Shown here piece after piece: positions 1 through 64,000 of a stretch of DNA of 64,000 nucleotides. The position numbers and the translations under genes were made by a program. Position 1 is the first letter of the stretch, and each line of letters begins with the position of its first letter. The notes below the pieces were generated by a model. It saw only the letters and a program-made list of their open reading frames with translations. It did no database searches and was not told where the DNA came from. Origin of the DNA: Bacteroidota bacterium (GTDB lineage Bacteria; Bacteroidota; Rhodothermia; Rhodothermales; UBA10348); contig JAJCYR010000042.1 of NCBI GenBank assembly GCA_029262775.1, positions 22,812 to 86,811 on the forward strand, given 5' to 3'.

Positions 1-540
1 CTCGCGCGGAAGCCCGGCTGGCAAGCCCAGGCGCTCCGCCACCACCCGGAAATCCTCTTCAATCCGCTCGAATCGCCCTACAAAATCTACTTCCGGCTCA
101 CCGCTCCCACCCAGCACGAAATACGCCTGCGGCAGAAACAACAGATGACTTCGAAAATGTCCCTCCGCCAACCCCTCGAGTACAAACGCCGTGAACGAAT
201 CGTACGCCGCAATAGCCCGCATATCCGCCTCCCGTTCCCGGCCGCTCCCGCCTCCTTTCAAATACCGATACGCCGACACCGCCCGGTCCCACGGATTCCG
301 CACAAACGCGAACGAAAATGCCCGCCCGTAATACTCCGGATTCGCCGTCTGGTATACAAACCACGGCAAATGATCGCGCCCCCGACGCCCGTACCCAAGC
401 GCCCTCAGCACCGACGTCCCCCCCGTCTTCGGGACGTGGATAAACACACAACCATGCCGCTTCTGATAATCGCGAAACGGAAAATGCCTCTCCCGTCTTA
501 TATGTGCGATACGAAGCACATGCTCGTGTACACTCGTCAT
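1..540 (-). CDS. Sulfotransferase family 2-like protein, partial (C-terminus beyond window)
   Basis: The frame is open from an ATG at 540 to the left edge, so it is absent from the ORF track; 180 residues are visible. A 5'-phosphosulfate-binding loop reads CVFIHVPKTGGTSV at about residues 31-44, and a 3'-phosphate-binding segment reads FAFVRNPWDRAVSAY at about 78-92. Both are hallmarks of the PAPS-dependent carbohydrate sulfotransferase family (Sulfotransfer_2). It begins 13 nt after the stop of an upstream NusG-like antiterminator, so the two are probably co-transcribed. I infer a role in sulfating an exported or surface polysaccharide; substrate and C-terminal half are not visible. Confidence 0.85.
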   Translation of the reverse strand, partial: MTSVHEHVLRIAHIRRERHFPFRDYQKRHGCVFIHVPKTGGTSVLRALGYGRRGRDHLPWFVYQTANPEYYGRAFSFAFVRNPWDRAVSAYRYLKGGGSGREREADMRAIAAYDSFTAFVLEGLAEGHFRSHLLFLPQAYFVLGGSGEPEVDFVGRFERIEEDFRVVAERLGLPAGLPRE

Positions 541-553
541 AGCCCTCGTCCCG

Positions 554-1129
554 TCATACAATCACCTCGCGCACCCAGTCCATAGGCAGATTCACCTTGA
601 TCGCCTGCCGGATCGAGTGGATACGGATAACCAGGTAATCCTTCCCCCGTTGATGCAGTACCTGTCCGCGCAGACCCTTCATCACACCATACTCGATTTC
701 AACTTCCGCCCCGATCGATGGCGCCGGAATCTCCACCAGGCCCACCACCTCCTCAATCTCGACATCATCTGCGCCGCCCTGGCCTCCCATCCCGCGTCCG
801 CTTTTACACTGGATGATTTCCGGGGTCTGCGTCTTCTGCAGCAGAAGCAGCGTATCCACCTCACGCTGCGGCATCGCCACCAGTTCACTTCCTATACGGA
901 CGCTCCCCACAATGCCGCGATCCTCCAGCACATCAAGCCGGCCGCGTTCATCCACATAGGCAAAAAAATACCCCCGAAACAGCGGCTCAATCACCTTCTT
1001 CTTCCGGTCCGACCATTGCCGGATAACCCGCCTCTTGGGCAGAAACACCTCAATATTCGCCGCCCTCAATCGCTCCTCACACTGCTTCTCGGCTCTGGAT
1101 TTCGTATAAAACACGCGCCAACATTCCAT
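554..1129 (-). CDS. Specialised NusG-like (UpxY/LoaP-type) transcription antiterminator
   Basis: The 191-residue product begins MECWRVFYTKSRAEKQCEERL, the usual N-terminal NGN entry of NusG paralogues, followed by a typical GYFFAYVDE segment and a C-terminal KOW-like stretch (GVMKGLRGQVLHQRGKDYLVIRI). The ORF track extends to 1213, but the extra 28 residues do not resemble the family, so I chose the ATG at 1129. An acidic/Gly-rich linker (about residues 110-135) separates the two domains. In Bacteroidota such proteins are usually the first gene of capsule or exopolysaccharide operons, where they prevent premature termination. The sulfotransferase 13 nt downstream fits this role. Confidence 0.8.
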   Translation of the reverse strand: MECWRVFYTKSRAEKQCEERLRAANIEVFLPKRRVIRQWSDRKKKVIEPLFRGYFFAYVDERGRLDVLEDRGIVGSVRIGSELVAMPQREVDTLLLLQKTQTPEIIQCKSGRGMGGQGGADDVEIEEVVGLVEIPAPSIGAEVEIEYGVMKGLRGQVLHQRGKDYLVIRIHSIRQAIKVNLPMDWVREVIV

Positions 1130-1208
1130 AAACTCAGGGGTGGTCTCCGTTCGCGAATACAACAGCTGGACGAGCCCTTTAATATAGGACGACGTGCACT
1201 CTCCCGCA

Positions 1209-1305
1209 CACAATCAGACACTCATGCGGAAGCTTTTGAGGATCACCGACCTCAAGACAAAACGCGAAGCCGTTGAGCTGGTCCTGGAAACGATAGCGCT
1301 TGCTC
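1209..1305 (+). pseudogene. VapB-type antitoxin fragment, truncated duplicate
   Basis: The DNA here is nearly the same as positions 1796-1884 inside the intact vapB: it encodes TLMRKLLRITDLKTKREAVEL, against SLMRKVLRITGLKTKREAVEL in the intact gene. The N-terminal beta strand (RTNIVIDD) and the C-terminal half are absent. The fragment stops at about 1305, exactly where a DUF433-like remnant begins on the other strand. It is a relic of a second VapB antitoxin with no accompanying toxin. Confidence 0.7.
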
Positions 1306-1431
1306 CCGGCTCACACCAGGGAAGCCTTCGAGGAAGTCGAGAAGAGTTTGAACGGGAACGCGAGTGCCGACGAAGACAGGTACTCCGCTCATGATCTCAG
1401 GGTCGAAATGGTAAACGTCGTGCCGTTTCAT
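1306..1431 (-). pseudogene. DUF433 antitoxin-like remnant
   Basis: Reading the minus strand from an ATG at 1431 gives MKRHDVYHFDPEIMSGVPVF, continuing VGTRVPVQTLLDFLEG, then FPGVSREQALS. This matches the start of DUF433 proteins (small HTH antitoxins, pattern DPxxxxGxPxxxGTRxPV). The stretch normally lying between LLDxLEG and FPxVSREQA is missing, and the frame then runs into antisense vapB sequence. It is therefore internally deleted and 3'-truncated. It is too short for the ORF track. No DUF5615-like toxin partner is visible. Confidence 0.65.
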
Positions 1432-1443
1432 CAGTTCGCTCGG

Positions 1444-1635
1444 CTAGTTCGTGTCTCGAGCGCCCTCACCAGCTTCTGGTTCAGGCACAGCGCAGTTGCG
1501 CCATTGTATCTCGACTTCAGCCGGTTTCCCACTCTTGATTATGTTGGAGTGTCCGGGGAAGACTGAAGTCACATGAGGCCCCTCGCAGTATGCGTCGGTG
1601 AGCCTGTCCGTCTTCATTGCCTTGATACTGTTCAT
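1444..1635 (-). CDS. Small hypothetical ORF (63 aa)
   Basis: A 63-residue ORF starting MNSIKAMKTDRLTDAYCEGP has a good Shine-Dalgarno (GGGAGGTGG) two bases before its ATG. It ends 12 nt before the DUF433 remnant on the same strand. I do not recognise a family. The sequence has two cysteines and an acidic tail, with no membrane segment. Because the surroundings are relics, this may be leftover sequence; only the ribosome-binding site argues for it. Confidence 0.25.
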   Translation of the reverse strand: MNSIKAMKTDRLTDAYCEGPHVTSVFPGHSNIIKSGKPAEVEIQWRNCAVPEPEAGEGARDTN

Positions 1636-1660
1636 GGCCACCTCCCGAAGAAAGAAAGCC

Positions 1661-1765
1661 ATGCGGTATTACAAACCACAGAACCAGTATCAGTACTTCT
1701 GCGGCACAAACGTGAAACCTTGGTCGCCAGTCGTGTGTACGATGTGGTGCGTTCATACACATTGA
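1661..1765 (+). pseudogene. Possible IS110-type transposase N-terminal scrap
   Basis: From an ATG at 1661 the reading MRYYKPQNQYQYFCG resembles the first residues of IS110-family transposases (M-x-YY...-YYCGIDLH). The similarity fades within about 20 residues and a stop follows at 1763-1765. No further transposase sequence and no terminal repeats are visible. The short match leaves this uncertain; it would fit the decayed state of the neighbourhood. Confidence 0.3.
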
Positions 1766-1773
1766 TAACGGAT

Positions 1774-1968
1774 ATGCGTACCAACATTGTAATCGACGAC
1801 TCGCTCATGCGGAAGGTTTTGAGGATCACCGGCCTGAAGACAAAACGCGAAGCTGTTGAGCTGGGCCTGGAAACGCTGGTCAGACTTGGCGAACAAGCCA
1901 AGATCAAATCCGTCCGTGGGAAGCTCCTGTGGGAAGGTGACCTTGATCAAATGCGTACCGATGTATGA
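1774..1968 (+). CDS. vapB: Type II antitoxin, VapB family
   Basis: This 64-residue protein (MRTNIVIDDSLMRKVLRITG...) has the full VapB/DUF2191 layout: a short RTNIVIDD strand, a ribbon-helix-helix-like core with LKTKREAVELGLETL, and a C-terminal neutralising tail RGKLLWEGDLDQMRTD. The ORF track starts at 1573, but family length and the conserved MRTNI start put the ATG at 1774. It overlaps vapC by 4 nt (ATGA), the usual arrangement for coupled translation. It should bind VapC and repress its own promoter. Confidence 0.88.
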   Translation: MRTNIVIDDSLMRKVLRITGLKTKREAVELGLETLVRLGEQAKIKSVRGKLLWEGDLDQMRTDV

Positions 1969-2357
1969 TTATTGTCGATACCAGCGTCTGGATCGACTAT
2001 TTCAACGGCCGTCCAACCGAAAAAGCCGACGTTCTGGATTCAATACTGGGAATTGAACCGGTTGGAATTGGTGACCTTATCCTGGTTGAAATACTTCAAG
2101 GGTTTCGTTCTGACACTGACTACAGAACGGCAAGGGACTTGCTGACCTCGTTACCTTCGTTTGGGATGCTGGGAGTGTCTCGCGCTGTCCAATGTGCGGA
2201 GTACGTTCGCATCCTCCGAAAAAAGGGTACGACGATTCGAAAAACAGCCGATGTGATCATCGCCGGATTTTGTATCGAAGAAGGACATTCCCTCCTGTAC
2301 ACAGACAGAGACTTCGACCCATTTGTCGAGCAATTCGGACTGAAATCATTCCCGTGA
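1965..2357 (+). CDS. vapC: Type II toxin, VapC family PIN-domain ribonuclease
   Basis: The 130-residue PIN protein begins MIIVDTSVWIDYFNG, with the first catalytic Asp at residue 5. It carries the conserved Glu in LILVEILQGF, and the C-terminal acidic pair as KTADVIIAGFCIEE and LLYTDRDFDPF. All four acidic positions expected for a PIN nuclease are present and the length is normal, so the toxin looks active. It is translationally coupled to vapB. It is the only intact toxin-antitoxin pair in an otherwise decayed stretch. Confidence 0.9.
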   Translation: MIIVDTSVWIDYFNGRPTEKADVLDSILGIEPVGIGDLILVEILQGFRSDTDYRTARDLLTSLPSFGMLGVSRAVQCAEYVRILRKKGTTIRKTADVIIAGFCIEEGHSLLYTDRDFDPFVEQFGLKSFP

Positions 2358-2490
2358 GGCCTATAACCGTAACACGGGCGTCAATAGTGATATCTGGCCT
2401 GAAGAAAATCTATCCTATCTTGCTTTATGACATAAACAACGCGGTGCTCTTGGGTTAAGCGCCACGACCAAACACCAGAACCCATAAATT

Positions 2491-2595
2491 TTAACGGCTC
2501 AGGCCAGGGACTTGGCCCAAGAGAAGAGCCGGCCGCAGCTTTCCTTCGGACAGATCTGCTTGCGGAAAGCGAAATAGTACAATCTGGCCCGTTTC
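2491..2595 (-). pseudogene. PemK/MazF-like toxin N-terminal remnant
   Basis: Directly downstream of the DUF2281 gene, another frame on the same strand reads ETGQIVLFRFPQADLSEGKL then RPALLLGQVPGLSR-stop. This matches the conserved start of PemK/MazF endoribonucleases (GDIVLVxFPFTDLSxxKxRPALVL). The reading ends in TAA at 2491-2493 after about 34 residues, so most of the toxin is gone, and no start codon is visible. DUF2281 proteins often act as antitoxins, so this is probably its former partner. It is not in the ORF track. Confidence 0.55.
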
Positions 2596-2821
2596 ACTCG
2601 AACGTCTCCTTCAAGTCCGCCTCGGAATATTGGGGCGTGTCCTCGTGCTCCATCCCGCGCATCGCAAAGGTTAGAGACATACTTGACCAGGCCCTTTCGT
2701 CTTGCTGAGCTTCCTCCTGTTCTGATTTAGACAGGAGATACTCAACGAACGTCAAGACTTCCGACTGCATTCTTGCTGGAAGTTGCTGTAAGTACTGTTG
2801 AATTCGGTCCGAAACAGCCAT
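2594..2821 (-). CDS. DUF2281-family antitoxin-like protein
   Basis: The 75-residue protein MAVSDRIQQYLQQLPARMQS... followed by EVLTFVEYLLSKSEQEE matches the small helical DUF2281 family (N-terminal LPxxxQxEVLxFVEYL). The track begins at a GTG at 2830; I prefer the ATG at 2821, which has AGGTG seven bases upstream. DUF2281 genes commonly precede toxins of the PIN or PemK type. The region just downstream contains a truncated PemK-like reading, so this looks like an antitoxin that outlived its toxin. Confidence 0.65.
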   Translation of the reverse strand: MAVSDRIQQYLQQLPARMQSEVLTFVEYLLSKSEQEEAQQDERAWSSMSLTFAMRGMEHEDTPQYSEADLKETFE

Positions 2822-2834
2822 GTGAGGCACCTGA

Positions 2835-3069
2835 ACGAAGGGGCTGAAGATCCAATATCTCTGTTTGTACCAACGACGGTCCGTTTCGGTTCACTGGGAC
2901 CGGCGGCAGAGTTACTACCAGCCAATCCGCGTCCCAATTCCGCCATTTCAAGCTCCAGTTCCGGCAGAGGCGAATCCGTAAGAAGGAACTCAACCGCCTC
3001 CTGCATCTTGTCGAAGTCCTTTCCACGCTCTTTCATGCGCTTGGCGTCCTTCTTGAACCGGGAGGTTCT
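2835..3069 (-). pseudogene. YafQ-family (RelE-like) mRNA interferase toxin, degraded
   Basis: Reading from just after the RelB remnant stop gives RTSRFKKDAKRMKERGKDFD then KMQEAVEFLLTDSPLPE, the conserved N-terminal half of YafQ toxins (xYTxxFKKDxKRxxKRGKDxxKL). There is no start codon. A different frame then resumes with WRNWDADWLVV, resembling the PDWLLIY strand, and SLVQTEILDLQPLRSGASH, resembling the C-terminal RTGTHSDLF. At least one frameshift and the lost start make it non-functional. Confidence 0.55.
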
Positions 3070-3080
3070 TCAACACGCTT
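3064..3080. repeat. 17-bp match to the terminal repeat of the element at 52900
   Basis: GGTTCTTCAACACGCTT is the exact reverse complement of the left end of the 159-bp inserted element at 52900-53058. It sits precisely at the RelB/YafQ junction, where the toxin start codon is missing. No second end or element interior is seen here, so it may be an excision or recombination scar, or chance. Confidence 0.35.
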
Positions 3081-3168
3081 CTAAATCTTTCATGAGCGCT
3101 GCGACGGAATCGAAAGACCTTCCTTTTCCGGATCTGGCCTCAGCGGTTGGGAGCCGGTTTTGCGGCAT
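3070..3168 (-). pseudogene. RelB/DinJ-type antitoxin C-terminal remnant
   Basis: The end of the 3070-3348 ORF reads EARSGKGRSFDSVAALMKDLEAC-stop, a good match to the C-terminus of RelB/DinJ antitoxins (EARxGKxxSFDSVxxLMxDL). The ribbon-helix-helix N-terminus is absent; upstream sequence in this frame is unrelated. It lies directly before the YafQ remnant in the same frame and order as an intact dinJ-yafQ operon, so both are remains of one module. Confidence 0.6.
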
Positions 3169-3292
3169 TTTCTGCTGCCTCTCGTTCCAGTTCGCGTGCG
3201 CGGATCCGAATTCCCCCCTGAAGCATCCATGAATTTCCCACATGCCCGTCTGACACCGAACGCCGCTGCACGTAACACGTGCAGCCGCGACC

Positions 3293-3723
3293 CTACCACC
3301 CGTCCGGCTTCCGGACCTCAGAGCCTCGGTCCACGCCGTCCATGACATTCACGACATCCGGGAACTGCGCCGCCCGCAGGTGCTTGTGGCGGATAGGCCG
3401 CACAATGGATAACGGTTCCGCCAGATCGGAGTCGTGGACCATATGCACCGCCAGGTTTACATCGGTCAGCTTCTCCTCGGTCTTCAGCACCTCGGCAGTC
3501 GTCGCCCCCCCCGGCTCGGGCTTGGCAAGCGGCAGACGCGTTGTGTGCGTGCGGAATCGGCCGTATTGAATGACCAGCCTCGGCAGCGATTCAAGCGCCT
3601 GCAGATACTTTTTCTGCCGATCTACCTTGTATTCCTTACCTGGGCTTTGAAGGGCGTCTTGCTCAGCGCGCCATAGAACAGGTTCCAGGCATCGACATAC
3701 ACGTAGGCACGAGGTTGTCGCAT
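3293..3723 (-). pseudogene. NYN-domain (PIN-like) nuclease gene, frameshifted and deleted
   Basis: From an ATG at 3723, preceded by AGGA, one frame reads MRQPRAYVYVDAWNLFYGAL, the start of an NYN/LabA-like ribonuclease with its first catalytic Asp. The reading shifts frame near 3640 and continues in the track ORF with KKYLQALESLPRLVIQYGRF and VNLAVHMVHDSDLAEPLSIV. In normal members about 20 residues (including VVVSGDSD) lie between VHD and SDLAEP; here they are deleted. The C-terminal HLRAAQFPDV...KPDGW matches the family end. With a frameshift and catalytic-site deletion the gene is dead. Confidence 0.7.
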
Positions 3724-3764
3724 AATGTCCTATAATGTCGCATAAAGTCGCAAAGCCGAGCAAA

Positions 3765-5966
3765 TCACCGGATAACAGCGCCGTTTTCGCCGGTCGATGT
3801 GATGGGGTGCAGGCTGCCGTCGCGGTCTTCGGCCATGAGCACCATGCCCTGCGACTCGAGGCCCATCATTTGGCGGGGGGCGAGGTTGGCTACGACGGCG
3901 ACGCGGCGACCCACCATGTCTTCGGGCGAGTGGTGTCCGGCAACGCCTGCGAGGATCTGTCGCTTCTCGAAGCCGAGATCGATCACCATGCGGAGCAGCT
4001 TTTTGGATTTCGGGACGGGCTCGGCCTCCAGTACCGTCCCCATGCGGAAATCGAGCTTCATGAAATCACTGAACGTGGCTTCGTCGGCCACAGGCGGGTG
4101 CGGCGTTTCGGGAGCAGGAGCGGGAGCGGGAGCAGTGGCAGAAGCAGGAGCGGCATCGGCAGCGCCCGTACCAGCACCCGAATCGGCATTCTGATGGAGC
4201 TTTTCGGTCTGAGTTTGAATCACGTCGTCGTCGATCTTGGTGAAAAGAATGTGTGGTGTGCCAAGGGGCGCGCCCGTCTTGAGGAGCGGGGCCGCCGCAT
4301 CGCCCCATAAAATCTGTTTTCCGGTCGATGCGGCGGCCGTCCGTGGCGCGCTCGGCGCTACGCCCCGGAGCTGGAGCATGTCGCGGAGTTTGGCGGCGGA
4401 AAACGGTAGCACGGGGTCTATCAAAACAGCGAGGGCACCGCAGATCTGGAGCGATACGTGGATGGTGTTGGCGCAGGCCTCCTCGTTCGTGCGGCGCGTG
4501 TGCCAGGGCTCGGTGTCGTTGAAATATTTGTTTCCGAGGCGGGCGAGGGCCATGGTCTGAAATACGGCCTCGCGCATCTTATACGTATTGTATGCGCTGC
4601 CAATGCGGTCCGGGAAGTCGGCGATGGCGGCGAGCGCTGCCCGGTCCGTGTCCGACGGGTTCGAGAGCGGCGGCACGCGGCCATCGAAGTAGCGCGTGGC
4701 GAACGTCATGGTGCGGTTCACGAAGTTGCCGAGCACATCGGCCAGCTCCGAGTTGACCCGCGTCTGGAACTCGGCCCAGTTGAAATCGGCATCCTTCGTT
4801 TCGGGGAGCGTGGTGGCGAGCGCGTAGCGAAGCAGGTCGGGCTCGAACTCGGCGAGGTACTCGTGCAGCCAGACCGCCCAGCCGCGGGACGTCGAGAGCT
4901 TCTCCCCCTCGATGTTCAGGAACTCGTTGGCGGGCACATTCTCCGGCAGTACGTACTCTCCGTGGGCCATGAGCATGGCCGGAAACATGAGACAGTGGAA
5001 GACAATGTTGTCCTTTCCGATGAAGTGCACGAGCCGCGAGCCCGGGTCCTGCCAGTAGTCGCGCCAGGCATCGGGCGTGCCGCGCCCTGCAGCCCACTCG
5101 CGGGTGGCCGAAATGTAGCCGATGGGCGCATCGAACCAGACATAAATGACCTTCCCATCGGCACCAATGCCCATTTCGCGCGCAACATCGGCCGGGACGG
5201 GGACGCCCCAGGGCACATCGCGCGTGATGGCGCGCTCGCGCAGGCCGTCGTTCAGCCAGGAGCGGATTTGTCCGAGCACGTTCGGCTTCCACTCGGGGTG
5301 GGAATTGATCCACGTGGTGAGCCGATCCTGGAAATCGGCGAGCGGAAGGTACCAGTGCGCGGTTTCGCGCAGCTCGGGCGTGGCGTCGGAGAGCGTGGAG
5401 CGGGGATCGAGGAGCTCGAGCGGGCTGAGCGCCGTACCGCATTTCTCGCACTGATCCCCATAGGCCTTCTCGTTGCCGCACTTCGGGCAGGTCCCGACCA
5501 CGAACCGATCGGCCAGGAAAATCCCGGCCTCCGGATCGAACAGCTGCTTTTCGGTTTTCGTCGTGAAAACGCCTTTGCGCGCGAGCGTGCGGAAGAAATC
5601 CTGACTCGTCTCGCGGTGCGTGTCCGATGTGGTGCGCCCGTAATGGTCGAAGCTCATGCCGAAACCACGAAAGGCGTCTTCGATCTGCGGATGAATCCGG
5701 TCCACGAGCTCCTGCGGCGAAATCCCTTCCGCGCGCGCGCGGACCATGATGGCAACCCCCATTTCGTCGCTGCCGCACACGAACACCACGTCCTCCCCGC
5801 GCAGGCGCTCGTAACGGCAGAACAGATCCGCCGGGAGGTAGGCACCCGCCAAATGGCCCAAGTGAAGCGGCCCATTGGCGTACGGGAGAGCCGCCGTGAC
5901 CAGGATGCGGTCGAACGTCGGGTCGGGTGAGCGATTGGACGGGCTTTCGGACGGGGTTTCGGGCAT
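3765..5966 (-). CDS. metG: Methionine--tRNA ligase
   Basis: This 733-residue class I synthetase charges tRNA-Met. The HIGH motif is HLGH at about residues 35-38 and the KMSKS-type loop is KLSTS at about 356-360. A zinc knuckle CPKCGNEKAYGDQCEKCG lies at about 160-177. The last ~110 residues (DEATFSDFMKLDFRMGTVLE...) form the EMAP-II-like tRNA-binding domain used for dimerisation. An Ala/Pro-rich linker (APAPAPAPE) precedes that domain. The track ORF starts at 6035; I chose MPETPSE at 5966 because the upstream 23 residues do not look like the family. It is divergent from hisA. Confidence 0.95.
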   Translation of the reverse strand: MPETPSESPSNRSPDPTFDRILVTAALPYANGPLHLGHLAGAYLPADLFCRYERLRGEDVVFVCGSDEMGVAIMVRARAEGISPQELVDRIHPQIEDAFRGFGMSFDHYGRTTSDTHRETSQDFFRTLARKGVFTTKTEKQLFDPEAGIFLADRFVVGTCPKCGNEKAYGDQCEKCGTALSPLELLDPRSTLSDATPELRETAHWYLPLADFQDRLTTWINSHPEWKPNVLGQIRSWLNDGLRERAITRDVPWGVPVPADVAREMGIGADGKVIYVWFDAPIGYISATREWAAGRGTPDAWRDYWQDPGSRLVHFIGKDNIVFHCLMFPAMLMAHGEYVLPENVPANEFLNIEGEKLSTSRGWAVWLHEYLAEFEPDLLRYALATTLPETKDADFNWAEFQTRVNSELADVLGNFVNRTMTFATRYFDGRVPPLSNPSDTDRAALAAIADFPDRIGSAYNTYKMREAVFQTMALARLGNKYFNDTEPWHTRRTNEEACANTIHVSLQICGALAVLIDPVLPFSAAKLRDMLQLRGVAPSAPRTAAASTGKQILWGDAAAPLLKTGAPLGTPHILFTKIDDDVIQTQTEKLHQNADSGAGTGAADAAPASATAPAPAPAPETPHPPVADEATFSDFMKLDFRMGTVLEAEPVPKSKKLLRMVIDLGFEKRQILAGVAGHHSPEDMVGRRVAVVANLAPRQMMGLESQGMVLMAEDRDGSLHPITSTGENGAVIR

Positions 5967-6077
5967 GGCGGGCACAAAATTTCTTGAATCCAACAATAAA
6001 CGACACAGCAGCGACTCGCGGCGCAGCCAGCGCATGGAATCCGGATCAATTCTCCGGGCGCCTCCGTTCGAGCGGCC

Positions 6078-6890
6078 ATGTTACTCATCATCCCAGCTAT
6101 CGACCTGCGCGGCGGCGCCTGCGTGCGCCTCTACCAGGGATCCTACGAAAAAGAGAAAATCTATTTCAAGGATCCGGTCAAAATGGCCCAATTGTGGCGT
6201 ATTCAGAACGCCAAGGTCCTTCACGTGGTCGATCTCGATGCGGCACGTGGCGACGAAAAGGCCAACAACCGCGCCGTAATTGCCGACATTTGCCGTGCGC
6301 TCGACATTCCCGTGCAGACGGGTGGCGGCATTCGCACGCTTGAGGACATGGAGCGGGCCTTCGAGGCCGGCGTGTACCGCGTCATTCTCGGTACAGCGGC
6401 CGTTCGCGAGCCGGAACTGGTCCGGGAAGCGATTCGGCGCTGGGGGTCGAGCCGGATTGTGGTCGGGATCGATGCCAAGCACGGCGAGGTCCGCGTCGAC
6501 GGCTGGCTCGAGGGCAGCGGGGTCAATGCCATTGACTTTGCCCTGCAAATGGAGGCGCTCGGATGCCGGCGCATTGTGTATACGGACATTTCGCGCGATG
6601 GAACGCTCGAAGGGCCCAACCTGGAGGCGTACCGCGAAATGGGATCGCGCCTGAAACGAACCCGGATCACAGCATCGGGCGGCGTCGGAAACTTCAAAGA
6701 CCTGATGGCCGTGGCATCGCTCATGCCGCACCGGGTAGATTCGGTGATTGTGGGCCGCGCCCTGTACGAAAACCGCTTTCCGTGCCAGCAGTTCTGGTGC
6801 TGGAACGACAAAGACGTACTCGATCTCGAAAAATACTCGACGGCGCGTACGCGGAACGAACCAGGCGAGGGGGCAGGCGATGGGTGTTGA
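6078..6890 (+). CDS. hisA: HisA, ProFAR isomerase (histidine biosynthesis)
   Basis: This 270-residue TIM-barrel enzyme converts ProFAR to PRFAR, the fourth step of histidine synthesis. The first phosphate loop and catalytic Asp are in IPAIDLRGGACVRLYQG; the second Asp region is GIDAKHGEVRVDGW; and YTDISRDGTLEGPN and VIVGRALYE follow in order. The C-terminus is about 25 residues longer than usual (FPCQQFWCWNDKDVLDLEKY...). No other his-pathway gene is in the window. It is first in a tight forward operon, its 3' end overlapping the next start by 11 nt. Confidence 0.9.
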   Translation: MLLIIPAIDLRGGACVRLYQGSYEKEKIYFKDPVKMAQLWRIQNAKVLHVVDLDAARGDEKANNRAVIADICRALDIPVQTGGGIRTLEDMERAFEAGVYRVILGTAAVREPELVREAIRRWGSSRIVVGIDAKHGEVRVDGWLEGSGVNAIDFALQMEALGCRRIVYTDISRDGTLEGPNLEAYREMGSRLKRTRITASGGVGNFKDLMAVASLMPHRVDSVIVGRALYENRFPCQQFWCWNDKDVLDLEKYSTARTRNEPGEGAGDGC

Positions 6891-8055
6891 ACGTTCAACC
6901 GGACATGGCGCGGGGCTCGCGTGCCAGGCAGATGCCTTTCAACTGCCATCAGATATACATTATCTGAACTGCGCCTTCATGTCGCCCACGCCAAGGGCCG
7001 TGGAAGAGGCGGGCATGGCAGCGCTCGCCGCATCGCGGAACCCGGCGGTGGTGGATGGGCGCGACTTTTTTGCCCCGTCCGACCGGGTGCGCGCGCTCTT
7101 TGCTACGCTCGTCGGGTCCAACCAGCCGGAGCACGTGTCGCTCGCGCCCGCGGCGTCGTACGCCATTTCGACGGCCGCTCGGAATATTCCCGTCGGCAAC
7201 GGCGAGCGAATGGTGGTGCTCGACGAGCAGTTTCCAAGCAATATGTATGCGTGGCGGCGCCTGGCCGCCGAGCGCTCGGCCGAACTGGTGGTGGTGCGGC
7301 GGGGGGATGCATCCTGGACCGAGGCGGTCCTCAATGCCATGGCGCCCGGCACGCGGCTCGTTGCCGTTCCGCAAGTACACTGGACCGATGGATCGCTCAT
7401 CGACCTGGTTGAGATCGGCCACTTGGCGCGCGAGCGCAGGGCGTGGTTCGTGGTCGATGCCACGCAGTCGCTCGGCGCAATGCCCCTCGATGTAGCCACC
7501 GCCGAGCCCGATCTCGTCGTCGCCGCCGGATACAAATGGCTACTCGGCCCCTACTCCACGGCGCTTGCCTGGTGGAGCGAGCGTATGCTGCACGGCGTGC
7601 CACTCGAAGAAAACTGGATCAACCGGCGCGGAAGCGAAGATTTTGCCCGGCTCGTGGACTACGAGGATGCCTATGCCGAGGGCGCCATCCGCTACGACGT
7701 CGGCGAGCGATCGAATTTTTTGCTGCTTCCGATGGTCGAGGCGGCGCTCCAGCTGGTCTCCGCCTGGACGCCCGCGGCTATACAGGCGTACTGCGCGGCG
7801 CTCGTTCGCGAGCCGCTTGCCGAGCTTGGGGCGCGCGGATTCCGGGTAGATGCGGCGGCCGAGCGCGCCTCCCACTTGTTTGGCATTCGCCTGCCCGGCG
7901 GCCTGGAGCCCGAGCGCGCCCGCCAGGCGCTCTTGCAGGCGGGGGTCCATGTTTCGGTGCGCGGATCGGCCATCCGCGTGGCCCCGCACCTCTATAACAC
8001 GCCGCGGGACCTGGACGCCCTCGTGGACGTTCTGGTGGGTCTCTCTCCCTCTTAG
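6880..8055 (+). CDS. Class V aminotransferase-fold PLP enzyme
   Basis: The 391-residue product starts MGVERSTGHGAGLACQ at an ATG 10 nt inside hisA, preceded by GAGGGGGC. It has the fold-type I layout: the substrate-entry LNCAFMSPTPRAVEEAG, the Asp that binds the pyridine nitrogen in VVDATQSLGAMPLDV, and the PLP lysine in VVAAGYKWLLGPYSTAL. Overall it looks like the kynureninase/SufS/isopenicillin-epimerase branch. The exact reaction cannot be read. The ORF track extension to 6748 is hisA in another frame. A second, different class V enzyme lies at 34985. Confidence 0.8.
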   Translation: MGVERSTGHGAGLACQADAFQLPSDIHYLNCAFMSPTPRAVEEAGMAALAASRNPAVVDGRDFFAPSDRVRALFATLVGSNQPEHVSLAPAASYAISTAARNIPVGNGERMVVLDEQFPSNMYAWRRLAAERSAELVVVRRGDASWTEAVLNAMAPGTRLVAVPQVHWTDGSLIDLVEIGHLARERRAWFVVDATQSLGAMPLDVATAEPDLVVAAGYKWLLGPYSTALAWWSERMLHGVPLEENWINRRGSEDFARLVDYEDAYAEGAIRYDVGERSNFLLLPMVEAALQLVSAWTPAAIQAYCAALVREPLAELGARGFRVDAAAERASHLFGIRLPGGLEPERARQALLQAGVHVSVRGSAIRVAPHLYNTPRDLDALVDVLVGLSPS

Positions 8056-8083
8056 AAGATTCCTCATCGCAGACCGCGCCCAC

Positions 8084-8791
8084 ATGTTGTTCCGCTTTTT
8101 GAACGTTTGCCGATCGAACGGCGTGGCGCTGCGCATGGTGGTGCTTGGCGTGTTTGGGGCACTGCTCGTGGCGGCGCCGGGCGCCCACGCGCAGAATAAT
8201 CCGGCCTCGCCCGGCGCCGCCCGCACCCTCCCCCCTCTCGCCGCCGAAATCCGCGCCCGCTACGGAGAGAACACCACTTTTACGGCCCACTTCAACCAGC
8301 ACGTATCGTCCGCCTTTCTCGATTCCGACGAGCGCTACTCAGGCCAGCTGCTGCTCAGCGGCAATGCCTACCGCGTCGAAACCGGCGGCCAGACCATCGT
8401 ATCGGACGGAACAAATCTCTGGATCCATAACATCGCCGAGCGCCAGGTGCTGCTCTCAAACGCCGAGGACGAGAGCGATGACTTCTCGCTCACCTCCTTC
8501 CTCGGAGAATTCGACACGGCGTACCAGTCTACAGAACGTCCCGATACCACGATTCAGGGACAGCGCCTGCGGACCCTCAGCCTGACGCCGACCGATCCGT
8601 TTGCGAGCTTTCAGACGGTCACCATGTGGGTCCGCCCGCAGGATGCCGCCATTGTGCGGCTGAGCGTCGTGGACCAGACAGATGTCGTCATGCTCTTCCT
8701 GCTCACGGACATTGCCTTTCCGGCCACGCTGCCCGACTCCACGTTCCACTTCGAGGTGCCAACGGGCGCTGAACTGGTCGACCTGCGATGA
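8084..8791 (+). CDS. lolA: LolA-like outer-membrane lipoprotein carrier
   Basis: This 235-residue exported protein has a signal peptide with h-region VVLGVFGALLVAAPGAHA cut before Q. The mature part shows the LolA half-barrel pattern: TTFTAHFNQHV, a YSGQLLLSGNAYRVETGGQTIVSDG strand pair, a long DPFASFQTVTMWV strand, and the FPATLPDSTFHFEVPTGAELVD ending. LolA shuttles lipoproteins through the periplasm. The ORF track begins at 7850 in aminotransferase sequence; the ATG at 8084, 28 nt after the previous stop, is the natural start. It overlaps the next gene by 4 nt. Confidence 0.82.
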   Translation: MLFRFLNVCRSNGVALRMVVLGVFGALLVAAPGAHAQNNPASPGAARTLPPLAAEIRARYGENTTFTAHFNQHVSSAFLDSDERYSGQLLLSGNAYRVETGGQTIVSDGTNLWIHNIAERQVLLSNAEDESDDFSLTSFLGEFDTAYQSTERPDTTIQGQRLRTLSLTPTDPFASFQTVTMWVRPQDAAIVRLSVVDQTDVVMLFLLTDIAFPATLPDSTFHFEVPTGAELVDLR

Positions 8792-9831
8792 ACACCCGGC
8801 TGCGCACCTGGCTCATTCGCCTTGGAAGTTTTGCGCTCGCGGGCCTGCTCCTCTGGCTCGCGCTCCGCGGCGCCGACTGGGCGGCCGTCGGCGCCGCCCT
8901 TCGCACGGCCAACTACTGGTGGGTGCCGCCCGTCATCGTGGTCACGCTCGGCGCCCACTGGCTGCGCGCCGTCCGGTGGTGCATCATGATGGATGCCCTG
9001 CCCGAGCGCCGCAGCCCGCACGGCGCGGGTTCGCCCAATCCGACCTCCCGCACGGTCGCCTTCGCATCGGTCCTCGTCGGCTACATGGCCAATTACGCCG
9101 GACCGCGCATTGGCGAGCTGATCCGGGCGGGCAACGTGGCCGCCCACGAGCGCCTCTCGTTCTCCTCGCTCATGGGCACGGTCGTGGCCGAGCGCGTACT
9201 CGATATGCTCACGCTCGTCCTCGGCCTTGCCACGCTCCCGCTCATTTACGGATCGGAGCTGTCGGGCGTCGTCGGCCGCCTCGGTGAATCCTTCAGCGGG
9301 GTATCGGCCGGGACGTGGTGGCTTGTCGGGGGCGCGGGGCTTGCCGCGGGCTTCGCGGGCCTGTGGATCCTGTTTCGGCGGCCGAGCGACGGATCGTCCC
9401 GGCTCGGCCGCATTCTCGATACCTTCCGCGACGGACTGCTCGCCGTGACGCGAACCGGCCGCAGCGGCACCATTACCACCCTCACGGCCGCCATGTGGCT
9501 CTCCTACTCCTTCATGGCATGGGTCCCTTTTGCCATGCTCGGCTACACGCAGACGTTTGGCATCTCTCCACTGGAGGCCTGGGGCCTCATGATCATCGGT
9601 TCATTCGGCGTCGTCCTGCCTGCGCCCGGCGGCATTGGCACCTACCACGTCATCACAGTCGAATCGCTCGGTCTGCTACACGCCATGCCGAGCTCCGAAG
9701 CCGCCACCTACGCCCTCCTGACACACACCGGCCAGATGATCATCTACGTACTCGCCGGCTTCGCGGCGCTCACCTGGCTCGCCCCCCGACTTGCACGTAA
9801 TGCCGCCGCTTCCGATCATTCACCGACATGA
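8788..9831 (+). CDS. YbhN/LPG-synthase-TM-like flippase-domain membrane protein
   Basis: The 347-residue integral membrane protein starts with ATGA overlapping lolA. It has about seven to eight hydrophobic segments and the conserved N-terminal pattern LLLWLALRGADWAAV...LGAHWLRAVRWCIMM of the UPF0104/AglD-like family. Other family signatures are the GYMANYAGPRIGELIRAGNVA loop and PAPGGIGTYHVITVESL near the C-terminus. Family members lack the cytosolic MprF synthase domain and are linked to lipid or glycolipid translocation; the substrate here is unknown. Confidence 0.8.
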   Translation: MNTRLRTWLIRLGSFALAGLLLWLALRGADWAAVGAALRTANYWWVPPVIVVTLGAHWLRAVRWCIMMDALPERRSPHGAGSPNPTSRTVAFASVLVGYMANYAGPRIGELIRAGNVAAHERLSFSSLMGTVVAERVLDMLTLVLGLATLPLIYGSELSGVVGRLGESFSGVSAGTWWLVGGAGLAAGFAGLWILFRRPSDGSSRLGRILDTFRDGLLAVTRTGRSGTITTLTAAMWLSYSFMAWVPFAMLGYTQTFGISPLEAWGLMIIGSFGVVLPAPGGIGTYHVITVESLGLLHAMPSSEAATYALLTHTGQMIIYVLAGFAALTWLAPRLARNAAASDHSPT

Positions 9832-12233
9832 ATCCGTCTATTTTCAGATCTTTTTTCGGGTCGATGCGCCGCTCCCGCCCATCCTTGTGTTTTCTGGTGG
9901 CCCTGTTCCTGTTCTGTAGCAGCTTCTGTGGTAGCGCACGGGCGCAGGACGTGCCTGATATGCCTGAGGCGCCGCTCCAGGCCGATCTCCTGCCCGGTCT
10001 CGATATCCAATACGTCCGCGCAGCCATCGTGCTGCTCCCGGCTCAGCGCACACTTCGCGGCTCGGTGGCCTACCACGTTGAGCGGCGCGTGGGCGCCGAC
10101 AGCCTCATTCTGCGCGCTGGCGCCGTCAGCGTCAAGAACGTATTTCTCCACGTTGTAGGCAGCCGCACGGAAGCCACACCCGACTCCTCGGACGCCCCCA
10201 CACCCCCTTGGACCCACCGCTCCGATACGCTCCGGATTGCACTGCCTGCCGCTACGGACAATGGCAGCGCGGACGCTGGACCCGTCGTCTTCGTGGTGCA
10301 AATCGACTACGAAACCGCCCGCGTCGGCTATGACGTGCGCGATCGAAGCGGGTGGAAGGCCGTTTGGACGCCTTCCCGGCCCGATGCAGCGCACTGGATT
10401 CCGCAGCCCCTGGCCTGGTCCGATCCGTTTGCTGCCGACATCCGCGTGAAAACGCCGCCGGGCTGGAACGTCTACTTTCCGGCTGGTTCCACCACGCGTC
10501 TTCCAGGCCCCGACCACGCCATTCACGTCTGGCAGCCGAGCGGCGAGCGTCTCACGCACGGGCTCGGCTTTTTGGCCATGGATGTGGACGCCGTGCTCGA
10601 ACAGGCGCCCGATTCCTCCCAGATCACGATTCAACTCCCCGAGGGTCATCCATCCCACTACTGGCCGGGCCTCGTGCTGCTCTCGGACGACATGGAGCTC
10701 GAGACCGACCCCCTCATGGGGCGCTTCAAGAAGCTAACGCTCGCCGAACGCACATGGGCCGCCCCGCTGGCTACCAACGTCTACTGGACCGATTCCTGGC
10801 TTCACGAGGCAGCCGTTGCCTGGCGCGCACTCGAAGCGCTCCGTGTCTCGGAGGGCCCTGCCGCCGCGCAGCGCGTGCTTGAGGAAGCCCGGCGGCGCTA
10901 CCTCGCCGAACCCTACCGCCGGCCCCTCGTCTGGGACCGCTGGCACAGCCCGGTCGACCTCGAAGATGCGCACGCCCGGTGGAAAGGGCTCTGGGTGCTG
11001 CATATGCTGGCCGAGCGGACATCGCCTTCGGCGGTCCACTCGGCCCTCGACGCCGTTCGTCTTCGTGCCCTTGACGCGCCCATCGATACGGAAGATTTCC
11101 GGCAGGCCATGGAAAACGAGTGGGATCTGACGGCGTTTTTCGATACATGGGCCTACAGCGCCGGGCACCCGCAGCTGTCCGTGATCCACACGCACGCGGC
11201 GAATAGTGGGCAGCTCACCGTGATGGTAGAGCAGAAACAGGCGGGGCCGTTCATTCCGCCCGCATTCGATCTGGATGGGGAGCTGCTGGCGTCATCCATT
11301 GCCGGATCCGAGGCGCGCGCATTCCGGAGCGCCGAGCGCTCGACTCGTGTCACGATGGACATGCCCGTCCGGCCGCGCTATGTGCACTTCCGGAGCCGGG
11401 TGCCCCTGCTCATGGAATTCGTTCCGCCGCCCGATGAAGTGGATGTGACCGCCTGGATCCGCGATGCCGAAACCGACCAGGAGCGCGTGGCGCTGCTCGC
11501 GACGCTCGCCGAGGGCGAGCCGGGTACATCGCTCCTGATTGGCCTGCGCGCCGTGCTCGAAGCGGCGCCTGACAACGTGCGCGTCGCTGCGTTTCCTGTC
11601 CTCGCCGCCATGGCGCCCTCCGAATCGGCCCTCCGCCTCGTACATTCGCTCAGCGTGCCGACAAAAACGCCGAGCGGCGACCCGCTTCCAGACCTCCTGT
11701 ACGCCAAGTTGGGAGCGCTCGAGGCCTTCGGCCCGGCCGAGGCGGCTGCGCTGGCACTTGAAACAGCCAACACGAGCCAGAATGGATTTCTGCTCGAACG
11801 CGCCGTCCACCTGCTCGTCACGCACCGGCCGGATCTGGCCTGGCAGGTCCTCGAGTCCGCGCTCGTCACCCGCAGCGACGATGACCGGATACGGCGGCTC
11901 GCGATCCGGCTCGTTGAGGCCTCCGGCCGCTCGGCGCGGGAGCGCCTCGCCGCGCTCCTACCGCTCACGGAAAATCCGCACCACCCGACGACGCGCGGCG
12001 AAGCGCTGTTGGCGGCCGCGCGCGTGGACCCCAAAAACAGCACCGTGCGCCGCCGCACCGCCGCCTGGCTGCCTGACGAACACCCCACCCTGCGCGCGGC
12101 CGCCATCGAAGCGCTGGACGTGCTGCCCGAGGACGCCGTACCCACGGCCGCCATCACCGATGCCCTCGAGCGCGAAACGCGTCCAGCGCTTCGCCGCGCC
12201 CTCCTCCGCGTCCTGTCCAACCGCGACGCGTAA
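9828..12233 (+). CDS. M1 aminopeptidase-like protein without zinc motif, HEAT-like C-terminus
   Basis: This 801-residue exported protein has a signal peptide (LCFLVALFLFCSSFCGSARAQ) and overlaps the YbhN-like gene by 4 nt. The first ~450 residues follow M1-peptidase architecture: beta-domain, then TLAERTWAAPLATNVYWTDSWLHEAAVAW where active enzymes have HExxHxW...W.NEGFA. The HExxH is replaced by LAERT and no GAMEN loop is seen, so it should not be a metallopeptidase. From about residue 540 short alpha-helical repeats rich in A/L/R resemble HEAT repeats. It may be a binding or scaffold protein derived from an aminopeptidase. Confidence 0.65.
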   Translation: MNPSIFRSFFGSMRRSRPSLCFLVALFLFCSSFCGSARAQDVPDMPEAPLQADLLPGLDIQYVRAAIVLLPAQRTLRGSVAYHVERRVGADSLILRAGAVSVKNVFLHVVGSRTEATPDSSDAPTPPWTHRSDTLRIALPAATDNGSADAGPVVFVVQIDYETARVGYDVRDRSGWKAVWTPSRPDAAHWIPQPLAWSDPFAADIRVKTPPGWNVYFPAGSTTRLPGPDHAIHVWQPSGERLTHGLGFLAMDVDAVLEQAPDSSQITIQLPEGHPSHYWPGLVLLSDDMELETDPLMGRFKKLTLAERTWAAPLATNVYWTDSWLHEAAVAWRALEALRVSEGPAAAQRVLEEARRRYLAEPYRRPLVWDRWHSPVDLEDAHARWKGLWVLHMLAERTSPSAVHSALDAVRLRALDAPIDTEDFRQAMENEWDLTAFFDTWAYSAGHPQLSVIHTHAANSGQLTVMVEQKQAGPFIPPAFDLDGELLASSIAGSEARAFRSAERSTRVTMDMPVRPRYVHFRSRVPLLMEFVPPPDEVDVTAWIRDAETDQERVALLATLAEGEPGTSLLIGLRAVLEAAPDNVRVAAFPVLAAMAPSESALRLVHSLSVPTKTPSGDPLPDLLYAKLGALEAFGPAEAAALALETANTSQNGFLLERAVHLLVTHRPDLAWQVLESALVTRSDDDRIRRLAIRLVEASGRSARERLAALLPLTENPHHPTTRGEALLAAARVDPKNSTVRRRTAAWLPDEHPTLRAAAIEALDVLPEDAVPTAAITDALERETRPALRRALLRVLSNRDA

Positions 12234-12345
12234 CGGGTCGCCCGCCACGCGCGACCGTTCACGGCATTTCACTTTGTGGATACCAAATCCTGTGGTACCC
12301 TCATATTGGAAACGGAACCTATGGATCTTGCCACAGGAAAACGCC

Positions 12346-12600
12346 ATGCAAGCCACAAACCAGGGAAATGAAAACCCACTCCAGGGTCTGATCAGCAGTG
12401 ATCTGTATGAGACGCTGGCCGAGCACAATCTGCTCAACGAAAAAGGCGTCCGCGACTATCACATACGGAAAGTGTACATCCGTCTCCGGAGACAGAATAT
12501 GTCCTCGTTTGAGGCCATTGAAACGCTCCGCGGAGAGCACCCGTACCTGCAGTTCGACACCATCCGCAAAATCGTCTACAGAATGGGGGCACCAAGCTGA
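12346..12600 (+). CDS. Small conserved-looking hypothetical protein (84 aa)
   Basis: The product MQATNQGNENPLQGLISSDL... is soluble, helical and basic toward the C-terminus (DYHIRKVYIRLRRQNMSSFEAIETLRGEHPYLQFDTIRKIVYRM). The reading suggests two or three helices, possibly a DNA- or RNA-binding helix-turn-helix, but I recognise no family. The start at 12346 follows ACAGGAAAACGCC and lies 112 nt after the M1-like gene. A strong rho-independent terminator follows at 12665. The track ORF from 11539 is only a frame extension of this gene. Confidence 0.6.
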   Translation: MQATNQGNENPLQGLISSDLYETLAEHNLLNEKGVRDYHIRKVYIRLRRQNMSSFEAIETLRGEHPYLQFDTIRKIVYRMGAPS

Positions 12601-12664
12601 GTCCTCTGAGAAATTTCAGGTGATGAACGTGCCCAATAGGGCATGGTCTTGCTTGAAAGGTGGG

Positions 12665-12704
12665 CACCCCGATTCGCCATACGGCGGGTCGGGGTGGTTT
12701 TTTT
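12665..12704 (+). terminator. Rho-independent terminator
   Basis: A 14-bp stem (CACCCCGATTCGCC / GGCGGGTCGGGGTG, with G-T pairs) and ATAC loop is followed by seven T residues. It lies 65 nt after the small gene ending at 12600 and insulates the convergent rlmB operon. Confidence 0.85.
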
Positions 12705-13533
12705 ATATCCGGCAGCGCGTGGCCTGAAAAAGCAGGATGGCGGCAGCCACGGACGCGTTCAACGATTCGGCCGGGCCGGGCATGGGGATAGATACCTCGT
12801 AGTCGCAGAGCGCGCGCACGGTCGGCATCATGCCCTTCTCCTCTGAGCCGACCACCAAACCGAGCGGACGATCCCAGTCCATATCCCACATGGACGTCGC
12901 GCCCGAGCCCTCGGCCCCTACAATCCAGTAGCCCCGCTCCTTCATACCCTGTATGACGAGCTTCAGGTTGTGCGTCCTGGCAACAGGCAGGTGCGCCAGC
13001 ATACCTGCACTCGTCTTGACCGATGCCGCCGTTACCGGTGCCGCGCCGCGATCGGGCAGCACCAGGCCTGCGGCTCCCGCCGCCACCGCCGAGCGCGCAA
13101 TGGCCCCAAGGTTGTGCGGATCCTGGATGTGGTCGAGCAGCACGACGATCGGTTTCTTCGCGAGGACATCGTCGCGCGTGGGCGCAATCAAAGCGAGCAT
13201 TTCATCGGCGTCGAGGTACGCGACGGGCGATACCACCGCCACCACCCCCTGATGATTCACGCCTGGCACCAGGCTGTTCAGCTTGCCGTGCGGCACGTAC
13301 TGCACGGAAACGCCCCGCTCATCGGCCAGCGCCCGGATCACCCCGAGCGAACCACCGCCACCGCCGCCACCACTACCGCCACCAGCCTGCCCGCCCTGCT
13401 TCTGCTGCGCGAAGAGCACCTTGTCAAGGCGCGATACATCGGCCGCTTCGAGCAGCTCGCGCACGGCATTGCGGCCCGCCACATGCGGCGACGAAGCCGC
13501 ACTGGGTGAGTCTGGTGCAGAGGAGCGGCGCAC
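12703..13533 (-). CDS. rlmB: 23S rRNA (guanosine-2251)-2'-O-methyltransferase (RlmB/TrmH family)
   Basis: The 276-residue SPOUT-class methyltransferase has an N-terminal substrate-binding part beginning HVAGRNAVRELLEA. The three SPOUT motifs are VVLLDHIQDPHNLGAIARSA, LGLVVGSEEKGM and IPMPGPAESLNASVAAAILLF. It would methylate G2251 in the ribosomal P-loop. A Gly/Ser-rich insertion (GGQAGGGSGGGGGGGSLG, about residues 47-64) sits in the N-terminal domain and looks like an unstructured expansion. It is the last gene of the rluD-ptsN-hisS-lgt-rlmB operon, 3 nt after lgt. Confidence 0.9.
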   Translation of the reverse strand: MRRSSAPDSPSAASSPHVAGRNAVRELLEAADVSRLDKVLFAQQKQGGQAGGGSGGGGGGGSLGVIRALADERGVSVQYVPHGKLNSLVPGVNHQGVVAVVSPVAYLDADEMLALIAPTRDDVLAKKPIVVLLDHIQDPHNLGAIARSAVAAGAAGLVLPDRGAAPVTAASVKTSAGMLAHLPVARTHNLKLVIQGMKERGYWIVGAEGSGATSMWDMDWDRPLGLVVGSEEKGMMPTVRALCDYEVSIPMPGPAESLNASVAAAILLFQATRCRI

Positions 13534-13536
13534 GGA

Positions 13537-14466
13537 TCAGGACGCGCCCGCCGGCGCCTTACCGGCCGATTCCTGCTCCGCCGGGACGCGGAAGCGCCAG
13601 GCACCCACGATCCCGATCGTAATCAGGATGACGGAAATCACTTCGGCCTGCGTGACGGCCATGCCGAACAGATCGAACGAGTTGTTGACGCGGATCTGCT
13701 CAATCAGGAGGCGCTCCGTGCCGCTCAGGATCAGGTACACAAAGAACAACCATCCAGCCCGGTAGCGATGGTCGCGAATGACCCACAAAAAACCGAAAAT
13801 GAGCGATGAAGCGACAAATTCGTAGATGGGTGTCGGGTAGACCGGCGCCCCCGAGAGGTCCCGTCCCAGAATATTGTTGGCATAGTCTTCTGCCCAGAGC
13901 CACGTCGGAAACCAGTCAGGCCTGGCCGCGAGGTCGGCCGCAATACCCCAATCCCCGTCGCCCGAGAGGTGACAGCCAATGCGCCCAATGCCGTAGGCAA
14001 TCATGAGGCCGGGCGCGACAGCATCGGCCACGCGGCCCACGGACAGCCCTTTTTTGCGCGAGTAGTGCACAAGGGCCCACGCAGCGACCACCAGACCGCC
14101 ATAAAACGTGAACCCACCCGAGGAGAAGAGCATGTCCGCCGGGGCCATGAAAAAGTCATTCAGGTTCTCCAGGATATGGAAGAACTTGGCGCCCACGAAC
14201 CCGACAAAAATGGCGAGCATGACATATGTGCCCACCAGATACGACGGACTGGCGGTGATTTGCCGCTTTTTGCCCTTGGGAGCATTCGGATCATCGATGC
14301 GCACGCCGTTGAGCATGCCCTGCCCGTAGAGCCGGTCGAATTCTTTCTGCAGCACCCAGGCCGCCGTCATGGCGCCCACGGCCACCATGAATCCGAACGA
14401 ATAAATGGGCAGCGGAAGTGAAAATCCAAAGACATCCTGAAAGATGTCACTCAGGCGTGGGTACAT
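13537..14466 (-). CDS. lgt: Prolipoprotein diacylglyceryl transferase
   Basis: The 309-residue inner-membrane enzyme transfers diacylglycerol from phosphatidylglycerol to the lipobox cysteine of prolipoproteins. It has about seven membrane segments. The Lgt signature appears as YGIGRIGCHLSGDGDWG, with the catalytic-region Arg retained and the usual GNFxN part altered to GCHLSG, as seen in some Bacteroidota. FTFYGGLVVAAW and YPTPIYEFVASSLIF are further family blocks. The start overlaps the hisS 3' end by 20 nt. Lipoboxes elsewhere in the window give it clients. Confidence 0.9.
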   Translation of the reverse strand: MYPRLSDIFQDVFGFSLPLPIYSFGFMVAVGAMTAAWVLQKEFDRLYGQGMLNGVRIDDPNAPKGKKRQITASPSYLVGTYVMLAIFVGFVGAKFFHILENLNDFFMAPADMLFSSGGFTFYGGLVVAAWALVHYSRKKGLSVGRVADAVAPGLMIAYGIGRIGCHLSGDGDWGIAADLAARPDWFPTWLWAEDYANNILGRDLSGAPVYPTPIYEFVASSLIFGFLWVIRDHRYRAGWLFFVYLILSGTERLLIEQIRVNNSFDLFGMAVTQAEVISVILITIGIVGAWRFRVPAEQESAGKAPAGAS

Positions 14467-15757
14467 ATGCTGTTTTCAGTATACCGGTCAGGTCGTCGAG
14501 AGCAACGCTCTGTTGCTCTCCTGTGTCCATGTGTTTCAGTTGGGCCGTGCCGGCGTCGAGCTCCGCATCGCCCAGAATAACTACGCACCGTGCCTCTTGC
14601 CTGTTCGCCTCGCGCATCTGCGCCTTCATGGAGCGTCCCTTGAGGTCGTAGACGGTGCTCAGTCCGGCACGCCTCCATGCGCGCATGAGCGGAAAGGCGT
14701 AGTCTCCCGCGCGCTCGCCGAGCGTAACCACAAACACATCGGGCACACCGGCCTTCGGCAGTTCGATACCCGCCGATTCGAGGGCCAGGAAGAGCCGTTC
14801 CATGCCGGCCGCAAACCCAACCGCCGGAACATCCTGTTTCGAGCCGATTTCGCCGGCCAGCAGGTCGTAGCGCCCGCCCCCGGCGAGCGTCGTCTGCGCG
14901 CCGAGCACGGGAGAATCTATTTCAAAGGCCGTCCGCGTATAATAATCCAGGCCGCGAACCAGAAACGGATCTTCCTCGAAGGCGAGTCCGGCCGCCGTGA
15001 GGTGCTTTTTCACGTCGCCGTAGTGCCCCGCGCTCTCCTCGTCAATGAAATCGAGCATGATGGGGGCGCCCTCGAGAAGCCCCCGCTCGGCCTCGCTCTT
15101 CGTGTCAAGAATGCGCAGCGGATTCGACTCAAGGCGTTCGCGGCTCGTTTCCGACAGCTGACCGGCCAGTGGGCGCAGGTACGCCTGGAGCGCCGTCCTG
15201 TAGGCAGTCCGCGACGCGGCTGTGCCCAGCGAGTTCAGCCGCACGGTGAAATCCGTGAGCCCGAGTTCGCGGTAAATGTCCACTGCGAGCAGAATGGTTT
15301 CGGCGTCTGCCCGTGCATCGTCCGCGCCAATATACTCGGTGCCGAACTGGTGAAACTGGCGGTAGCGACCCTTCTGGGGGCGTTCGGCCCGGAAACAGGG
15401 CCCAATATAGTAGAGGCGCTGCACGCCCCCGAGCTGCGCCAGATGATGCTGCAGGTAGGCCCGCATGACGGGCGCCGTGACCTCAGGACGTAACACATAC
15501 TGCGTGCTCCCCCGCTCGAAGGCGAACATTTCTTTCGATACGATATCGGTCAGCTGGCCAATGCCCCGCGCAATGAGGGCCGTCGGCTCCAGGATGGGCG
15601 TCCGGATTTCGTGGACACCGTGCCGGTGCATGACACGCCGAATGGTCTCTTCCACGTACTGCCAGGCGTGGGTCGATGCCACCGTGTCGGCCGACGTCGA
15701 CTGCGTATGCGGCAGGATATCGAACGTGCCGGGAATACTCTGGAAGGAGTCACTCAT
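14447..15757 (-). CDS. hisS: Histidine--tRNA ligase
   Basis: The 436-residue class II synthetase charges tRNA-His. Motif 1 lies around IRTPILEPTALIARGIG; motif 2 is CFRAERPQKGRYRQFHQFGTE; the histidine-binding LVRGLDYYTRTAFEI and motif 3-like VGFAAGMERLFLAL follow. The C-terminal anticodon-binding domain starts near PDVFVVTLGERAG. Length and motif order are normal. It overlaps ptsN by 8 nt upstream and lgt by 20 nt downstream, so the five genes are translationally linked. Confidence 0.95.
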   Translation of the reverse strand: MSDSFQSIPGTFDILPHTQSTSADTVASTHAWQYVEETIRRVMHRHGVHEIRTPILEPTALIARGIGQLTDIVSKEMFAFERGSTQYVLRPEVTAPVMRAYLQHHLAQLGGVQRLYYIGPCFRAERPQKGRYRQFHQFGTEYIGADDARADAETILLAVDIYRELGLTDFTVRLNSLGTAASRTAYRTALQAYLRPLAGQLSETSRERLESNPLRILDTKSEAERGLLEGAPIMLDFIDEESAGHYGDVKKHLTAAGLAFEEDPFLVRGLDYYTRTAFEIDSPVLGAQTTLAGGGRYDLLAGEIGSKQDVPAVGFAAGMERLFLALESAGIELPKAGVPDVFVVTLGERAGDYAFPLMRAWRRAGLSTVYDLKGRSMKAQMREANRQEARCVVILGDAELDAGTAQLKHMDTGEQQSVALDDLTGILKTAYVPTPE

Positions 15758-16220
15758 CGAGCAGATGGTTTTCAGCGTCCTCGATCGCCGCGAAGAGCTC
15801 GTCGTCGGTCTTTGCCGCGAGCATACGCCGACGCACCGCTTCCTGGTTCATGAGGCGAGAAATGCGGCTCAGGATTTTGACGTGCTGGCTTTTGGCCTCC
15901 GGAATGCCCAGCACCAGAAATACAATCTGGACGGGGAGGTCGTCGACCGCATCGAAGGCCACGGGCCCCGAGAGTACGGCGAGCGCCGCCACCGTTTCCG
16001 ATACGCCCTTCGTCTTGGCATGCGGAAGCGCCAGGCCTTTGCCGACGCCCGTCGACATGGACCGCTCGCGCGCCTCCACGTCGCGGCGCACGTACTCCAT
16101 ATCGATAATCTGTGGCCGGCTGGACACGAGCTCCAGCATGGCGGCCATAAGCTCCGGCTTGTTGCGGGCCTCAATGCCCACGGTCACCGATTCGGGAGCA
16201 AGAAATTGACTAATGCTCAT
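15750..16220 (-). CDS. ptsN: PTS IIA-like nitrogen regulatory protein (EIIA-Ntr)
   Basis: The 156-residue EIIA-Fru/Ntr domain carries the phosphorylatable histidine in GKGLALPHAKTKGV. The remaining fold follows (VQIVFLVLGIPEAKSQHVKILSRISRLM). No EIIB, EIIC, HPr or EI gene is nearby, so this is a regulatory rather than a sugar-transport component. It overlaps rluD by 11 nt and hisS by 8 nt. Confidence 0.88.
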   Translation of the reverse strand: MSISQFLAPESVTVGIEARNKPELMAAMLELVSSRPQIIDMEYVRRDVEARERSMSTGVGKGLALPHAKTKGVSETVAALAVLSGPVAFDAVDDLPVQIVFLVLGIPEAKSQHVKILSRISRLMNQEAVRRRMLAAKTDDELFAAIEDAENHLLDE

Positions 16221-17406
16221 GACGTTTTATTTTTTCAAGGACAGTAGACATGTCACGCGGAGGTTCAGCCTCGAAATATACTTCGCTTCCAGTCTGCGGA
16301 TGAACAAATCCTATTGAAACCGCATGTAGCGCCTGGCGGGGACACCTCGCCATGATCTCCTTGTAGAACGGGCGTTCGGTGCCGCCCGGAACGCCGTCCG
16401 GAATGCGGTCGCCCCCATACACGGAATCGCCAAAAATGGGCCTGCCGAGGTGCTTGGCGTGCACGCGAATCTGGTGTGTGCGCCCCGTTTCCAGGCGGAA
16501 CTCGACGAGCGACGTGTACTCGAAATACTCCAGCACGCGGTAATGCGTTATGGCATGCTTGCCTGTTCCCTCGGCCACAACCGACATGCGCCGGCGGTCC
16601 CGCGGATCCCTCCCGAGCCACGTATCGATCGTACCCTCCGCCTCGCCGGGATGCCCCCAGAGCAGCGCCCGGTAGCGCCTGTGAATGGTGTGCCTGGCAA
16701 ACTGATCGGCCAATCTGGCGTGCACATGATCGTTTTTGGCCACCACCAGCAGACCACTCGTGTCCTTGTCGATACGATGCACAATGCCAGGCCGAAGCAC
16801 CACATCCCCGTCGAACCGCGGCGCGGCGTTGACCGTTGAGAGGGGAATCCCGCCGATTCCGCCCTCCGCATCCCCCGAACCACCCGCGTCCTCCGAACCA
16901 CCTGCAGCCTCCGAACCACCCGCATCCTCCGAACCACCTGCAGCCTCCGAACCACCCGCGTCATCATTCAGATCTCGGTCCTCCTCGTCCCCTGCCGCCT
17001 CCAGCGAGAAGGAATGCCCCCCAAAATGGTACAGCAGGCCGTGCAGGAGCGTCCCCGTCCGGTGACCATGCGCCGGGTGCACGACGAGGCCCGCGGGCTT
17101 GTTCACAACGAGCAGGTCCTCGTCCTCGTGCACGATGTCGAGCGCCATGGGCTCGGGCGTGATCTCGAGGCGCGGCGGCCGCGGCAGCGTGCACACAATG
17201 GTATCGCCCGCCATGATGGGCTGCGAGGCCTTGCGGGTCACGGCGTCGTTGACCACCACCCGCCCCTGCCGAATACCCCGCTGCACCTTGGTCCGCGTGG
17301 CATTCTGTATGAAACCGGTCAGATACACATCCAGCCGCTCGTTCTCCTGGTACCCTGCGGGGACCTCAAAGACGAGTGTCGCTTCTTCGGGCTTCATGTT
17401 TTCCAT
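16210..17406 (-). CDS. rluD: RluD-type large-subunit rRNA pseudouridine synthase
   Basis: The 398-residue protein has an N-terminal S4-like RNA-binding domain (ERLDVYLTGFIQNATRTKVQRGI) and the RluA-family catalytic domain, with the catalytic Asp in HRIDKDTSGLLVVAKN and the downstream RTHQIRVHAKHLGRPIFGD. An acidic tandem repeat (AGGSEA/AGGSED units) of about 35 residues is inserted before the catalytic Asp. The track starts at 17454; I use the ATG at 17406, giving MENMKPEEATLVFEVP. It heads the operon that continues through rlmB; the gap to dprA is 105 nt. Confidence 0.9.
   Translation of the reverse strand: MENMKPEEATLVFEVPAGYQENERLDVYLTGFIQNATRTKVQRGIRQGRVVVNDAVTRKASQPIMAGDTIVCTLPRPPRLEITPEPMALDIVHEDEDLLVVNKPAGLVVHPAHGHRTGTLLHGLLYHFGGHSFSLEAAGDEEDRDLNDDAGGSEAAGGSEDAGGSEAAGGSEDAGGSGDAEGGIGGIPLSTVNAAPRFDGDVVLRPGIVHRIDKDTSGLLVVAKNDHVHARLADQFARHTIHRRYRALLWGHPGEAEGTIDTWLGRDPRDRRRMSVVAEGTGKHAITHYRVLEYFEYTSLVEFRLETGRTHQIRVHAKHLGRPIFGDSVYGGDRIPDGVPGGTERPFYKEIMARCPRQALHAVSIGFVHPQTGSEVYFEAEPPRDMSTVLEKIKRHEH
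16862..16962. repeat. 18-bp/36-bp tandem repeat inside rluD
   Basis: Units close to CCGAACCACCTGCAGCCT and CCGAACCACCCGCATCCT alternate, giving a 36-bp super-period. They encode AGGSEA and AGGSED repeats in frame. The repeat is multiple-of-three and nearly perfect, so repeat number may vary between strains. Confidence 0.75.
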
Positions 17407-17511
17407 GGTAATTTTCGAATCCGGCGGGTCTGGGCGCAACTTCCACATGAACATCCCGTCATGATTGACTTCAAGATGGAGCGCCCGGTGGCAACCCGGG
17501 CTACTCCCTCC

Positions 17512-18717
17512 TCATGCAAGCCGGTCGCCTGGTGGGGTCGACCGGCTTGCTATTTTTATGTGCCTGTGCCTGCCTGTGCCTGGCCCCGTGCCTGGCCGCC
17601 CGTAGCGCCCACCCGGCAGGATCCGGACCAGGCCCGATGCTTCCAAACGGGCCAGCCCTGACCAGAATGCCGGAGGCAAGATACGCGCCCGGTCCATAAT
17701 GACTTCGGGCGTCAACTTTGCGGTAGACAGCGCCTTCAGAATGCGCTGTTCGGTGTCTGTGAGATCGGGTGGTATGGGCTGGGGGCCGTTCGCCGCGTCC
17801 CCATTCCCGTCCCCGGCACTCCCCGGCGCAACCACCTCCGGTAAATATTTCGAATGCCGCAGTTTGACTACAAGGTCCAGGGGCGATACCACGATACTGG
17901 CCCCGTCGGCCAGCAACCGGTTCGATCCGCGCGCCATGGGCATCTCCATGCTGCCCGGTACCACATACACGTCCCGGTTCTGCTCCCGCGCGCGCGCCGC
18001 CGTCACGAGCGCCCCGCCGCTGTCGTAGGCTTCCACCACAATGGTGGCCTTGCACAGCCCGCTGATAATCCGGTTTCGTCGAGGAAAATGCCACGGGGCG
18101 GGTTTTGCCCCCGGCAGAAATTCCGATACGAGCGCGCCTTCCTCGGCAATCCGCTGCTGAAGCGATCGGTGCCCCCCCGGATAGACGCGGCCCGGACCGC
18201 ACCCCATCACGGCGACCGTGCTGCCTCCCTCGACGAGCGCCCCCTTGTGGGCGGCGGCGTCAATGCCGTAGGCCAGCCCGCTGACCACGCACGCTCCTGC
18301 CGCTACCAGGGCGCCGGACAGCATATATGCTGTCCGGCGCCCGTATTCCGAGCACTTGCGCGTACCGACAATCGCCGTGCAGAACTGTTGCAGCATGGCC
18401 ACATCGCCCATCACCCAGAACATCGGCGGATCGTCGATGGCCCGAAGCAGTTTTGGATAATTCTCGTCCGCGGGCCAGTACATATCCCACCCATCCGGCC
18501 AGGACACGTCGAGCGGCGCGCGCATCGTGTCCCGAAGCGCCGCTACATGCCGCTCCGTCAGGCCTTCGAGGGCGCGCCAGCGGTCCACCCCCATGGAGAG
18601 GGCATCGCCCGCCGACGCGGCCGCGCCCGAAAGAACCTTCACCCCCCGAGGGCCCAACCCATCTGCCCGCATGAGGCGGAGACGGGCCTCACGCTCGGCC
18701 GTATCCAGCCGCGTCAT
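17512..18717 (-). CDS. dprA: DNA-processing protein DprA
   Basis: The 401-residue protein loads RecA on incoming single-stranded DNA during transformation. It has an N-terminal SAM-like region, the Rossmann-like core with AIVGTRKCSEYGRRTAYML and VSGLAYGIDAAAHKGAL, the GGGALVTA-type element as DSGGALVTAARAREQ, and VPGSMEMPMARGSNRLLADGA. The C-terminal winged helix (TDTEQRILKALS...) is the DML1-like domain, followed by a basic tail. It starts with a 4-nt overlap with obg. Its last codons form a strong inverted repeat. Confidence 0.92.
   Translation of the reverse strand: MTRLDTAEREARLRLMRADGLGPRGVKVLSGAAASAGDALSMGVDRWRALEGLTERHVAALRDTMRAPLDVSWPDGWDMYWPADENYPKLLRAIDDPPMFWVMGDVAMLQQFCTAIVGTRKCSEYGRRTAYMLSGALVAAGACVVSGLAYGIDAAAHKGALVEGGSTVAVMGCGPGRVYPGGHRSLQQRIAEEGALVSEFLPGAKPAPWHFPRRNRIISGLCKATIVVEAYDSGGALVTAARAREQNRDVYVVPGSMEMPMARGSNRLLADGASIVVSPLDLVVKLRHSKYLPEVVAPGSAGDGNGDAANGPQPIPPDLTDTEQRILKALSTAKLTPEVIMDRARILPPAFWSGLARLEASGLVRILPGGRYGRPGTGPGTGRHRHIKIASRSTPPGDRLA
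17516..17556 (+). terminator. Terminator-like hairpin facing antisense to dprA
   Basis: A perfect 12-bp inverted repeat, GCAAGCCGGTCG / CGACCGGCTTGC with an 11-nt loop, is followed on the plus strand by TATTTTTAT. All genes here are on the minus strand, and the hairpin lies within the last codons of dprA. It would stop antisense transcription; for dprA itself there is no U-tract. Confidence 0.5.
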
Positions 18718-19730
18718 GACCCGGCGAGCATCCGGTCTGACTGAATTTCCCGCCAGAGCCTGTTCTTGAGCGCATCGATCCCGGTCCGAGCTACCGAACT
18801 GATGGGTAGAATGTCTACGTCCGCCGGAACCGCCGTGCGGAGCGCCCGGATGAATGCTTCTGTGTCTCCAGGCGGGACAATGTCTACTTTCGATGCCGCC
18901 ACCAGATGCGGTTTGTCGGCGAGCTCCGGATTGAATGCTCTCATTTCCTCGCGCAGGGTCTCATACTCCGCGGCCGGGTCTTCGCTCGTAACGGGGATCA
19001 GCAGCAGCAGCACGGCATTACGCTCTATGTGCTTCAAAAAGCGGATACCCAGGCCTTTTCCCTCGTGCGCGCCCTCGATGATCCCCGGAATGTCGGCCAT
19101 CACGAACGATTCGTAGGAGCCCACACTCACCACACCCAGTGACGGCTCCAGCGTCGTGAAGGGGTAGTCGGCAATTTTGGGCTTGGCCGCCGAAATGCTC
19201 GACACGAGTGTGCTCTTGCCGGCGTTCGGAAAGCCGACGAGCCCGACATCGGCCAACAGCTTCAGTTCGAGGGTCAGTTCCAACTCCTCGCCCAACTCGC
19301 CCGGCTGTGCGTGCCGGGGTGTGCGATTTGTCGAGGATTTGAAGAACGTATTACCCTTACCGCCACGCCCACCGGTGGCGAGCACGAGGACATCGCCCTC
19401 GCTTGTGACCTCGCCGATCACGTCTCCCGTATCCGAATTGCGGGCCACCGTGCCGAGCGGAACGCGCAGCACAATATCCTCACCATCCCTGCCCGTTTTG
19501 TTGCTGCCCTCCCCACGACCGCCATTCTGACCATTATGATGCCGATTGTATCGCAAATCAAGCAGCGTGTACAGGTGACTGTCTCCCTTGAGCATGACCG
19601 TTCCCCCGCGACCACCGTCGCCTCCGTCCGGCCCTCCCTTGGGCTCGTATTTCGCGCGGCGGAACGACAGGGCCCCAGCCCCTCCATCGCCGCTTTTCAC
19701 GGAGATGGTCACATAGTCGACAAATTTCAT
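18714..19730 (-). CDS. obg: GTPase Obg (ribosome assembly)
   Basis: The 338-residue protein has the glycine-rich Obg fold at the N-terminus (MKFVDYVTISVKSGDGGAGA, YEPKGGPDGGDGGRGG) followed by the G domain: G1 GFPNAGKSTL, switch-I TTLEPSLG, G3 DIPGIIEGAHEGKGLG and a G4 variant ASKVD. Obg assists late 50S maturation and stringent signalling. The track start at 19796 adds 22 unrelated residues; MKFVDYV at 19730 is the conserved start. There is no separate C-terminal OCT domain. It overlaps dprA by 4 nt. Confidence 0.94.
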   Translation of the reverse strand: MKFVDYVTISVKSGDGGAGALSFRRAKYEPKGGPDGGDGGRGGTVMLKGDSHLYTLLDLRYNRHHNGQNGGRGEGSNKTGRDGEDIVLRVPLGTVARNSDTGDVIGEVTSEGDVLVLATGGRGGKGNTFFKSSTNRTPRHAQPGELGEELELTLELKLLADVGLVGFPNAGKSTLVSSISAAKPKIADYPFTTLEPSLGVVSVGSYESFVMADIPGIIEGAHEGKGLGIRFLKHIERNAVLLLLIPVTSEDPAAEYETLREEMRAFNPELADKPHLVAASKVDIVPPGDTEAFIRALRTAVPADVDILPISSVARTGIDALKNRLWREIQSDRMLAGS

Positions 19731-19802
19731 GGCATATAGGTGTTGCGTAATTTCCACTCTGACCCGTAGACCCCAAAATACGAAAAACGTACCCATAGGG
19801 CT

Positions 19803-20411
19803 CTAACCGATCTCCCCCCGGCCACCGAGGGCCTCCACGAATGCCTGCTTGAGGGTTGGGATCTCGCTGAGCCGCACGCGGACCGTCACGTGGGTGCGAT
19901 CATCGTACAGAGTGTCGGCAATCGTGGCATCGAACGTGGAAATGACGTGCATGGCGGGCGAGGTGTCGTCGTAATCGAAACTGAGCTGGATGGGCGCGCG
20001 GCGCACTACACGGCGCCTGCCCGCAGCACGGAGCGCTTCGTCGGCCACACCGCCATAGGCGCGGATAAGACCGCCCGTGCCGAGTTTCGTGCCGCCGTAA
20101 TACCGGGTCACGGTGACCAGTACGAATGTCAAAAGCCGACCTTCGATGTGCCTCAGGATGGGCGCTCCGGCCGATCCGTTCGGTTCTCCGTCGTCATTGA
20201 AACGGAATTCCTGGGCCTCCGGGCCCACACGCCAGGCGCTACACACGTGCGTGGCGTTGTATTCGCGCTTTCGGATGGCGGCGACCTGCGCCTCCGCTTC
20301 CTCACTCGACGAAACGGGAAAAGCCTCGGCTATGAAGCGCGAGGCCTTTTCCTTGATTTCCGCCGTGGAGGGACGAGCAATGGTGAGGTATGAGTCGGCT
20401 ACACGTGGCAA
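19803..20411 (-). CDS. YigZ/IMPACT (UPF0029) family protein
   Basis: The family signature is clear: SRFIAEAFPVSSSEEAEAQV, THVCSAWRVG, FNDDGEPNGSAGAPIL, and VTVTRYYGGTKLGTGGLIRAYGG, then the C-terminal UPF0029 domain. The family regulates or associates with translation; its bacterial function is poorly defined. No ATG exists before the conserved region. I place the start at a TTG at 20411, two bases after the upstream rlpA stop, giving 202 residues, the normal family length; the track extension to 20615 is rlpA in another frame. The start is uncertain. Confidence 0.82.
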   Translation of the reverse strand: MPRVADSYLTIARPSTAEIKEKASRFIAEAFPVSSSEEAEAQVAAIRKREYNATHVCSAWRVGPEAQEFRFNDDGEPNGSAGAPILRHIEGRLLTFVLVTVTRYYGGTKLGTGGLIRAYGGVADEALRAAGRRRVVRRAPIQLSFDYDDTSPAMHVISTFDATIADTLYDDRTHVTVRVRLSEIPTLKQAFVEALGGRGEIG

Positions 20412-20412
20412 C

Positions 20413-21222
20413 TTACGACCCGATACGGCGCAGGAAGCTGTCCTGGCCACCGTCCCAGAGCGACTGCTGGGCCAGGCGGGCGGGCTCTTCGTCCTCGAAC
20501 CGGGAGTAGTAGACCCGGTAGGATGGACGGCCGTTGACGTCAATTTCCGCGATCCAGGCGGTTTCGTAGTCCTTGGCCAGCATGCGGGCGCCATCCATGG
20601 ACGCAAAAGAGCCAATCTGCAGGGTGTATATGAGGCTGGATGCGTTCGGGGCGGCCTGTTCGAGGCGCGTCTCGACGACAGGTGCCTCGACGACCGGTGC
20701 CTCGACGACCCGGGCCGGACGTGCGGGGCGGCCCGACCAGCCTATGGCCCGCTGTGAAACGCCGTCGCTCGTGGCGACGGGTGTCAAAAGCTCGATGGAA
20801 ACATCCACGACGCCCGTCTCCAGCATGTCGAGTCGACTTGCGGCCGCACCCGAGAGGTCAATGGTCCGCGCAGAGCCAGCTGGCAGGCGGTCGTTGATGC
20901 GGACAACGACCTGGCCTCCCGTATCCATGCGCGTAATGCGCACCATCGTATTGAAAGGCAGCGTCTTGTGCGCCGCTGTGAGGGCTTTGTGGTCGTAGAC
21001 CTCGCCGCTTGCGGTCTGCTTTCCGTCAAAGATCGGGTGGTAGAACGTGGCCGTGCCTTCAATAAGTACCGGGGCCGCGCCGTCTGCTGTGGCGCTCGCG
21101 CCTGTCGATGCGAGGCGAACCGGCTGGGCCTCGGCCGAGCTGGCGGCCAGAAAGGCGACGGAGATCATAATGGCTACGAGAGCCATGAGGGGAGCGAGAG
21201 GTTTGTAGTAAGAGCGGTTCAT
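20413..21222 (-). CDS. rlpA: RlpA-like septal ring protein with SPOR domain
   Basis: The 269-residue exported protein has a signal peptide (LMALVAIMISVAFLAASSAEA), a double-psi beta-barrel (GTATFYHPIFDGKQTASGEVYDHKALTAAHKTLPF, then VRITRMDTGGQVVVRINDRLP and RTIDLSGAAASRL), and a C-terminal SPOR domain (YTLQIGSFASMDGARMLAKDYE). RlpA acts on denuded peptidoglycan at the septum. A VVEAP repeat (VVEAPVVEAPVVE) links the domains. The transglycosylase Asp and His positions appear retained. It precedes yigZ with a 1-nt gap. Confidence 0.88.
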   Translation of the reverse strand: MNRSYYKPLAPLMALVAIMISVAFLAASSAEAQPVRLASTGASATADGAAPVLIEGTATFYHPIFDGKQTASGEVYDHKALTAAHKTLPFNTMVRITRMDTGGQVVVRINDRLPAGSARTIDLSGAAASRLDMLETGVVDVSIELLTPVATSDGVSQRAIGWSGRPARPARVVEAPVVEAPVVETRLEQAAPNASSLIYTLQIGSFASMDGARMLAKDYETAWIAEIDVNGRPSYRVYYSRFEDEEPARLAQQSLWDGGQDSFLRRIGS

Positions 21223-21398
21223 GATGGTGTGTATGTGTGAGAGGTACCCATCATGCTTTCAAGCATCGTGCCCAGTGGCCCATTCGTGCTGCAGGTACGC
21301 GACAATGGCTCTCTGAGTGGCCTTCTGCGCGCATCTGCGGCGTTTTTACGACCCTTTCGAGCGGATGTTTTTTCCGCCGATGGGAAAATCCGTCCCCA

Positions 21399-21698
21399 TC
21401 AACCGCGGATTTCCGTCACGAGTCCGATCTCGGCCAGCACGCCCTCGGCGCGCAGACATTCCTCGAACGTTCCCGTCATCACGGTCACCTTCCCCTCGGT
21501 ATGGACGGTCCAGGCCATGTGCTGGGCCTTCGACGCCGAGCACGAAATAGCCTTGATGAGCTGCACAATGACCTCATCGAACGTATGGATGTCGTCATTG
21601 AAGAGAAGAAGGTGCCAGGGGCGCGTGTCGACGCGGTCCGGCGCATCCATCACATCGACGTCGGGGGCGGGCAGCTCAGGCGCTGGCGACGAGCGCAC
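21399..21698 (-). CDS. clpS: ClpS-like ClpAP/N-degron adaptor
   Basis: The core RPWHLLLFNDDIHTFDEVIV then QLIKAISCSASKAQHMAWTV and HTEGKVTVMTGTFEECLRAE matches ClpS, which hands N-degron substrates to Clp ATPases; the NDD substrate-pocket motif is present. I use the GTG at 21698 (99 residues), since the APDVDVMD stretch before the core resembles family N-termini. An ATG at 21650 would give 83 residues. The longer start overlaps the purS stop region; the genes are close enough to be co-transcribed. The track start at 21857 is purS in another frame. Confidence 0.78.
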   Translation of the reverse strand: MRSSPAPELPAPDVDVMDAPDRVDTRPWHLLLFNDDIHTFDEVIVQLIKAISCSASKAQHMAWTVHTEGKVTVMTGTFEECLRAEGVLAEIGLVTEIRG

Positions 21699-21702
21699 GG
21701 CC

Positions 21703-21966
21703 TCAGCCGACAGGCTGCACCTCTTCAATACGGACCGAGAAGTCTTCCATGACGGGGTTTGCGAGCAGCTGGTCGCTGGCCCGTTCGGCCACGCGCCGGG
21801 CTTCATCGGGCCCTGTGGCCTCAATTTCCATTTCAATGAATTTGCCAATACGAACATGGTTTATCTGGTCAAATTCCAGTTGGGTCAATGCGTGGTGGGT
21901 GGCCTTGCCCTGCGGATCCAGAATGGATGGACGCAGCGTGACGGTAACCTGGGCTTTGTAAGTCAT
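21703..21966 (-). CDS. purS: PurS subunit of FGAM synthase
   Basis: The 87-residue protein (MTYKAQVTVTLRPSILDPQG...) matches PurS, the small structural subunit that joins PurQ and PurL in formylglycinamidine ribonucleotide synthase. It shows VTLRPSILDPQGKATHHAL, INHVRIGKFIEMEIEA and the C-terminal ANPVMEDFSVRIEEV. Length is normal. purQ and purL are not in the window. It starts 5 nt after pssA and ends where clpS begins, placing it within a lipid-synthesis/proteolysis operon. Confidence 0.9.
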   Translation of the reverse strand: MTYKAQVTVTLRPSILDPQGKATHHALTQLEFDQINHVRIGKFIEMEIEATGPDEARRVAERASDQLLANPVMEDFSVRIEEVQPVG

Positions 21967-21971
21967 GAATC

Positions 21972-22793
21972 TCAGTTGGTTTGGGGATCGGCATCCCAGA
22001 CCGCCTTGGCGAACTGGTAAAGGGCCCGCCCCATGCCGACGGCAAGGTATATCAGCAGCACGGCCAAGAGACCGGCCTCCCGGAACATCACGAGCAGGAC
22101 GGCGCCCACCATGAATGCGACAATTTTGAGCGGGTGGAGTTTCATGTAGGCGGCATTCGGGCGCGGAATGGCGTCGAACGGGATGTTCGATATCATAAGG
22201 CCCGAAAGCACGACTACACTCGTGATGAAAATGCGGTGGTTCGACCCCTCATCCAGCACCATGCGCACGAAATCGCCGTTCAGAATGACGGCCACGATGA
22301 CGGCTGCCGCCACCGGTATGGGGAGCCCGGTGAAATAATCTTTCTTTTCACCGTCAAACCCGACGTTGAATCGGGCCAGGCGCACCGCACCGCAGATGGC
22401 CGGGAGCGATGCCACGATCATCCCCGGCGTGCCGAAGTCTTCGAGTGCGAATACGTAGATGAGGAACGAGGGGGCGACGCCGAAGGAGACAATATCCGAG
22501 AGCGAATCCAGCTCAACCCCGAAAAGACTCGTGCCGTTGGTGAGGCGGGCCATCATGCCGTCGAGCGCATCGAAAAAAGCCGCCAGCACAATCAGCCAGC
22601 CCGCATTCACGAAGTGCCCCTCGTAGACCTGAATGATGGCCATGAAACCCGCCAACAGGTTCATGAGCGTAAAAAACGAGGGAACCGCCGAGCGCGGAAT
22701 GCCCCGCCGTGGGCGCCTGGCCCGCACCGCGCGGTACGCACTCAGCCGCTGCCGAACACGCCGATGTTTGAGTCCAGGGCCCTTTTCAGTCAT
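21972..22793 (-). CDS. pssA: CDP-diacylglycerol--serine O-phosphatidyltransferase
   Basis: This 273-residue membrane enzyme makes phosphatidylserine. The CDP-alcohol phosphatidyltransferase motif DG-x2-AR-x8-G-x3-D-x3-D appears as DALDGMMARLTNGTSLFGVELDSLSD. About seven to eight membrane segments surround it. The N-terminus is strongly basic (KHRRVRQRLSAYRAVRARRPRRG). The ATG at 22793 overlaps psd by 8 nt, so the product pathway psd-pssA is coupled; the track start at 22871 lies in psd. Confidence 0.92.
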   Translation of the reverse strand: MTEKGPGLKHRRVRQRLSAYRAVRARRPRRGIPRSAVPSFFTLMNLLAGFMAIIQVYEGHFVNAGWLIVLAAFFDALDGMMARLTNGTSLFGVELDSLSDIVSFGVAPSFLIYVFALEDFGTPGMIVASLPAICGAVRLARFNVGFDGEKKDYFTGLPIPVAAAVIVAVILNGDFVRMVLDEGSNHRIFITSVVVLSGLMISNIPFDAIPRPNAAYMKLHPLKIVAFMVGAVLLVMFREAGLLAVLLIYLAVGMGRALYQFAKAVWDADPQTN

Positions 22794-23475
22794 GCTGCGC
22801 TGGCGCCTGTGAAAGGTCTTCGGGGGCGCCGAGCCGCGCCAGGATGGTCTCGCCCGCGACGACGCGGTCACCCATGGCGACGTCCAGCACGACGCCGGGC
22901 GGCATCAGGACATCCATCCGCGACCCGAATTTGACAATACCAAACCGCTCGCCCGCGCGTACCGTATGGCCCACGCCGATATGGTATACAATGCGCCGCG
23001 CCACGGCACCGGCAATCTGCTTGAACAGGATTTTCTGACCCGATGGATGCATGAGGCCCAGTTGTGAGCGTTCGTTGAGCTCGCTGGCCTTCTCGTGCCA
23101 CGCTACCAGATAGTCGCCCGGCACATACTCGTCGAATTCAATCACGCCATCGGCAGGCGCCCGGTTCACGTGTACGTTCAGTGGCGACAGAAAAATGGAC
23201 ACCTGGAGCGCCGGCCCCTTGATGTAGAGCGGTTCCTCCACCTGCTGGATAACCACCACCTTGCCATCGGCAGGCGCCAGTACCAGGTCCGTCGTATTGA
23301 CGGGTGGTGACCGCACAGGATCGCGGAAAAACCAGAGCGTAAAGAGCGGAATGAGCAGCGCAGGCACAACAAATACCCACCCCCACAGAGAACCCGCCTG
23401 CACGGCGGCCACGGCCAGCGCCGCGCCGATCAGGCCGGACACAATGATGAGAGCAATTCCTTCGCGGGCGAACAT
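22786..23475 (-). CDS. psd: Phosphatidylserine decarboxylase proenzyme
   Basis: The 229-residue protein is the short archaeal-type/PSD-B-like decarboxylase that makes phosphatidylethanolamine. The self-cleavage site that forms the pyruvoyl group is in VKFGSRMDVLMP (G-S). Upstream are LAPADGKVVVIQQVEE and FLSPLNVHVNRAPADG, both conserved. Two N-terminal hydrophobic segments anchor it. It heads the operon psd-pssA-purS-clpS. Confidence 0.92.
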   Translation of the reverse strand: MFAREGIALIIVSGLIGAALAVAAVQAGSLWGWVFVVPALLIPLFTLWFFRDPVRSPPVNTTDLVLAPADGKVVVIQQVEEPLYIKGPALQVSIFLSPLNVHVNRAPADGVIEFDEYVPGDYLVAWHEKASELNERSQLGLMHPSGQKILFKQIAGAVARRIVYHIGVGHTVRAGERFGIVKFGSRMDVLMPPGVVLDVAMGDRVVAGETILARLGAPEDLSQAPAQHD

Positions 23476-23692
23476 GGGAAACGTGGCGTGGTGGGAAGCC
23501 TGTGGGTGATTCCCGGCTGAAACACGTCAAAGCCTGTTTCGTTCTGCACCATCCCCGCAGCGCGGAGACAACGAGGTGCTCGGCGCCTTGCGCCGAAAGT
23601 ACCGGTCGCCGTCGACACGCTTGTCGGCACCCCTGAAGTAACTTCGCGTGTAACGCACCGTACTGGCGTGCATTAAAAACGAAGCGAATGCC
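23476..23692. other. Intergenic region between divergent psd and the ABC permease
   Basis: This 217-nt stretch separates divergent genes and must hold both promoters. I see no convincing ORF, repeat or hairpin in it; no clear -35/-10 pair was identified by eye. Confidence 0.5.
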
Positions 23693-26116
23693 ATGTTCGG
23701 ACATCGATTTATAGCCACATTACGCCGCCTCAGCAACCAGCCCGGATACACATCCATCAACCTGCTGGGCCTCGCCGCAGGCCTCGCCGTGTCGCTGCTC
23801 ATCCTGCTCTTTGTCCGGCACGAAATCAGTTACGATGCCTATCACGCCGATGCCGACAGGATTTACAGGCTCGTCCTCGACGGCAGGATCAGTGGTCGCT
23901 CCCTCGTAGCGCCGGTCGTCCCGTCTCCCATGGGGGCAACCCTGGTCAATGAACAGCCCATGGTCGAGGCATCGGCCCGGATCTTTGCGTTCACGAATGA
24001 GCAGCAAATCTCGATCGATGACCGCTCCTTCCTGCGCGACCGGATTTTTCTGGCCGATTCATCCCTCTTCGACATCCTTGACTTCGAATTCCTGAGGGGA
24101 GACCCCGAAAACGCCCTCAACCAGCCCAGTACTGTCGTTCTGACCCGGACACTGGCCACACAACTATTCGGAGACGACGATCCACTCGGCAAAACAGTCA
24201 TCTTCGGCGATACAATGCGCGTGGAAGTACGTGGTGTGGTGGCGGATCCTCCCCAGAATTCGTCGCTCCAATTCCAGGCGCTCGGGACTCTGCTCGATTT
24301 CCCGCAGTCCCAGACAGACGCCTGGATTTCGAATAATTATGTAACCTACATTCGCCTCACTCCCGGTTCAAACCCCGATGATCTGGTCGCCGGATTCGCC
24401 GAGATGTTTGAACGCCACGCGGGTCCACAGCTGCTGAATGACATGGGCATATCGTACACCCAGTTCACCGAGGCGGGAAATCAACTCGCCTACAACGTCC
24501 AGCCACTGACAGACATCCACCTCCATTCAGGGCAGTTCGAGATCGACATCATATCGCCCGGCAGTATCACATATGTGTATCTTTTTTCAGCCGTGGCGTT
24601 CTTCATCCTGATCCTCGCGTGCATCAACTTTGTGAACCTGTCAACGGCACGTGCGGCAACACGTGCCCGGGAAGTGGGTGTCCGCAAAACGTTCGGTTCC
24701 TCGCGGGGACAATTGATAGGTCAATTCCTGTCCGAATCGACGCTCATGAGCTGCCTGGCCGGCGTTTTTGCCCTGCTCTTCGTGGCGGCTGCCCTGCCCT
24801 CCTACAACGCCATCACGGGCATTGACTTTGCGCTCGGAACTGTCCTGGAGGCGTCGGTACTTCTGTGGACCTTAGCCGGCGTGCTGCTCGTCGGACTGCT
24901 CGCGGGCTTGTACCCGGCTTTTTACCTGTCGTCCTTCGAACCAGCCCACGTGCTGAAATCCGAAGGACCCGTTTCGAGCAGCCGATCCCTGTTCCGGAAC
25001 GCCCTTGTCGTCTTCCAATTCGGGATATCGATCTCACTTCTGATCAGTACGTTTGTTGTCCAGAAACAACTCGACTTCATCCAGAATACCCGACTCGGCT
25101 TCGATCGAGACCATGTCATCGTGCTCGAACGGGCATTCATCCTGGCGGACCAGGCCGACGCGTTCAAGGACGCATTGCGGGACCACGCGAACATCCGGGC
25201 CGTGGGGGCATCATCATCCATCCCCGGTGGAATTCACGGTGGGTCGGGATTCATGCCGGAAGGCTTCACCAACGAAGAAGCCATCATCATGGCACCGATC
25301 TGGGTCGATACGGACTTCGTGGAAGCGATGGGAGTCGAGCTCGCCGAGGGCCGGGATTTCTCGCCGGAATTCCAGGGCGATTCGACCGCCTTCATGATCA
25401 ATGAGGCGGCACTTGCCAAGATTGGCTGGGATTCGGCCGTCGGGCGTATTATGCGTACGCCGGAGGGAGATGGAATTGTGGCATCGGGAGAAATTGTCGG
25501 CGTACTGCGGAATTACCACTTCAACACGTTGCGCCAGGAAATACAACCAGCGGCGTACAGACTGGCAACGGAATTCACGCCGGGCAACCTCCTTATACGG
25601 ATCACAGGAAACGATGTGGACGGTACGCTTGCTTTCATCCGCGAGACATGGAACACATTCAGGCCTGGCCAGCCCGTGTCCCTTTCGTTCCTGAATGAAA
25701 CGTACGGCGAATTGTACCAGTCCGATCAACGACTGGCCGAACTGTTCCGCGGGTTTTCTGCGTTTGCCATTTTCATTGCCGCCCTGGGCCTATTCGGACT
25801 GGGAATGTTCGTCACGCAGCAGCGGACCCGGGAAATCGGCATACGAAAGGCGCTCGGCGCCTCGGACTGGCAGGTCGTCGTGCTGCTTACGCGCGACTTC
25901 ACGCGCCACGTCATTATAGCGTTTGTCCTGGCCGTGCCGCTCGCAGGGTACGTTATGAACAACTGGCTGAATGGTTTTGTGTACCGTACAGGACTCGGGT
26001 GGGAGGCCTTCGCGTTGTCCGGTCTCATCGCCATCCTGGTAGCCTGGCTGACCATCAGTTATCAGTCCATCAAAGCCGCCACTCAGAACCCGGTCCACGC
26101 CCTGCGCTACACCTGA
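23693..26116 (+). CDS. MacB/FtsX-type ABC transporter permease
   Basis: The 807-residue protein has the duplicated FtsX-like permease design common in Bacteroidota: TM1 (INLLGLAAGLAVSLLILLFV), a large MacB-type periplasmic domain, three TMs around residues 290-420, a second short TM (ALVVFQFGISISLLISTFVV), a second periplasmic domain, and three C-terminal TMs (FAIFIAALGLFGLGMFVTQQ...). Each FtsX domain has the R-x-R-E-(V/I)-G-(V/I)-RK pattern (ATRAREVGVRKTFGSSRGQ; RTREIGIRKALGASDWQ). No ATPase or adaptor gene is adjacent. Such permeases usually work in mechanotransmission or efflux. Confidence 0.88.
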   Translation: MFGHRFIATLRRLSNQPGYTSINLLGLAAGLAVSLLILLFVRHEISYDAYHADADRIYRLVLDGRISGRSLVAPVVPSPMGATLVNEQPMVEASARIFAFTNEQQISIDDRSFLRDRIFLADSSLFDILDFEFLRGDPENALNQPSTVVLTRTLATQLFGDDDPLGKTVIFGDTMRVEVRGVVADPPQNSSLQFQALGTLLDFPQSQTDAWISNNYVTYIRLTPGSNPDDLVAGFAEMFERHAGPQLLNDMGISYTQFTEAGNQLAYNVQPLTDIHLHSGQFEIDIISPGSITYVYLFSAVAFFILILACINFVNLSTARAATRAREVGVRKTFGSSRGQLIGQFLSESTLMSCLAGVFALLFVAAALPSYNAITGIDFALGTVLEASVLLWTLAGVLLVGLLAGLYPAFYLSSFEPAHVLKSEGPVSSSRSLFRNALVVFQFGISISLLISTFVVQKQLDFIQNTRLGFDRDHVIVLERAFILADQADAFKDALRDHANIRAVGASSSIPGGIHGGSGFMPEGFTNEEAIIMAPIWVDTDFVEAMGVELAEGRDFSPEFQGDSTAFMINEAALAKIGWDSAVGRIMRTPEGDGIVASGEIVGVLRNYHFNTLRQEIQPAAYRLATEFTPGNLLIRITGNDVDGTLAFIRETWNTFRPGQPVSLSFLNETYGELYQSDQRLAELFRGFSAFAIFIAALGLFGLGMFVTQQRTREIGIRKALGASDWQVVVLLTRDFTRHVIIAFVLAVPLAGYVMNNWLNGFVYRTGLGWEAFALSGLIAILVAWLTISYQSIKAATQNPVHALRYT

Positions 26117-26132
26117 CTGCATGAGCCCCGAC

Positions 26133-28961
26133 CTACCTCGACAAATACAGATTCCGCATTTCGAAGGGCTTCTTGAACGCCTCGTCGTCGAAGTCATCGA
26201 TGAAGGCAATGGCTTCGCCCGTTGATTTCATTTCGGGACCGAGCTCCTTTCGGACTTCCGGAAATTTGTCCCACGAGAAGACAGGCTCCTTGACGGCGTA
26301 GCCCGTCAGCGACGACTCGAGCAGCCCCGCCTCCCGGAACTCGTCGAGTTTACGGCCCAGCATGACCTTCGTGGCAATGTTGGAAATCGGAATGCCCATG
26401 GCTTTCGCAAGAAACGGTACGGTGCGGGAGGCGCGCGGGTTGGCCTCGATCACAAACACGTCCTCGCCTTTTACCACCATCTGCACGTTTACGAGCCCCA
26501 GTACGTCCATACGGAGCGCAATCTGCCGCACGTAGGACCGCACCTTTTCCTGTACCGCATCCGAGAGCGAGTAGGGCGGCACAACGGCCGTCGAGTCGCC
26601 CGAGTGGACACCCGCCGGCTCAATGTGCTGCATGATCCCGGCCACCCACACGTCTTCCCCGTCGCAGATGGCGTCGACATCGAGCTCGATTCCGTTTTCC
26701 AGAAAAAGGTCGAGCAGGATCACGTTTTTGGGCAGGAGTTTCCAGATCTGCCCCACATATTTTTCCACCTCTTCCTTATTGATGGCAATACGCATGCCCT
26801 GACCGCCGAGCACGTAACTCGGGCGTACGAGCAGCGGATAGCCAATCTGTTCGGCCGATTCAATGGCCTCGCGCGGCGTGCGGGCGCGGCCATAGGGTGG
26901 ATACGGGATGTTGAGTTCCTTGAGGAGGTCTGAAAACTGCCCCCGATCTTCGGCAAGGTCCATGTTGGCGTAGGACGTCCCAATAATTTCGACGCCCGAG
27001 CCGGCAAATCGGGCGGCCAGTTTGAGCGCCGTCTGCCCCCCGAGCTGCACGATCACGCCCTTCGGCTTTTCGTGCTCAATGATGTCAAGCACGCGCTCCC
27101 AGAAAACCGGCTCAAAATAGAGCTTGTCGGCCACGTCGAAGTCGGTCGATACCGTCTCCGGGTTGCAGTTCACCATGATGGCCTCGAAGCCCATTTCCTT
27201 GGCCGCCAGCACCCCGTGGACACACGAATAATCGAACTCAATTCCCTGCCCGATCCGGTTGGGGCCGCTTCCCAGGATCAGGATTTTTTCGCGGTCAGAG
27301 ACGGGGCTCTCCGAGTGCGTCTCGTAGGACGAATAGAAATAGGGCGTCTGCGCTGGGAATTCCCCGGCGCACGTATCGACCAGCAAAAAAGAGGGTTTCA
27401 GGCCGAGCGACAGCCGGTGGGCGCGCACCTCGTCTTCGGCTGCGTCGTCCGCGACGAGCCAGGCAATCTGCACGTCCGAGAACCCGTTCCGCTTTACGAG
27501 GCGCATGAGGTCCACATCGACCTGCGACAACATAAAGCCCGAGAGCCGCTCCTCGATGGCCACGATATCCTGGATCTGGTACAGGAACCAGGGATCGACA
27601 CGCGACACGTCGGCCACTTCTTCGACGCTCGCGCCCATGCGGAAGGCATTGCGAATCTGTAGCGTCCGGTCCCAATAGGATTTGCGCAGGCGGTTCCGGA
27701 TTTCGAGCCGGCTTGCTTCCTCGCGGTCGGCGCCGAGTCCCGAATACCCGTTTTCAAGGCTCTGCCACGCTTTCTGGAGACTTTCGTTGAACGTGCGCCC
27801 AATGGCCATGACTTCGCCAACGGCCTTCATCTGGGTCGTGAGCTCCTCGTCCACGCCCTCGAATTTCTCGAAGTTGAAGCGCGGTATTTTGGTGACCACA
27901 TAGTCAATACTGGGCTCGAAGCAGGCGCTCGTCGTTCCCGTCACCTCGTTGGGCAGCTCGTCGAGCGTGTAGCCAACTGCCAGGCGGGCGGCGACCTTCG
28001 CAATCGGATAACCGGTCGCTTTCGATGCAAGCGCCGAGGAGCGCGACACGCGCGGGTTGATTTCAATGGCAATCATGCGCCCCGTGGCCGGCTCGAGCGC
28101 AAACTGCACATTGCAGCCGCCGGCGAACGTGCCAATGGAGCGCATCATGCGGATGGCCGCGTCGCGCATGATCTGGAACTGCTTGTCGGTCAGCGTCTGG
28201 CTCGGCGCGACGGTCACCGAGTCGCCCGTATGCACGCCCATCGGATCGACGTTCTCGATGGTACATATTATAATGACATTGTCGTTCGCATCGCGCAGAA
28301 GCTCGAGTTCAAACTCCTTCCAGCCGACCAGACATTCCTCGATCAGCACCTCGTGCACGGGCGAGAGCTCCAGGCCGCGCATGACCTTCTTGTCGAATTC
28401 GCCGGGCGCCCAGACAATGCCGCCCCCACTACCGCCGAGCGTGAACGACGGCCGGATCACAACGGGCAGTCCACCAAGCTCCTGCGTGATTTCCTTGGCC
28501 TCCAGGAGGCTCTTGGCCACGCGCGATCGGGCCTGGTCCACGCCGATTTTCTCCATCAGGTCGCGAAACTGCTGCCGGTCCTCGGTGATGTTGATGGCAT
28601 CGATATCCACCCCGATCACCTCGACACCCATTTTTTCCCAGTACCCCTTGGCGTGCAGTTCATTGGCCAGATTGAGCGCCGTCTGGCCGCCCATGGTCGG
28701 GAGCACCGCATCGGGCCGCTCAATTTCAACGATTTCCCTGATGGATGCGGGCGTGAGTGCCTGTAGATAGATCTTGTCTGCCGTGACAGGATCGGTCATG
28801 ATGGTCGCCGGATTCGAATTGACCAGTACCACCTCGTAGCCCTCGTCACGGAGTGCGCGCGCGGCCTGGCTCCCCGAGTAGTCGAATTCGCAGGCCTGCC
28901 CAATGATGATGGGCCCCGATCCAATGAGCAGTATTTTTTTTATGTCTTCTCTTTTGGGCAT
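26133..28961 (-). CDS. carB: Carbamoyl-phosphate synthase large subunit, lacking the regulatory domain
   Basis: The 942-residue subunit contains both ATP-grasp carboxyphosphate and carbamoyl-phosphate halves (start [20 protein letters not shown]; second half [20 protein letters not shown]) and the central oligomerisation region. It ends at [12 protein letters not shown], right after the second ATP-grasp unit, so the C-terminal MGS-like allosteric domain (about 120-130 residues in the E. coli enzyme) is absent. There is no downstream ORF that could encode it. This shorter form occurs in Bacteroidota. It follows carA by 13 nt. Confidence 0.93.
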
Positions 28962-28974
28962 ATGGGTCGACGGC

Positions 28975-30099
28975 TCAGATTCGGCTGGGGTTCATGGACA
29001 TGGCGGTGACAAATTCGTCGAACAGGTACTGGCTGTCGTGCGGCCCGGGCGATGCCTCAGGGTGGTACTGCACCGAAAACCCGTTGAAGGCGTGGTAGCG
29101 CAGGCCTTCGACCGTGCGGTCGTTCAAATTCACGTGCGTCAGCTCGGCCACGCCCTCCCTGAGGCCCTCCGGGCTCACAGCGAACCCGTGATTCTGGGTC
29201 GATACTTCGACCGCGCCCGTCCGCAGATTCTGCACCGGATGGTTGGCGCCGCGATGGCCCACATGCATCTTGTATACGTCGAGCCCGGCGGCGAGCGACA
29301 TCAGCTGATGCCCCAGACAGATCCCGAAAAGAGGAATACCGAGCGTCATGGCGCCCCGTACCATCTCAATCTCGTCCGGCATGGAGCGGGGGTCTCCAGG
29401 ACCATTCGAGAAGAAAATCCCATCTGGGCTCCATGTGTTGACAAGCGCCAGGTCGGTGCCCGCCGGAAAGACCTGCACGGTGCACCCGCGGGTCTTCAGG
29501 GAGCGCAGGATGTTGCGCTTCACGCCGTAGTCGTAGACGGCTATTCTCGGGCCATCGGCCTCGCACCAGGAGTAGGCTTCCTTCGTGGTGACCCGCGAGG
29601 CCAGCTCCAGGCCCTCCATCGAGGGCCAGCGGCGCGCCTTTTCAATGAGCGATTCGTTCTCGAGATCGACCGCTGAAATCACGGCGTTCATGACCCCCTT
29701 CTCCCGGATGTGGAGCACGAGGGCGCGCGTATCGACCCCCGAAATGCCTACGAGTCTGTGCTGGACCATGAAGTCCTCCAGAGACCCGTCGGCCAGGGCG
29801 TTGGAGTAGCGCCGCGAGAAGGCCCGCACGACGAGGCCTGCCACCATGGGCTCGTCGGCCTCCATGTCCACGTCGGCCGTGCCGTAGTTGCCGATGTGCG
29901 GATAGGTCATCATCATGATCTGCCCGTGGTAGGACGGGTCGGTGAAAATTTCCTGGTACCCGGTCATCGCGGTATTGAAGCAGAGCTCGCCACCGGTTTC
30001 CCCGCGGTACCCGACGGCTTCGCCCTCGACGACGAGGCCGTCCTCCAGGGCCAGTTTGCAGGGTTGAAACATGTCCGTGGGAAGGTTTTGCTGAATCAT
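28975..30099 (-). CDS. carA: Carbamoyl-phosphate synthase small (glutaminase) subunit
   Basis: The 374-residue subunit hydrolyses glutamine and passes ammonia to CarB. The N-terminal domain begins [17 protein letters not shown]... after MIQQNLPTD; the class I amidotransferase triad is visible as [12 protein letters not shown] (Cys) and [14 protein letters not shown] (His, Glu). [13 protein letters not shown] is the oxyanion loop. The track ORF extends to 30300 across the leader; I use the ATG at 30099. A terminator-like hairpin lies in the leader. Confidence 0.93.
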
Positions 30100-30117
30100 G
30101 GGATTACGTGTGGCTGC

Positions 30118-30147
30118 AAAAAAAAACCTCCCCGTAACCGGGAAGGT
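30118..30147 (-). terminator. Leader terminator/attenuator candidate upstream of carA
   Basis: On the minus strand an eight-pair stem with one mismatch, CCTTCCCG / CGGGGAGG around a four-base loop, is followed by nine T residues, 18 nt before the carA ATG. No minus-strand gene lies upstream within the 200-nt gap to the divergent TonB-like gene, so it sits in carA's own leader. That is where a pyrimidine-responsive attenuator would be. The controlling factor is unknown. Confidence 0.6.
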
Positions 30148-30317
30148 CGTCACTATGGCGTCCAGAAAGAGGGCGTGGCGGCAAGGCGCATGGGGCGTTT
30201 TTGTTTCGGATAAAATACGGCTTCGGTCGCTCGCGGACAAGTCACCGCGCCGATCGCCGCCGTGGCAAAAGGCGTCCCCACCGAACCCGCTACGCACCAT
30301 GACGTTAACAGGCCATT

Positions 30318-31004
30318 GTGGATAATTTCGATCAAAATAGCCAGCGCCTGAGGCGCTACCCTGGGCATATCATGGTCGGGCTTGCGGCCGCATTGCTGCT
30401 CGCGAACCTTGTAGTCCGGTTCTGGCCCAACCACTGGGGCGGCAACGATCCGCGGCTTTTCGACATGTCGGCGCGCGAGGAAATCCAGCTGGAGGAAATC
30501 CAGCAGACCATGCAGGAAAAGCGGCGCCCTCCACCGCCGAGGCCCATTGTGCCCGTCATCATCCCCAACGACGACGAGCTCGAAATCGTGGAGCTCGACC
30601 TGGACAACAACATGCTGGCTGTCGAGGACCCGGGAACGGACAAGGAGATCAAAGACGGCGCCGACGAGAGAGATCAGTCGAGTGCGCGCGCCGATCGGGG
30701 CCCCCAGCCCCGCCGCATCGTGGAGCCCACCTATCCCCGCGCGGCCGACCGCCGCAATATCCGGGCGGAGATCGTGCTGCGTGTACTGGTCAACAGCCGC
30801 GGCCGGGTCGATAACGTGGAGATCGCCGAGCGGTGGCTGCTCGAAAAAGATACAGCGCGGCGCATTGAGGCCGTCAGCGAAGTGGGCTACGGCATTGAAG
30901 AAGCGGCCGTGGAAACGGCCCGACAGTGGATGTTCTCCCCGGCGCGCGAAAACGGCGAGCTGGTTACGAGTTATACTACCATCGCCATCCGCTTCGGCGT
31001 GTGA
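30318..31004 (+). CDS. TonB-family energy-transducer protein
   Basis: The 228-residue protein starts at a GTG (MDNFDQNSQRLRRYPGHIMV), has one N-terminal membrane segment (MVGLAAALLLANLVVRF), a short Pro/acidic periplasmic linker (KRRPPPPRPIVPVIIPNDDE), and a C-terminal TonB-like domain (PTYPRAADRRNIRAEIVLRV then WMFSPARENGE). It should couple the proton gradient to an outer-membrane receptor, but no ExbB/ExbD or receptor gene is in the window. The C-terminus has an extended helix (IEEAAVETARQWMFSP) typical of the family. Confidence 0.8.
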   Translation: MDNFDQNSQRLRRYPGHIMVGLAAALLLANLVVRFWPNHWGGNDPRLFDMSAREEIQLEEIQQTMQEKRRPPPPRPIVPVIIPNDDELEIVELDLDNNMLAVEDPGTDKEIKDGADERDQSSARADRGPQPRRIVEPTYPRAADRRNIRAEIVLRVLVNSRGRVDNVEIAERWLLEKDTARRIEAVSEVGYGIEEAAVETARQWMFSPARENGELVTSYTTIAIRFGV

Positions 31005-31012
31005 CCGAGGAG

Positions 31013-31043
31013 CTGCCCTGCTGCCCTGCCGCCCTGCTGCCCT
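31013..31043. repeat. Short tandem CTGCCCTG repeat
   Basis: Just after the TonB-like stop the sequence repeats CTGCCCTG and close variants about four times, then runs into AAATTTTTTCG. It is non-coding and could be slippage-prone; no hairpin function is evident. Confidence 0.5.
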
Positions 31044-31151
31044 GAAATTTTTTCGCGCGCCGTGTAACGCTGTTAAGGCACGCGTCACTGAACGGGACAA
31101 GACCACCAGTTGGTCATCTCGAGACAAGACATTCATCAGCAAGAGGATACC

Positions 31152-31568
31152 ATGAAGACAATTTTTTCACTGATGCTTGCCGCATTCCTGTTCGTCGGGT
31201 TTACGTCTGAAAAGACGAGCCAGGTAACAGTCAAGGGCAAGCTCATTGACACCAAGTGTTACGGCATGATGCATGAGAATCACACCAATGACCACATGGT
31301 CAAAAAGGGTGACAAGATGATGAAAATGCCGAGCTGCGCCACAGCCTGCGCATCGATGGGCATTCCTGCCGGCGTTCTGGAAGGCGGCAAGAAGGACGGT
31401 AACGTTCACGTCGTAATTGCACCCGCCGGCGTATTCGCAGAGCACATGGACAAGGAAGTTCGCATCACTGGCGAAGCACCTTATGCAGGTGCCATCATGC
31501 CCGGCAAAGTCGAAGTCAAAAACGACAAGGGCAAGTGGGTAGAAGTTGATGTTGCCACAATGATGTAA
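31152..31568 (+). CDS. Secreted Cys/His/Met-rich protein of unknown family (copy 1)
   Basis: The 138-residue product begins MKTIFSLMLAAFLFVGFTSE, a cleavable signal peptide, after the SD GAGGATACC; the track start at 31110 is upstream extension. The mature part reads KGKLIDTKCYGMMHENHTND then a Met/Lys-rich stretch and SCATACASMGIPAGVLEGG. It shares that GxLIDT(K/R)CY ... CATACAxxGxP core and a C-terminal MPGKVEV block with the next gene. Three cysteines plus clustered His and Met suggest metal binding, perhaps copper given the CusF domain two genes downstream. I do not recognise a named family. Confidence 0.72.
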   Translation: MKTIFSLMLAAFLFVGFTSEKTSQVTVKGKLIDTKCYGMMHENHTNDHMVKKGDKMMKMPSCATACASMGIPAGVLEGGKKDGNVHVVIAPAGVFAEHMDKEVRITGEAPYAGAIMPGKVEVKNDKGKWVEVDVATMM

Positions 31569-31570
31569 GC

Positions 31571-32056
31571 GTGAGCAATTTAAACGCTTCTTTGGCCCAG
31601 GCGCAGTCGGGTTCCGTACAGAACTACGGGTTTATGCTCGGCTGCGCCCTTCTGGGCCTTTTTCTATTTTCGGGCTGCCAGTCAGGCGGTCCATCTCCCG
31701 CTGAGGAGCCTGCCCCCGTGTACGAGCAGGGGCAATCCATCAGCATGGAAGGAATACTGATTGACACCCGCTGCTACCCGCTCAACATGGATATCAACCG
31801 CGGCATGGACCACGAACGCCCGGAAGGGTTCGTCAAGGCCTGCGCCACGGCCTGCGCCATGCAGGGTTTTCCGGTCGCCATCCTGCGCGGTGGCGAGCCT
31901 GACGGCGAAGTCTGGGTGCTCATGACGGTGCCCGCCGTCCTGGCCGACTACATGGCCGAGCAGATCCGCGTCCAGGGAACGGTCCGGTCTACCGGCGTGC
32001 TCATACCCGAGCGGGTTGAAACGTTATCCGAAGGAGAATGGCTTACCGTCCTGTAA
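31571..32056 (+). CDS. Lipoprotein paralogue of the upstream Cys-rich protein (copy 2)
   Basis: The 161-residue product starts at a GTG 2 nt after copy 1. A hydrophobic stretch LGCALLGLFLFSGC ends in a lipobox-like LFSGC. The mature domain repeats the copy-1 core: EGILIDTRCYPLNMDINRGM, then ACATACAMQGFPVAILRGGE and VPAVLADYMAEQIRVQG. The three cysteines are in the same positions. Identity is moderate, so this is an old duplication with one form soluble and the other lipid-anchored. An ATG at 31634 is an alternative start. Its stop overlaps the next gene. Confidence 0.7.
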   Translation: MSNLNASLAQAQSGSVQNYGFMLGCALLGLFLFSGCQSGGPSPAEEPAPVYEQGQSISMEGILIDTRCYPLNMDINRGMDHERPEGFVKACATACAMQGFPVAILRGGEPDGEVWVLMTVPAVLADYMAEQIRVQGTVRSTGVLIPERVETLSEGEWLTVL

Positions 32057-32892
32057 TGAATTCCTACCGGTCTCTGACCCTGCTCGCCGCACTCGTTCTT
32101 TTCGCTGGATGCGGCGCATCGACAGAAACCGACTCGTTGCGCCCATCTGAACCATCGGAAGGGGGCTCGGCGTCTACACAGGCCGCGCCGGCCGATACGT
32201 TCCATTTTGACGCCTTCGCCCGCGTTCGAAGCATTACCCCGAGCGGATCCCATGCCGTGCTGGAGCATGGCAATATTGAGGGCTTCATGGATGCCATGAC
32301 CATGCCCTTCGAACTCGATCGCCCGGAGCTCGCCGAAGAGGTTTCGCCCGGCGACTCCGTACATTTCGACATCCGCGTCGTCGGAAATGTCGTGAAAATC
32401 ATCGATTTCACGCCGGCCGATGCCTACGAGCCCACAACGTCGGACGCATCGGGCACGGGCGGCGCGCGGAAGGGTCTCGGCCAGGCCATCCCATTTGAAC
32501 TCACCGCGCTCGACGGCACCACGCTCTCGCTTGGGGACCTCGCTGGCAAGGTGGTTGTACTCAACTTCTGGGCCACCTGGTGCGGGCCCTGCCGCGAGGA
32601 AATCCCTGAATTCAACCGTCTCCAGGCCGAATATGGTGCCCGGGGCGTCCAGTTCGTGGGCGTAGCGCTCGACGAGGAAGGGCAGTCGATTGTGGAGCCG
32701 TTCGCCGAAGAGCTGTCCATTGCCTACCCGACGCTGCTCGACGACGGCAAGGTGTCCGAAGCCTACAAGGGGCACTATGTGGTGCCGACGACCTATCTGA
32801 TTGACCGTGAAGGTGTCATTCGCCGGCGCTACATCGGGGCCGTCACGTTCGAGACCATGATTCCCATTCTCGACGAACTGACAGCGGGTTGA
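32056..32892 (+). CDS. CusF-like copper-binding domain fused to a TlpA-type thioredoxin, lipoprotein
   Basis: The 278-residue lipoprotein ([17 protein letters not shown] lipobox) has two domains. Residues ~45-120 resemble CusF copper-binding proteins: [20 protein letters not shown] then [20 protein letters not shown], with the MxMTMPF-type Met cluster and a His. Residues ~140-278 are a TlpA/AhpC-like thioredoxin with the redox motif [17 protein letters not shown] and the cis-Pro VPTTYLID. It starts with TAATG at 32056; an ATG at 32038 is possible. I infer copper or thiol handling in the periplasm, perhaps for cytochrome-oxidase maturation. Confidence 0.82.
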
Positions 32893-32916
32893 AAAGGCCT
32901 GCGGCCTGTTGCCCGT

Positions 32917-34188
32917 CTACTGGATACTGAAGCGCGTGAACCCCTGACTCCCGCGCGTAAACCAGCGCACAACATAATTTCCAACGGGCAGGTCCGATAC
33001 ATCCCAGATTTCAGCGTCCGACACGCGCCCGCGACGGAGGGTCTCATTCCCTCTTCCCAGGATGCTGATGAATGCCCGGGCGCGCTCGGGCAGCAGCAGA
33101 ACCAGCTTTTTCTCGGCCTCAAGCGGAATCACGTCCAGGGCTGTGGATGCGTCTGCGATGGCCGCGCGCCACGGCGCGTCGTCCGTGCGCCAGGGTGCAA
33201 TGGACGAGCGCGTTAAGACATCTGGATTGGTATAGGCTCCCCTGAGGGCCGCCACGCGGATGTCCCGGATCTGATCGTCGGCCCACATGGAGTACCACGC
33301 CCAGCGCTCGCCGCGCGCGCGCATGGCTGTTGGATCGGGCAGCCGGTCCGTCTCGGTCACGGCAAAAGGTTTTGCGGTGCCGAACGTCCGCCGGAGATCG
33401 GCCCACGCCCGGTAGGTCCTGGCATCGGCTCCGTAGAGATCTACACCAATCACATCCACCACATCGTGACCCGGATACCAACCGGAATCCCGGTGCGTAT
33501 AGACCCAGATCAGGTGGTCGAGTCCGTGATGTACGGTCAGCCGGTCGTACATGAGCCGCCACAGCGCGCGGTACATATCCGGGCCACCCTTCCCCCACCA
33601 GAACCACCCACCCCAGCCCTCATGCAGGGGCCGCCAGAATACGGGTACGCCCGCGTCGCGAAACGTATGTAGCTGAACGGCTATGGCATCGATGTCCCGC
33701 ATCAGGGCAGCCCGCTCCGCCGATTCCGGCTCCTCGACCGCCGCCCGCACATCGAACGAGGAGGCATCGGTATAGAATCCGCGCCACCATTCGCGACCAC
33801 CGTCATTGTAGAGGAACATGGGAGCATTCCAGTGCCAGGACAGCGATACGAACGCATCGTCGCCCGCCCATCGAATCCAGGATTCCACCTGTCCCCACGG
33901 CCGCGAGCCGTGCTCCAGGCGCGAGGGAGAGTAGTCCATGAGGTCAAAACTGCCCATCGCCGGCTCCCGGTCCGTAACCAGACTCACATAGATGATATCG
34001 TCCAGGTCCTGCTGGGCCATGAGCACCTCCGAACGCGTGGTGTCGGTTACCAGGCGGAACGCACGTTCGGCCGCCGGGTGCGGATCAGGGTGTGACAGCG
34101 CCCATTCCTGCCTATCGGATGCCGGTAGCCCCACCTGGGCGCTGGCGGGCAGACCGAGTTGAAGCACAGCGAGCACGACGAGCAACAT
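32917..34188 (-). CDS. Glycoside hydrolase family 26 protein (mannanase-type)
   Basis: The 423-residue secreted protein (signal MLLVVLAVLQLGLPASAQ) carries GH26 hallmarks: acid/base Glu in VPVFWRPLHEGWGGWFWWG, the catalytic nucleophile region KPFAVTETDRLP, and SLSWHWNAPMFLYN near the N-terminus. GH26 enzymes mostly hydrolyse beta-mannan. The last ~45 residues (SDAEIWDVSDLPVGNYVVRW...) look like a short sorting-type beta tail. It is convergent with the CusF-TlpA operon. Confidence 0.85.
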   Translation of the reverse strand: MLLVVLAVLQLGLPASAQVGLPASDRQEWALSHPDPHPAAERAFRLVTDTTRSEVLMAQQDLDDIIYVSLVTDREPAMGSFDLMDYSPSRLEHGSRPWGQVESWIRWAGDDAFVSLSWHWNAPMFLYNDGGREWWRGFYTDASSFDVRAAVEEPESAERAALMRDIDAIAVQLHTFRDAGVPVFWRPLHEGWGGWFWWGKGGPDMYRALWRLMYDRLTVHHGLDHLIWVYTHRDSGWYPGHDVVDVIGVDLYGADARTYRAWADLRRTFGTAKPFAVTETDRLPDPTAMRARGERWAWYSMWADDQIRDIRVAALRGAYTNPDVLTRSSIAPWRTDDAPWRAAIADASTALDVIPLEAEKKLVLLLPERARAFISILGRGNETLRRGRVSDAEIWDVSDLPVGNYVVRWFTRGSQGFTRFSIQ

Positions 34189-34258
34189 GTGGAAATCAGG
34201 AGGCTGGAAAGATGAATCGGCGGAAATATCGTATCCTCTCTACCCGAAACTGCCACCA

Positions 34259-34849
34259 ATGGTTGCGATGACTGACGTCAGACTGCGCCCCCGGTTCGAA
34301 TTTGTCACGCCCGTCGAGCCAAACGACGTGCTGAGACGCCTCCAGCGGGTGCTGGGCGGCGGCACGGGTACCCGCCAGGCACCTGGCGGCGCGTGCACCG
34401 CCACCGGCCGCGTATTCGCGTCGTCTGCGGTCCTGAAAATCCCGAGCGACCAGGTTCATTTCTGGTCTCCCCAACTGGAGATTTCGGTCGATCCCCACCT
34501 GCCCGAAGGCTCCGTGGTGCGTGGACTTTTTGGGCCGCGCCCGGCCATCTGGAGCCTGTTTGTAGCGCTCTATGTGGGCATTGCCTTCGCGGGTGGCATG
34601 GGTGTCATTTACGGCTATGCCCAGTGGAGTCTGGGGGCCGCGGGGCACGCTCTATGGAGCGGCCCCGCGGCCCTTGCAGCCTCCCTGCTGGTCTATCTGG
34701 TCGCGCGACACGGTCGCCAACTGGGCATGCAGCAGATGCGGCAACTCAGAGCGGCGCTGGACGAGGCGCTCGCTGGCGACGACATACCCGCGGAAGGGGT
34801 ACACCATCTGCGCCCTCGGGAAGATTCGAACTTCCGACACCCGGTTTAG
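34259..34849 (+). CDS. Hypothetical membrane protein, 3' end read through antisense tRNA
   Basis: The 196-residue reading (MVAMTDVRLRPRFEFVTPVE...) has two hydrophobic segments near residues 100-145 (IWSLFVALYVGIAFAGGMGV; GPAALAASLLVYLVA) after an N-terminal RPRFEFVTPVEPNDVLRRLQ domain. The start at 34259 is my choice; the track begins at 34187. Its last 13 residues (LRPREDSNFRHPV) are the antisense of tRNA-Arg, so the natural end has probably been lost or the gene was truncated beside the tRNA. No family recognised. Confidence 0.55.
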   Translation: MVAMTDVRLRPRFEFVTPVEPNDVLRRLQRVLGGGTGTRQAPGGACTATGRVFASSAVLKIPSDQVHFWSPQLEISVDPHLPEGSVVRGLFGPRPAIWSLFVALYVGIAFAGGMGVIYGYAQWSLGAAGHALWSGPAALAASLLVYLVARHGRQLGMQQMRQLRAALDEALAGDDIPAEGVHHLRPREDSNFRHPV

Positions 34850-34883
34850 GAAACCGGTGCTCTATCCCCTGAGCTACGAGGGC
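34811..34883 (-). tRNA. tRNA-Arg(CCU)
   Basis: The minus strand folds into a complete cloverleaf: acceptor GCCCTCG/CGAGGGC, D-arm GCTC-AGGGGATA-GAGC, anticodon arm CCGGT-TTCCTAA-ACCGG with anticodon CCT, and T-arm GGAAG-TTCGAAT-CTTCC. Discriminator G. The CCA tail is not encoded (CAG follows). Confidence 0.95.
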
Positions 34884-34984
34884 GTTTTCCCGGCCGAGCA
34901 GGCACCCGGCACCCGGCCACGCTGCGCCGGGCTCCAGTTTCCTGGCTCGGGGCGTAAAATACACCATCAGAAATCAATGAACGC

Positions 34985-36163
34985 ATGAACGCCATGAACA
35001 TCCAAAAACTGCGCGATGACACGCCCGGGTGCGCGCATGTGGTGCATTTGAATAATGCGGGGGCGGGGCTCATGCCCCGCCCCGTACTCCAAGCTGTTAC
35101 GGAGCATCTGGAGATGGAGGCGAGGCTCGGCGGGTACGAAGCCGCTGCCCTGGCCGAGCCTGCACTCGCGGCGACCTACCAGGCGCTCGCCGACCTCGTG
35201 GGCGCACGGCCCGACGAGGTCGCCCTCGTCGAAAACGCCACGAAGGCCTGGGGCACCGTGTTCTACGGCATGCCGTTTCAGCGTGGCGACAACGTCATCA
35301 CGACACACGCGTCCTACGCATCCAATTACCTGGCCATGCTGCAGCTGCGCCAACAGCTCGGAATTGAGATTGTGGTCGCGCCCTCGGACGGCGAGGGGCA
35401 GGTCGATGTAGATGCCCTCGAGGACTGCATCGACCAGAAAACACGGCTCATCTGTTTGACGCACATTCCGACCAACTCCGGGCTCGTCAATCCGGCGGCC
35501 GACGTCGGACGCGTAGCGCGGCGGCACGGCGTTCCGTTCCTCGTCGATGCATGCCAGTCGGCCGGGCAGGTGGATATGGATATGGACGCCATCGGGTGCG
35601 ATTTCCTGTCGGGGACGGGGCGCAAGTACCTGCGTGGGCCGCGCGGAACGGGTTTCCTGGTGGTGCGTCGGGAGCGGATGGACCTTATCCGGCCGCCTAC
35701 AATCGATCTGCGGGCGGCTGACTGGACGGCGACAAATGCCTTCGAATTGCAGGACACGGCGCGGCGCTTCGAGTCCTGGGAAGGGTATGTGGCCGGAAAA
35801 ATCGGTCTGGGCGTGGCCGTCCGGTACGCACTCGATTTGGGTATGAAGCGTGTAGAGGGGCGGATTGCGATGCTGGGCGCTGCACTTCGCGAGCGGCTGC
35901 AGGCACAGCGGGGTATCACGGTGCACGATATTGGGCGGCAGAAAGGGGGCATTGTGACGTTTTCTCACGCCGTGGTGGGCGCCGACGCACTCAAAAAGGG
36001 CCTCGCTGCCGAGCGCATCAACGTGCACACGTCAGGTCCCGAGTGGTCGCGCCTTGACGCCGAGGCCCGGAATTTGCCACTCATGGTGCGGGCATCGGTC
36101 CATGTCTACAATACGGAGGAGGAATTGGACCGGTGTGTGGAGGCGATTGGGAGGATTTGTTGA
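34985..36163 (+). CDS. Class V aminotransferase-fold PLP enzyme (second, distinct)
   Basis: The 392-residue protein has the fold-type I arrangement with LNNAGAGLMPRPVLQAV, the cofactor Asp in PFLVDACQSAGQVDMD, and the PLP lysine in FLSGTGRKYLRGPRGTGFLV. This branch resembles isopenicillin-N-epimerase/cysteine-desulfurase-like proteins. It is not closely similar to the enzyme at 6880, so the reaction may differ. It lies 100 nt after the tRNA and 51 nt before the MFS gene. Substrate unknown. Confidence 0.8.
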   Translation: MNAMNIQKLRDDTPGCAHVVHLNNAGAGLMPRPVLQAVTEHLEMEARLGGYEAAALAEPALAATYQALADLVGARPDEVALVENATKAWGTVFYGMPFQRGDNVITTHASYASNYLAMLQLRQQLGIEIVVAPSDGEGQVDVDALEDCIDQKTRLICLTHIPTNSGLVNPAADVGRVARRHGVPFLVDACQSAGQVDMDMDAIGCDFLSGTGRKYLRGPRGTGFLVVRRERMDLIRPPTIDLRAADWTATNAFELQDTARRFESWEGYVAGKIGLGVAVRYALDLGMKRVEGRIAMLGAALRERLQAQRGITVHDIGRQKGGIVTFSHAVVGADALKKGLAAERINVHTSGPEWSRLDAEARNLPLMVRASVHVYNTEEELDRCVEAIGRIC

Positions 36164-36214
36164 CGGATCGGTCCCCGCCCGCTACATTTCGGTTTCACCC
36201 GCAACCGGCCTGCC

Positions 36215-37543
36215 ATGCCTCACGCCCAGACGTCCCGATACGCCACGCCTGCGTGGGCCCTTTACGATTTTGCCAACTCGGCGTTCACGACACTCGTGGT
36301 GACGTTCATCTATGCCACGTACTTTACGAAAAGCATTGCGCCGGACGAGACTACGGGTGCGAATCTCTGGTTTACGGGCATTACCATCTCGGGCCTCATT
36401 GTGGCCGTCGTATCCCCGTTTCTGGGCGCGCTCGCCGATCAGGGCGGCCACCGCAAACGGTTCCTCTTCGCAGGCACTCTCGCATGCATTCTTCTGACCG
36501 CAGCCCTCTATTTCCCCGGCCCGGGCGACGTCATGGCGGCGCTCGTCATATTCATTGCGGCGAACGTGGCATTTGAACTGGCCGGCGTCTTTTACAACGC
36601 CTTCCTGCCGGACGTGGCTCGCCTCTCCCGTATTGGCCGCGTTTCCGGATACGGATGGGCCCTCGGATATGTCGGCGGTCTGCTCTGCATGGTGGTGGGC
36701 CTCGTGCTGCTTGTGAACCCCGACCCCCCGCTTTTCGGGCTGGATGCGGACCAGGGGGAGCATATCCGCGCCACCAACCTGCTGGTAGCCGTCTGGTATG
36801 CCCTGTTCAGTATCCCACTGTTCCTGTGTGTCCGCTGCAGGGACGTAGCCAATGCGCCCCGACTGCGAACCATCATGCGCTCCTCCTGGATCGATGTCCG
36901 GCGCGTGTTTGGCGATATTCTGCGCTACAGACAGGTGTTCCGCCTGCTCGTAGCCCGCCTCATCTACAACGACGGACTGATCACGATCTTCGGCGCGGGC
37001 GGCGTCTACGCCGCGGTCGTGTTCGACTTTACGTTCCAGGAAATCATGATCTTCGGCATAGCACTCAACGTGGCGGCGGGTATAGGCGCTTTCGCGCTCG
37101 GCTTTCTGGATGACCGGATCGGCGGCAAACGCACCATCCTGATATCGATTGCAGGCCTCTCGCTGGCCACGCTGATTGCGGTCATGAGCCGCAGTGTGCT
37201 CTGGTTCTGGGTGGCGGGCGTCGGGATAGGGCTGCTGGCCGGCCCGAACCAGAGTGCGAGCCGCTCCCTGCTGGCGCGCTTCACTCCCGAGGACCACGAG
37301 AACGAATTCTTTGGCTTTTTTGCTTTTTCAGGTAAGTTTACCGCCTTTATTGGCCCGTTCCTGCTCGCCAAAATGACACTTATTTTCGACAGTATGCGCT
37401 ATGGCATTGCGGTCGTTGTCGCCATGTTTGTGATTGGTGGTATACTGCTTTTGCGGGTCGATGAGAACGAGGGCGTTGCGCAGTCCGGCCGCGCCCCCAA
37501 TGCACCATCTACTCCTTCGACGCTCTCTACGGCGTCTGTCTGA
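36215..37543 (+). CDS. MFS transporter, UMF1/Atg22-like family
   Basis: The 442-residue protein has about 12 hydrophobic segments. It begins with the UMF1 hallmark WALYDFANSAFTTLVVTFIY and has the loop GALADQGGHRKRFL, the mid-protein GYVGGLLCMVVGL and the PNQSASRSLLARFTPEDHENEFFGFFAFSGK block conserved in the family. UMF1 proteins are probable amino-acid or metabolite exporters. The C-terminus is Ser/Thr/Pro-rich. Confidence 0.88.
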   Translation: MPHAQTSRYATPAWALYDFANSAFTTLVVTFIYATYFTKSIAPDETTGANLWFTGITISGLIVAVVSPFLGALADQGGHRKRFLFAGTLACILLTAALYFPGPGDVMAALVIFIAANVAFELAGVFYNAFLPDVARLSRIGRVSGYGWALGYVGGLLCMVVGLVLLVNPDPPLFGLDADQGEHIRATNLLVAVWYALFSIPLFLCVRCRDVANAPRLRTIMRSSWIDVRRVFGDILRYRQVFRLLVARLIYNDGLITIFGAGGVYAAVVFDFTFQEIMIFGIALNVAAGIGAFALGFLDDRIGGKRTILISIAGLSLATLIAVMSRSVLWFWVAGVGIGLLAGPNQSASRSLLARFTPEDHENEFFGFFAFSGKFTAFIGPFLLAKMTLIFDSMRYGIAVVVAMFVIGGILLLRVDENEGVAQSGRAPNAPSTPSTLSTASV

Positions 37544-37588
37544 TTCCTGCCTACTCTCTGCCCGATTCCTGCCTAAACTCCTTTCGTC

Positions 37589-38734
37589 ATGTCTGCTACT
37601 GTCCAAGAAATCCTCGAATTCCTGGAACGCTGGGCACCTCCTGCTACCGCCCAGTCCTACGACAACGTGGGCTTGCAGGTCGGCCGATTGGGCGCAGACG
37701 TGACGCGGGCTGTTGTGGCCCTGGACATGACACCGGATGTCCTTCGAGAGGCAGAGAGTGTGGGCGCCGAACTCATTGTGACGCACCACCCCCTCCTGTT
37801 CAAGGGAGTCAAGCAGCTGACCGAAGGACCCCTTGTCCCCGAACTGGCCCTGCGCCTTGCCGAAGCGGGCGTAGCGCTTGTGAGCGCCCACACGAATCTG
37901 GATGCGGCCGTGGGCGGCGTAAATTTTGAATTGGCCCGGCGACTCGGGCTACAGCATGTGGCCGTTCTGACGGGCATGGACGGCGCCCTCCGCAAACTCG
38001 TGGTCTTCGTGCCCGAGGAACACGCCCGCAACGTGCACACCGCCATGGCAGACGCCGGAGCGGGACACATCGGCGCCTACGAGGCGTGTGCATTCCAGAC
38101 TCCGGGCACTGGATTTTTCCGGGCGAGCCCGGGCTCGCGCCCTGCCGTCGGGTCCACTGGTGACCACCTTGAACACGTCGCTGAGGTCCGGCTCGAAATG
38201 CAGGTACCCTCCTGGCTGGTGCCGGACGTGGTCCGCGCCATGACAGCGGCGCATCCATACGAAGAAGTTGCGCACGATATCTATCCGCTCGACCAGGCAT
38301 CTCTCGCCGCTGGGCTCGGCGCCGTGGGCGAGCTCGGCCAGCCAGAACCGCTCAGGGCGTTTTTGGACCGGGTCTGCGCCGCGCTGGGGACGAGGGCCGT
38401 GCGCTTCGCGGGAAATGAAGACATGACCGTGCAGCGTGTGGCGGTCTGTGGTGGCTCCGGGTCCTCGTTCCTGCCCGCCGCCCACGCGGCCGGCGCCCAC
38501 GCATATGTAACTTCTGATGTTACATATCACACGTGGTTCGATCTCATGCGCGGAGATGGATCCCTGACCATGGCCATGGTCGATCCGGGCCACTACGAAT
38601 CGGAACGGTGTACGGAAGAACTCCTGTGCAACCGCCTGTCAGATGCGTTCCCGGACGTAAGTTGGCATGTAACCACGACGCGTACATCGCCCGTAAAAAA
38701 CTGGATCGGTTCACACGATATGCAACGAACTTAA
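37589..38734 (+). CDS. Nif3-like dinuclear metal centre protein (long form with middle domain)
   Basis: The 381-residue protein is a YbgI/Nif3 family member: QSYDNVGLQVG, ELIVTHHPLLFKGVKQL (metal-binding His pair) and SAHTNLDAAVGGVN at the N-terminus, and VTSDVTYHTWFD plus MVDPGHYESE (metal ligands) near the end. A PII-like/CutA-type insert (HVAVLTGMDGALRKLVVFVPEEHARNVHTAMADAG...) separates the halves, as in the ~370-residue form. Function is not firmly established; a GTP cyclohydrolase-like role has been proposed. It precedes the coiled-coil gene by 52 nt. Confidence 0.87.
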   Translation: MSATVQEILEFLERWAPPATAQSYDNVGLQVGRLGADVTRAVVALDMTPDVLREAESVGAELIVTHHPLLFKGVKQLTEGPLVPELALRLAEAGVALVSAHTNLDAAVGGVNFELARRLGLQHVAVLTGMDGALRKLVVFVPEEHARNVHTAMADAGAGHIGAYEACAFQTPGTGFFRASPGSRPAVGSTGDHLEHVAEVRLEMQVPSWLVPDVVRAMTAAHPYEEVAHDIYPLDQASLAAGLGAVGELGQPEPLRAFLDRVCAALGTRAVRFAGNEDMTVQRVAVCGGSGSSFLPAAHAAGAHAYVTSDVTYHTWFDLMRGDGSLTMAMVDPGHYESERCTEELLCNRLSDAFPDVSWHVTTTRTSPVKNWIGSHDMQRT

Positions 38735-38786
38735 TTTTCGCCGCGCAGTTACCGGGTAGTCTACAGAAGAACGAGATAATACAACT

Positions 38787-39545
38787 ATGGCACCTACCGC
38801 GACCGAAACGACCATTGCCGATCAGCTGCAGGCCCTTGTCCGCCTGCAAGCCGTGGACAGCAGAATTGACCGCATCAAAAAACTGCGTGGTGATCTGCCC
38901 GACGAGATTCGGGACATGGAGGATGAAAAGGCCGGTCTTGAAACGCGGATCCAGAAGCTCGAAGACGAGAAGAAGCAGAATGAAGTGTCGGCCAAGCAGG
39001 CCGAAAATGACGTCAAAGAGGCTGAACAGCTCATCAAGAAGTACGAGGAGCAGCAACTCCAGGTGCGCAACAACCGCGAGTACGATGCCCTGACCAAGGA
39101 AATCGAGGCACAGCGCCAGCGCATTGTCGACGCCCAGACACGCGTGGCGGAGCTGGAAGCGGCCGGCCCGGTCCAGGAGCTTGCCGTTGAGGAGGCCACC
39201 TCCCGCCTCGCGGAAATCCAGGAGGTCCTCGATTCCAAGCACACGGAACTGTCCGAAGTGCTCAAGGACACGAAGAGCGAACAGTCGGCGTACGAAAAGC
39301 TGCGCAAGAACGCCGAGAAGAGCGTTGACGACCGGTACGTTCGGGCGTATAACCGTCTCCGGGGACGCCTGCGTGACGGACGAGCCGTCGTGCCGCTTGA
39401 ACGGGGAGCCGCCGCCGGGTTTGCTGTACCTCCGCAACGCCAGCTCGAAATCCGCAAAAAAAACCGGATCATTGTATGCGAGCACACCGGACGCATTATT
39501 GTGGATGGAGACCTGTTCGACGAGGTCTCCGGCGAAGTAAAATAA
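38787..39545 (+). CDS. Coiled-coil protein of the C4 zinc-ribbon (YaeQ/CT398-like) family, zinc site lost
   Basis: The 252-residue protein is a long antiparallel coiled coil (residues ~20-180, E/K/R/Q-rich) ending in what is normally a C4 zinc ribbon. Here the CxxC of the first knuckle is replaced (VPLERGAAAGFAVPPQRQLE), and the second knuckle reads VCEHTGRIIVDGD, with one Cys left. The VPPQ and GRI(I/L) skeleton remains. So the fold may persist without zinc. It lies just upstream of rnpB, a common neighbour in Bacteroidota. Confidence 0.8.
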   Translation: MAPTATETTIADQLQALVRLQAVDSRIDRIKKLRGDLPDEIRDMEDEKAGLETRIQKLEDEKKQNEVSAKQAENDVKEAEQLIKKYEEQQLQVRNNREYDALTKEIEAQRQRIVDAQTRVAELEAAGPVQELAVEEATSRLAEIQEVLDSKHTELSEVLKDTKSEQSAYEKLRKNAEKSVDDRYVRAYNRLRGRLRDGRAVVPLERGAAAGFAVPPQRQLEIRKKNRIIVCEHTGRIIVDGDLFDEVSGEVK

Positions 39546-39556
39546 GTACCTGAATT

Positions 39557-39963
39557 TGCCAGTCGGATCATCGCGCCGGAGCGCTACTACGGCGGTTTCG
39601 GTGAGGAAAGTCCGAACACCACAGGGCACCGTGCTTCCTAACAGGAAGGCATTGCGTTTGCGCAGTGACGGCACGTGCAACAGAAAGCAAACCAGCCGAT
39701 GGTTCCCATGGAACACAGGCGATGGGTGAAATGGTGGGGTAAGAGCCCACCGGCGCTGCGGGTGACCGGAGCGGCCAGGCAAACCCCATGGGGTGCAAAG
39801 TCAAGCAGCATCGCTCCTGCAAAGGATATGGCGGCCCGTCGAAGTGCGATGCGGGTAGACTGCTCGAGGCTGGTGGCGACACCAGTCCCAGATAAATGAT
39901 GATCTCCCCGTCTTACGTCGCGGCAGTGCGCGGGCAGACAGAATTCGGCTTACAGGCTGGCAA
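39557..39963 (+). ncRNA. rnpB: RNase P RNA (class A)
   Basis: The conserved 5' element GAGGAAAGTCCGAACACC and 3' element ACAGAATTCGGCTTACAGGC are both present, and P1 pairs GCCAGTC with GGCTGGC at the two ends. Size, about 400 nt, and internal GGTAAGAGCCCACCGGC fit class A. A terminator follows at 39971. The 39675-39899 ORF is a shadow within it. The RNA processes tRNA 5' ends with RnpA. Confidence 0.93.
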
Positions 39964-39970
39964 TGCCGCA

Positions 39971-40000
39971 AAAGGGCGTCCGAAAGGGCGCCCTTTTTTT
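39971..40000 (+). terminator. rnpB terminator
   Basis: Stem AAAGGGCG / CGCCCTTT with a ten-base loop, then a run of T residues, 8 nt after the rnpB 3' end. Confidence 0.8.
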
Positions 40001-40068
40001 GGGGCTGGCCTGACCGGTGGCACAGCCTGACCGGTGGCACAGCGGGTACGGGAATTCAGATCCGCAGA

Positions 40069-40443
40069 TCAGTTGTCGCCCGATCCGCCCTCTTCGCCCG
40101 TGCTGGTGCCCGAGCCGGATGCGCCATCATCGAGCTGCTCGCCTGCAGGCGGCAGAATCGGAGCCTGCTGGGTCTGGACGCCCTGCTCCTGGATGACCGA
40201 GCCCGCATTGCCTGAGCGGTCAATGACGAAGTTCGACAGGATGCAGAGCACGATGAACATCGTGGATAGCACCCAGGTGGCCTTTTCAAGGAAATCGGGA
40301 GCCTGACGCGATCCCAGAATCTGCGTGGTCGCGCCACCAGACGCAATACCCGCCAGCCCACCACCGGTACCGGCCTGCAGAAGTACAGCCAGTGTCATCA
40401 ACACGGCAATGATGGAAATCAGAATGATGATGAGAGTAAACAT
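40069..40443 (-). CDS. secG: SecG translocase subunit
   Basis: The 124-residue protein has two hydrophobic helices (FTLIIILISIIAVLMTLAVL; TWVLSTMFIVLCILSNFVI) separated by the conserved QAGTGGGLAGIASGGATTQILGS loop. The C-terminus is a Gln/Pro/Ser/Gly-rich acidic tail that extends beyond classical SecG. The track ORF extends to 40638; the ATG at 40443, after AGGACGAGC, is the conserved start. It lies 73 nt after rsmE. Confidence 0.9.
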   Translation of the reverse strand: MFTLIIILISIIAVLMTLAVLLQAGTGGGLAGIASGGATTQILGSRQAPDFLEKATWVLSTMFIVLCILSNFVIDRSGNAGSVIQEQGVQTQQAPILPPAGEQLDDGASGSGTSTGEEGGSGDN

Positions 40444-40516
40444 GCTCGTCCTGTATGGCTCGCGATAGTAATCGGGCAAGAATTGTAGTCGGTAAATATA
40501 CGACCAGGAAGCGGCC

Positions 40517-41320
40517 TTACTCAAGTGACATAATGATGAAACCTGCAGCGGCCATGGCGGCCGTTTCTGCGCGCAGCCTCCGCGGGCCAAGCCACACCGA
40601 CCTCCACCCCGCCTCCTGGGCCAGTTGGACTTCAGCATCTGAAAAACCGCCCTCCGGCCCTACGAGGAGTGTCACGTGGCGAGGACGCGTGCCCTCCGAT
40701 CCGGCGACGCCCGTGTCAAGGGGTCGAAGTCTGTGGCATTCCCGGCGGAGGTGGTTGGCATGCGAACCGGCTTCGTGGGCCACGAGCCCCACCGCGTCTT
40801 CCCCCAGACCTTCCACCACCGACGGCAAAGACGCTGGCGCCTCCAGAACCGGAAGACGGCTTCTGCCGGACTGCTTCAGCGCCGCCACGAGGATGTTCTG
40901 GCACCTGTCCAGCCGAATCCGGGAGCGCTCGGTGCGCTCGCTCTCGAGCGGCACAATGGAATGAACCCCGAGCTCGACGGCCTTCTCCAAAAACATTTCG
41001 TAGCGCGCCGTCTGTTTGAGGAGGCCGAGGGCCACGCGAAGCTGGACTGGCGGCTCGGTCCTGCAAGGCAGCGCCTCCACGACGCGGCCGACAGCCTGCC
41101 TTCTGGTCACGGCCTCCATTTCCACGCGAAACAGCCCACCCACGCCGTCCGTCACCCGTACGTCATTACCCACGCTCACCCGCAGCACGTGCATGGCATG
41201 ATGAGACTCATCGCGCGGAAACACCACGCGTCCAGCGCCGGGCGACGGCGCTGCGCCGTCGCCCGACACGAAACAGTCGGGCGGACAGTAAAACGTGTGT
41301 TTGACCTGTTGTCTCTTCAT
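40517..41320 (-). CDS. rsmE: 16S rRNA (uracil-1498-N3)-methyltransferase
   Basis: The 267-residue SPOUT methyltransferase has the PUA-like N-terminal domain (HHAMHVLRVSVGNDVRVTDG), VALGLLKQTARYEMFLEKAVELGV, and the C-terminal knot LLVGPEGGFSDAEV...WLGPRRLRAETA. It methylates U1498 of 16S rRNA. It sits between secG and the Omp85-like gene on the same strand. Confidence 0.92.
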   Translation of the reverse strand: MKRQQVKHTFYCPPDCFVSGDGAAPSPGAGRVVFPRDESHHAMHVLRVSVGNDVRVTDGVGGLFRVEMEAVTRRQAVGRVVEALPCRTEPPVQLRVALGLLKQTARYEMFLEKAVELGVHSIVPLESERTERSRIRLDRCQNILVAALKQSGRSRLPVLEAPASLPSVVEGLGEDAVGLVAHEAGSHANHLRRECHRLRPLDTGVAGSEGTRPRHVTLLVGPEGGFSDAEVQLAQEAGWRSVWLGPRRLRAETAAMAAAGFIIMSLE

Positions 41321-41350
41321 GATTGTCCGAAAAGCGATTGCCCAAAGGGT

Positions 41351-43117
41351 CTACAGGGCGAACGACAATCCGACGTGGATTCTCCCGTTCGTGAGGGCGT
41401 CCTCCTTATTGATCGCGTAGCTCAGATTCATGAGCCCCGCTCCGGTTTCCACCACCATACCCAGACCGGCGCCAGGAAACACTTCGGCCAGCGAGGTGGA
41501 TGAGCGGGCTACGTATCCGACGTCCACAAACGCGAACGCATAGGATATGGTCTCGAAAGCATAACGCCACTCGGTCACCGACCGGAGCGCCGTATCGACC
41601 AGAAAACGATCTTCGTCGTAACCGCGTAGGGATTTCGCCCCGCCAAAGCGAACGAGTTGGCTCGCGTCCAGATTGTCTCCGCGCACGAGCGCGGCGTCCC
41701 CGCCTACGACGAGGGTACTCCGCTCTGCAATGGGCAGAAAGCCCCGCACACGGCCGGTGAGCCGCTCCATGCGGCTGACCTCTATAGCCCGACGGTCGCC
41801 CTGTTCAATGAGCGATGTGAAGGTCACGCCCCGGTGCGGTTGCAATTCGTTGTCGACGCGCCTGAATGTGATTTCGACGCCCCAGAGGGTGGCATCGCTG
41901 CGCGGAATACCCAGCAGAAGGCCGCCCTGGCCCGGCCGCGTAATTTCCCGGGCCAGTCGCACGCCGAGCGATATCTGCTCATCGAATCGGTAGCTGAGGC
42001 CCGCGCTCCAGGTCCGGTTCGAGAACGTCGAGTCCTGCTGCAACCCGTCGAAGCCGACGCGCGCCGTGATGGGAAGATTGACAAGGGCCGGATCGCTCAA
42101 CACGACGCGTGCGGCGCTCACCTGTCCCGGCCGGCGGTCCAGCTCCATATCCATTGTCCGACCGGCCCCGAATGCGTTCAGCAGGCTTATATGACCGCCG
42201 CCGACGAGTGTCGAGCCGCGGTTATCGGTCGCGGGAAGCACGCCTACGACGAGGTCGAACTGGCCCGGGGGCAGCGGCTCAACGGGCACCACGACACGCG
42301 CCGTGGAGTCGGACGTCAATTCGTAGAAGGGGGCATTGGCCCGGCCCACCCCCGGCGTCTGCTGCACCCGCCGGCGCAGCACCTCCAGATCCATGTCCGC
42401 GGCTGGCGTTCCGGGCGCGACGCCGGTCATCTGGCGGATGAACCGTTCATTGCTGCGGGTATCTCCCCGGAATTCGATGCCGTCAATACTCGTCTCCCGG
42501 CCCGGCGTCGCGTGAACCAGGATGTCAAATCCGTCAGATCCGGGCATGATGTGGTCAATGCCGACGCGCGCATCCAGATAGCCGCGGGCCGTCAACGCAC
42601 GCAGCGTCCGGGCGACGAGTCCGTCGAGAACGGCCTGCGTGAGCGTATTGGCGGCGGCCGAGTCGGGTACCGGCGAATCGGATCCGGGCTCCGAGCCCTC
42701 CAGTTCCATCAGGATTTCCTGGCCTTCCAGTTCGTCCAGACCGCTCCACGAAACGCGACCGACGCGGGCCGCCTCCCCGCGCTGCATCCATACAGTCCGC
42801 GTGTCCCGGTTCAGCGAGTCGATCCGGGCGAAGAAAAACCCCTGTTCCTGCATGTGACGGATGAGTTCCCGGCGCCAGAGCGTTCCGGGCCGGTCGGGCG
42901 TCACGACCGCCGCCGGCCACGGCGCAGCCGTCTCGGCTACGAGCGTCCAGGCCGCCCGTGTGCGCGGGCCAGCCACGTCTCCATCCCGCGCCTGCGCCGC
43001 CGCCGGCGCGGGTGCGACCAGCACGAGGCCCGCCAAGAAGGCTGTTGAACACGCAGAGAACATGGCGCTGGAAACGAGTAGGGCGCGTCCGTGTATTCGT
43101 GATGGCATGGAAGACAT
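41351..43117 (-). CDS. Omp85/BamA-TamA-like outer-membrane beta-barrel protein
   Basis: The 588-residue precursor has a long signal peptide (ending VAPAPAAAQA). A POTRA-like domain lies at about residues 205-275 (ETSIDGIEFRGDTRSNERFI), followed by a ~300-residue beta barrel. The Omp85 lid-loop motif is KSLRGYDEDRF. The protein ends in alternating hydrophobic strands (GRIHVGLSFAL). It is too short for BamA (usually five POTRA domains), and more like a TamA/ShlB-type or short Bacteroidota Omp85. The start may be the ATG at 43108, overlapping the divergent mutY start. Confidence 0.8.
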   Translation of the reverse strand: MSSMPSRIHGRALLVSSAMFSACSTAFLAGLVLVAPAPAAAQARDGDVAGPRTRAAWTLVAETAAPWPAAVVTPDRPGTLWRRELIRHMQEQGFFFARIDSLNRDTRTVWMQRGEAARVGRVSWSGLDELEGQEILMELEGSEPGSDSPVPDSAAANTLTQAVLDGLVARTLRALTARGYLDARVGIDHIMPGSDGFDILVHATPGRETSIDGIEFRGDTRSNERFIRQMTGVAPGTPAADMDLEVLRRRVQQTPGVGRANAPFYELTSDSTARVVVPVEPLPPGQFDLVVGVLPATDNRGSTLVGGGHISLLNAFGAGRTMDMELDRRPGQVSAARVVLSDPALVNLPITARVGFDGLQQDSTFSNRTWSAGLSYRFDEQISLGVRLAREITRPGQGGLLLGIPRSDATLWGVEITFRRVDNELQPHRGVTFTSLIEQGDRRAIEVSRMERLTGRVRGFLPIAERSTLVVGGDAALVRGDNLDASQLVRFGGAKSLRGYDEDRFLVDTALRSVTEWRYAFETISYAFAFVDVGYVARSSTSLAEVFPGAGLGMVVETGAGLMNLSYAINKEDALTNGRIHVGLSFAL

Positions 43118-44267
43118 AGAACCAGTATACCCACTACAGGTCGTTTTGACCCCGGATCACCCGCCCGAAAAAAGCCTCGACGCTGCGCAACACGTGGCCT
43201 TCCGGCGCACACTTGCAGTCTGGTTCGAGCGCGTGAAGCGCCCCCTGCCCTGGCGCGAAACGTCCGATCCCTGGCTCATCTGGATGTCCGAGGTGCTCCT
43301 CCAGCAGACGCGTGTGGAGCAGGGCCGTCCGTACTACGAAGCGTTTGCCAGCACCTATCCCACCGTTGGCGACCTTGCAGGTGCCGATATTGACGACGTA
43401 CTCCGCCTCTGGGAAGGGCTCGGATACTACGCCCGGGCGCGCAATTTCCACGAAGCCGCCCGCCGGGTGGTCCGCGAGCGCGGCGGCGAGTTTCCCACCT
43501 CGCGCAAGGACTGGGAAGCCCTCCCCGGCGTGGGGCCCTACACGGCGGCGGCCATCAGCAGCATGGCATTCGGTCAGGCAGAGGCCGTCGTCGATGGCAA
43601 CGTGATCCGCGTCGTGACCCGTCTTTTCCGGATCCATGCAGACGCGCGGCGCTCCTCGACGCGCGCGCTCTTGAACCGCCTGGCAACGGAACTGCTGGAT
43701 CCGGCGCATGCCGGCCGCCACAACGAAGCCATGATGGAGCTCGGCGCAACAATTTGCCTGCCGCGCACACCGCGCTGCGGCGACTGTCCTGTCCACGCGT
43801 GGTGCCACGCAGCGGCCAAGGGGGATCCTGAGCGCTTTCCGGTCAAGAAGAAGAAAGCGCCCGTCCCGCACTACACCGTCGTCGTGGGACTGCTGCCAGA
43901 TTCCTTGGGCCGGTTTTTTGTCCAGCGCCGACCGGAAACTGCCATGCTGGGTGGGCTGTGGGAATTTCCCGGGGGGAAATGCGAGGAGGGCGAGATACCC
44001 CGGGAGGCGCTGGCGAGGGAGTTCCGGGAAGAGACGGGTGCCAAGGTGCGCGTGGGCGCTCAGGTGTGCAGCGTAAAGCATGCCTACTCCCATTTTCGGA
44101 TCACGCTGCACGCCTTTCAGTGCCACCTCGAGCCCGGATCACCGGCCCCGTCGACGGCCCTTCCCAGCCGCTGGATCCTGGCAGAAGAGATGCCAGAGTT
44201 GGCCTTTCCACGGGCTAATCGGCGGATCATTGACGCGCTGACCTCGTTTCCAGACCCATGGACATAG
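43107..44267 (+). CDS. mutY: Adenine DNA glycosylase MutY with NUDIX-like C-terminal domain
   Basis: The 386-residue protein removes A opposite 8-oxoG. It has the helix-hairpin-helix LPGVGPYTAAAI and catalytic Asp region AVVDGNVIRVVTRLF, and the [4Fe-4S] ligands C-x6-C-x2-C-x5-C in ICLPRTPRCGDCPVHAWC. The C-terminal NUDIX-like domain (LWEFPGGKCEEGEIPREALA REFREETG) recognises 8-oxoG. I chose the ATG at 43107 rather than the track's 42861, which runs into antisense of the Omp85 gene. Confidence 0.9.
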   Translation: MEDIEPVYPLQVVLTPDHPPEKSLDAAQHVAFRRTLAVWFERVKRPLPWRETSDPWLIWMSEVLLQQTRVEQGRPYYEAFASTYPTVGDLAGADIDDVLRLWEGLGYYARARNFHEAARRVVRERGGEFPTSRKDWEALPGVGPYTAAAISSMAFGQAEAVVDGNVIRVVTRLFRIHADARRSSTRALLNRLATELLDPAHAGRHNEAMMELGATICLPRTPRCGDCPVHAWCHAAAKGDPERFPVKKKKAPVPHYTVVVGLLPDSLGRFFVQRRPETAMLGGLWEFPGGKCEEGEIPREALAREFREETGAKVRVGAQVCSVKHAYSHFRITLHAFQCHLEPGSPAPSTALPSRWILAEEMPELAFPRANRRIIDALTSFPDPWT

Positions 44268-44821
44268 ATATTCTATTCTGGCTGATCATTGCCGCACTGC
44301 CCATTATTTCGGGGTTACGCGAGAGACGCCGGAAGCAGCAGCTTGGTGCACGGACCGATCCGGACGACACGGCGACGACCCTGAAGGACGGCCGAGACCC
44401 GGAACTGGGCTCGGCGCTCGAGGAAATACGCCGTGCGCTGGCCGGGGAATATCCGGAGCCGGAGAAGCCCCACTGGGAGGAGCAGCGGGCGCCTCAGCAG
44501 AGCCGCCCCGTCAAGGAGCCGCGCGCCCAAAGCCGCCCAGCGACGGAAACGCGCGCTAAGGGTGGCACCGCGCGGAAAATACGCGCTAAAGGTAGCACGG
44601 CGAAGGACGTTCTCCCGAACAGCCCTCTCGTGAAGTCCCCCGAAAACCTCATGCATCTTCCCATGCCCGTCGCCACAGGAAAGATTGAGGTTGAAGAAGC
44701 GCTCACGGAGCGGAGCTCGCGCCGACGCGTTCCAGTGACGCCCAAGCAAATCCGGCACGCCATCATTCTGGCCGATGTCCTCGGCACCCCCCGCTTCAAG
44801 AATCGGCACCGGCCGTTCTGA
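44258..44821 (+). CDS. Hypothetical membrane-anchored protein with basic repeat linker
   Basis: The 187-residue protein overlaps mutY by 10 nt. It begins with one membrane segment (MDIDILFWLIIAALPIISGL), then a charged linker with a repeated RAKG/ARKIRAKGSTA pattern (residues ~75-115), and a conserved-looking C-terminus (PVTPKQIRHAIILADVLGTPR). The layout resembles small anchored helper proteins, but I recognise no family and infer no function. Confidence 0.6.
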   Translation: MDIDILFWLIIAALPIISGLRERRRKQQLGARTDPDDTATTLKDGRDPELGSALEEIRRALAGEYPEPEKPHWEEQRAPQQSRPVKEPRAQSRPATETRAKGGTARKIRAKGSTAKDVLPNSPLVKSPENLMHLPMPVATGKIEVEEALTERSSRRRVPVTPKQIRHAIILADVLGTPRFKNRHRPF

Positions 44822-44864
44822 CACGCACCAGAAGGCCGTTGAAGAAGTGGAGAGCCATAATAGC

Positions 44865-45371
44865 TTACGCAGCCAGCGGATCGGTGCTGAAATCGTCTCC
44901 GCCCTTCTTGAACATTTTCGCGCCCAGCGCCCCACCAATGGCCCCCATGGCGACGACAACGAGTGCAGAGATCACCAGCGTGAGCATGTTTTCGGACACC
45001 CAACCGACGAGCGTGAACGGCTTTTCGATCTGCGCCACCATCATGTCGTACTGCTCCGGAGGCATATTCTCCCCGAAGCGGTCCAGAACGAACTGATTTG
45101 CTGCCAAATCATGACGGACCCCCATTGACATGAGCAGCATAGTCAGGATGTTACCAACAAAGTAACCGACCAGTCCGGCGAGGGCTCCCATGCCAGCTCC
45201 CTCTCCGGTCTTGATCGTCAGTTCATTGGTTGACGTATAGTGCCAAACGGCAGCCAGCGCTCCTGCGATAACGCCAAGGCAGCAGAGAAAATTGATGAAG
45301 CCCAGGTACGACGTGCTGAGTAATCCCGAGATGAGGCCACCGAGCAGGATGGATTGTTTTTTGTCAGGCAT
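44865..45371 (-). CDS. Hypothetical polytopic membrane protein
   Basis: The 168-residue protein has four hydrophobic segments (SILLGGLISGLLSTSYLGFI..., GVIAGALAAVWH, GAGMGALAGLVGYFVGNILT, LVISALVVVAMGAIGGALGA), rich in Gly-Ala zipper patterns. A soluble loop between the third and fourth holds MPPEQYDMMVAQIEKPF. I recognise no named family. It stands alone between convergent and divergent genes. Confidence 0.6.
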   Translation of the reverse strand: MPDKKQSILLGGLISGLLSTSYLGFINFLCCLGVIAGALAAVWHYTSTNELTIKTGEGAGMGALAGLVGYFVGNILTMLLMSMGVRHDLAANQFVLDRFGENMPPEQYDMMVAQIEKPFTLVGWVSENMLTLVISALVVVAMGAIGGALGAKMFKKGGDDFSTDPLAA

Positions 45372-45433
45372 GGCAGGTGTGTAGTTGTGGGTTGTAGCCA
45401 GGACGTATTGTATCGCCCACTCGGAAAATAGTG

Positions 45434-45919
45434 TTATGAGCCGGACGATGCACGCGAATTTGCCAGCGGACTCGCCATAGGCGTGTCATCGTGAAGCGCG
45501 AAGCTGAGGAGGTATCCGGCCGTTATGCCGAATGTGGCACCAGTCATTATTCGGGTAAGCGGTGAGTTGGTGACCCACCCCACCGCATCCATCCCCCAAT
45601 CCAGGCCCATGGGGATGAGCGCAGCTGCAAAAACGAGGGGCATGCGCCGGGCCAGCCAGGCGGGCACCGAGCGGGACATTCCGAATAGGAGCGCCCCCAC
45701 GGGCAGGCCCCAGTAAATACCGGCATCCCGGTGACAAATGGCCCATTGGATGCCGTGAGTATGCGGAGATCGCCCCGGCAGTTGGTGGCAGACCGGACTG
45801 AACATCTGCATGACCACGTCCCGAACGGCCGGTGGAAACAGGGGGGCGAGCGTGGGCAGAGCGGCCAGGAATACGAGCGCCGGCACAAGCCAAAACAGGA
45901 AGGATTTCGGTCTGTTCAT
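45434..45919 (-). CDS. DUF2085 family membrane protein
   Basis: The 161-residue protein has the DUF2085 core FSPVCHQLPGRSPHTHGIQWAICHRDAGIYWG, with four to five membrane segments. Other members have a CxRCxGIYxG metal-like knuckle; here it reads ICHRDAGIYWG, so one Cys is replaced by Asp. The track ORF starts at 46090 upstream; the ATG at 45919 gives MNRPKSFLFWLVPALV. The groES operator region lies just beyond. Confidence 0.75.
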   Translation of the reverse strand: MNRPKSFLFWLVPALVFLAALPTLAPLFPPAVRDVVMQMFSPVCHQLPGRSPHTHGIQWAICHRDAGIYWGLPVGALLFGMSRSVPAWLARRMPLVFAAALIPMGLDWGMDAVGWVTNSPLTRIMTGATFGITAGYLLSFALHDDTPMASPLANSRASSGS

Positions 45920-46044
45920 GATTTTTTTACGTCGGACAGGCCTGGCGGTGGTTTTAAGGTACCACTTGCATGGAACAGGAATCGAAAGAATACTGTTCAA
46001 GGAGACTGCGATGGACCTCAGAAAAGTCCTCTTCGCCTCTTTTT

Positions 46045-46074
46045 TTGAAGCTGCGTTGGCACTCACCGTATGAG
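46045..46074 (+). promoter_or_regulatory. Candidate sigma-70-like promoter overlapping the CIRCE operator
   Basis: TTGAAG (46045-46050) and TATGAG (46069-46074) are 18 nt apart, upstream of groES. The -10 box lies within CIRCE, where HrcA binding would block it. Matches are imperfect and the phylum's promoter consensus is not certain. Confidence 0.4.
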
Positions 46075-46082
46075 AGTGCCAA
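46056..46082 (+). promoter_or_regulatory. CIRCE operator (HrcA binding site) upstream of groES
   Basis: TTGGCACTC, a 9-nt spacer, then GAGTGCCAA form a perfect 9-bp inverted repeat, 49 nt before the groES ATG. This matches the conserved CIRCE consensus (TTAGCACTC-N9-GAGTGCTAA) with matching changes in both arms. HrcA should repress groESL in unstressed cells; hrcA is not in the window. Confidence 0.93.
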
Positions 46083-46131
46083 AACGTCATTCACACTCTC
46101 ACATACAGTAAGCAATTGGAGGATTCCAACT

Positions 46132-46422
46132 ATGGCTAACATCAAACCATTGGGCGATCGCGTCGTGGTCGAGCCTGTACCGGCCGAAGAAAAAACGGCC
46201 AGTGGCCTGTTCATTCCCGACTCGGCCAAGGAAAAGCCGCAGCGGGGCACCATCCTTGCCGTTGGCCCGGGCAAAGTCGAGAACGGTACCAAGGTCGACA
46301 TGACCGTCAGTGAAGGAGACACGGTTCTCTACGGAAAATATTCCGGCACGGAAATCACCCTCGGTGACAACGACGTGCTGATCATGCGCGAATCAGATAT
46401 TCTCGGCATCGTCGAAGACTAA
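46132..46422 (+). CDS. groES: Co-chaperonin GroES
   Basis: The 96-residue protein ([20 protein letters not shown]...) has the mobile loop [21 protein letters not shown] and the roof loop region, ending in [13 protein letters not shown]. It caps GroEL. TTGGAGG seven bases before the ATG is a strong ribosome-binding site. Its last codons are duplicated directly after the stop. Confidence 0.97.
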
Positions 46423-46448
46423 CCACCTGGTCGAAGACTAACCACCTG
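46411..46448. repeat. 19-bp tandem duplication over the groES stop
   Basis: GTCGAAGACTAACCACCTG occurs twice head to tail. The first copy includes the last GroES codons and its stop; the second is non-coding, leaving 27 nt to the groEL start. Confidence 0.8.
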
Positions 46449-46457
46449 TTCAAATAA

Positions 46458-48125
<1,668 letters not shown>

Positions 48126-48151
48126 GCCGCGCCCTCAACCAGGCATGAACG

Positions 48152-48192
48152 AAAGGGGGGCCGGGCTCGAAAGAGCCCGGCCCCCCTTTTTA
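48152..48192 (+). terminator. groESL terminator
   Basis: A perfect 14-bp GC-rich stem GGGGGGCCGGGCTC / GAGCCCGGCCCCCC with a GAAA tetraloop, flanked by AAA and TTTTTAT. Confidence 0.92.
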
Positions 48193-48211
48193 TATAGTAC
48201 TGGGACGTACT

Positions 48212-49219
48212 CTACCGCTTAACCCACTGCTCCAGAAGCGCTGCGAACTCCGCCACCGTGGCCGTACGAATGGACGCCCGATGCAATTCCTTGCATAGTG
48301 CAATATCCTTCTGGGCGGTGACGGTATTCTGGACAGATTGGGGTACCGAGCCAAAACGTAGTACCAGGACGTCAAGAATATTTTCCTGGGCGACTTGCAA
48401 GCGGCCTTGCTCCAAGCCTTGCTCCAAGCCTTGCTTCATTCCCTTCTCCAAGCCCTGCTTCAATCCCTTCTCCATACCTCTCTCGAGGCCAATTCGCTCA
48501 AAACTCGTCACGTATGCCATTTTCTTGTCCTCCTCTGAGTTTGCCAACAGCGTATGCAATTGCCGGTCAAGTTCTTCAGGCAGACGCACCGCCCAGTCCA
48601 TGAATTTCAGCAATTGTCTGGTCTCCTTTCTCGAAGCCCCAAATCGATATAAACTTCGCATGGCCTGAAGTTTCCAGCGTCCGCGCTCCGACATGTCATT
48701 GGCGGTCTCCTGAGCCTTGAGCAGGGCGAGAGTGAGGAGTGCAAACGGATTTTTGCTCGAGCGCAATTCATCGGCACGCACCTGGAAATCCAACAATTTT
48801 GCTGTCGGGTACCGGAACGTCAACTCGCAGCCCCATAACTTGTGACCATAGATCCCCGGTCGCCAGCTGACATCCGAGTCTGCCAGCAGCGCAAGACTTG
48901 CGACGCCGCATCGGTACCGATCAATGATACGGTAGTGGTACGTCCACATCCGGCGTGAAAAGTCGCTATCAGCTCGACTTTGAATCTCGACATGAACGAG
49001 TACAAGAGCCTGATCACCATCGAGACGGCGCACTTCGATGAGCTTGTCAACGAACCGGGTGCCCGTTTCATTGTCCCTGTTGAGTTTCGACAACTCCTTG
49101 TCGCGCACGTTGAATCCTACCTTCCAGTCAATGCCGGCATGCTCCTGCGGAAAAAAAAGCGCCATGAAGTCCTCGAAAAAAACGTCGAGCACTTCTTTCC
49201 AGAATCCGTCCTCTGCCAC
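48212..49219 (-). CDS. Rpn-family recombination-promoting nuclease/PD-(D/E)XK transposase-like protein
   Basis: The 335-residue protein has the Rpn N-terminal domain (FFEDFMALFFPQEHAGIDW; FVDKLIEVRRLDGDQALVLV) and the PD-(D/E)XK-type EIQ in VHVEIQSRADSDFSRRM. The C-terminal part has a low-complexity linker of GLEKGMKQG/GLEQG repeats and then a 60-residue tail (LDVLVLRFGSVPQSVQ...). Rpn proteins nick DNA, and some act in phage defence. A frameshifted paralogue lies at 52440. The reading frame is clean. Confidence 0.85.
   Translation of the reverse strand: MAEDGFWKEVLDVFFEDFMALFFPQEHAGIDWKVGFNVRDKELSKLNRDNETGTRFVDKLIEVRRLDGDQALVLVHVEIQSRADSDFSRRMWTYHYRIIDRYRCGVASLALLADSDVSWRPGIYGHKLWGCELTFRYPTAKLLDFQVRADELRSSKNPFALLTLALLKAQETANDMSERGRWKLQAMRSLYRFGASRKETRQLLKFMDWAVRLPEELDRQLHTLLANSEEDKKMAYVTSFERIGLERGMEKGLKQGLEKGMKQGLEQGLEQGRLQVAQENILDVLVLRFGSVPQSVQNTVTAQKDIALCKELHRASIRTATVAEFAALLEQWVKR
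48395..48470. repeat. Short in-frame repeat in rpn encoding KG/QG units
   Basis: Units such as CCTTGCTCCAAG repeat several times, encoding GLEKGMKQGLEQG-type residues. Such tracts are typical of Rpn proteins and can vary in length. Confidence 0.55.
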
Positions 49220-49299
49220 ACTGCACCCCTCACATCCGTTTCATCTGCCAGATAGACCCTTTGGTGCGTAATGCGTAACTCCGTCTGTCACGGTAGCTT

Positions 49300-50874
49300 T
49301 CAGGAAGTGGCGCTGGAAGGCCCCGACCACTGGATTTTGTAGAGGTCCCGCCGCCTGTCCAGGTAATTGCGCACGGAGCCCTCATTCTGGAGCACATTCA
49401 ATTTTTCCAGGTCCAGATCCACAATCAGTGTCATTTCTGTGTTGGGCGTTGTCTCCGCCATGATGGCATCGTGCGGAAACGCGAAATCGGACGGCGAAAA
49501 CACCGCCGCCTGGGAATACTGGATATCCGCGCCATCGACCTTCGGTAAATTCCCCACGCTGCCGGCAATGGCTACGTAACACTCATTTTCGACAGCCCTG
49601 GCCTGCGCGCACAGCCGTACGCGCAAATATCCGTTCTTCGTATCGGTCCAAAACGGCACGAACAACATCTGCATACCCTTTTCCGACTGCAGTCGCGCCA
49701 GCTCCGGAAACTCCACGTCGTAACAGATCAGAACCCCGATCCGTCCGAAATCCGTGTTGAACACCTTGAGCGTATCGCCCCCCTGCATGATCCACGCCCT
49801 TTTTTCGTGCGGAGTCGTGTGGATTTTGTACTGCGTGTCAATGGTACCATCCCGCCGGCACAGATAGGCCACATTGTACAGGTCTCCGTCCTCGAGAACC
49901 GGCATGGACCCGGCAATCACATTGATGTTATACGTCACGGCAAGCTTTGCCACCGCCTCCACAATTTCAGCCGTATAGGCGGCGAGCGCCTTTATTGAAT
50001 CGACCGAATCGTAATGATGCGATATACCCATGAGCGGGGCATTGAAAAACTCCGGAAATAGCGCGAGGTCGCACTGATAATCCGAGAGTGCATCGACAAA
50101 AAACTCTACCTGCTGGATGAGCTCATCGACCGATTTCACCGACCGCATTTGCCACTGTACGCAACCGATTCTGGCAGACGTCTTCGGCGCGCCAATGAGC
50201 GGCGTCCTCTCCGGATCGTAGTACAGATTCGTCCACTCGAGCAGCGTCGCATACCCGCGCGATTCCCGGTCCTCTGGCAGATACCCCTTGAGCACGCGCT
50301 TGACCTCAAACTCGTTGGACAACTGAAACGTCAGAATGGGGTCATAGATGAGCTTGCAGCGCACCTGCTCAATGTAGGCCTGCGGCGTCATGGTATCCGC
50401 GTACTTCTGATAATTGGGGATGCGTCCACCTGCGACGATGGCCCGAAGGTTCAGGCTCTGGCAGAGCTCCTTGCGGGCTTCGTAGAGCCGTCTCCCCAGG
50501 CGCATACCGCGGTAGTCGGGGTGCACAAAGACATCGACCCCGTAGAGCACGTCGCCCTGCGGATCGTGCGTCGTGAGGTAGGCATTGCCCGTGATCTCGT
50601 CGTACGTATGCTGATCTCCGAACTTGTCGTAGTCCACAATAACGGATAGCGCAGCCGCCACCACGCGGCCGTGGTCTTCAATGCAGATCTGTCCTTCTGG
50701 AAAAACACTCACCTGGGCGAGGAATTTCTTCTTCGGCCAGGACCCGTCCAGGTTCGGATACACCTCATTCATGATGTGCTGTACGTCCGAATAGTCATCC
50801 GGGCAAAGCTGTCTGAGCAGGAGTTTGTGCTCGGGCTCGTTATCCGATTGCGGATCTGTCGGGTTTGGGGACAC
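49300..50874 (-). CDS. GNAT acetyltransferase fused to carbon-nitrogen hydrolase (nitrilase superfamily)
   Basis: The 524-residue fusion has a GNAT domain at ~10-215 (acetyl-CoA loop VDVFVHPDYRGMRLGRRLYE) and a nitrilase at ~235-510. The catalytic triad is visible: Glu in LALFPEFFNAPL, Lys in TQYKIHTTPHEKRAW, and Cys in VLICYDVEFPELA. I chose a GTG at 50874 preceded by AGGAAA; upstream track residues overlap the divergent folK gene. The substrate is unknown. This two-domain arrangement is recurrent in Bacteroidota. Confidence 0.88.
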   Translation of the reverse strand: MSPNPTDPQSDNEPEHKLLLRQLCPDDYSDVQHIMNEVYPNLDGSWPKKKFLAQVSVFPEGQICIEDHGRVVAAALSVIVDYDKFGDQHTYDEITGNAYLTTHDPQGDVLYGVDVFVHPDYRGMRLGRRLYEARKELCQSLNLRAIVAGGRIPNYQKYADTMTPQAYIEQVRCKLIYDPILTFQLSNEFEVKRVLKGYLPEDRESRGYATLLEWTNLYYDPERTPLIGAPKTSARIGCVQWQMRSVKSVDELIQQVEFFVDALSDYQCDLALFPEFFNAPLMGISHHYDSVDSIKALAAYTAEIVEAVAKLAVTYNINVIAGSMPVLEDGDLYNVAYLCRRDGTIDTQYKIHTTPHEKRAWIMQGGDTLKVFNTDFGRIGVLICYDVEFPELARLQSEKGMQMLFVPFWTDTKNGYLRVRLCAQARAVENECYVAIAGSVGNLPKVDGADIQYSQAAVFSPSDFAFPHDAIMAETTPNTEMTLIVDLDLEKLNVLQNEGSVRNYLDRRRDLYKIQWSGPSSATS

Positions 50875-50943
50875 GGATGGTTTCCTGAAGGTTTGGAAGG
50901 CGGCGCGCCGTAGTTTTGCTGCATGATACGGAAGGAATGCAAT

Positions 50944-52149
50944 ATGACTCGCGCCTACATTGCCCTGGGATCGAACCTGGGCGAGCGGGCCCTCACCATA
51001 GCGCATGCGATCGATGCACTGGTCGCTTCTGAGCGCGTCTTGCTCGTCGCCGTCTCGTCGCTTTACGAGAGCGCTGCAATGACCCTTCCTGGCACCGACC
51101 CGCAGCCCGACTTCATTAACGCCGTCGTAGGTATCGATACGTCGCTCACGCCGCATGAGCTGCTCGAGCGCTGCCTGGACATTGAGAATGCGCACGGACG
51201 TAGGCGCCATTCCAGGGTGCGCTGGGAGGCGCGCACGCTCGACATGGACATCCTGCTCTACGGAGACATGCGGGTAGATTCGGAAGATCTCACCATACCC
51301 CATCCCGGACTCAGGTCCCGACCGTTTTTCCGCGAACCCCTCGCGGAAATTGCCCCGGATTTGGTCCTTCCTACCCCGTTGGAAGGGCGTGCAGAGTATC
51401 TTGAAGGCATGAGCCTCTTCGAAGACGAACATACAAGCAGCCCCTCCGCCGCCGGTGCCGCACGAACGGATGCCGCCTGTGCCGAGGCGGCAGATATTCC
51501 CGCCGCGCTGCCCGATAACCTCCAGTATGTGATCATTGAAGGCGTGATTGGCGCGGGCAAAACGTCGCTGGCGCGCCGCCTTGCCGAGCATTTTACGGGC
51601 CGCCTTGTACTCGAAGAATTCGATGACAATCCGTTTCTGGAACGTTTTTACGGGGACCGGCCCCGCTGGGCGCTACAGACACAGCTCAGCTTCCTGGCCA
51701 GCCGGTTCCGCCAGCAGCAAAGCCTGGCCCGGCAAGACCTGTTCCACAATGTCTCGGTCTCCGATTACGCCTTCGACAAAGACCGCATATTCGCACGCAT
51801 CAATTTGGATGGCGATGAACTGGGTCTATATGAGACCATGTTCTCCATCATGCAGCCGACCGTGCCCCGGCCGGACATGATCGTCTATCTGCAGGTTTCG
51901 ACCGATCGGCTCATGCACAATATTGCCGAGCGCGGACGCTCGTACGAAACCAACATGGAACGGGACTATATCGATGCGCTCAACCGGGCCTACAACGAAT
52001 ACTTCTTCCACTACACGGCCGGCCCACTCCTCATTGTGAACGCAACGCACATGGATTTCGTGAAACAATCTGCCCATTTGGACGAAATCATAAGGCAGAT
52101 CGCGGGCGATACGCCGCCCGGCACGCGTTACTTCAATCCGTCCCGCTGA
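50944..52149 (+). CDS. folK: Fused HPPK (FolK) and deoxynucleoside kinase
   Basis: The 401-residue protein starts with HPPK (MTRAYIALGSNLGERALTIA, then HGRRRHSRVRWEARTLDMDI), which phosphorylates the pterin in folate synthesis. After an Ala/Ser-rich linker (~150-190) the C-terminal half is a deoxynucleoside kinase: P-loop IIEGVIGAGKTSLARRLAEH, the ERF...DR and DYAFDKDRIFA motifs, and the IAERGRSYETNMERDYID lid. The ATG at 50944 (after AAGGAATGC) is the likely start; the track ATG at 50923 adds seven residues. Divergent from the GNAT-nitrilase gene. Confidence 0.9.
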   Translation: MTRAYIALGSNLGERALTIAHAIDALVASERVLLVAVSSLYESAAMTLPGTDPQPDFINAVVGIDTSLTPHELLERCLDIENAHGRRRHSRVRWEARTLDMDILLYGDMRVDSEDLTIPHPGLRSRPFFREPLAEIAPDLVLPTPLEGRAEYLEGMSLFEDEHTSSPSAAGAARTDAACAEAADIPAALPDNLQYVIIEGVIGAGKTSLARRLAEHFTGRLVLEEFDDNPFLERFYGDRPRWALQTQLSFLASRFRQQQSLARQDLFHNVSVSDYAFDKDRIFARINLDGDELGLYETMFSIMQPTVPRPDMIVYLQVSTDRLMHNIAERGRSYETNMERDYIDALNRAYNEYFFHYTAGPLLIVNATHMDFVKQSAHLDEIIRQIAGDTPPGTRYFNPSR

Positions 52150-52160
52150 CCGTCCCTACA

Positions 52161-52415
52161 ATGCTCTTCAAGTGGCTCCTTCTTGCCTTTATCGCTTGGT
52201 ATGTCTACCGGGCAGGCCGTAATCTGGTACGCGTCGCCCTCGGCAGGGCGGAAGAGCCCCTGACCGGGCGCGACCCACGGTCCCGATTCGACGCGGACTC
52301 TGGCGCACGTGACCAGCGTAATGACAGCGTGCGGATACACGTCGACCGCACGACGGCCTCTTCTTCGCGGCCCCCGGACAGCCAGATCGAGGACGCGCGG
52401 TTCAAGGATATGTAG
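52161..52415 (+). CDS. Small membrane protein, DUF4834-like
   Basis: The 84-residue protein has an N-terminal hydrophobic segment (MLFKWLLLAFIAWYVYRAGRN) and a charged tail ending SQIEDARFKDM. This resembles small Bacteroidota DUF4834 proteins. It starts 11 nt after folK. A diverged copy of its last ~17 codons (PPDSQIEDAWFRNM) recurs at about 53635-53687 next to the duplicated glmM end. Confidence 0.65.
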   Translation: MLFKWLLLAFIAWYVYRAGRNLVRVALGRAEEPLTGRDPRSRFDADSGARDQRNDSVRIHVDRTTASSSRPPDSQIEDARFKDM

Positions 52416-52439
52416 ACCCTGACACAGCACCAATTCGGC

Positions 52440-53430
52440 TCAATCGTCAACAAGGCCGGTCATCTGCGCCGAAAATTCCTCCATGGAACTGGCACGGATA
52501 GCCGCCCTGTGCAATTTTTTACAGATTTCGACCTCCAAGACGCTACCTATCACGTTCTTTACAGACTCAGGAACGCTACCAAATCGGATGTCAAGGGTAT
52601 CCAGCACACTTTCCTGGGCGTAGCTCAGGCGCCCCTGTTCCATTCCTTTCTCCATTCCTTTCTCCATCCCTTTCCGGATGCGGGAGTATCCGCATTCATA
52701 TAAATTTCTAAGAGCATGAAGTTTCCAGCGGCTTCGCTCTGCAATAGCACGCTCTCCGCCCGCAGTGGTCTCCTGCGCCTTGAGAATAGCCAGCACCAGG
52801 AGTGCAAATGGGTTACTGCTTGCAGCGAGTTGGTCCTCCTGGCCCCGAAAATCCAGCAGCTTCGCCGCTGGGAAAACGAATCGAAGTCGGCATCCCCAGA
52901 AGCGTGTTGAAGAACCAGCGTGCACCAAGATGCGAGCGCCGGAATGCCAGATGCAAGGCGTCCCGACGCCGAATAGCAGCGCTATTCGAAGGAGGGACAA
53001 CGCAGTAGATGGCGTTTCGCCGCCGCAGAAGGGTGTGTGATGGGTTTTCAACACGCTTCCAAAGTTCCGTCTGGAAGGCACCGGATCGCCAGGCGGTATC
53101 GGAGTCGGCGAGTAGTGCCAAGCTGACAACATCCGCCCCGTATCGGTCAAGGAGTCGGTAGTAGTAGGTGAACATACGCCGCGCAAAATCGCCATCGGGG
53201 TGACTTTGCACTTCGATGTGGACCATGACGAGTGCCGGCCCACCTCCAAACCGTTTGACCTCCACCAGTTTGTCCACAAAACGCGCTCCGGTTCGGTTGT
53301 CCCGATTCAGCTTTGAGAGCTCCTTGTCTCGCGACTTGAAGCCAGCGCACCAGTCTATACCTGCATGAGCCGCCGGAAAAAGCAGCGCCATGAAGTCCTC
53401 GAAAAACGCATACCGCCGCCATGCTCACGC
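52440..53430 (-). pseudogene. Second Rpn-family gene, frameshifted and interrupted by an insert
   Basis: The two frames together (track ORFs 52440-53279 and 52813-53391) match the intact rpn at 48212: FFEDFMALLFPAAHAGIDW, FVDKLVEVKRF, VHIEVQSHPDGDFARRMFTY, then GCRLRFVFPAAKLLDFRGQE and the same tail. The reading is broken by a 159-bp insert at 52900-53058 and needs a frame change. The start region is also degraded (no ATG before the FFEDF block). It is a dead paralogue. Confidence 0.85.
52900..53058. mobile_element. MITE-like 159-bp insertion with terminal inverted repeats
   Basis: The ends are AAGCGTGTTGAAGAACC and GGTTTTCAACACGCTT, near-perfect inverted repeats (one-base gap difference). 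It interrupts the second rpn gene: the sequence resumes with CTTCTGGGGATGCC where the uninterrupted paralogue suggests CTTTGGGGATGCC, so a short imperfect target duplication is possible. No ORF for a transposase is inside. The left end recurs at 3064-3080. Confidence 0.6.
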
Positions 53431-53485
53431 CCTGCCCATTGTATCTCCCGTGAGATGCATAGACACGGGACAGCAGGCAACGTGA

Positions 53486-53609
53486 CCTTCTACGTCTCGA
53501 GCAGTTCCGCCATGAATCGCTGTCCGAGCTCGTCGGCCACGTCCCTGGCCCCCGCTTCGGCGTAAACCCGAATAATGGGTTCGGTATTGGATTTTCGCAT
53601 GTGCACCCA
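53486..53609 (-). repeat. 124-bp direct repeat: duplicate of the glmM 3' end
   Basis: This segment matches 55528-55651 with 3 mismatches and encodes the last GlmM residues (WVHMRKSNTEPIIRVYAEAG...AELLET). It ends abruptly at 53609, where a diverged copy of the small-gene 3' end begins. It has no upstream catalytic part and is not a gene. With the true glmM end it flanks the AbiE module. Confidence 0.92.
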
Positions 53610-53690
53610 TATGCACGTCGAACAGGTACCGCGCGCCTCCCACCCGCCAGACAGCCAGATCGAAGATGCATGGTTCCGGAACATGTGAAT
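53610..53690 (+). pseudogene. Fragment of a DUF4834-like gene 3' end
   Basis: Reading rightward, the sequence ends PPDSQIEDAWFRNM-stop, the same as the C-terminus of the 52161 gene apart from substitutions. The upstream part of that gene is missing. Identity is roughly 70% by eye, clearly lower than the adjacent glmM repeat. Confidence 0.65.
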
Positions 53691-53743
53691 TCAATCGGAA
53701 CTTCGTGACTCATCAAGTGTCACAAGAAGCGCTCTAAACCACA

Positions 53744-53749
53744 TATAAT
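53744..53749 (+). promoter_or_regulatory. Candidate -10 box for the abiE operon
   Basis: TATAAT lies 18 nt before the AbiEi start codon. A convincing -35 was not found at the usual spacing, so this is only a partial promoter call. Confidence 0.4.
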
Positions 53750-53766
53750 GGATTTACAGCACGCCC

Positions 53767-54561
53767 ATGACACGTTCGATTCCGACTTGGCTGACACCTA
53801 TTACCCAAGAGCTCGAGTTGGAGCGACCGGCGGTCGTAACCACGGACTATATAGCCGATTTGCGACATAAATTCGGAGTGAGTCCTCCACCGAACCGGAT
53901 AATTGAACATCTCTCCGAACGCGGATGGTTGCTGAAAACCGGAATTCGTGGCGCTTGGGAGTTCATTCCTGCTGAAAGAGCCAGCGCCCTCTCGGCAGGT
54001 AGTCCACTCCTTGAATTGAAAGGGGCACTCGCGCTCGCACACGACCTGCCTGTTGCATTGGCTCTGGGTTCTGCTCTTTGGATGTACGACCTGGCCGATC
54101 GTCCTCCTGAGCCTCATGAGATTGCCATACCATCGCGCATGCACCTACCAATCGGCCTGCGTCGCACATACCGAATCGTGCGCCACTCCATACATACCGA
54201 TTTGAGAATCGTTGAGAACCTCCCCGTTCATAGCCCAGCTTCCGTTTTAGTGCATCTTGCAAGCCGCCCATCTGACGTTCGCAGTTGGTCCAGTGTTATT
54301 GAAGCCCTCCCAGAACTGATGTCAATGGCAGACAAGACAGACATCCTGGTGGAACTGGAGGGGCGGTCTCATGCTACCAACGTGCGCTTTGCATACCTAT
54401 ATGAACACATCGCTCCCGAGTTGATCCACGAACTCCGTATCGAGCCTGCTGGCAAGGTCTGGTTTGGCCCACGAGGTCGCCTGCGTAGACATAGTAGTCA
54501 TTGGAATCTGGCAGACACAGTCCTTCCGGTCGCCCCAGGTACGACCCGCCCCACAGCATGA
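53767..54561 (+). CDS. AbiEi-family antitoxin (type IV toxin-antitoxin)
   Basis: The 264-residue protein has an N-terminal winged-helix-like part (FGVSPPPNRIIEHLSERGWLLKTGIRGAWEFIP) and the family's central ALALGSALWMYDLADRPPEPHEIAIPS and C-terminal conserved core. AbiEi antitoxins bind the operon promoter and counter the AbiEii nucleotidyltransferase. It overlaps the downstream toxin gene by 4 nt. The reading frame is intact, unlike its toxin partner. Confidence 0.8.
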   Translation: MTRSIPTWLTPITQELELERPAVVTTDYIADLRHKFGVSPPPNRIIEHLSERGWLLKTGIRGAWEFIPAERASALSAGSPLLELKGALALAHDLPVALALGSALWMYDLADRPPEPHEIAIPSRMHLPIGLRRTYRIVRHSIHTDLRIVENLPVHSPASVLVHLASRPSDVRSWSSVIEALPELMSMADKTDILVELEGRSHATNVRFAYLYEHIAPELIHELRIEPAGKVWFGPRGRLRRHSSHWNLADTVLPVAPGTTRPTA

Positions 54562-55507
54562 TTGGAAAAGATCACACACTGACATCAGGTCATGTCAGCC
54601 GTCATATACCGCCAGCGTCACGCGTGGGAGTCGACATTGCACTTCTCGACATCGCCCAGGATTTTTTACTGGCTCACCTGTGCGAGCGTCAGGTAATTGG
54701 TGGTCTGGTCGTCTTTAAGGGTGGCACGGCCCTTAGAAAGTTATACGCAGGAACGACGGGACGTTTTTCAACAGATATGGATTTCGCCTCACTTGAGGCG
54801 CATGAAAACCGTGTTGACCTTGCGGATGTCATCGCTGAAGAATGTCAGGTCACGCTGGGACCTTTTCAGTTTGAGCCGACAAATGCGCGGGGACGGTGGC
54901 GTATACGTGTCTCCAGCCCTTTCGGGAATCCGACCGTCACGATAAAAATAGACATCAGGACCTCCTTGCTGGCTTCAACCCGGTGTGAGACCCGTAGTAT
55001 CCGTGCCTATCCATGGCCGGTACGGATTTTCCATGCCAGCCATCACTTCCATGCGTCTGGAGGAAATTCTTGCGGAGAAAATCGCCCGCCTGACGCGTGT
55101 TTCAACGGCAAGGGACGCGTTCGACCTGGTGTGGGGCAGCCACAACATCTCCGCACTCCGGATTCTCAAACACAGTCGTGCGACACATTGCAATTCTCAA
55201 AGTCTGGGTAGATTATAATGGCCTTCGTCCCGGATGGGCGAAAGCCTTGAGTCCTCAGACGTTTGATCCGGAGCGCTGGTTCACGTACCGAACGCACTGG
55301 GATGATGAACAGATCGGACTGTTATCACACCCTCCTCCACCCCTGTCACAGCTTGAATCTGATTTGCACACGTACTTTCATTGGCTTCGCAATATGACTG
55401 ACTCGGAATCGCAGTGGGCAACCTGCGACCAGAATAGCCGTGGTGATGTCATCGACGCCATTCGTCGCTTGGAGAATGGAGCTCAGGCAGATACCCACTT
55501 GTGGTGA
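54558..55507 (+). pseudogene. AbiEii-family nucleotidyltransferase toxin, broken by two frameshifts
   Basis: From ATG 54558 one frame reads MIGKDHTLTSGHVSRHIP... with the nucleotidyltransferase core VVFKGGTALRKLYAGTTGRFSTDMDFAS, through VTIKIDIRTSLLA. Around 54970-54985 the family sequence moves to another frame (SVPIHGRYGFSMPAITSMRLEEILAEKIARLT). Around 55175-55185 it moves again (VVRHIAILKVWVDYNGLRPGWAKALSPQTF). Together the three frames restore a full-length AbiEii, so two indels have inactivated it unless the shifts are sequencing errors. It overlaps the antitoxin stop (ATGA). Confidence 0.75.
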
Positions 55508-55527
55508 GTGCTCGTTCATCTTTCACC

Positions 55528-55651
55528 CCTTCTACGCCTCGAGCAGTTCCGCCATGAATCGCTGTCCGAGCTCGGCGGCCACGTCCCTGGCCCCCGCTTC
55601 GGCATAAACCCGAATAATGGGTTCGGTATTGGATTTTCGCATGTGCACCCA
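55528..55651 (-). repeat. 124-bp direct repeat: the genuine glmM 3' end
   Basis: This is the 3' end of the intact glmM, differing from the 53486 copy at three bases. The two copies are 2,042 bp apart in direct orientation. Recombination between them could remove the AbiE module. Confidence 0.92.
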
Positions 55652-56947
55652 GCCTTCGTCGAGGTCCACTTTCACGCCATCCACGGTCGATACGCGGGCC
55701 CCGCTGTAGCGGCGCGCCATCTGCCCAAGGAGCGCATCCGCGTCCCGGTCGCCGATGTCGGTTTTCATTTTCACGATGTGGTAGACCGGCATGCGGGATC
55801 GCAGTTCGGAGAGCGATACGCCCTCGGTCGCGAGGTGCTGAAGCGTGAAGGCGACGCCCACGAGCGCATCGCGCCCGTAATGCAGCGCGGGAAGAATGAC
55901 GCCTCCGTTACCCTCACCGCCAAGGACCGCGCCTCGCCGTTTCATTTCCTCTACGACATTGATTTCGCCCACCGCCGAGCGAAACACCTGCTGCCCATAC
56001 TGGGCCGCCACGTCCTCAATGGCCCGGGACGATGACAGATTGGTGACGAACGGTCCCGTGTGGTGCCGCCACCAGAAGTCGGCAGCAATGACCTGCGTGA
56101 GCTCTTCACTCATATAGCGACCGCCGTCTTCGATGAGCGCCAGGCGGTCGGCATCAGGATCGACCACGATCCCCAGGTCAGCGCCTTCGCGCTCGACCAC
56201 GCGGCAGGTGTCAATGAGGTTCTCTGGCAGCGGCTCGGCCGGATGCGCGAACAGGCCTGTCGGCTCGCAGTTGACCTCGATAATGTTCTCCGCCGCCACG
56301 CCCAGTCGCCGGAGCAGCGCAGGAATGGCCACGCCGCCCACCGAGTTCACGCCGTCCACCACGACGCGGAAATCCCGCGCGGCAATGGCCTCTGGATTTA
56401 TTTCGGGGAGTGCCAGGATCTGGTCTATGTGCTCGTCCAGATAGTCGCGCTGCGCGCGGCCGCCGAGCGCATTCCACGCGGCCCAGGGCGCAGCGGCAGG
56501 CGCAGCGGCGGCGGACCCAGCCTCGGCCCGGGCTATCACGTCTCCGGCTTCCTCGGGCGTCAGGAATTCGCCCGTCGGGCCGAGCAATTTGAGCGCATTC
56601 CACTCGGCCGGGTTGTGGCTTGCGCTGAGAATAATACCTCCGGCCGCCCGCTCCCGTATCACCGCCAATTCGACGGTCGGCGTCGTGGCGAGCCCCGCAT
56701 TGATCACGTCCAGCCCGGCCGCCTGCAGCGTGCTCATGGTGATTTCGGCGTAGACGGGGCCCGAGACGCGGGCATCGCGGCCCACGACAACCGCGGGACG
56801 GGCCGCGCCCTGTCGCTCGCCCGCCGCGCCCGCCTTCTCCCTACACCAGGCGGCGTAGGCCGCCACAAAGCGAACCAGGACCTCTGGATTCAGCCCATCG
56901 CCCACAATACCACGGATACCAGAAATCGAAACGACGAGTGCTGCCAT
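55532..56947 (-). CDS. glmM: Phosphoglucosamine mutase (GlmM)
   Basis: The 471-residue phosphohexomutase makes glucosamine-1-phosphate for peptidoglycan and lipopolysaccharide. It begins LVVSISGIRGIVGDGLN, has the phospho-serine loop ILSASHNPAEWNALK, the metal loop VVDPDADRLALIEDGG, the sugar-binding GGEGNGGVI, and the phosphate-binding RKSNTEPIIRVYAEA. The sequence is closer to the Bacteroidota GlmM/PMM type than to E. coli. Its 3' end is duplicated at 53486. It follows the SIMPL gene by 3 nt. Confidence 0.92.
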   Translation of the reverse strand: MAALVVSISGIRGIVGDGLNPEVLVRFVAAYAAWCREKAGAAGERQGAARPAVVVGRDARVSGPVYAEITMSTLQAAGLDVINAGLATTPTVELAVIRERAAGGIILSASHNPAEWNALKLLGPTGEFLTPEEAGDVIARAEAGSAAAAPAAAPWAAWNALGGRAQRDYLDEHIDQILALPEINPEAIAARDFRVVVDGVNSVGGVAIPALLRRLGVAAENIIEVNCEPTGLFAHPAEPLPENLIDTCRVVEREGADLGIVVDPDADRLALIEDGGRYMSEELTQVIAADFWWRHHTGPFVTNLSSSRAIEDVAAQYGQQVFRSAVGEINVVEEMKRRGAVLGGEGNGGVILPALHYGRDALVGVAFTLQHLATEGVSLSELRSRMPVYHIVKMKTDIGDRDADALLGQMARRYSGARVSTVDGVKVDLDEGWVHMRKSNTEPIIRVYAEAGARDVAAELGQRFMAELLEA

Positions 56948-56950
56948 CGG

Positions 56951-57694
56951 CTACTTCTGGAACGCGTTGAAATGAACCTGCACGGCGGCGCGTACCGTAA
57001 TCGTGCCCTCGGCCCAGGCCTCCGGGTTTCCACCGCCATCACCTTTCTGCAGCATGGCGCTTTCAACACGCATCATGGACTGCGGCGCGCTCACCCCTTC
57101 CTCCGTTACCGATACGGCCCGGACGTGATTATAATCCAGTCCATCGGCAATGGCGCGGGCTCGGCGGCGGGCGTCAATAACAGCCAGACGGAGCGCTTCG
57201 ACTTCATGATCATTCGGCTCGGCGAGCATGTACTGGACGCCGTCTATCCGGTTGGCCCCATTTTCCACGATCAAAGCCACGAGTCCCGGCAACTGACCGA
57301 GGTCACGCACCGTGATACGCACACTGCGCACGGCCTCAAAGCCTGCTTCCACCCACTCGCGCCGATCACCGTTCCACTCCCGGTGCGGCTGCAGGCGGAC
57401 GCTGGCCACCTGCAAATCGGTCTCGGGCACGCCGGCTGCGCGAACGGCCCGCAGGACTTTCGCTGTTTCCGATTCACTCAGCTCGGAGGCGCGGTCCGGC
57501 TCGGCGCTTCGAGTCACGATGGAAACACGCACCTCCGCCATGTCGGCGGGAATCTCAATTCGCCCCTCGCCGCGCGTTGAAATAGAGGTTATCTGGGCCG
57601 CCGCTGGCGCGGCGGCCAGCAACATCAGGGCCACGAACAGGAAACGGGCAGGATAAGCAGCGCAAGCGCCGCATCGATCAAAATAAATACGCAT
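56951..57694 (-). CDS. SIMPL (DUF541) domain periplasmic protein
   Basis: The 247-residue protein starts MRIYFDRCGACAAYPARFLF with a signal peptide ending APAAAQ. The mature part begins ITSISTRGEGRIEIPADMAE, the conserved SIMPL start, and includes ARRRARAIADGL. SIMPL proteins are linked to stress tolerance and surface integrity; function here is unknown. It lies 43 nt from the asnS end and precedes glmM. The track start at 57733 adds 13 residues. Confidence 0.85.
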   Translation of the reverse strand: MRIYFDRCGACAAYPARFLFVALMLLAAAPAAAQITSISTRGEGRIEIPADMAEVRVSIVTRSAEPDRASELSESETAKVLRAVRAAGVPETDLQVASVRLQPHREWNGDRREWVEAGFEAVRSVRITVRDLGQLPGLVALIVENGANRIDGVQYMLAEPNDHEVEALRLAVIDARRRARAIADGLDYNHVRAVSVTEEGVSAPQSMMRVESAMLQKGDGGGNPEAWAEGTITVRAAVQVHFNAFQK

Positions 57695-57737
57695 ATCGCT
57701 GTGGGTTTGGTGGTGGGCTGGTACGTACTTCACCGGC

Positions 57738-59243
57738 TCAAGGATACAGCCGGTCGAGTGTCCGAGGGAACGGAATGGTCTCGCGCAGGTGGTGCAGGCC
57801 GCAGATCCATGTCACGGTCCGCTCGAGGCCCAGGCCGTACCCGCTGTGCGGTACCGACCCGTACCGGCGCAGGTCAAAGTACCAGGAGAACACCTCTTCG
57901 GGGAGCCCATGTTCCTTGACCTGCCGCTCGAGAAACGCCAGGTCCGTCGCGCGCTCGCCGCCGCCCACGATTTCGCCGTAGCCCTCGGGGGCCAGGACGT
58001 CCATGCCAAGCGCCAGACGGTCATCTTCCGGATCGCGCTTCATATAGAACGCCTTGAACTGCTGCGGAAAGCGGTGCACAATGATGGGCCGATCGAAGTG
58101 CCACGTAATCAGCGTCTCGTCGCTGCCACCGAAATCCGACCCCCATTCGAACGCATTAGCCGATGCCTGCCACCTGGGCAGGTTGCGCAACTGCTCCTCG
58201 ATATCCGTGAGGCGCGTCTGGATCTCGATTTCGCGCGCATCCATGTTGCGCTTTTCCCATTTTTTGACCTGTCCGTAGCGTGCTTTGCTGTCCTCGCGCT
58301 CACGCCCGAGGGCCTCCTGCTCCTTTTCGAGGGCCGCGATCTTTTCGGTCACCATGCGGCGCGTCGTGTCCGACTTCAGGAGATCGACCGCCTCGGTATA
58401 GGTCACGCGCGGAAACGGACCCGTCGAGCGCTCGAGCGGCGCCGTGTCGCGCTCCAGCACGTCGAGTTCCACGCGGCAGCCCCGAAGCGCGTCAGCCACA
58501 ATGCGGGACAGCATTTCCTCGGCCAATTGCATGGCCATGGCGAGGTCATAGAACGCCATTTCGGGCTCAATCATCCAGAACTCGGTCAAATGCCGCCGCG
58601 TCTTGGATTTTTCGGCCCGGAACGTGGGCCCGAACGTGTAAATGCGCCCCATGGCCATCGCCATCGCCTCGCCGTGCAGCTGCCCGGATTGTGTGAGATA
58701 GGCCTTCGTATCGAAATAATCCATTTCGAAGAGGGTCGACGTCCCCTCGACGGCATTTCCGGTCAGAATGGGCGCATCCATCTGGATGAAGCCCTGCTCC
58801 TGGAAAAACTGGTGGATGGACATGATGACGCGGTTGCGCACGCGCATGATGGCCCATTGGCGGCGGCTTCGCAGCCAGAGGTGCCGGTGGTTCATGAGAA
58901 AATCGATCCCATGCTCCTTCGGCGTAATCGGATACTCTTCGGCCTTGTGGATCAGCTCGGCGGCGGTCACCTGCACTTCGTATCCGCCCACCTGGCGCTC
59001 GTCGGCGCGTACAAGACCCGTCACGGCGAGGGCGCTCTCCTGCGTCGCCTCATCGGCAGCCGCCCATGAGGCGGCACTGACTTCGCCCTCATTCACGACG
59101 CACTGACACAGCCCCGTGCCATCGCGAAGTATCAGAAAATAGAGCCCCTTCGAGCCTCGTTTGTTCTGCAGCCACCCCTTGAGCGTAACCGTTTTCCCCT
59201 CACTCGATGCGAGCGCATCGATATACGTATGATCCAGTGTCAT
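57738..59243 (-). CDS. asnS: Asparagine--tRNA ligase with coiled-coil insertion
   Basis: The 501-residue class IIb synthetase has the OB-fold anticodon domain (VTLKGWLQNKRGSKGLYFLI), motif 2 IYTFGPTFRAEKSKTRRHLTEFWMIEPE, and motif 3 GYGLGLERTVTWICGL, with the AsnRS-type active site. Residues ~292-362 contain a highly charged predicted coiled coil (KIAALEKEQEALGREREDSK...KRNMDAREIEIQTRLTDIEE) inserted in the catalytic domain. Residues before and after join the normal fold, so it is an in-frame insertion. The start at 59243 is normal. Confidence 0.93.
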   Translation of the reverse strand: MTLDHTYIDALASSEGKTVTLKGWLQNKRGSKGLYFLILRDGTGLCQCVVNEGEVSAASWAAADEATQESALAVTGLVRADERQVGGYEVQVTAAELIHKAEEYPITPKEHGIDFLMNHRHLWLRSRRQWAIMRVRNRVIMSIHQFFQEQGFIQMDAPILTGNAVEGTSTLFEMDYFDTKAYLTQSGQLHGEAMAMAMGRIYTFGPTFRAEKSKTRRHLTEFWMIEPEMAFYDLAMAMQLAEEMLSRIVADALRGCRVELDVLERDTAPLERSTGPFPRVTYTEAVDLLKSDTTRRMVTEKIAALEKEQEALGREREDSKARYGQVKKWEKRNMDAREIEIQTRLTDIEEQLRNLPRWQASANAFEWGSDFGGSDETLITWHFDRPIIVHRFPQQFKAFYMKRDPEDDRLALGMDVLAPEGYGEIVGGGERATDLAFLERQVKEHGLPEEVFSWYFDLRRYGSVPHSGYGLGLERTVTWICGLHHLRETIPFPRTLDRLYP

Positions 59244-59353
59244 ATCCCCTCGGCTTAGTTGTAGGCGCCCTCCATTCGGGTCGTAGTCAGCGCAGCAAAA
59301 TACAATTCGCGCGCCGACTTACCGCACGCGCTTACCGAGAAGGCTGTTGAATC

Positions 59354-60787
59354 CTACCGGACAATCACGCTCTGCCAGTTCTGCTCCTGCCGCTCCCCGG
59401 TTACCGTCGAATGCAGCAGCTCGAACCGGCCGAACCCATCCATGTCCGCAAACACAAACATGGACTGCCCCTCTCCGGAGATATTATTATACTCCCAGAC
59501 CTCGTACGGAGCCATGCCACGATCAAACAAGTGCGGCTCCACAGCTGTCGGCGTACCGTATTTCAGCAGCACCTGCCCGCGATCCGTCGCCCAACCCTCC
59601 GTGAAACTCGTCGTATAGCGGTCGTTGGCGTACTGCACGAGGGCATAGAAATTCTCCTGGTACTCGTTGACCGGCGTCGACGCATTCGGGTCACGGGCCT
59701 GCCAGAAATCCATCATGAACCGCCGGCGCTCGTCCAGATCCTTGATGGAGCGAAGCCGTTTCCACTCTGAATCGGCCGCAATGGCGCGAATATGCTTCGC
59801 CATCCGGTCTACCTCCTCCTCGTCCATGTGCGCATACTGGCTCGATTCAAAGTCCGTCTCGACGGCCACCGGCCGCTCCACCTGCACGTCCGGATTGTAG
59901 ACAAAAAACTTGCGTGTCTGCTCGGTGATGGCCTCGTTGTTTTCGTTGAGAAGCGCTATGCGCAGAAAATAGGAGCCACTCGGCAGGCTCTTGATATTGA
60001 ACGATCCGACGAGCACGTCTGGACTGCGCAGCGACCGCTCCGCGCGCCGCTGAAAATTGGGCATGGGCTGCGGAATATTGGCCTCGGCGATGTACGTAAA
60101 GACCGTGTATTTTCCGGTAGATGCGTCGACCTGGTCCAGGCCATACGCTTCTGCATAGTAGAACAGGAAATTCAATCCGCTGCCAAAAAGCTGGTTGGCG
60201 TTTGGCCGGATGAGCATTCCGTTCTTGAAGAAGGGATCTTCATTATTCTGACTCGGCGTGATCTGGCTGGCAAGTGTCACGTCTGACACGGAGACTGAAT
60301 TAGCCTTCGCATAATTCTGGACGAGTACGTCCCGCCGCACGGACAATTCCTGGTCCAGGCCGGGCGCCCCAGCGGGAATGGTGGCACGCAGCTCGTACTC
60401 GCCTGGGGCTACGCTGGCGCGGACCTGATGCACGAAATGCTGCCCCTCAACGAGTGTTGTGGTATCTGGCACCATGAACGAGAGCGGTATTGCTTCCGAC
60501 CATACGGGGTCTGTTGGGGTGCCGTCGAGGGTGGCCTGTGTCGAGCGAACGAGCGCAAGCCGTACCTCAAGTTCGGCCAGAAAGCCACCGTCTGCGGCCG
60601 TGTAGGTCAGTGAGGCCGCTTCAAAGGCCAGGTATATTTCCAGTAGGGCCTGCCCATCGTCGTAGGCGAACGTGGCGTGGTCCACATCAAGCTGAATTGG
60701 CATGGACTGCGCCCTTGCGCTACCATCGAAAATAAGCAGGGCAGCAAGGGCTACGGCTGAGATATGGATGTATTTGGGAGCTCGCAT
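59354..60787 (-). CDS. GWxTD-domain exported protein
   Basis: The 477-residue protein (signal ISAVALAALLIFDGSARAQ) has an N-terminal beta-rich half and the C-terminal GWxTD domain: DFWQARDPNASTPVNEYQENFY, FTEGWATDRGQVLLKYGTPT and YEVWEYNN. This domain is widespread in Bacteroidota and related phyla, with unknown function; it is usually in secreted, surface or gliding-associated proteins. It stands between the UbiA-like gene and asnS on the minus strand. Confidence 0.85.
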   Translation of the reverse strand: MRAPKYIHISAVALAALLIFDGSARAQSMPIQLDVDHATFAYDDGQALLEIYLAFEAASLTYTAADGGFLAELEVRLALVRSTQATLDGTPTDPVWSEAIPLSFMVPDTTTLVEGQHFVHQVRASVAPGEYELRATIPAGAPGLDQELSVRRDVLVQNYAKANSVSVSDVTLASQITPSQNNEDPFFKNGMLIRPNANQLFGSGLNFLFYYAEAYGLDQVDASTGKYTVFTYIAEANIPQPMPNFQRRAERSLRSPDVLVGSFNIKSLPSGSYFLRIALLNENNEAITEQTRKFFVYNPDVQVERPVAVETDFESSQYAHMDEEEVDRMAKHIRAIAADSEWKRLRSIKDLDERRRFMMDFWQARDPNASTPVNEYQENFYALVQYANDRYTTSFTEGWATDRGQVLLKYGTPTAVEPHLFDRGMAPYEVWEYNNISGEGQSMFVFADMDGFGRFELLHSTVTGERQEQNWQSVIVR

Positions 60788-60940
60788 GGTCCGTAGTGAT
60801 CAATAGGTTAACCGGCAATAAACGAAATATATCGAGGGCGCGGCATCAAAAGCGCACCAACCGGTAAGTATATACCACTGAATGGTCATTTCGCTCCGGC
60901 GGAAGGATGCATCATGGTGGGGCCGCGAGTAGGAGCGCCT
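60788..60940. other. Intergenic region upstream of the GWxTD gene
   Basis: This 153-nt region contains AT-rich patches (ATATATC, GTATATACC) that may include the GWxTD promoter, plus the 3' side of the UbiA-like gene. No hairpin or ORF is convincing. Confidence 0.4.
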
Positions 60941-61849
60941 TCACGCCCAAATCAGGAAGGCCGGTACTACGGGCCAGGCAGCGATGACATCCAGATGGAA
61001 CACGCGGCGGCGGGTGAGGGCAGACTGCGGGCGCGTGAGAAAGATCTGCGCGACAAGCCCTGCGAGGTCCAGAACGAGCCACAGGGCGGCTGCGGTCAGA
61101 CCGGCCGGGGCGGCCGCCCCGGTTGGTCCGGCCGCCCCGGTCGCGCTCAGTGCCATGACTACGCCCACGCCTGCCGTGAGGGCCACGGTACCTGTGACGA
61201 CGTTGACCCCGTAGAGTCGTTTTCTCGTCCACGACGCCGTCAGGCCGGGATTGCCCGCATGGATGTCTCCCGGACGATCCACATACTCGGCCGACAGCAC
61301 GTTCGGTAGCAGCCACAGCGTGCGGTAGGCCGCAAGCAGGAGGACAAGCAGCCACGGGGTCGGGGTACCACCACCGTACGCATGCACCGCTCCGGGCGCC
61401 TGCGCAGCCGACATTGAAAGGGCGGGCAGCGCTACAACGCCTACTCCCCATACGAGGGCAATGAATGGACTCCGCGCCGGGCCGAGCAGGCGCTTGAGGC
61501 TCCACGCTGTGGGCAACGCGTACCAAAGTCCGAGTGCGCCGGCCGCCGCGCCCGCCGCCCAGACCCGCAGCGGGAATGGGCCCAAGAGAATCGGCAGCAT
61601 CAAAAAGTTCAGTGGAACCACGCTCGACTCTCCGCCTGACCCCTTGCCGGAATGGCGCAGGTTTACCTCGTCTTCCGGCCGCGACCCGAAATTTCTATCT
61701 ACGGCGTATACCAGAACTGCTCCCGCCGTACCAGCCAACAGGAGCGTCGCATGCACAGGGCTACCCAGCAGCCACATGCTCGAAAGCAGAAGCGCCGCAG
61801 CAACAAAACCAACGTGGACGCTCCTGCCTATCGTTCGGAGTATGTCCAA
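60941..61849 (-). CDS. UbiA-like membrane protein with altered Asp motifs
   Basis: The 302-residue protein has about eight membrane segments. The region LVYAVDRNFGSRPEDEVNLRHS lies where UbiA prenyltransferases have NDxxDxxxD. Later YVDRPGDIHAGNPGLTASWTRKRLYG lies where the second Asp motif would be. The layout resembles UbiA-family proteins, but the canonical NDxxDxxxD is not intact, so catalysis as a prenyltransferase is uncertain. Confidence 0.5.
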   Translation of the reverse strand: MDILRTIGRSVHVGFVAAALLLSSMWLLGSPVHATLLLAGTAGAVLVYAVDRNFGSRPEDEVNLRHSGKGSGGESSVVPLNFLMLPILLGPFPLRVWAAGAAAGALGLWYALPTAWSLKRLLGPARSPFIALVWGVGVVALPALSMSAAQAPGAVHAYGGGTPTPWLLVLLLAAYRTLWLLPNVLSAEYVDRPGDIHAGNPGLTASWTRKRLYGVNVVTGTVALTAGVGVVMALSATGAAGPTGAAAPAGLTAAALWLVLDLAGLVAQIFLTRPQSALTRRRVFHLDVIAAWPVVPAFLIWA

Positions 61850-61867
61850 GGTGCGGCTACTTCACGG

Positions 61868-64000
61868 CTATTTCAGGAGCGTCATGGTGCCTGTTGCCGT
61901 CCGCGTACCGGTCGGCCCGCTGGCAATGACCTGGTACAGATAGATACCAGAAGACATGTCGGACGCTGTGACTTCCACGTACTGATCCGTTCCGGCAGGC
62001 ATGGCTCGTGCTGGCAGGGTCAGCATAGTCCGCCCCAGCATGTCCATGACACGCACTTCGACGTCAGCCGCCTCCGGCAAATCGAATTCAATGCGCGTAC
62101 GGTCAACAAAAGGATTGGGATACGTTCCACGCAGCAGAAACTGTCCAGGAATAGATTCATCCAGTTCCGTATCCGTCACGGCGCCCCGCGTTAGTACCGT
62201 CGATTCCGTCTGCCCCGCTTCAATGGCTGCACCATCGGTCGAGGCCAGTCGCCAATACACGGTGGCAGCTGCACCCGGCTGGGGAGCCCCTGTAATCTCA
62301 TCGACCATGGCCGCCGCTTCGGCAACCGTTACAGAAACACTGTTCGCGGCACTATCGGTGACGTCGTAGGCAGCCAGGATCTGACCCAGGTCAGCGAGGC
62401 TTTCTTCCGCGCTGGCAACAAGCACCAACCTGACGTCATCGCCGTCGGAGTCCACCGGCGAGCCGGTCCACGTTATATCGAAAAGAATATCTCCGGGATC
62501 ACCCATCACGTCAGCGGTGAACGGAGCAGTCACACCAACGGTCGATGGCGCGTTGTTACTCGCTGGTTTCAGTTGCGCCCTGAGTTCGCCCTCAACCCGA
62601 TCTGTCGTCCGAATGTTGACAAACACATTACCGGCCCGATACGCATCAATGAATTCCTGTACGGTAACTCCCCCGGACAGGGAGACGGTATCGAGATCGA
62701 ATGTGTTGGACCCGGCCTCGAAGGTGCCGGAGTCTGCGCCCGGGTTGCCACCCTGCATGGTCGGCGTAAGTGACAGCACACTTGAGCCACCATCTCCAAA
62801 AGCACCCACCCCGACCTGCGCCGACGCAAAAAGGGATTCCAGTCCCATGAAGGACCCCGTGATTTCGAGCATATTGTCTTCTTCGGTGTAGCGTGCGGTT
62901 ACCGCGCCGCTACCAGCTACCTGTTGCAGTACCGGCTGATGAATACCCGACAGTTCACCGTGGCCCGTTTCGACCAGCTGTACGGTTATGGTAAAAACCG
63001 GTGCCAACACCTCGATATCGCCATCGGTAACAACGACCTGCACGGCGAACGATCCGGCAGCATCAGCCGACCAGGAAAAAGTACCGGTAAAAACGTCTAT
63101 AAAAGCACCCGCGGGTCCGCTCACAATACTGAACGACAATGCGTCATTTTCTGCATCCGATGCCACGAACTGCCCTTCTACCTGGGCACCAACTTCCACC
63201 GTCACATCCGCAATCGTATCGGTAAACACCGGTGCATCATTTACCGGATTGATGGTGATCGTGACCGTAGCTTCAGCCGTAGCCGATCCGTCACTGGCTT
63301 CATAAACGAACGAATCTGACGTCGTCTCCGATCCATCATGCATGTAGACAAATGAACCGTCTGGATCAAGATCAAGCGTGCCACTGGCGGGACCGGTAAC
63401 AACAGCTGCGGTCATGGGATCTCCGTCAGGCTCGACGTCATTCGCCAGCACACCTGATCCAACGATTACCGTCAATAATCCCCCCTCATCAACCTCGTAG
63501 GCATCGTCAACCGGCTGGGGTGGACTGAGCACGTTCAACCCACTTTCTGGCACATCAGGTTCAAACGGTACGGGTGGAGCACCTTGTCCAGGAATGGAAA
63601 CATTGAACCTCATTTCATCTAATTGCAGAATACCCCCTCCTGCTGTTCCATTTATGCTGAGTTCCAGAAATACCAGAACGCCATCATCCGTAATGGGATT
63701 GGAGGACCCACCGAATGCGGTCACAAGATTGTTGCCCTCCTCAAAGTTGTTGCTGCTCCATCCACAACCGCCACAGACTTTCGGCTCAAGAATGGTTCCC
63801 GTGGTGGATCTGCCCACGTAGGACATGTTCGCCGTAGTAGATACAACACGGAAGGAGAACGACGTAAACCCGGATTCAGGAATATCGGTGAGGGTGACGG
63901 GTACGGAGACGACATCACCCACTTCACCCTGTATATCCCCAACATCGACCTGGATCTGGGCAGATGCGCCCTGTATCAGGATCAGGCCTGCGGCGGACAG
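61868..64000 (-). CDS. Large secreted multi-domain protein with T9SS sorting tail, 5' end beyond window
   Basis: The visible frame of 710 residues begins inside a signal peptide (LSAAGLILIQGASAQ). Domains in order are: cohesin-like beta region (~28-135); VCBS/cadherin-like repeats (DDAYEVDEGGLLTVIV...LANDVEPDGDPM and APVFTDTIADVTVEVGAQVE); a CHRD domain (GNVFVNIRTTDRVEGELRAQL); two further Ig-like stretches; and a typical Por/T9SS type A tail (GTYPNPFVDRTRIEFDLPEA...MSSGIYLYQV). It is exported to the outer surface by the type IX system. The track start at 63922 is an artefact of the window edge. Confidence 0.88.
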   Translation of the reverse strand: MSAAGLILIQGASAQIQVDVGDIQGEVGDVVSVPVTLTDIPESGFTSFSFRVVSTTANMSYVGRSTTGTILEPKVCGGCGWSSNNFEEGNNLVTAFGGSSNPITDDGVLVFLELSINGTAGGGILQLDEMRFNVSIPGQGAPPVPFEPDVPESGLNVLSPPQPVDDAYEVDEGGLLTVIVGSGVLANDVEPDGDPMTAAVVTGPASGTLDLDPDGSFVYMHDGSETTSDSFVYEASDGSATAEATVTITINPVNDAPVFTDTIADVTVEVGAQVEGQFVASDAENDALSFSIVSGPAGAFIDVFTGTFSWSADAAGSFAVQVVVTDGDIEVLAPVFTITVQLVETGHGELSGIHQPVLQQVAGSGAVTARYTEEDNMLEITGSFMGLESLFASAQVGVGAFGDGGSSVLSLTPTMQGGNPGADSGTFEAGSNTFDLDTVSLSGGVTVQEFIDAYRAGNVFVNIRTTDRVEGELRAQLKPASNNAPSTVGVTAPFTADVMGDPGDILFDITWTGSPVDSDGDDVRLVLVASAEESLADLGQILAAYDVTDSAANSVSVTVAEAAAMVDEITGAPQPGAAATVYWRLASTDGAAIEAGQTESTVLTRGAVTDTELDESIPGQFLLRGTYPNPFVDRTRIEFDLPEAADVEVRVMDMLGRTMLTLPARAMPAGTDQYVEVTASDMSSGIYLYQVIASGPTGTRTATGTMTLLK

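Follow-up and report, generated by a model that had tools for sequence, protein, structure and literature searches.

The carA gene in the window, i.e., the whole stretch of 64,000 nucleotides that was analysed, is preceded by an intrinsic terminator that is kept across the class, and sequence comparison makes this leader element a well-supported transcription attenuator. The reading we prefer, to which we give a probability of about one half, is a carAB attenuator in which a ribosome on a short leader ORF masks the terminator, much as at pyrBI. The carAB enzyme catalyses the step with which pyrimidine and arginine synthesis begin. The features are as follows.

26133..28961, minus strand: carB, carbamoyl-phosphate synthase large subunit, 13 nt downstream of carA (Pfam CPSase_L_D2, 1e-96, and others)
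28975..30099, minus strand: carA, carbamoyl-phosphate synthase small subunit (Pfam CPSase_sm_chain, 8e-50; GATase, 2e-48)
30118..30126, minus strand: U9 tract of the terminator, from sequence reading
30126..30147, minus strand: terminator hairpin ACCUUCCCG-GUUA-CGGGGAGGU, from sequence reading, folding and conservation
30151..30153, minus strand: GTG overlapping the stop of the leader ORF (TAGTG), opening the frame TTFPVTGRFFF through the terminator
30153..30191, minus strand: upstream ORF MRLAATPSFWTP, ATG at 30191, stop TAG, ending 5 nt before the hairpin
30210..30217, minus strand: candidate -7 element TATTTTAT of the carA promoter, a consensus match to the Bacteroidota type TAnnTTTG
30238..30240, minus strand: candidate -33 element TTG of the carA promoter, 20 nt upstream of the -7-like element, from a Bacteroidota-type scan
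30318..31004, plus strand: divergent gene for a TonB_C-domain protein, a conserved neighbour of carA (Pfam TonB_C, 7e-14)

The original prediction placed an imperfect eight-pair stem with nine U residues 18 nt before carA, with no minus-strand gene ahead of it, and both statements hold for the minus strand at 30147-30118. The 5′ arm ACCUUCCCG occupies 30147-30139, the GUUA loop 30138-30135 and the 3′ arm CGGGGAGGU 30134-30126; the eight-pair core, which includes one U-G pair and can be extended to ten pairs, has an energy of -15.8 kcal/mol, and 18 nt separate the end of the U tract (30118) from the carA ATG at 30099. The folding of the full 221-nt leader is unremarkable (z -1.24). The gene behind carA is the divergent TonB_C gene. 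A tonB-like gene is divergent at this place in 52/58 loci, and a co-directional gene upstream of carA is likewise missing in 52/58. Because the upstream gene is divergent, the hairpin was rejected as the terminator of an upstream gene. Elsewhere, the window holds a class A RNase P RNA (39555-39968, plus strand) and a tRNA-Arg (CCT) (34810-34883, minus strand).

We take the hairpin to be part of the leader, not of the carA coding sequence, because the homology of carA to its relatives begins at about residue 11–13 of the protein read from 30099, and because the upstream extension of the carA frame is out of frame in congeners. In the window this frame is open from an ATG at 30300 through the hairpin; a carA start upstream of the hairpin is possible in the window only, is not conserved, and was set aside. 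Only in the window, likewise, does the frame opened by the GTG at 30151-30153 coincide with that of carA. Congeners L002 and L003 also have its FPVTGRFFF portion as an open frame across the terminator, though there it is not fused to carA.

Conservation of the leader had been named as a check on the original prediction, and its terminator proved conserved. The relatives searched all yielded carA; leaders were drawn from these and from further genomes of the family, order, sister order and phylum, and a terminator was called at a score of at least 20 within 320 nt upstream of carA. Of 123 distinct carA leaders in the class-wide sample, which we take to be the Rhodothermales and their sister order, presumably the Balneolales, 112 have such a terminator. 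On the other strand of that intergenic region one was called in 1 of 69 cases, and inside carA in none of 76 windows; this comparison excludes chance. Among the 11 leaders scored negative, some are scoring misses: the U tract after the hairpin is interrupted in L145 and L150, and L123 has a hairpin with a long loop. The terminator is really absent from L029, L033 and L039 (family f14), L043, L090 and L091 (genus g24) and L141, among others. Within genus g24, L046, L096 and L101 keep the terminator, and L043, L090 and L091 have lost it, with a remnant GGCCTTCCCAAATTCCGATAG; this split offers a natural comparison for expression.

With few departures, the Rhodothermales hairpin has the form CCUUCCC-loop-GGGRRGG or a near variant, and U6-9 comes after it. 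The sister order has AAUCCGAC-loop-GUCGGAUU-U8 instead, i.e., a different stem at the same place. Hairpin plus U tract show an identity of 0.63–0.91 in nine clades, above both flanks (0.17 to 0.74) in every clade. Ahead of the ORF, the leader of the f1 genera shows no conservation (0.30–0.43). The element is also specific to carA: in the window's genome, the pattern CTTCCC-N3-14-GGGRRGNYTTTT occurs at carA only. It was found at carA in 10 of 13 further genomes, the strict pattern being missing in the other 3, and G034 has one site beyond carA, the sole extra among the genomes scanned. No comparable element was seen in 19 Bacteroidota outside the class, where the terminators present (e.g., L189, L194) look, from their sequence, like terminators of upstream genes; occurrence throughout the phylum was therefore rejected.

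Balneolaceae-like leaders (L107-L120, L161, L167, L170, L173; alignment A1) are, in addition, strongly conserved upstream of the terminator, in the form ACAAAGCU ... GUUAGCAAYCCAUAGCUUUGA. This segment folds better than shuffles in several members and is a possible structured RNA; its TAGCTTTG part also resembles a promoter element. RNAalifold found little support beyond the terminator in the Balneolaceae alignment, with one pair showing a double change, and did not confirm stems in the middle region that had been spotted by eye. In L107, L108, L109, L112, L114 and L115, terminator and carA are set apart by about 200 nt of additional sequence, repetitive in part.

An intrinsic terminator between promoter and gene is the hallmark of an attenuator, and this is the arrangement found here, the promoter being a predicted one. 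The candidate -7 element places the RNA start at about 30204. Similar elements occur in relatives, e.g., CCGTATATTGGCCGAAATG and CCGTATCTTTGATGAAATG; TAnnTTTG with a TTG about 20 nt upstream precedes the hairpin in many leaders, and the mean best score of the promoter scan is 5.26, against 4.63 in shuffles. In L001, L048, L054 and L119, the aligned carA protein starts only 10–26 nt after the terminator, which leaves no room for a promoter downstream of the terminator. Because of these short gaps and the divergent upstream gene, transcription must read through the terminator. Attenuation, as originally proposed, is thus supported by the class-wide conservation of the terminator, the divergent upstream gene and the short gaps.

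A short ORF just ahead of the hairpin was overlooked in the original prediction. At the position of the window's leader ORF, congener L003 reads MRLAATPTFHAP-stop. Further leader ORFs ending directly before the hairpin are VLCKHPDSGLRTA-stop in g9, VLHSSSAFGKTNF-stop in g5, VIGSGPGQLHLRRFRGG-stop in f3 and MSPDIPPEPGPCSLAPTPLD-stop in g22. The stop often lies 1–15 nt before the hairpin, as it does in the window and in most members with an ORF, and in the f1 genera that have a leader ORF its start lies 42–48 nt before the hairpin in most members. There are exceptions: L002 has no ATG or GTG start at the position, and in L006, L009, L010 and L016 the ORF continues through the hairpin. The geometry was scored genus-weighted, with ATG or GTG ORFs of 8–30 codons whose stop lies just before the hairpin, and compared with dinucleotide shuffles. 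A leader ORF is present in 10.9 of 36 Rhodothermales genera by this weighting, versus 5.5 ± 1.9 in shuffles, 1 of 100 of which reach that value. That is, about one third of genera have a leader ORF under the strict rule, and some members are without one.

Synonymous changes were seen in the leader peptides RPLAPDVL (L139/L146) and VLYSSSAFGKT. A BLOSUM-based codon-substitution test, for which frames were picked by eye after inspection and in which the f4 group was misaligned, gave 31.0 for frame 0, where the null was -8.1 ± 22 (38/1000); the third position was in excess, with 54 variable columns versus 39 and 35. The statistics on the ORF are moderate, and correct for relatedness only in part. 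From these sequence patterns, translation of the leader ORF is supported but not proven, and we hold it with moderate confidence. Rhodothermus and Salinibacter show no Shine-Dalgarno signal, and translation initiation in the group is poorly understood (PMC3155529).

We propose the following mechanism. RNA polymerase would start about 105 nt upstream of carA and meet a strong intrinsic terminator before the gene, so that carAB would be expressed only when the terminator fails. A ribosome would translate the short leader ORF, which ends 1–15 nt before the hairpin or, in some species, enters it. A ribosome keeping pace with the polymerase would cover the 5′ arm, the hairpin would not form and carAB would be transcribed; with the polymerase ahead of the ribosome, the hairpin would form and transcription would stop. 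Low UTP or CTP would slow the polymerase and favour read-through. Both the coupling and the role of pyrimidine supply as the signal are presumptive. The almost entirely pyrimidine 5′ arm of the Rhodothermales (CCUUCCC) would fit UTP/CTP sensing: its pyrimidine fraction is 0.83, versus 0.49 in a control set of only 10 terminators. The pyrimidine content of the transcribed leader, 0.542, is only slightly raised over the 0.524 found further upstream.

Direct masking is suggested by distance. In E. coli, the ribosome suppresses nearly all termination at a terminator that follows a stop codon by a few bp; amino-acid attenuators have a spacing of more than 20 bp, and at pyrBI the leader gene contains the terminator (PMC4824070; see also PMC5021804). 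The short stop-to-hairpin distance in the carA leaders argues for direct masking by the ribosome. An alternative antiterminator pairing, the search for which had been proposed along with the original prediction, failed to appear: pairing to either terminator arm had a mean z of 0.17 and -0.02 over 79 leaders, not above shuffles. Coupling is favoured over a classical amino-acid attenuator because there is neither a competing pairing nor an amino-acid bias in the leader peptides. It is by such ribosome masking, probably, that bacteria of this class decide on carAB synthesis.

An attenuator that is real but run by an RNA-binding protein or other trans-acting factor recognising the hairpin, rather than by the ribosome, is unlikely. 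The stem and, in part, the loop are conserved beyond what pairing needs: CCUUCCC is kept across the order, the AGGU loop within family f1, and the hairpin is near-invariant in Balneolaceae. A pyrR homologue scoring over the curated cut-off is also present; indeed, the window's genome has two PyrR-family genes of this kind (L075, L076), of which L075 sits directly upstream of a pyrB-like ORF, away from carA. Against PyrR itself, the loop ARUCCNGNGAGGYU was not found in a leader hairpin, in agreement with the original statement that no PyrR site was identified; the partial matches, to the 3′ half, are the 3′ arm of the terminator itself and lack the ARUC partner. The pyrR-pyrB ORFs have no leader terminator before them. 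Recognition by a protein would, moreover, leave the geometry of the leader ORF unexplained. A scan of 4227 Rfam families gave no match in the window's leader at gathering score, and in 20 related loci gave at E<=1 one chance-level snoRNA match only.

Distinctly less plausible is a constitutive partial terminator, i.e., a hairpin that sets carAB expression at a fixed, lower level. It would agree with the fact that no sensor element was identified besides the moderately supported leader ORF. A weaker promoter would suffice for that purpose, however, and the terminator has been kept, and swapped for a different stem at the same place in the sister order.

Stalling of the ribosome at arginine or another specific amino acid in the leader ORF, as in a his/trp-type attenuator, is very unlikely. 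carAB also feeds arginine synthesis, and arginine abounds in some leader peptides (RRFRGG in f3, RPRRR in f12), but some clades have none. Overall, neither arginine (0.126 vs. 0.131 expected) nor proline (0.143 vs. 0.155 expected) is enriched over composition. The leaders show neither a run of codons for a regulating amino acid nor mutually exclusive hairpins, there is no antiterminator pairing, and the stop-to-hairpin distance is too short for the his/trp type.

That the leader ORF encodes a regulatory nascent peptide that responds to pyrimidines or arginine, as a bacterial analogue of the CPA1 peptide of fungi, is highly improbable. The f14 leaders L029, L033 and L039 have no terminator but share a short ORF 70–115 nt before carA, with the conserved peptide VKVLRPGA(R/K)MPN (MHVKVLRPGARMPN..., MPVKVLRPGARMPN..., VKILRPGAKMPN...); a nascent-peptide role would explain why this peptide is kept there. 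Also highly improbable is a separate small RNA whose 3′ end is the hairpin, carA being transcribed from a promoter of its own. This would match the roughly 80 nt enclosed by promoter-like element and terminator, but the leader upstream of the ORF lacks conservation in the f1 genera, and L001, L048, L054 and L119 have no space for a second promoter.

What is known of carAB control concerns mainly transcription factors in E. coli and, in Gram-positives, PyrR. An earlier description of a carA leader terminator was not found in the literature searched, i.e., open-licence papers. The class that keeps the terminator includes families with cultured members, presumably those of Rhodothermus and Salinibacter. 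A class-wide carA terminator in Bacteroidota provides a testable case of attenuation where coupling and translation initiation are poorly understood.

Four known systems invite comparison. The fungal CPA1 arginine attenuator peptide is encoded by a uORF on which ribosomes stall in response to arginine, and acts on translation and mRNA decay; peptide conservation of that kind was not noticed in the carA leaders. The PyrR attenuators of Bacillus and relatives also have a terminator in a pyrimidine-operon leader, and PyrR homologues are encoded in the window's genome, but the carA leaders have neither the binding-loop consensus nor the antiterminator/anti-antiterminator pairing. The carA (SRC-12-1) motif of betaproteobacteria, found mostly in Polynucleobacter, is an extended imperfect hairpin with a proposed role in translation initiation (PMC8632094). 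Like the element described here, it is conserved, lies in the leader immediately ahead of carA and has a promoter upstream; the published description sets it apart, as no terminator is described there (PMC8632094).

The closest likeness is to E. coli pyrBI, with its pyrL leader peptide and UTP-sensitive coupling. In both, the gene belongs to the pyrimidine pathway, an intrinsic terminator has a short leader ORF beside it (at carA a candidate one, and not in all members), no competing antiterminator hairpin is needed, and proximity of the ribosome would suppress termination. The differences are that the carA leader ORF usually stops 1–15 nt before the hairpin whereas the pyrBI ORF reads through, that the leader peptide has 10–25 codons versus 44 in pyrBI, that gene and phylum are others, and that UTP-dependent pausing has only a presumed counterpart here. 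By this analogy, the carA leader would work like pyrBI, yet we do not file it as a pyrBI-type member, because its terminator usually lies outside the leader ORF.
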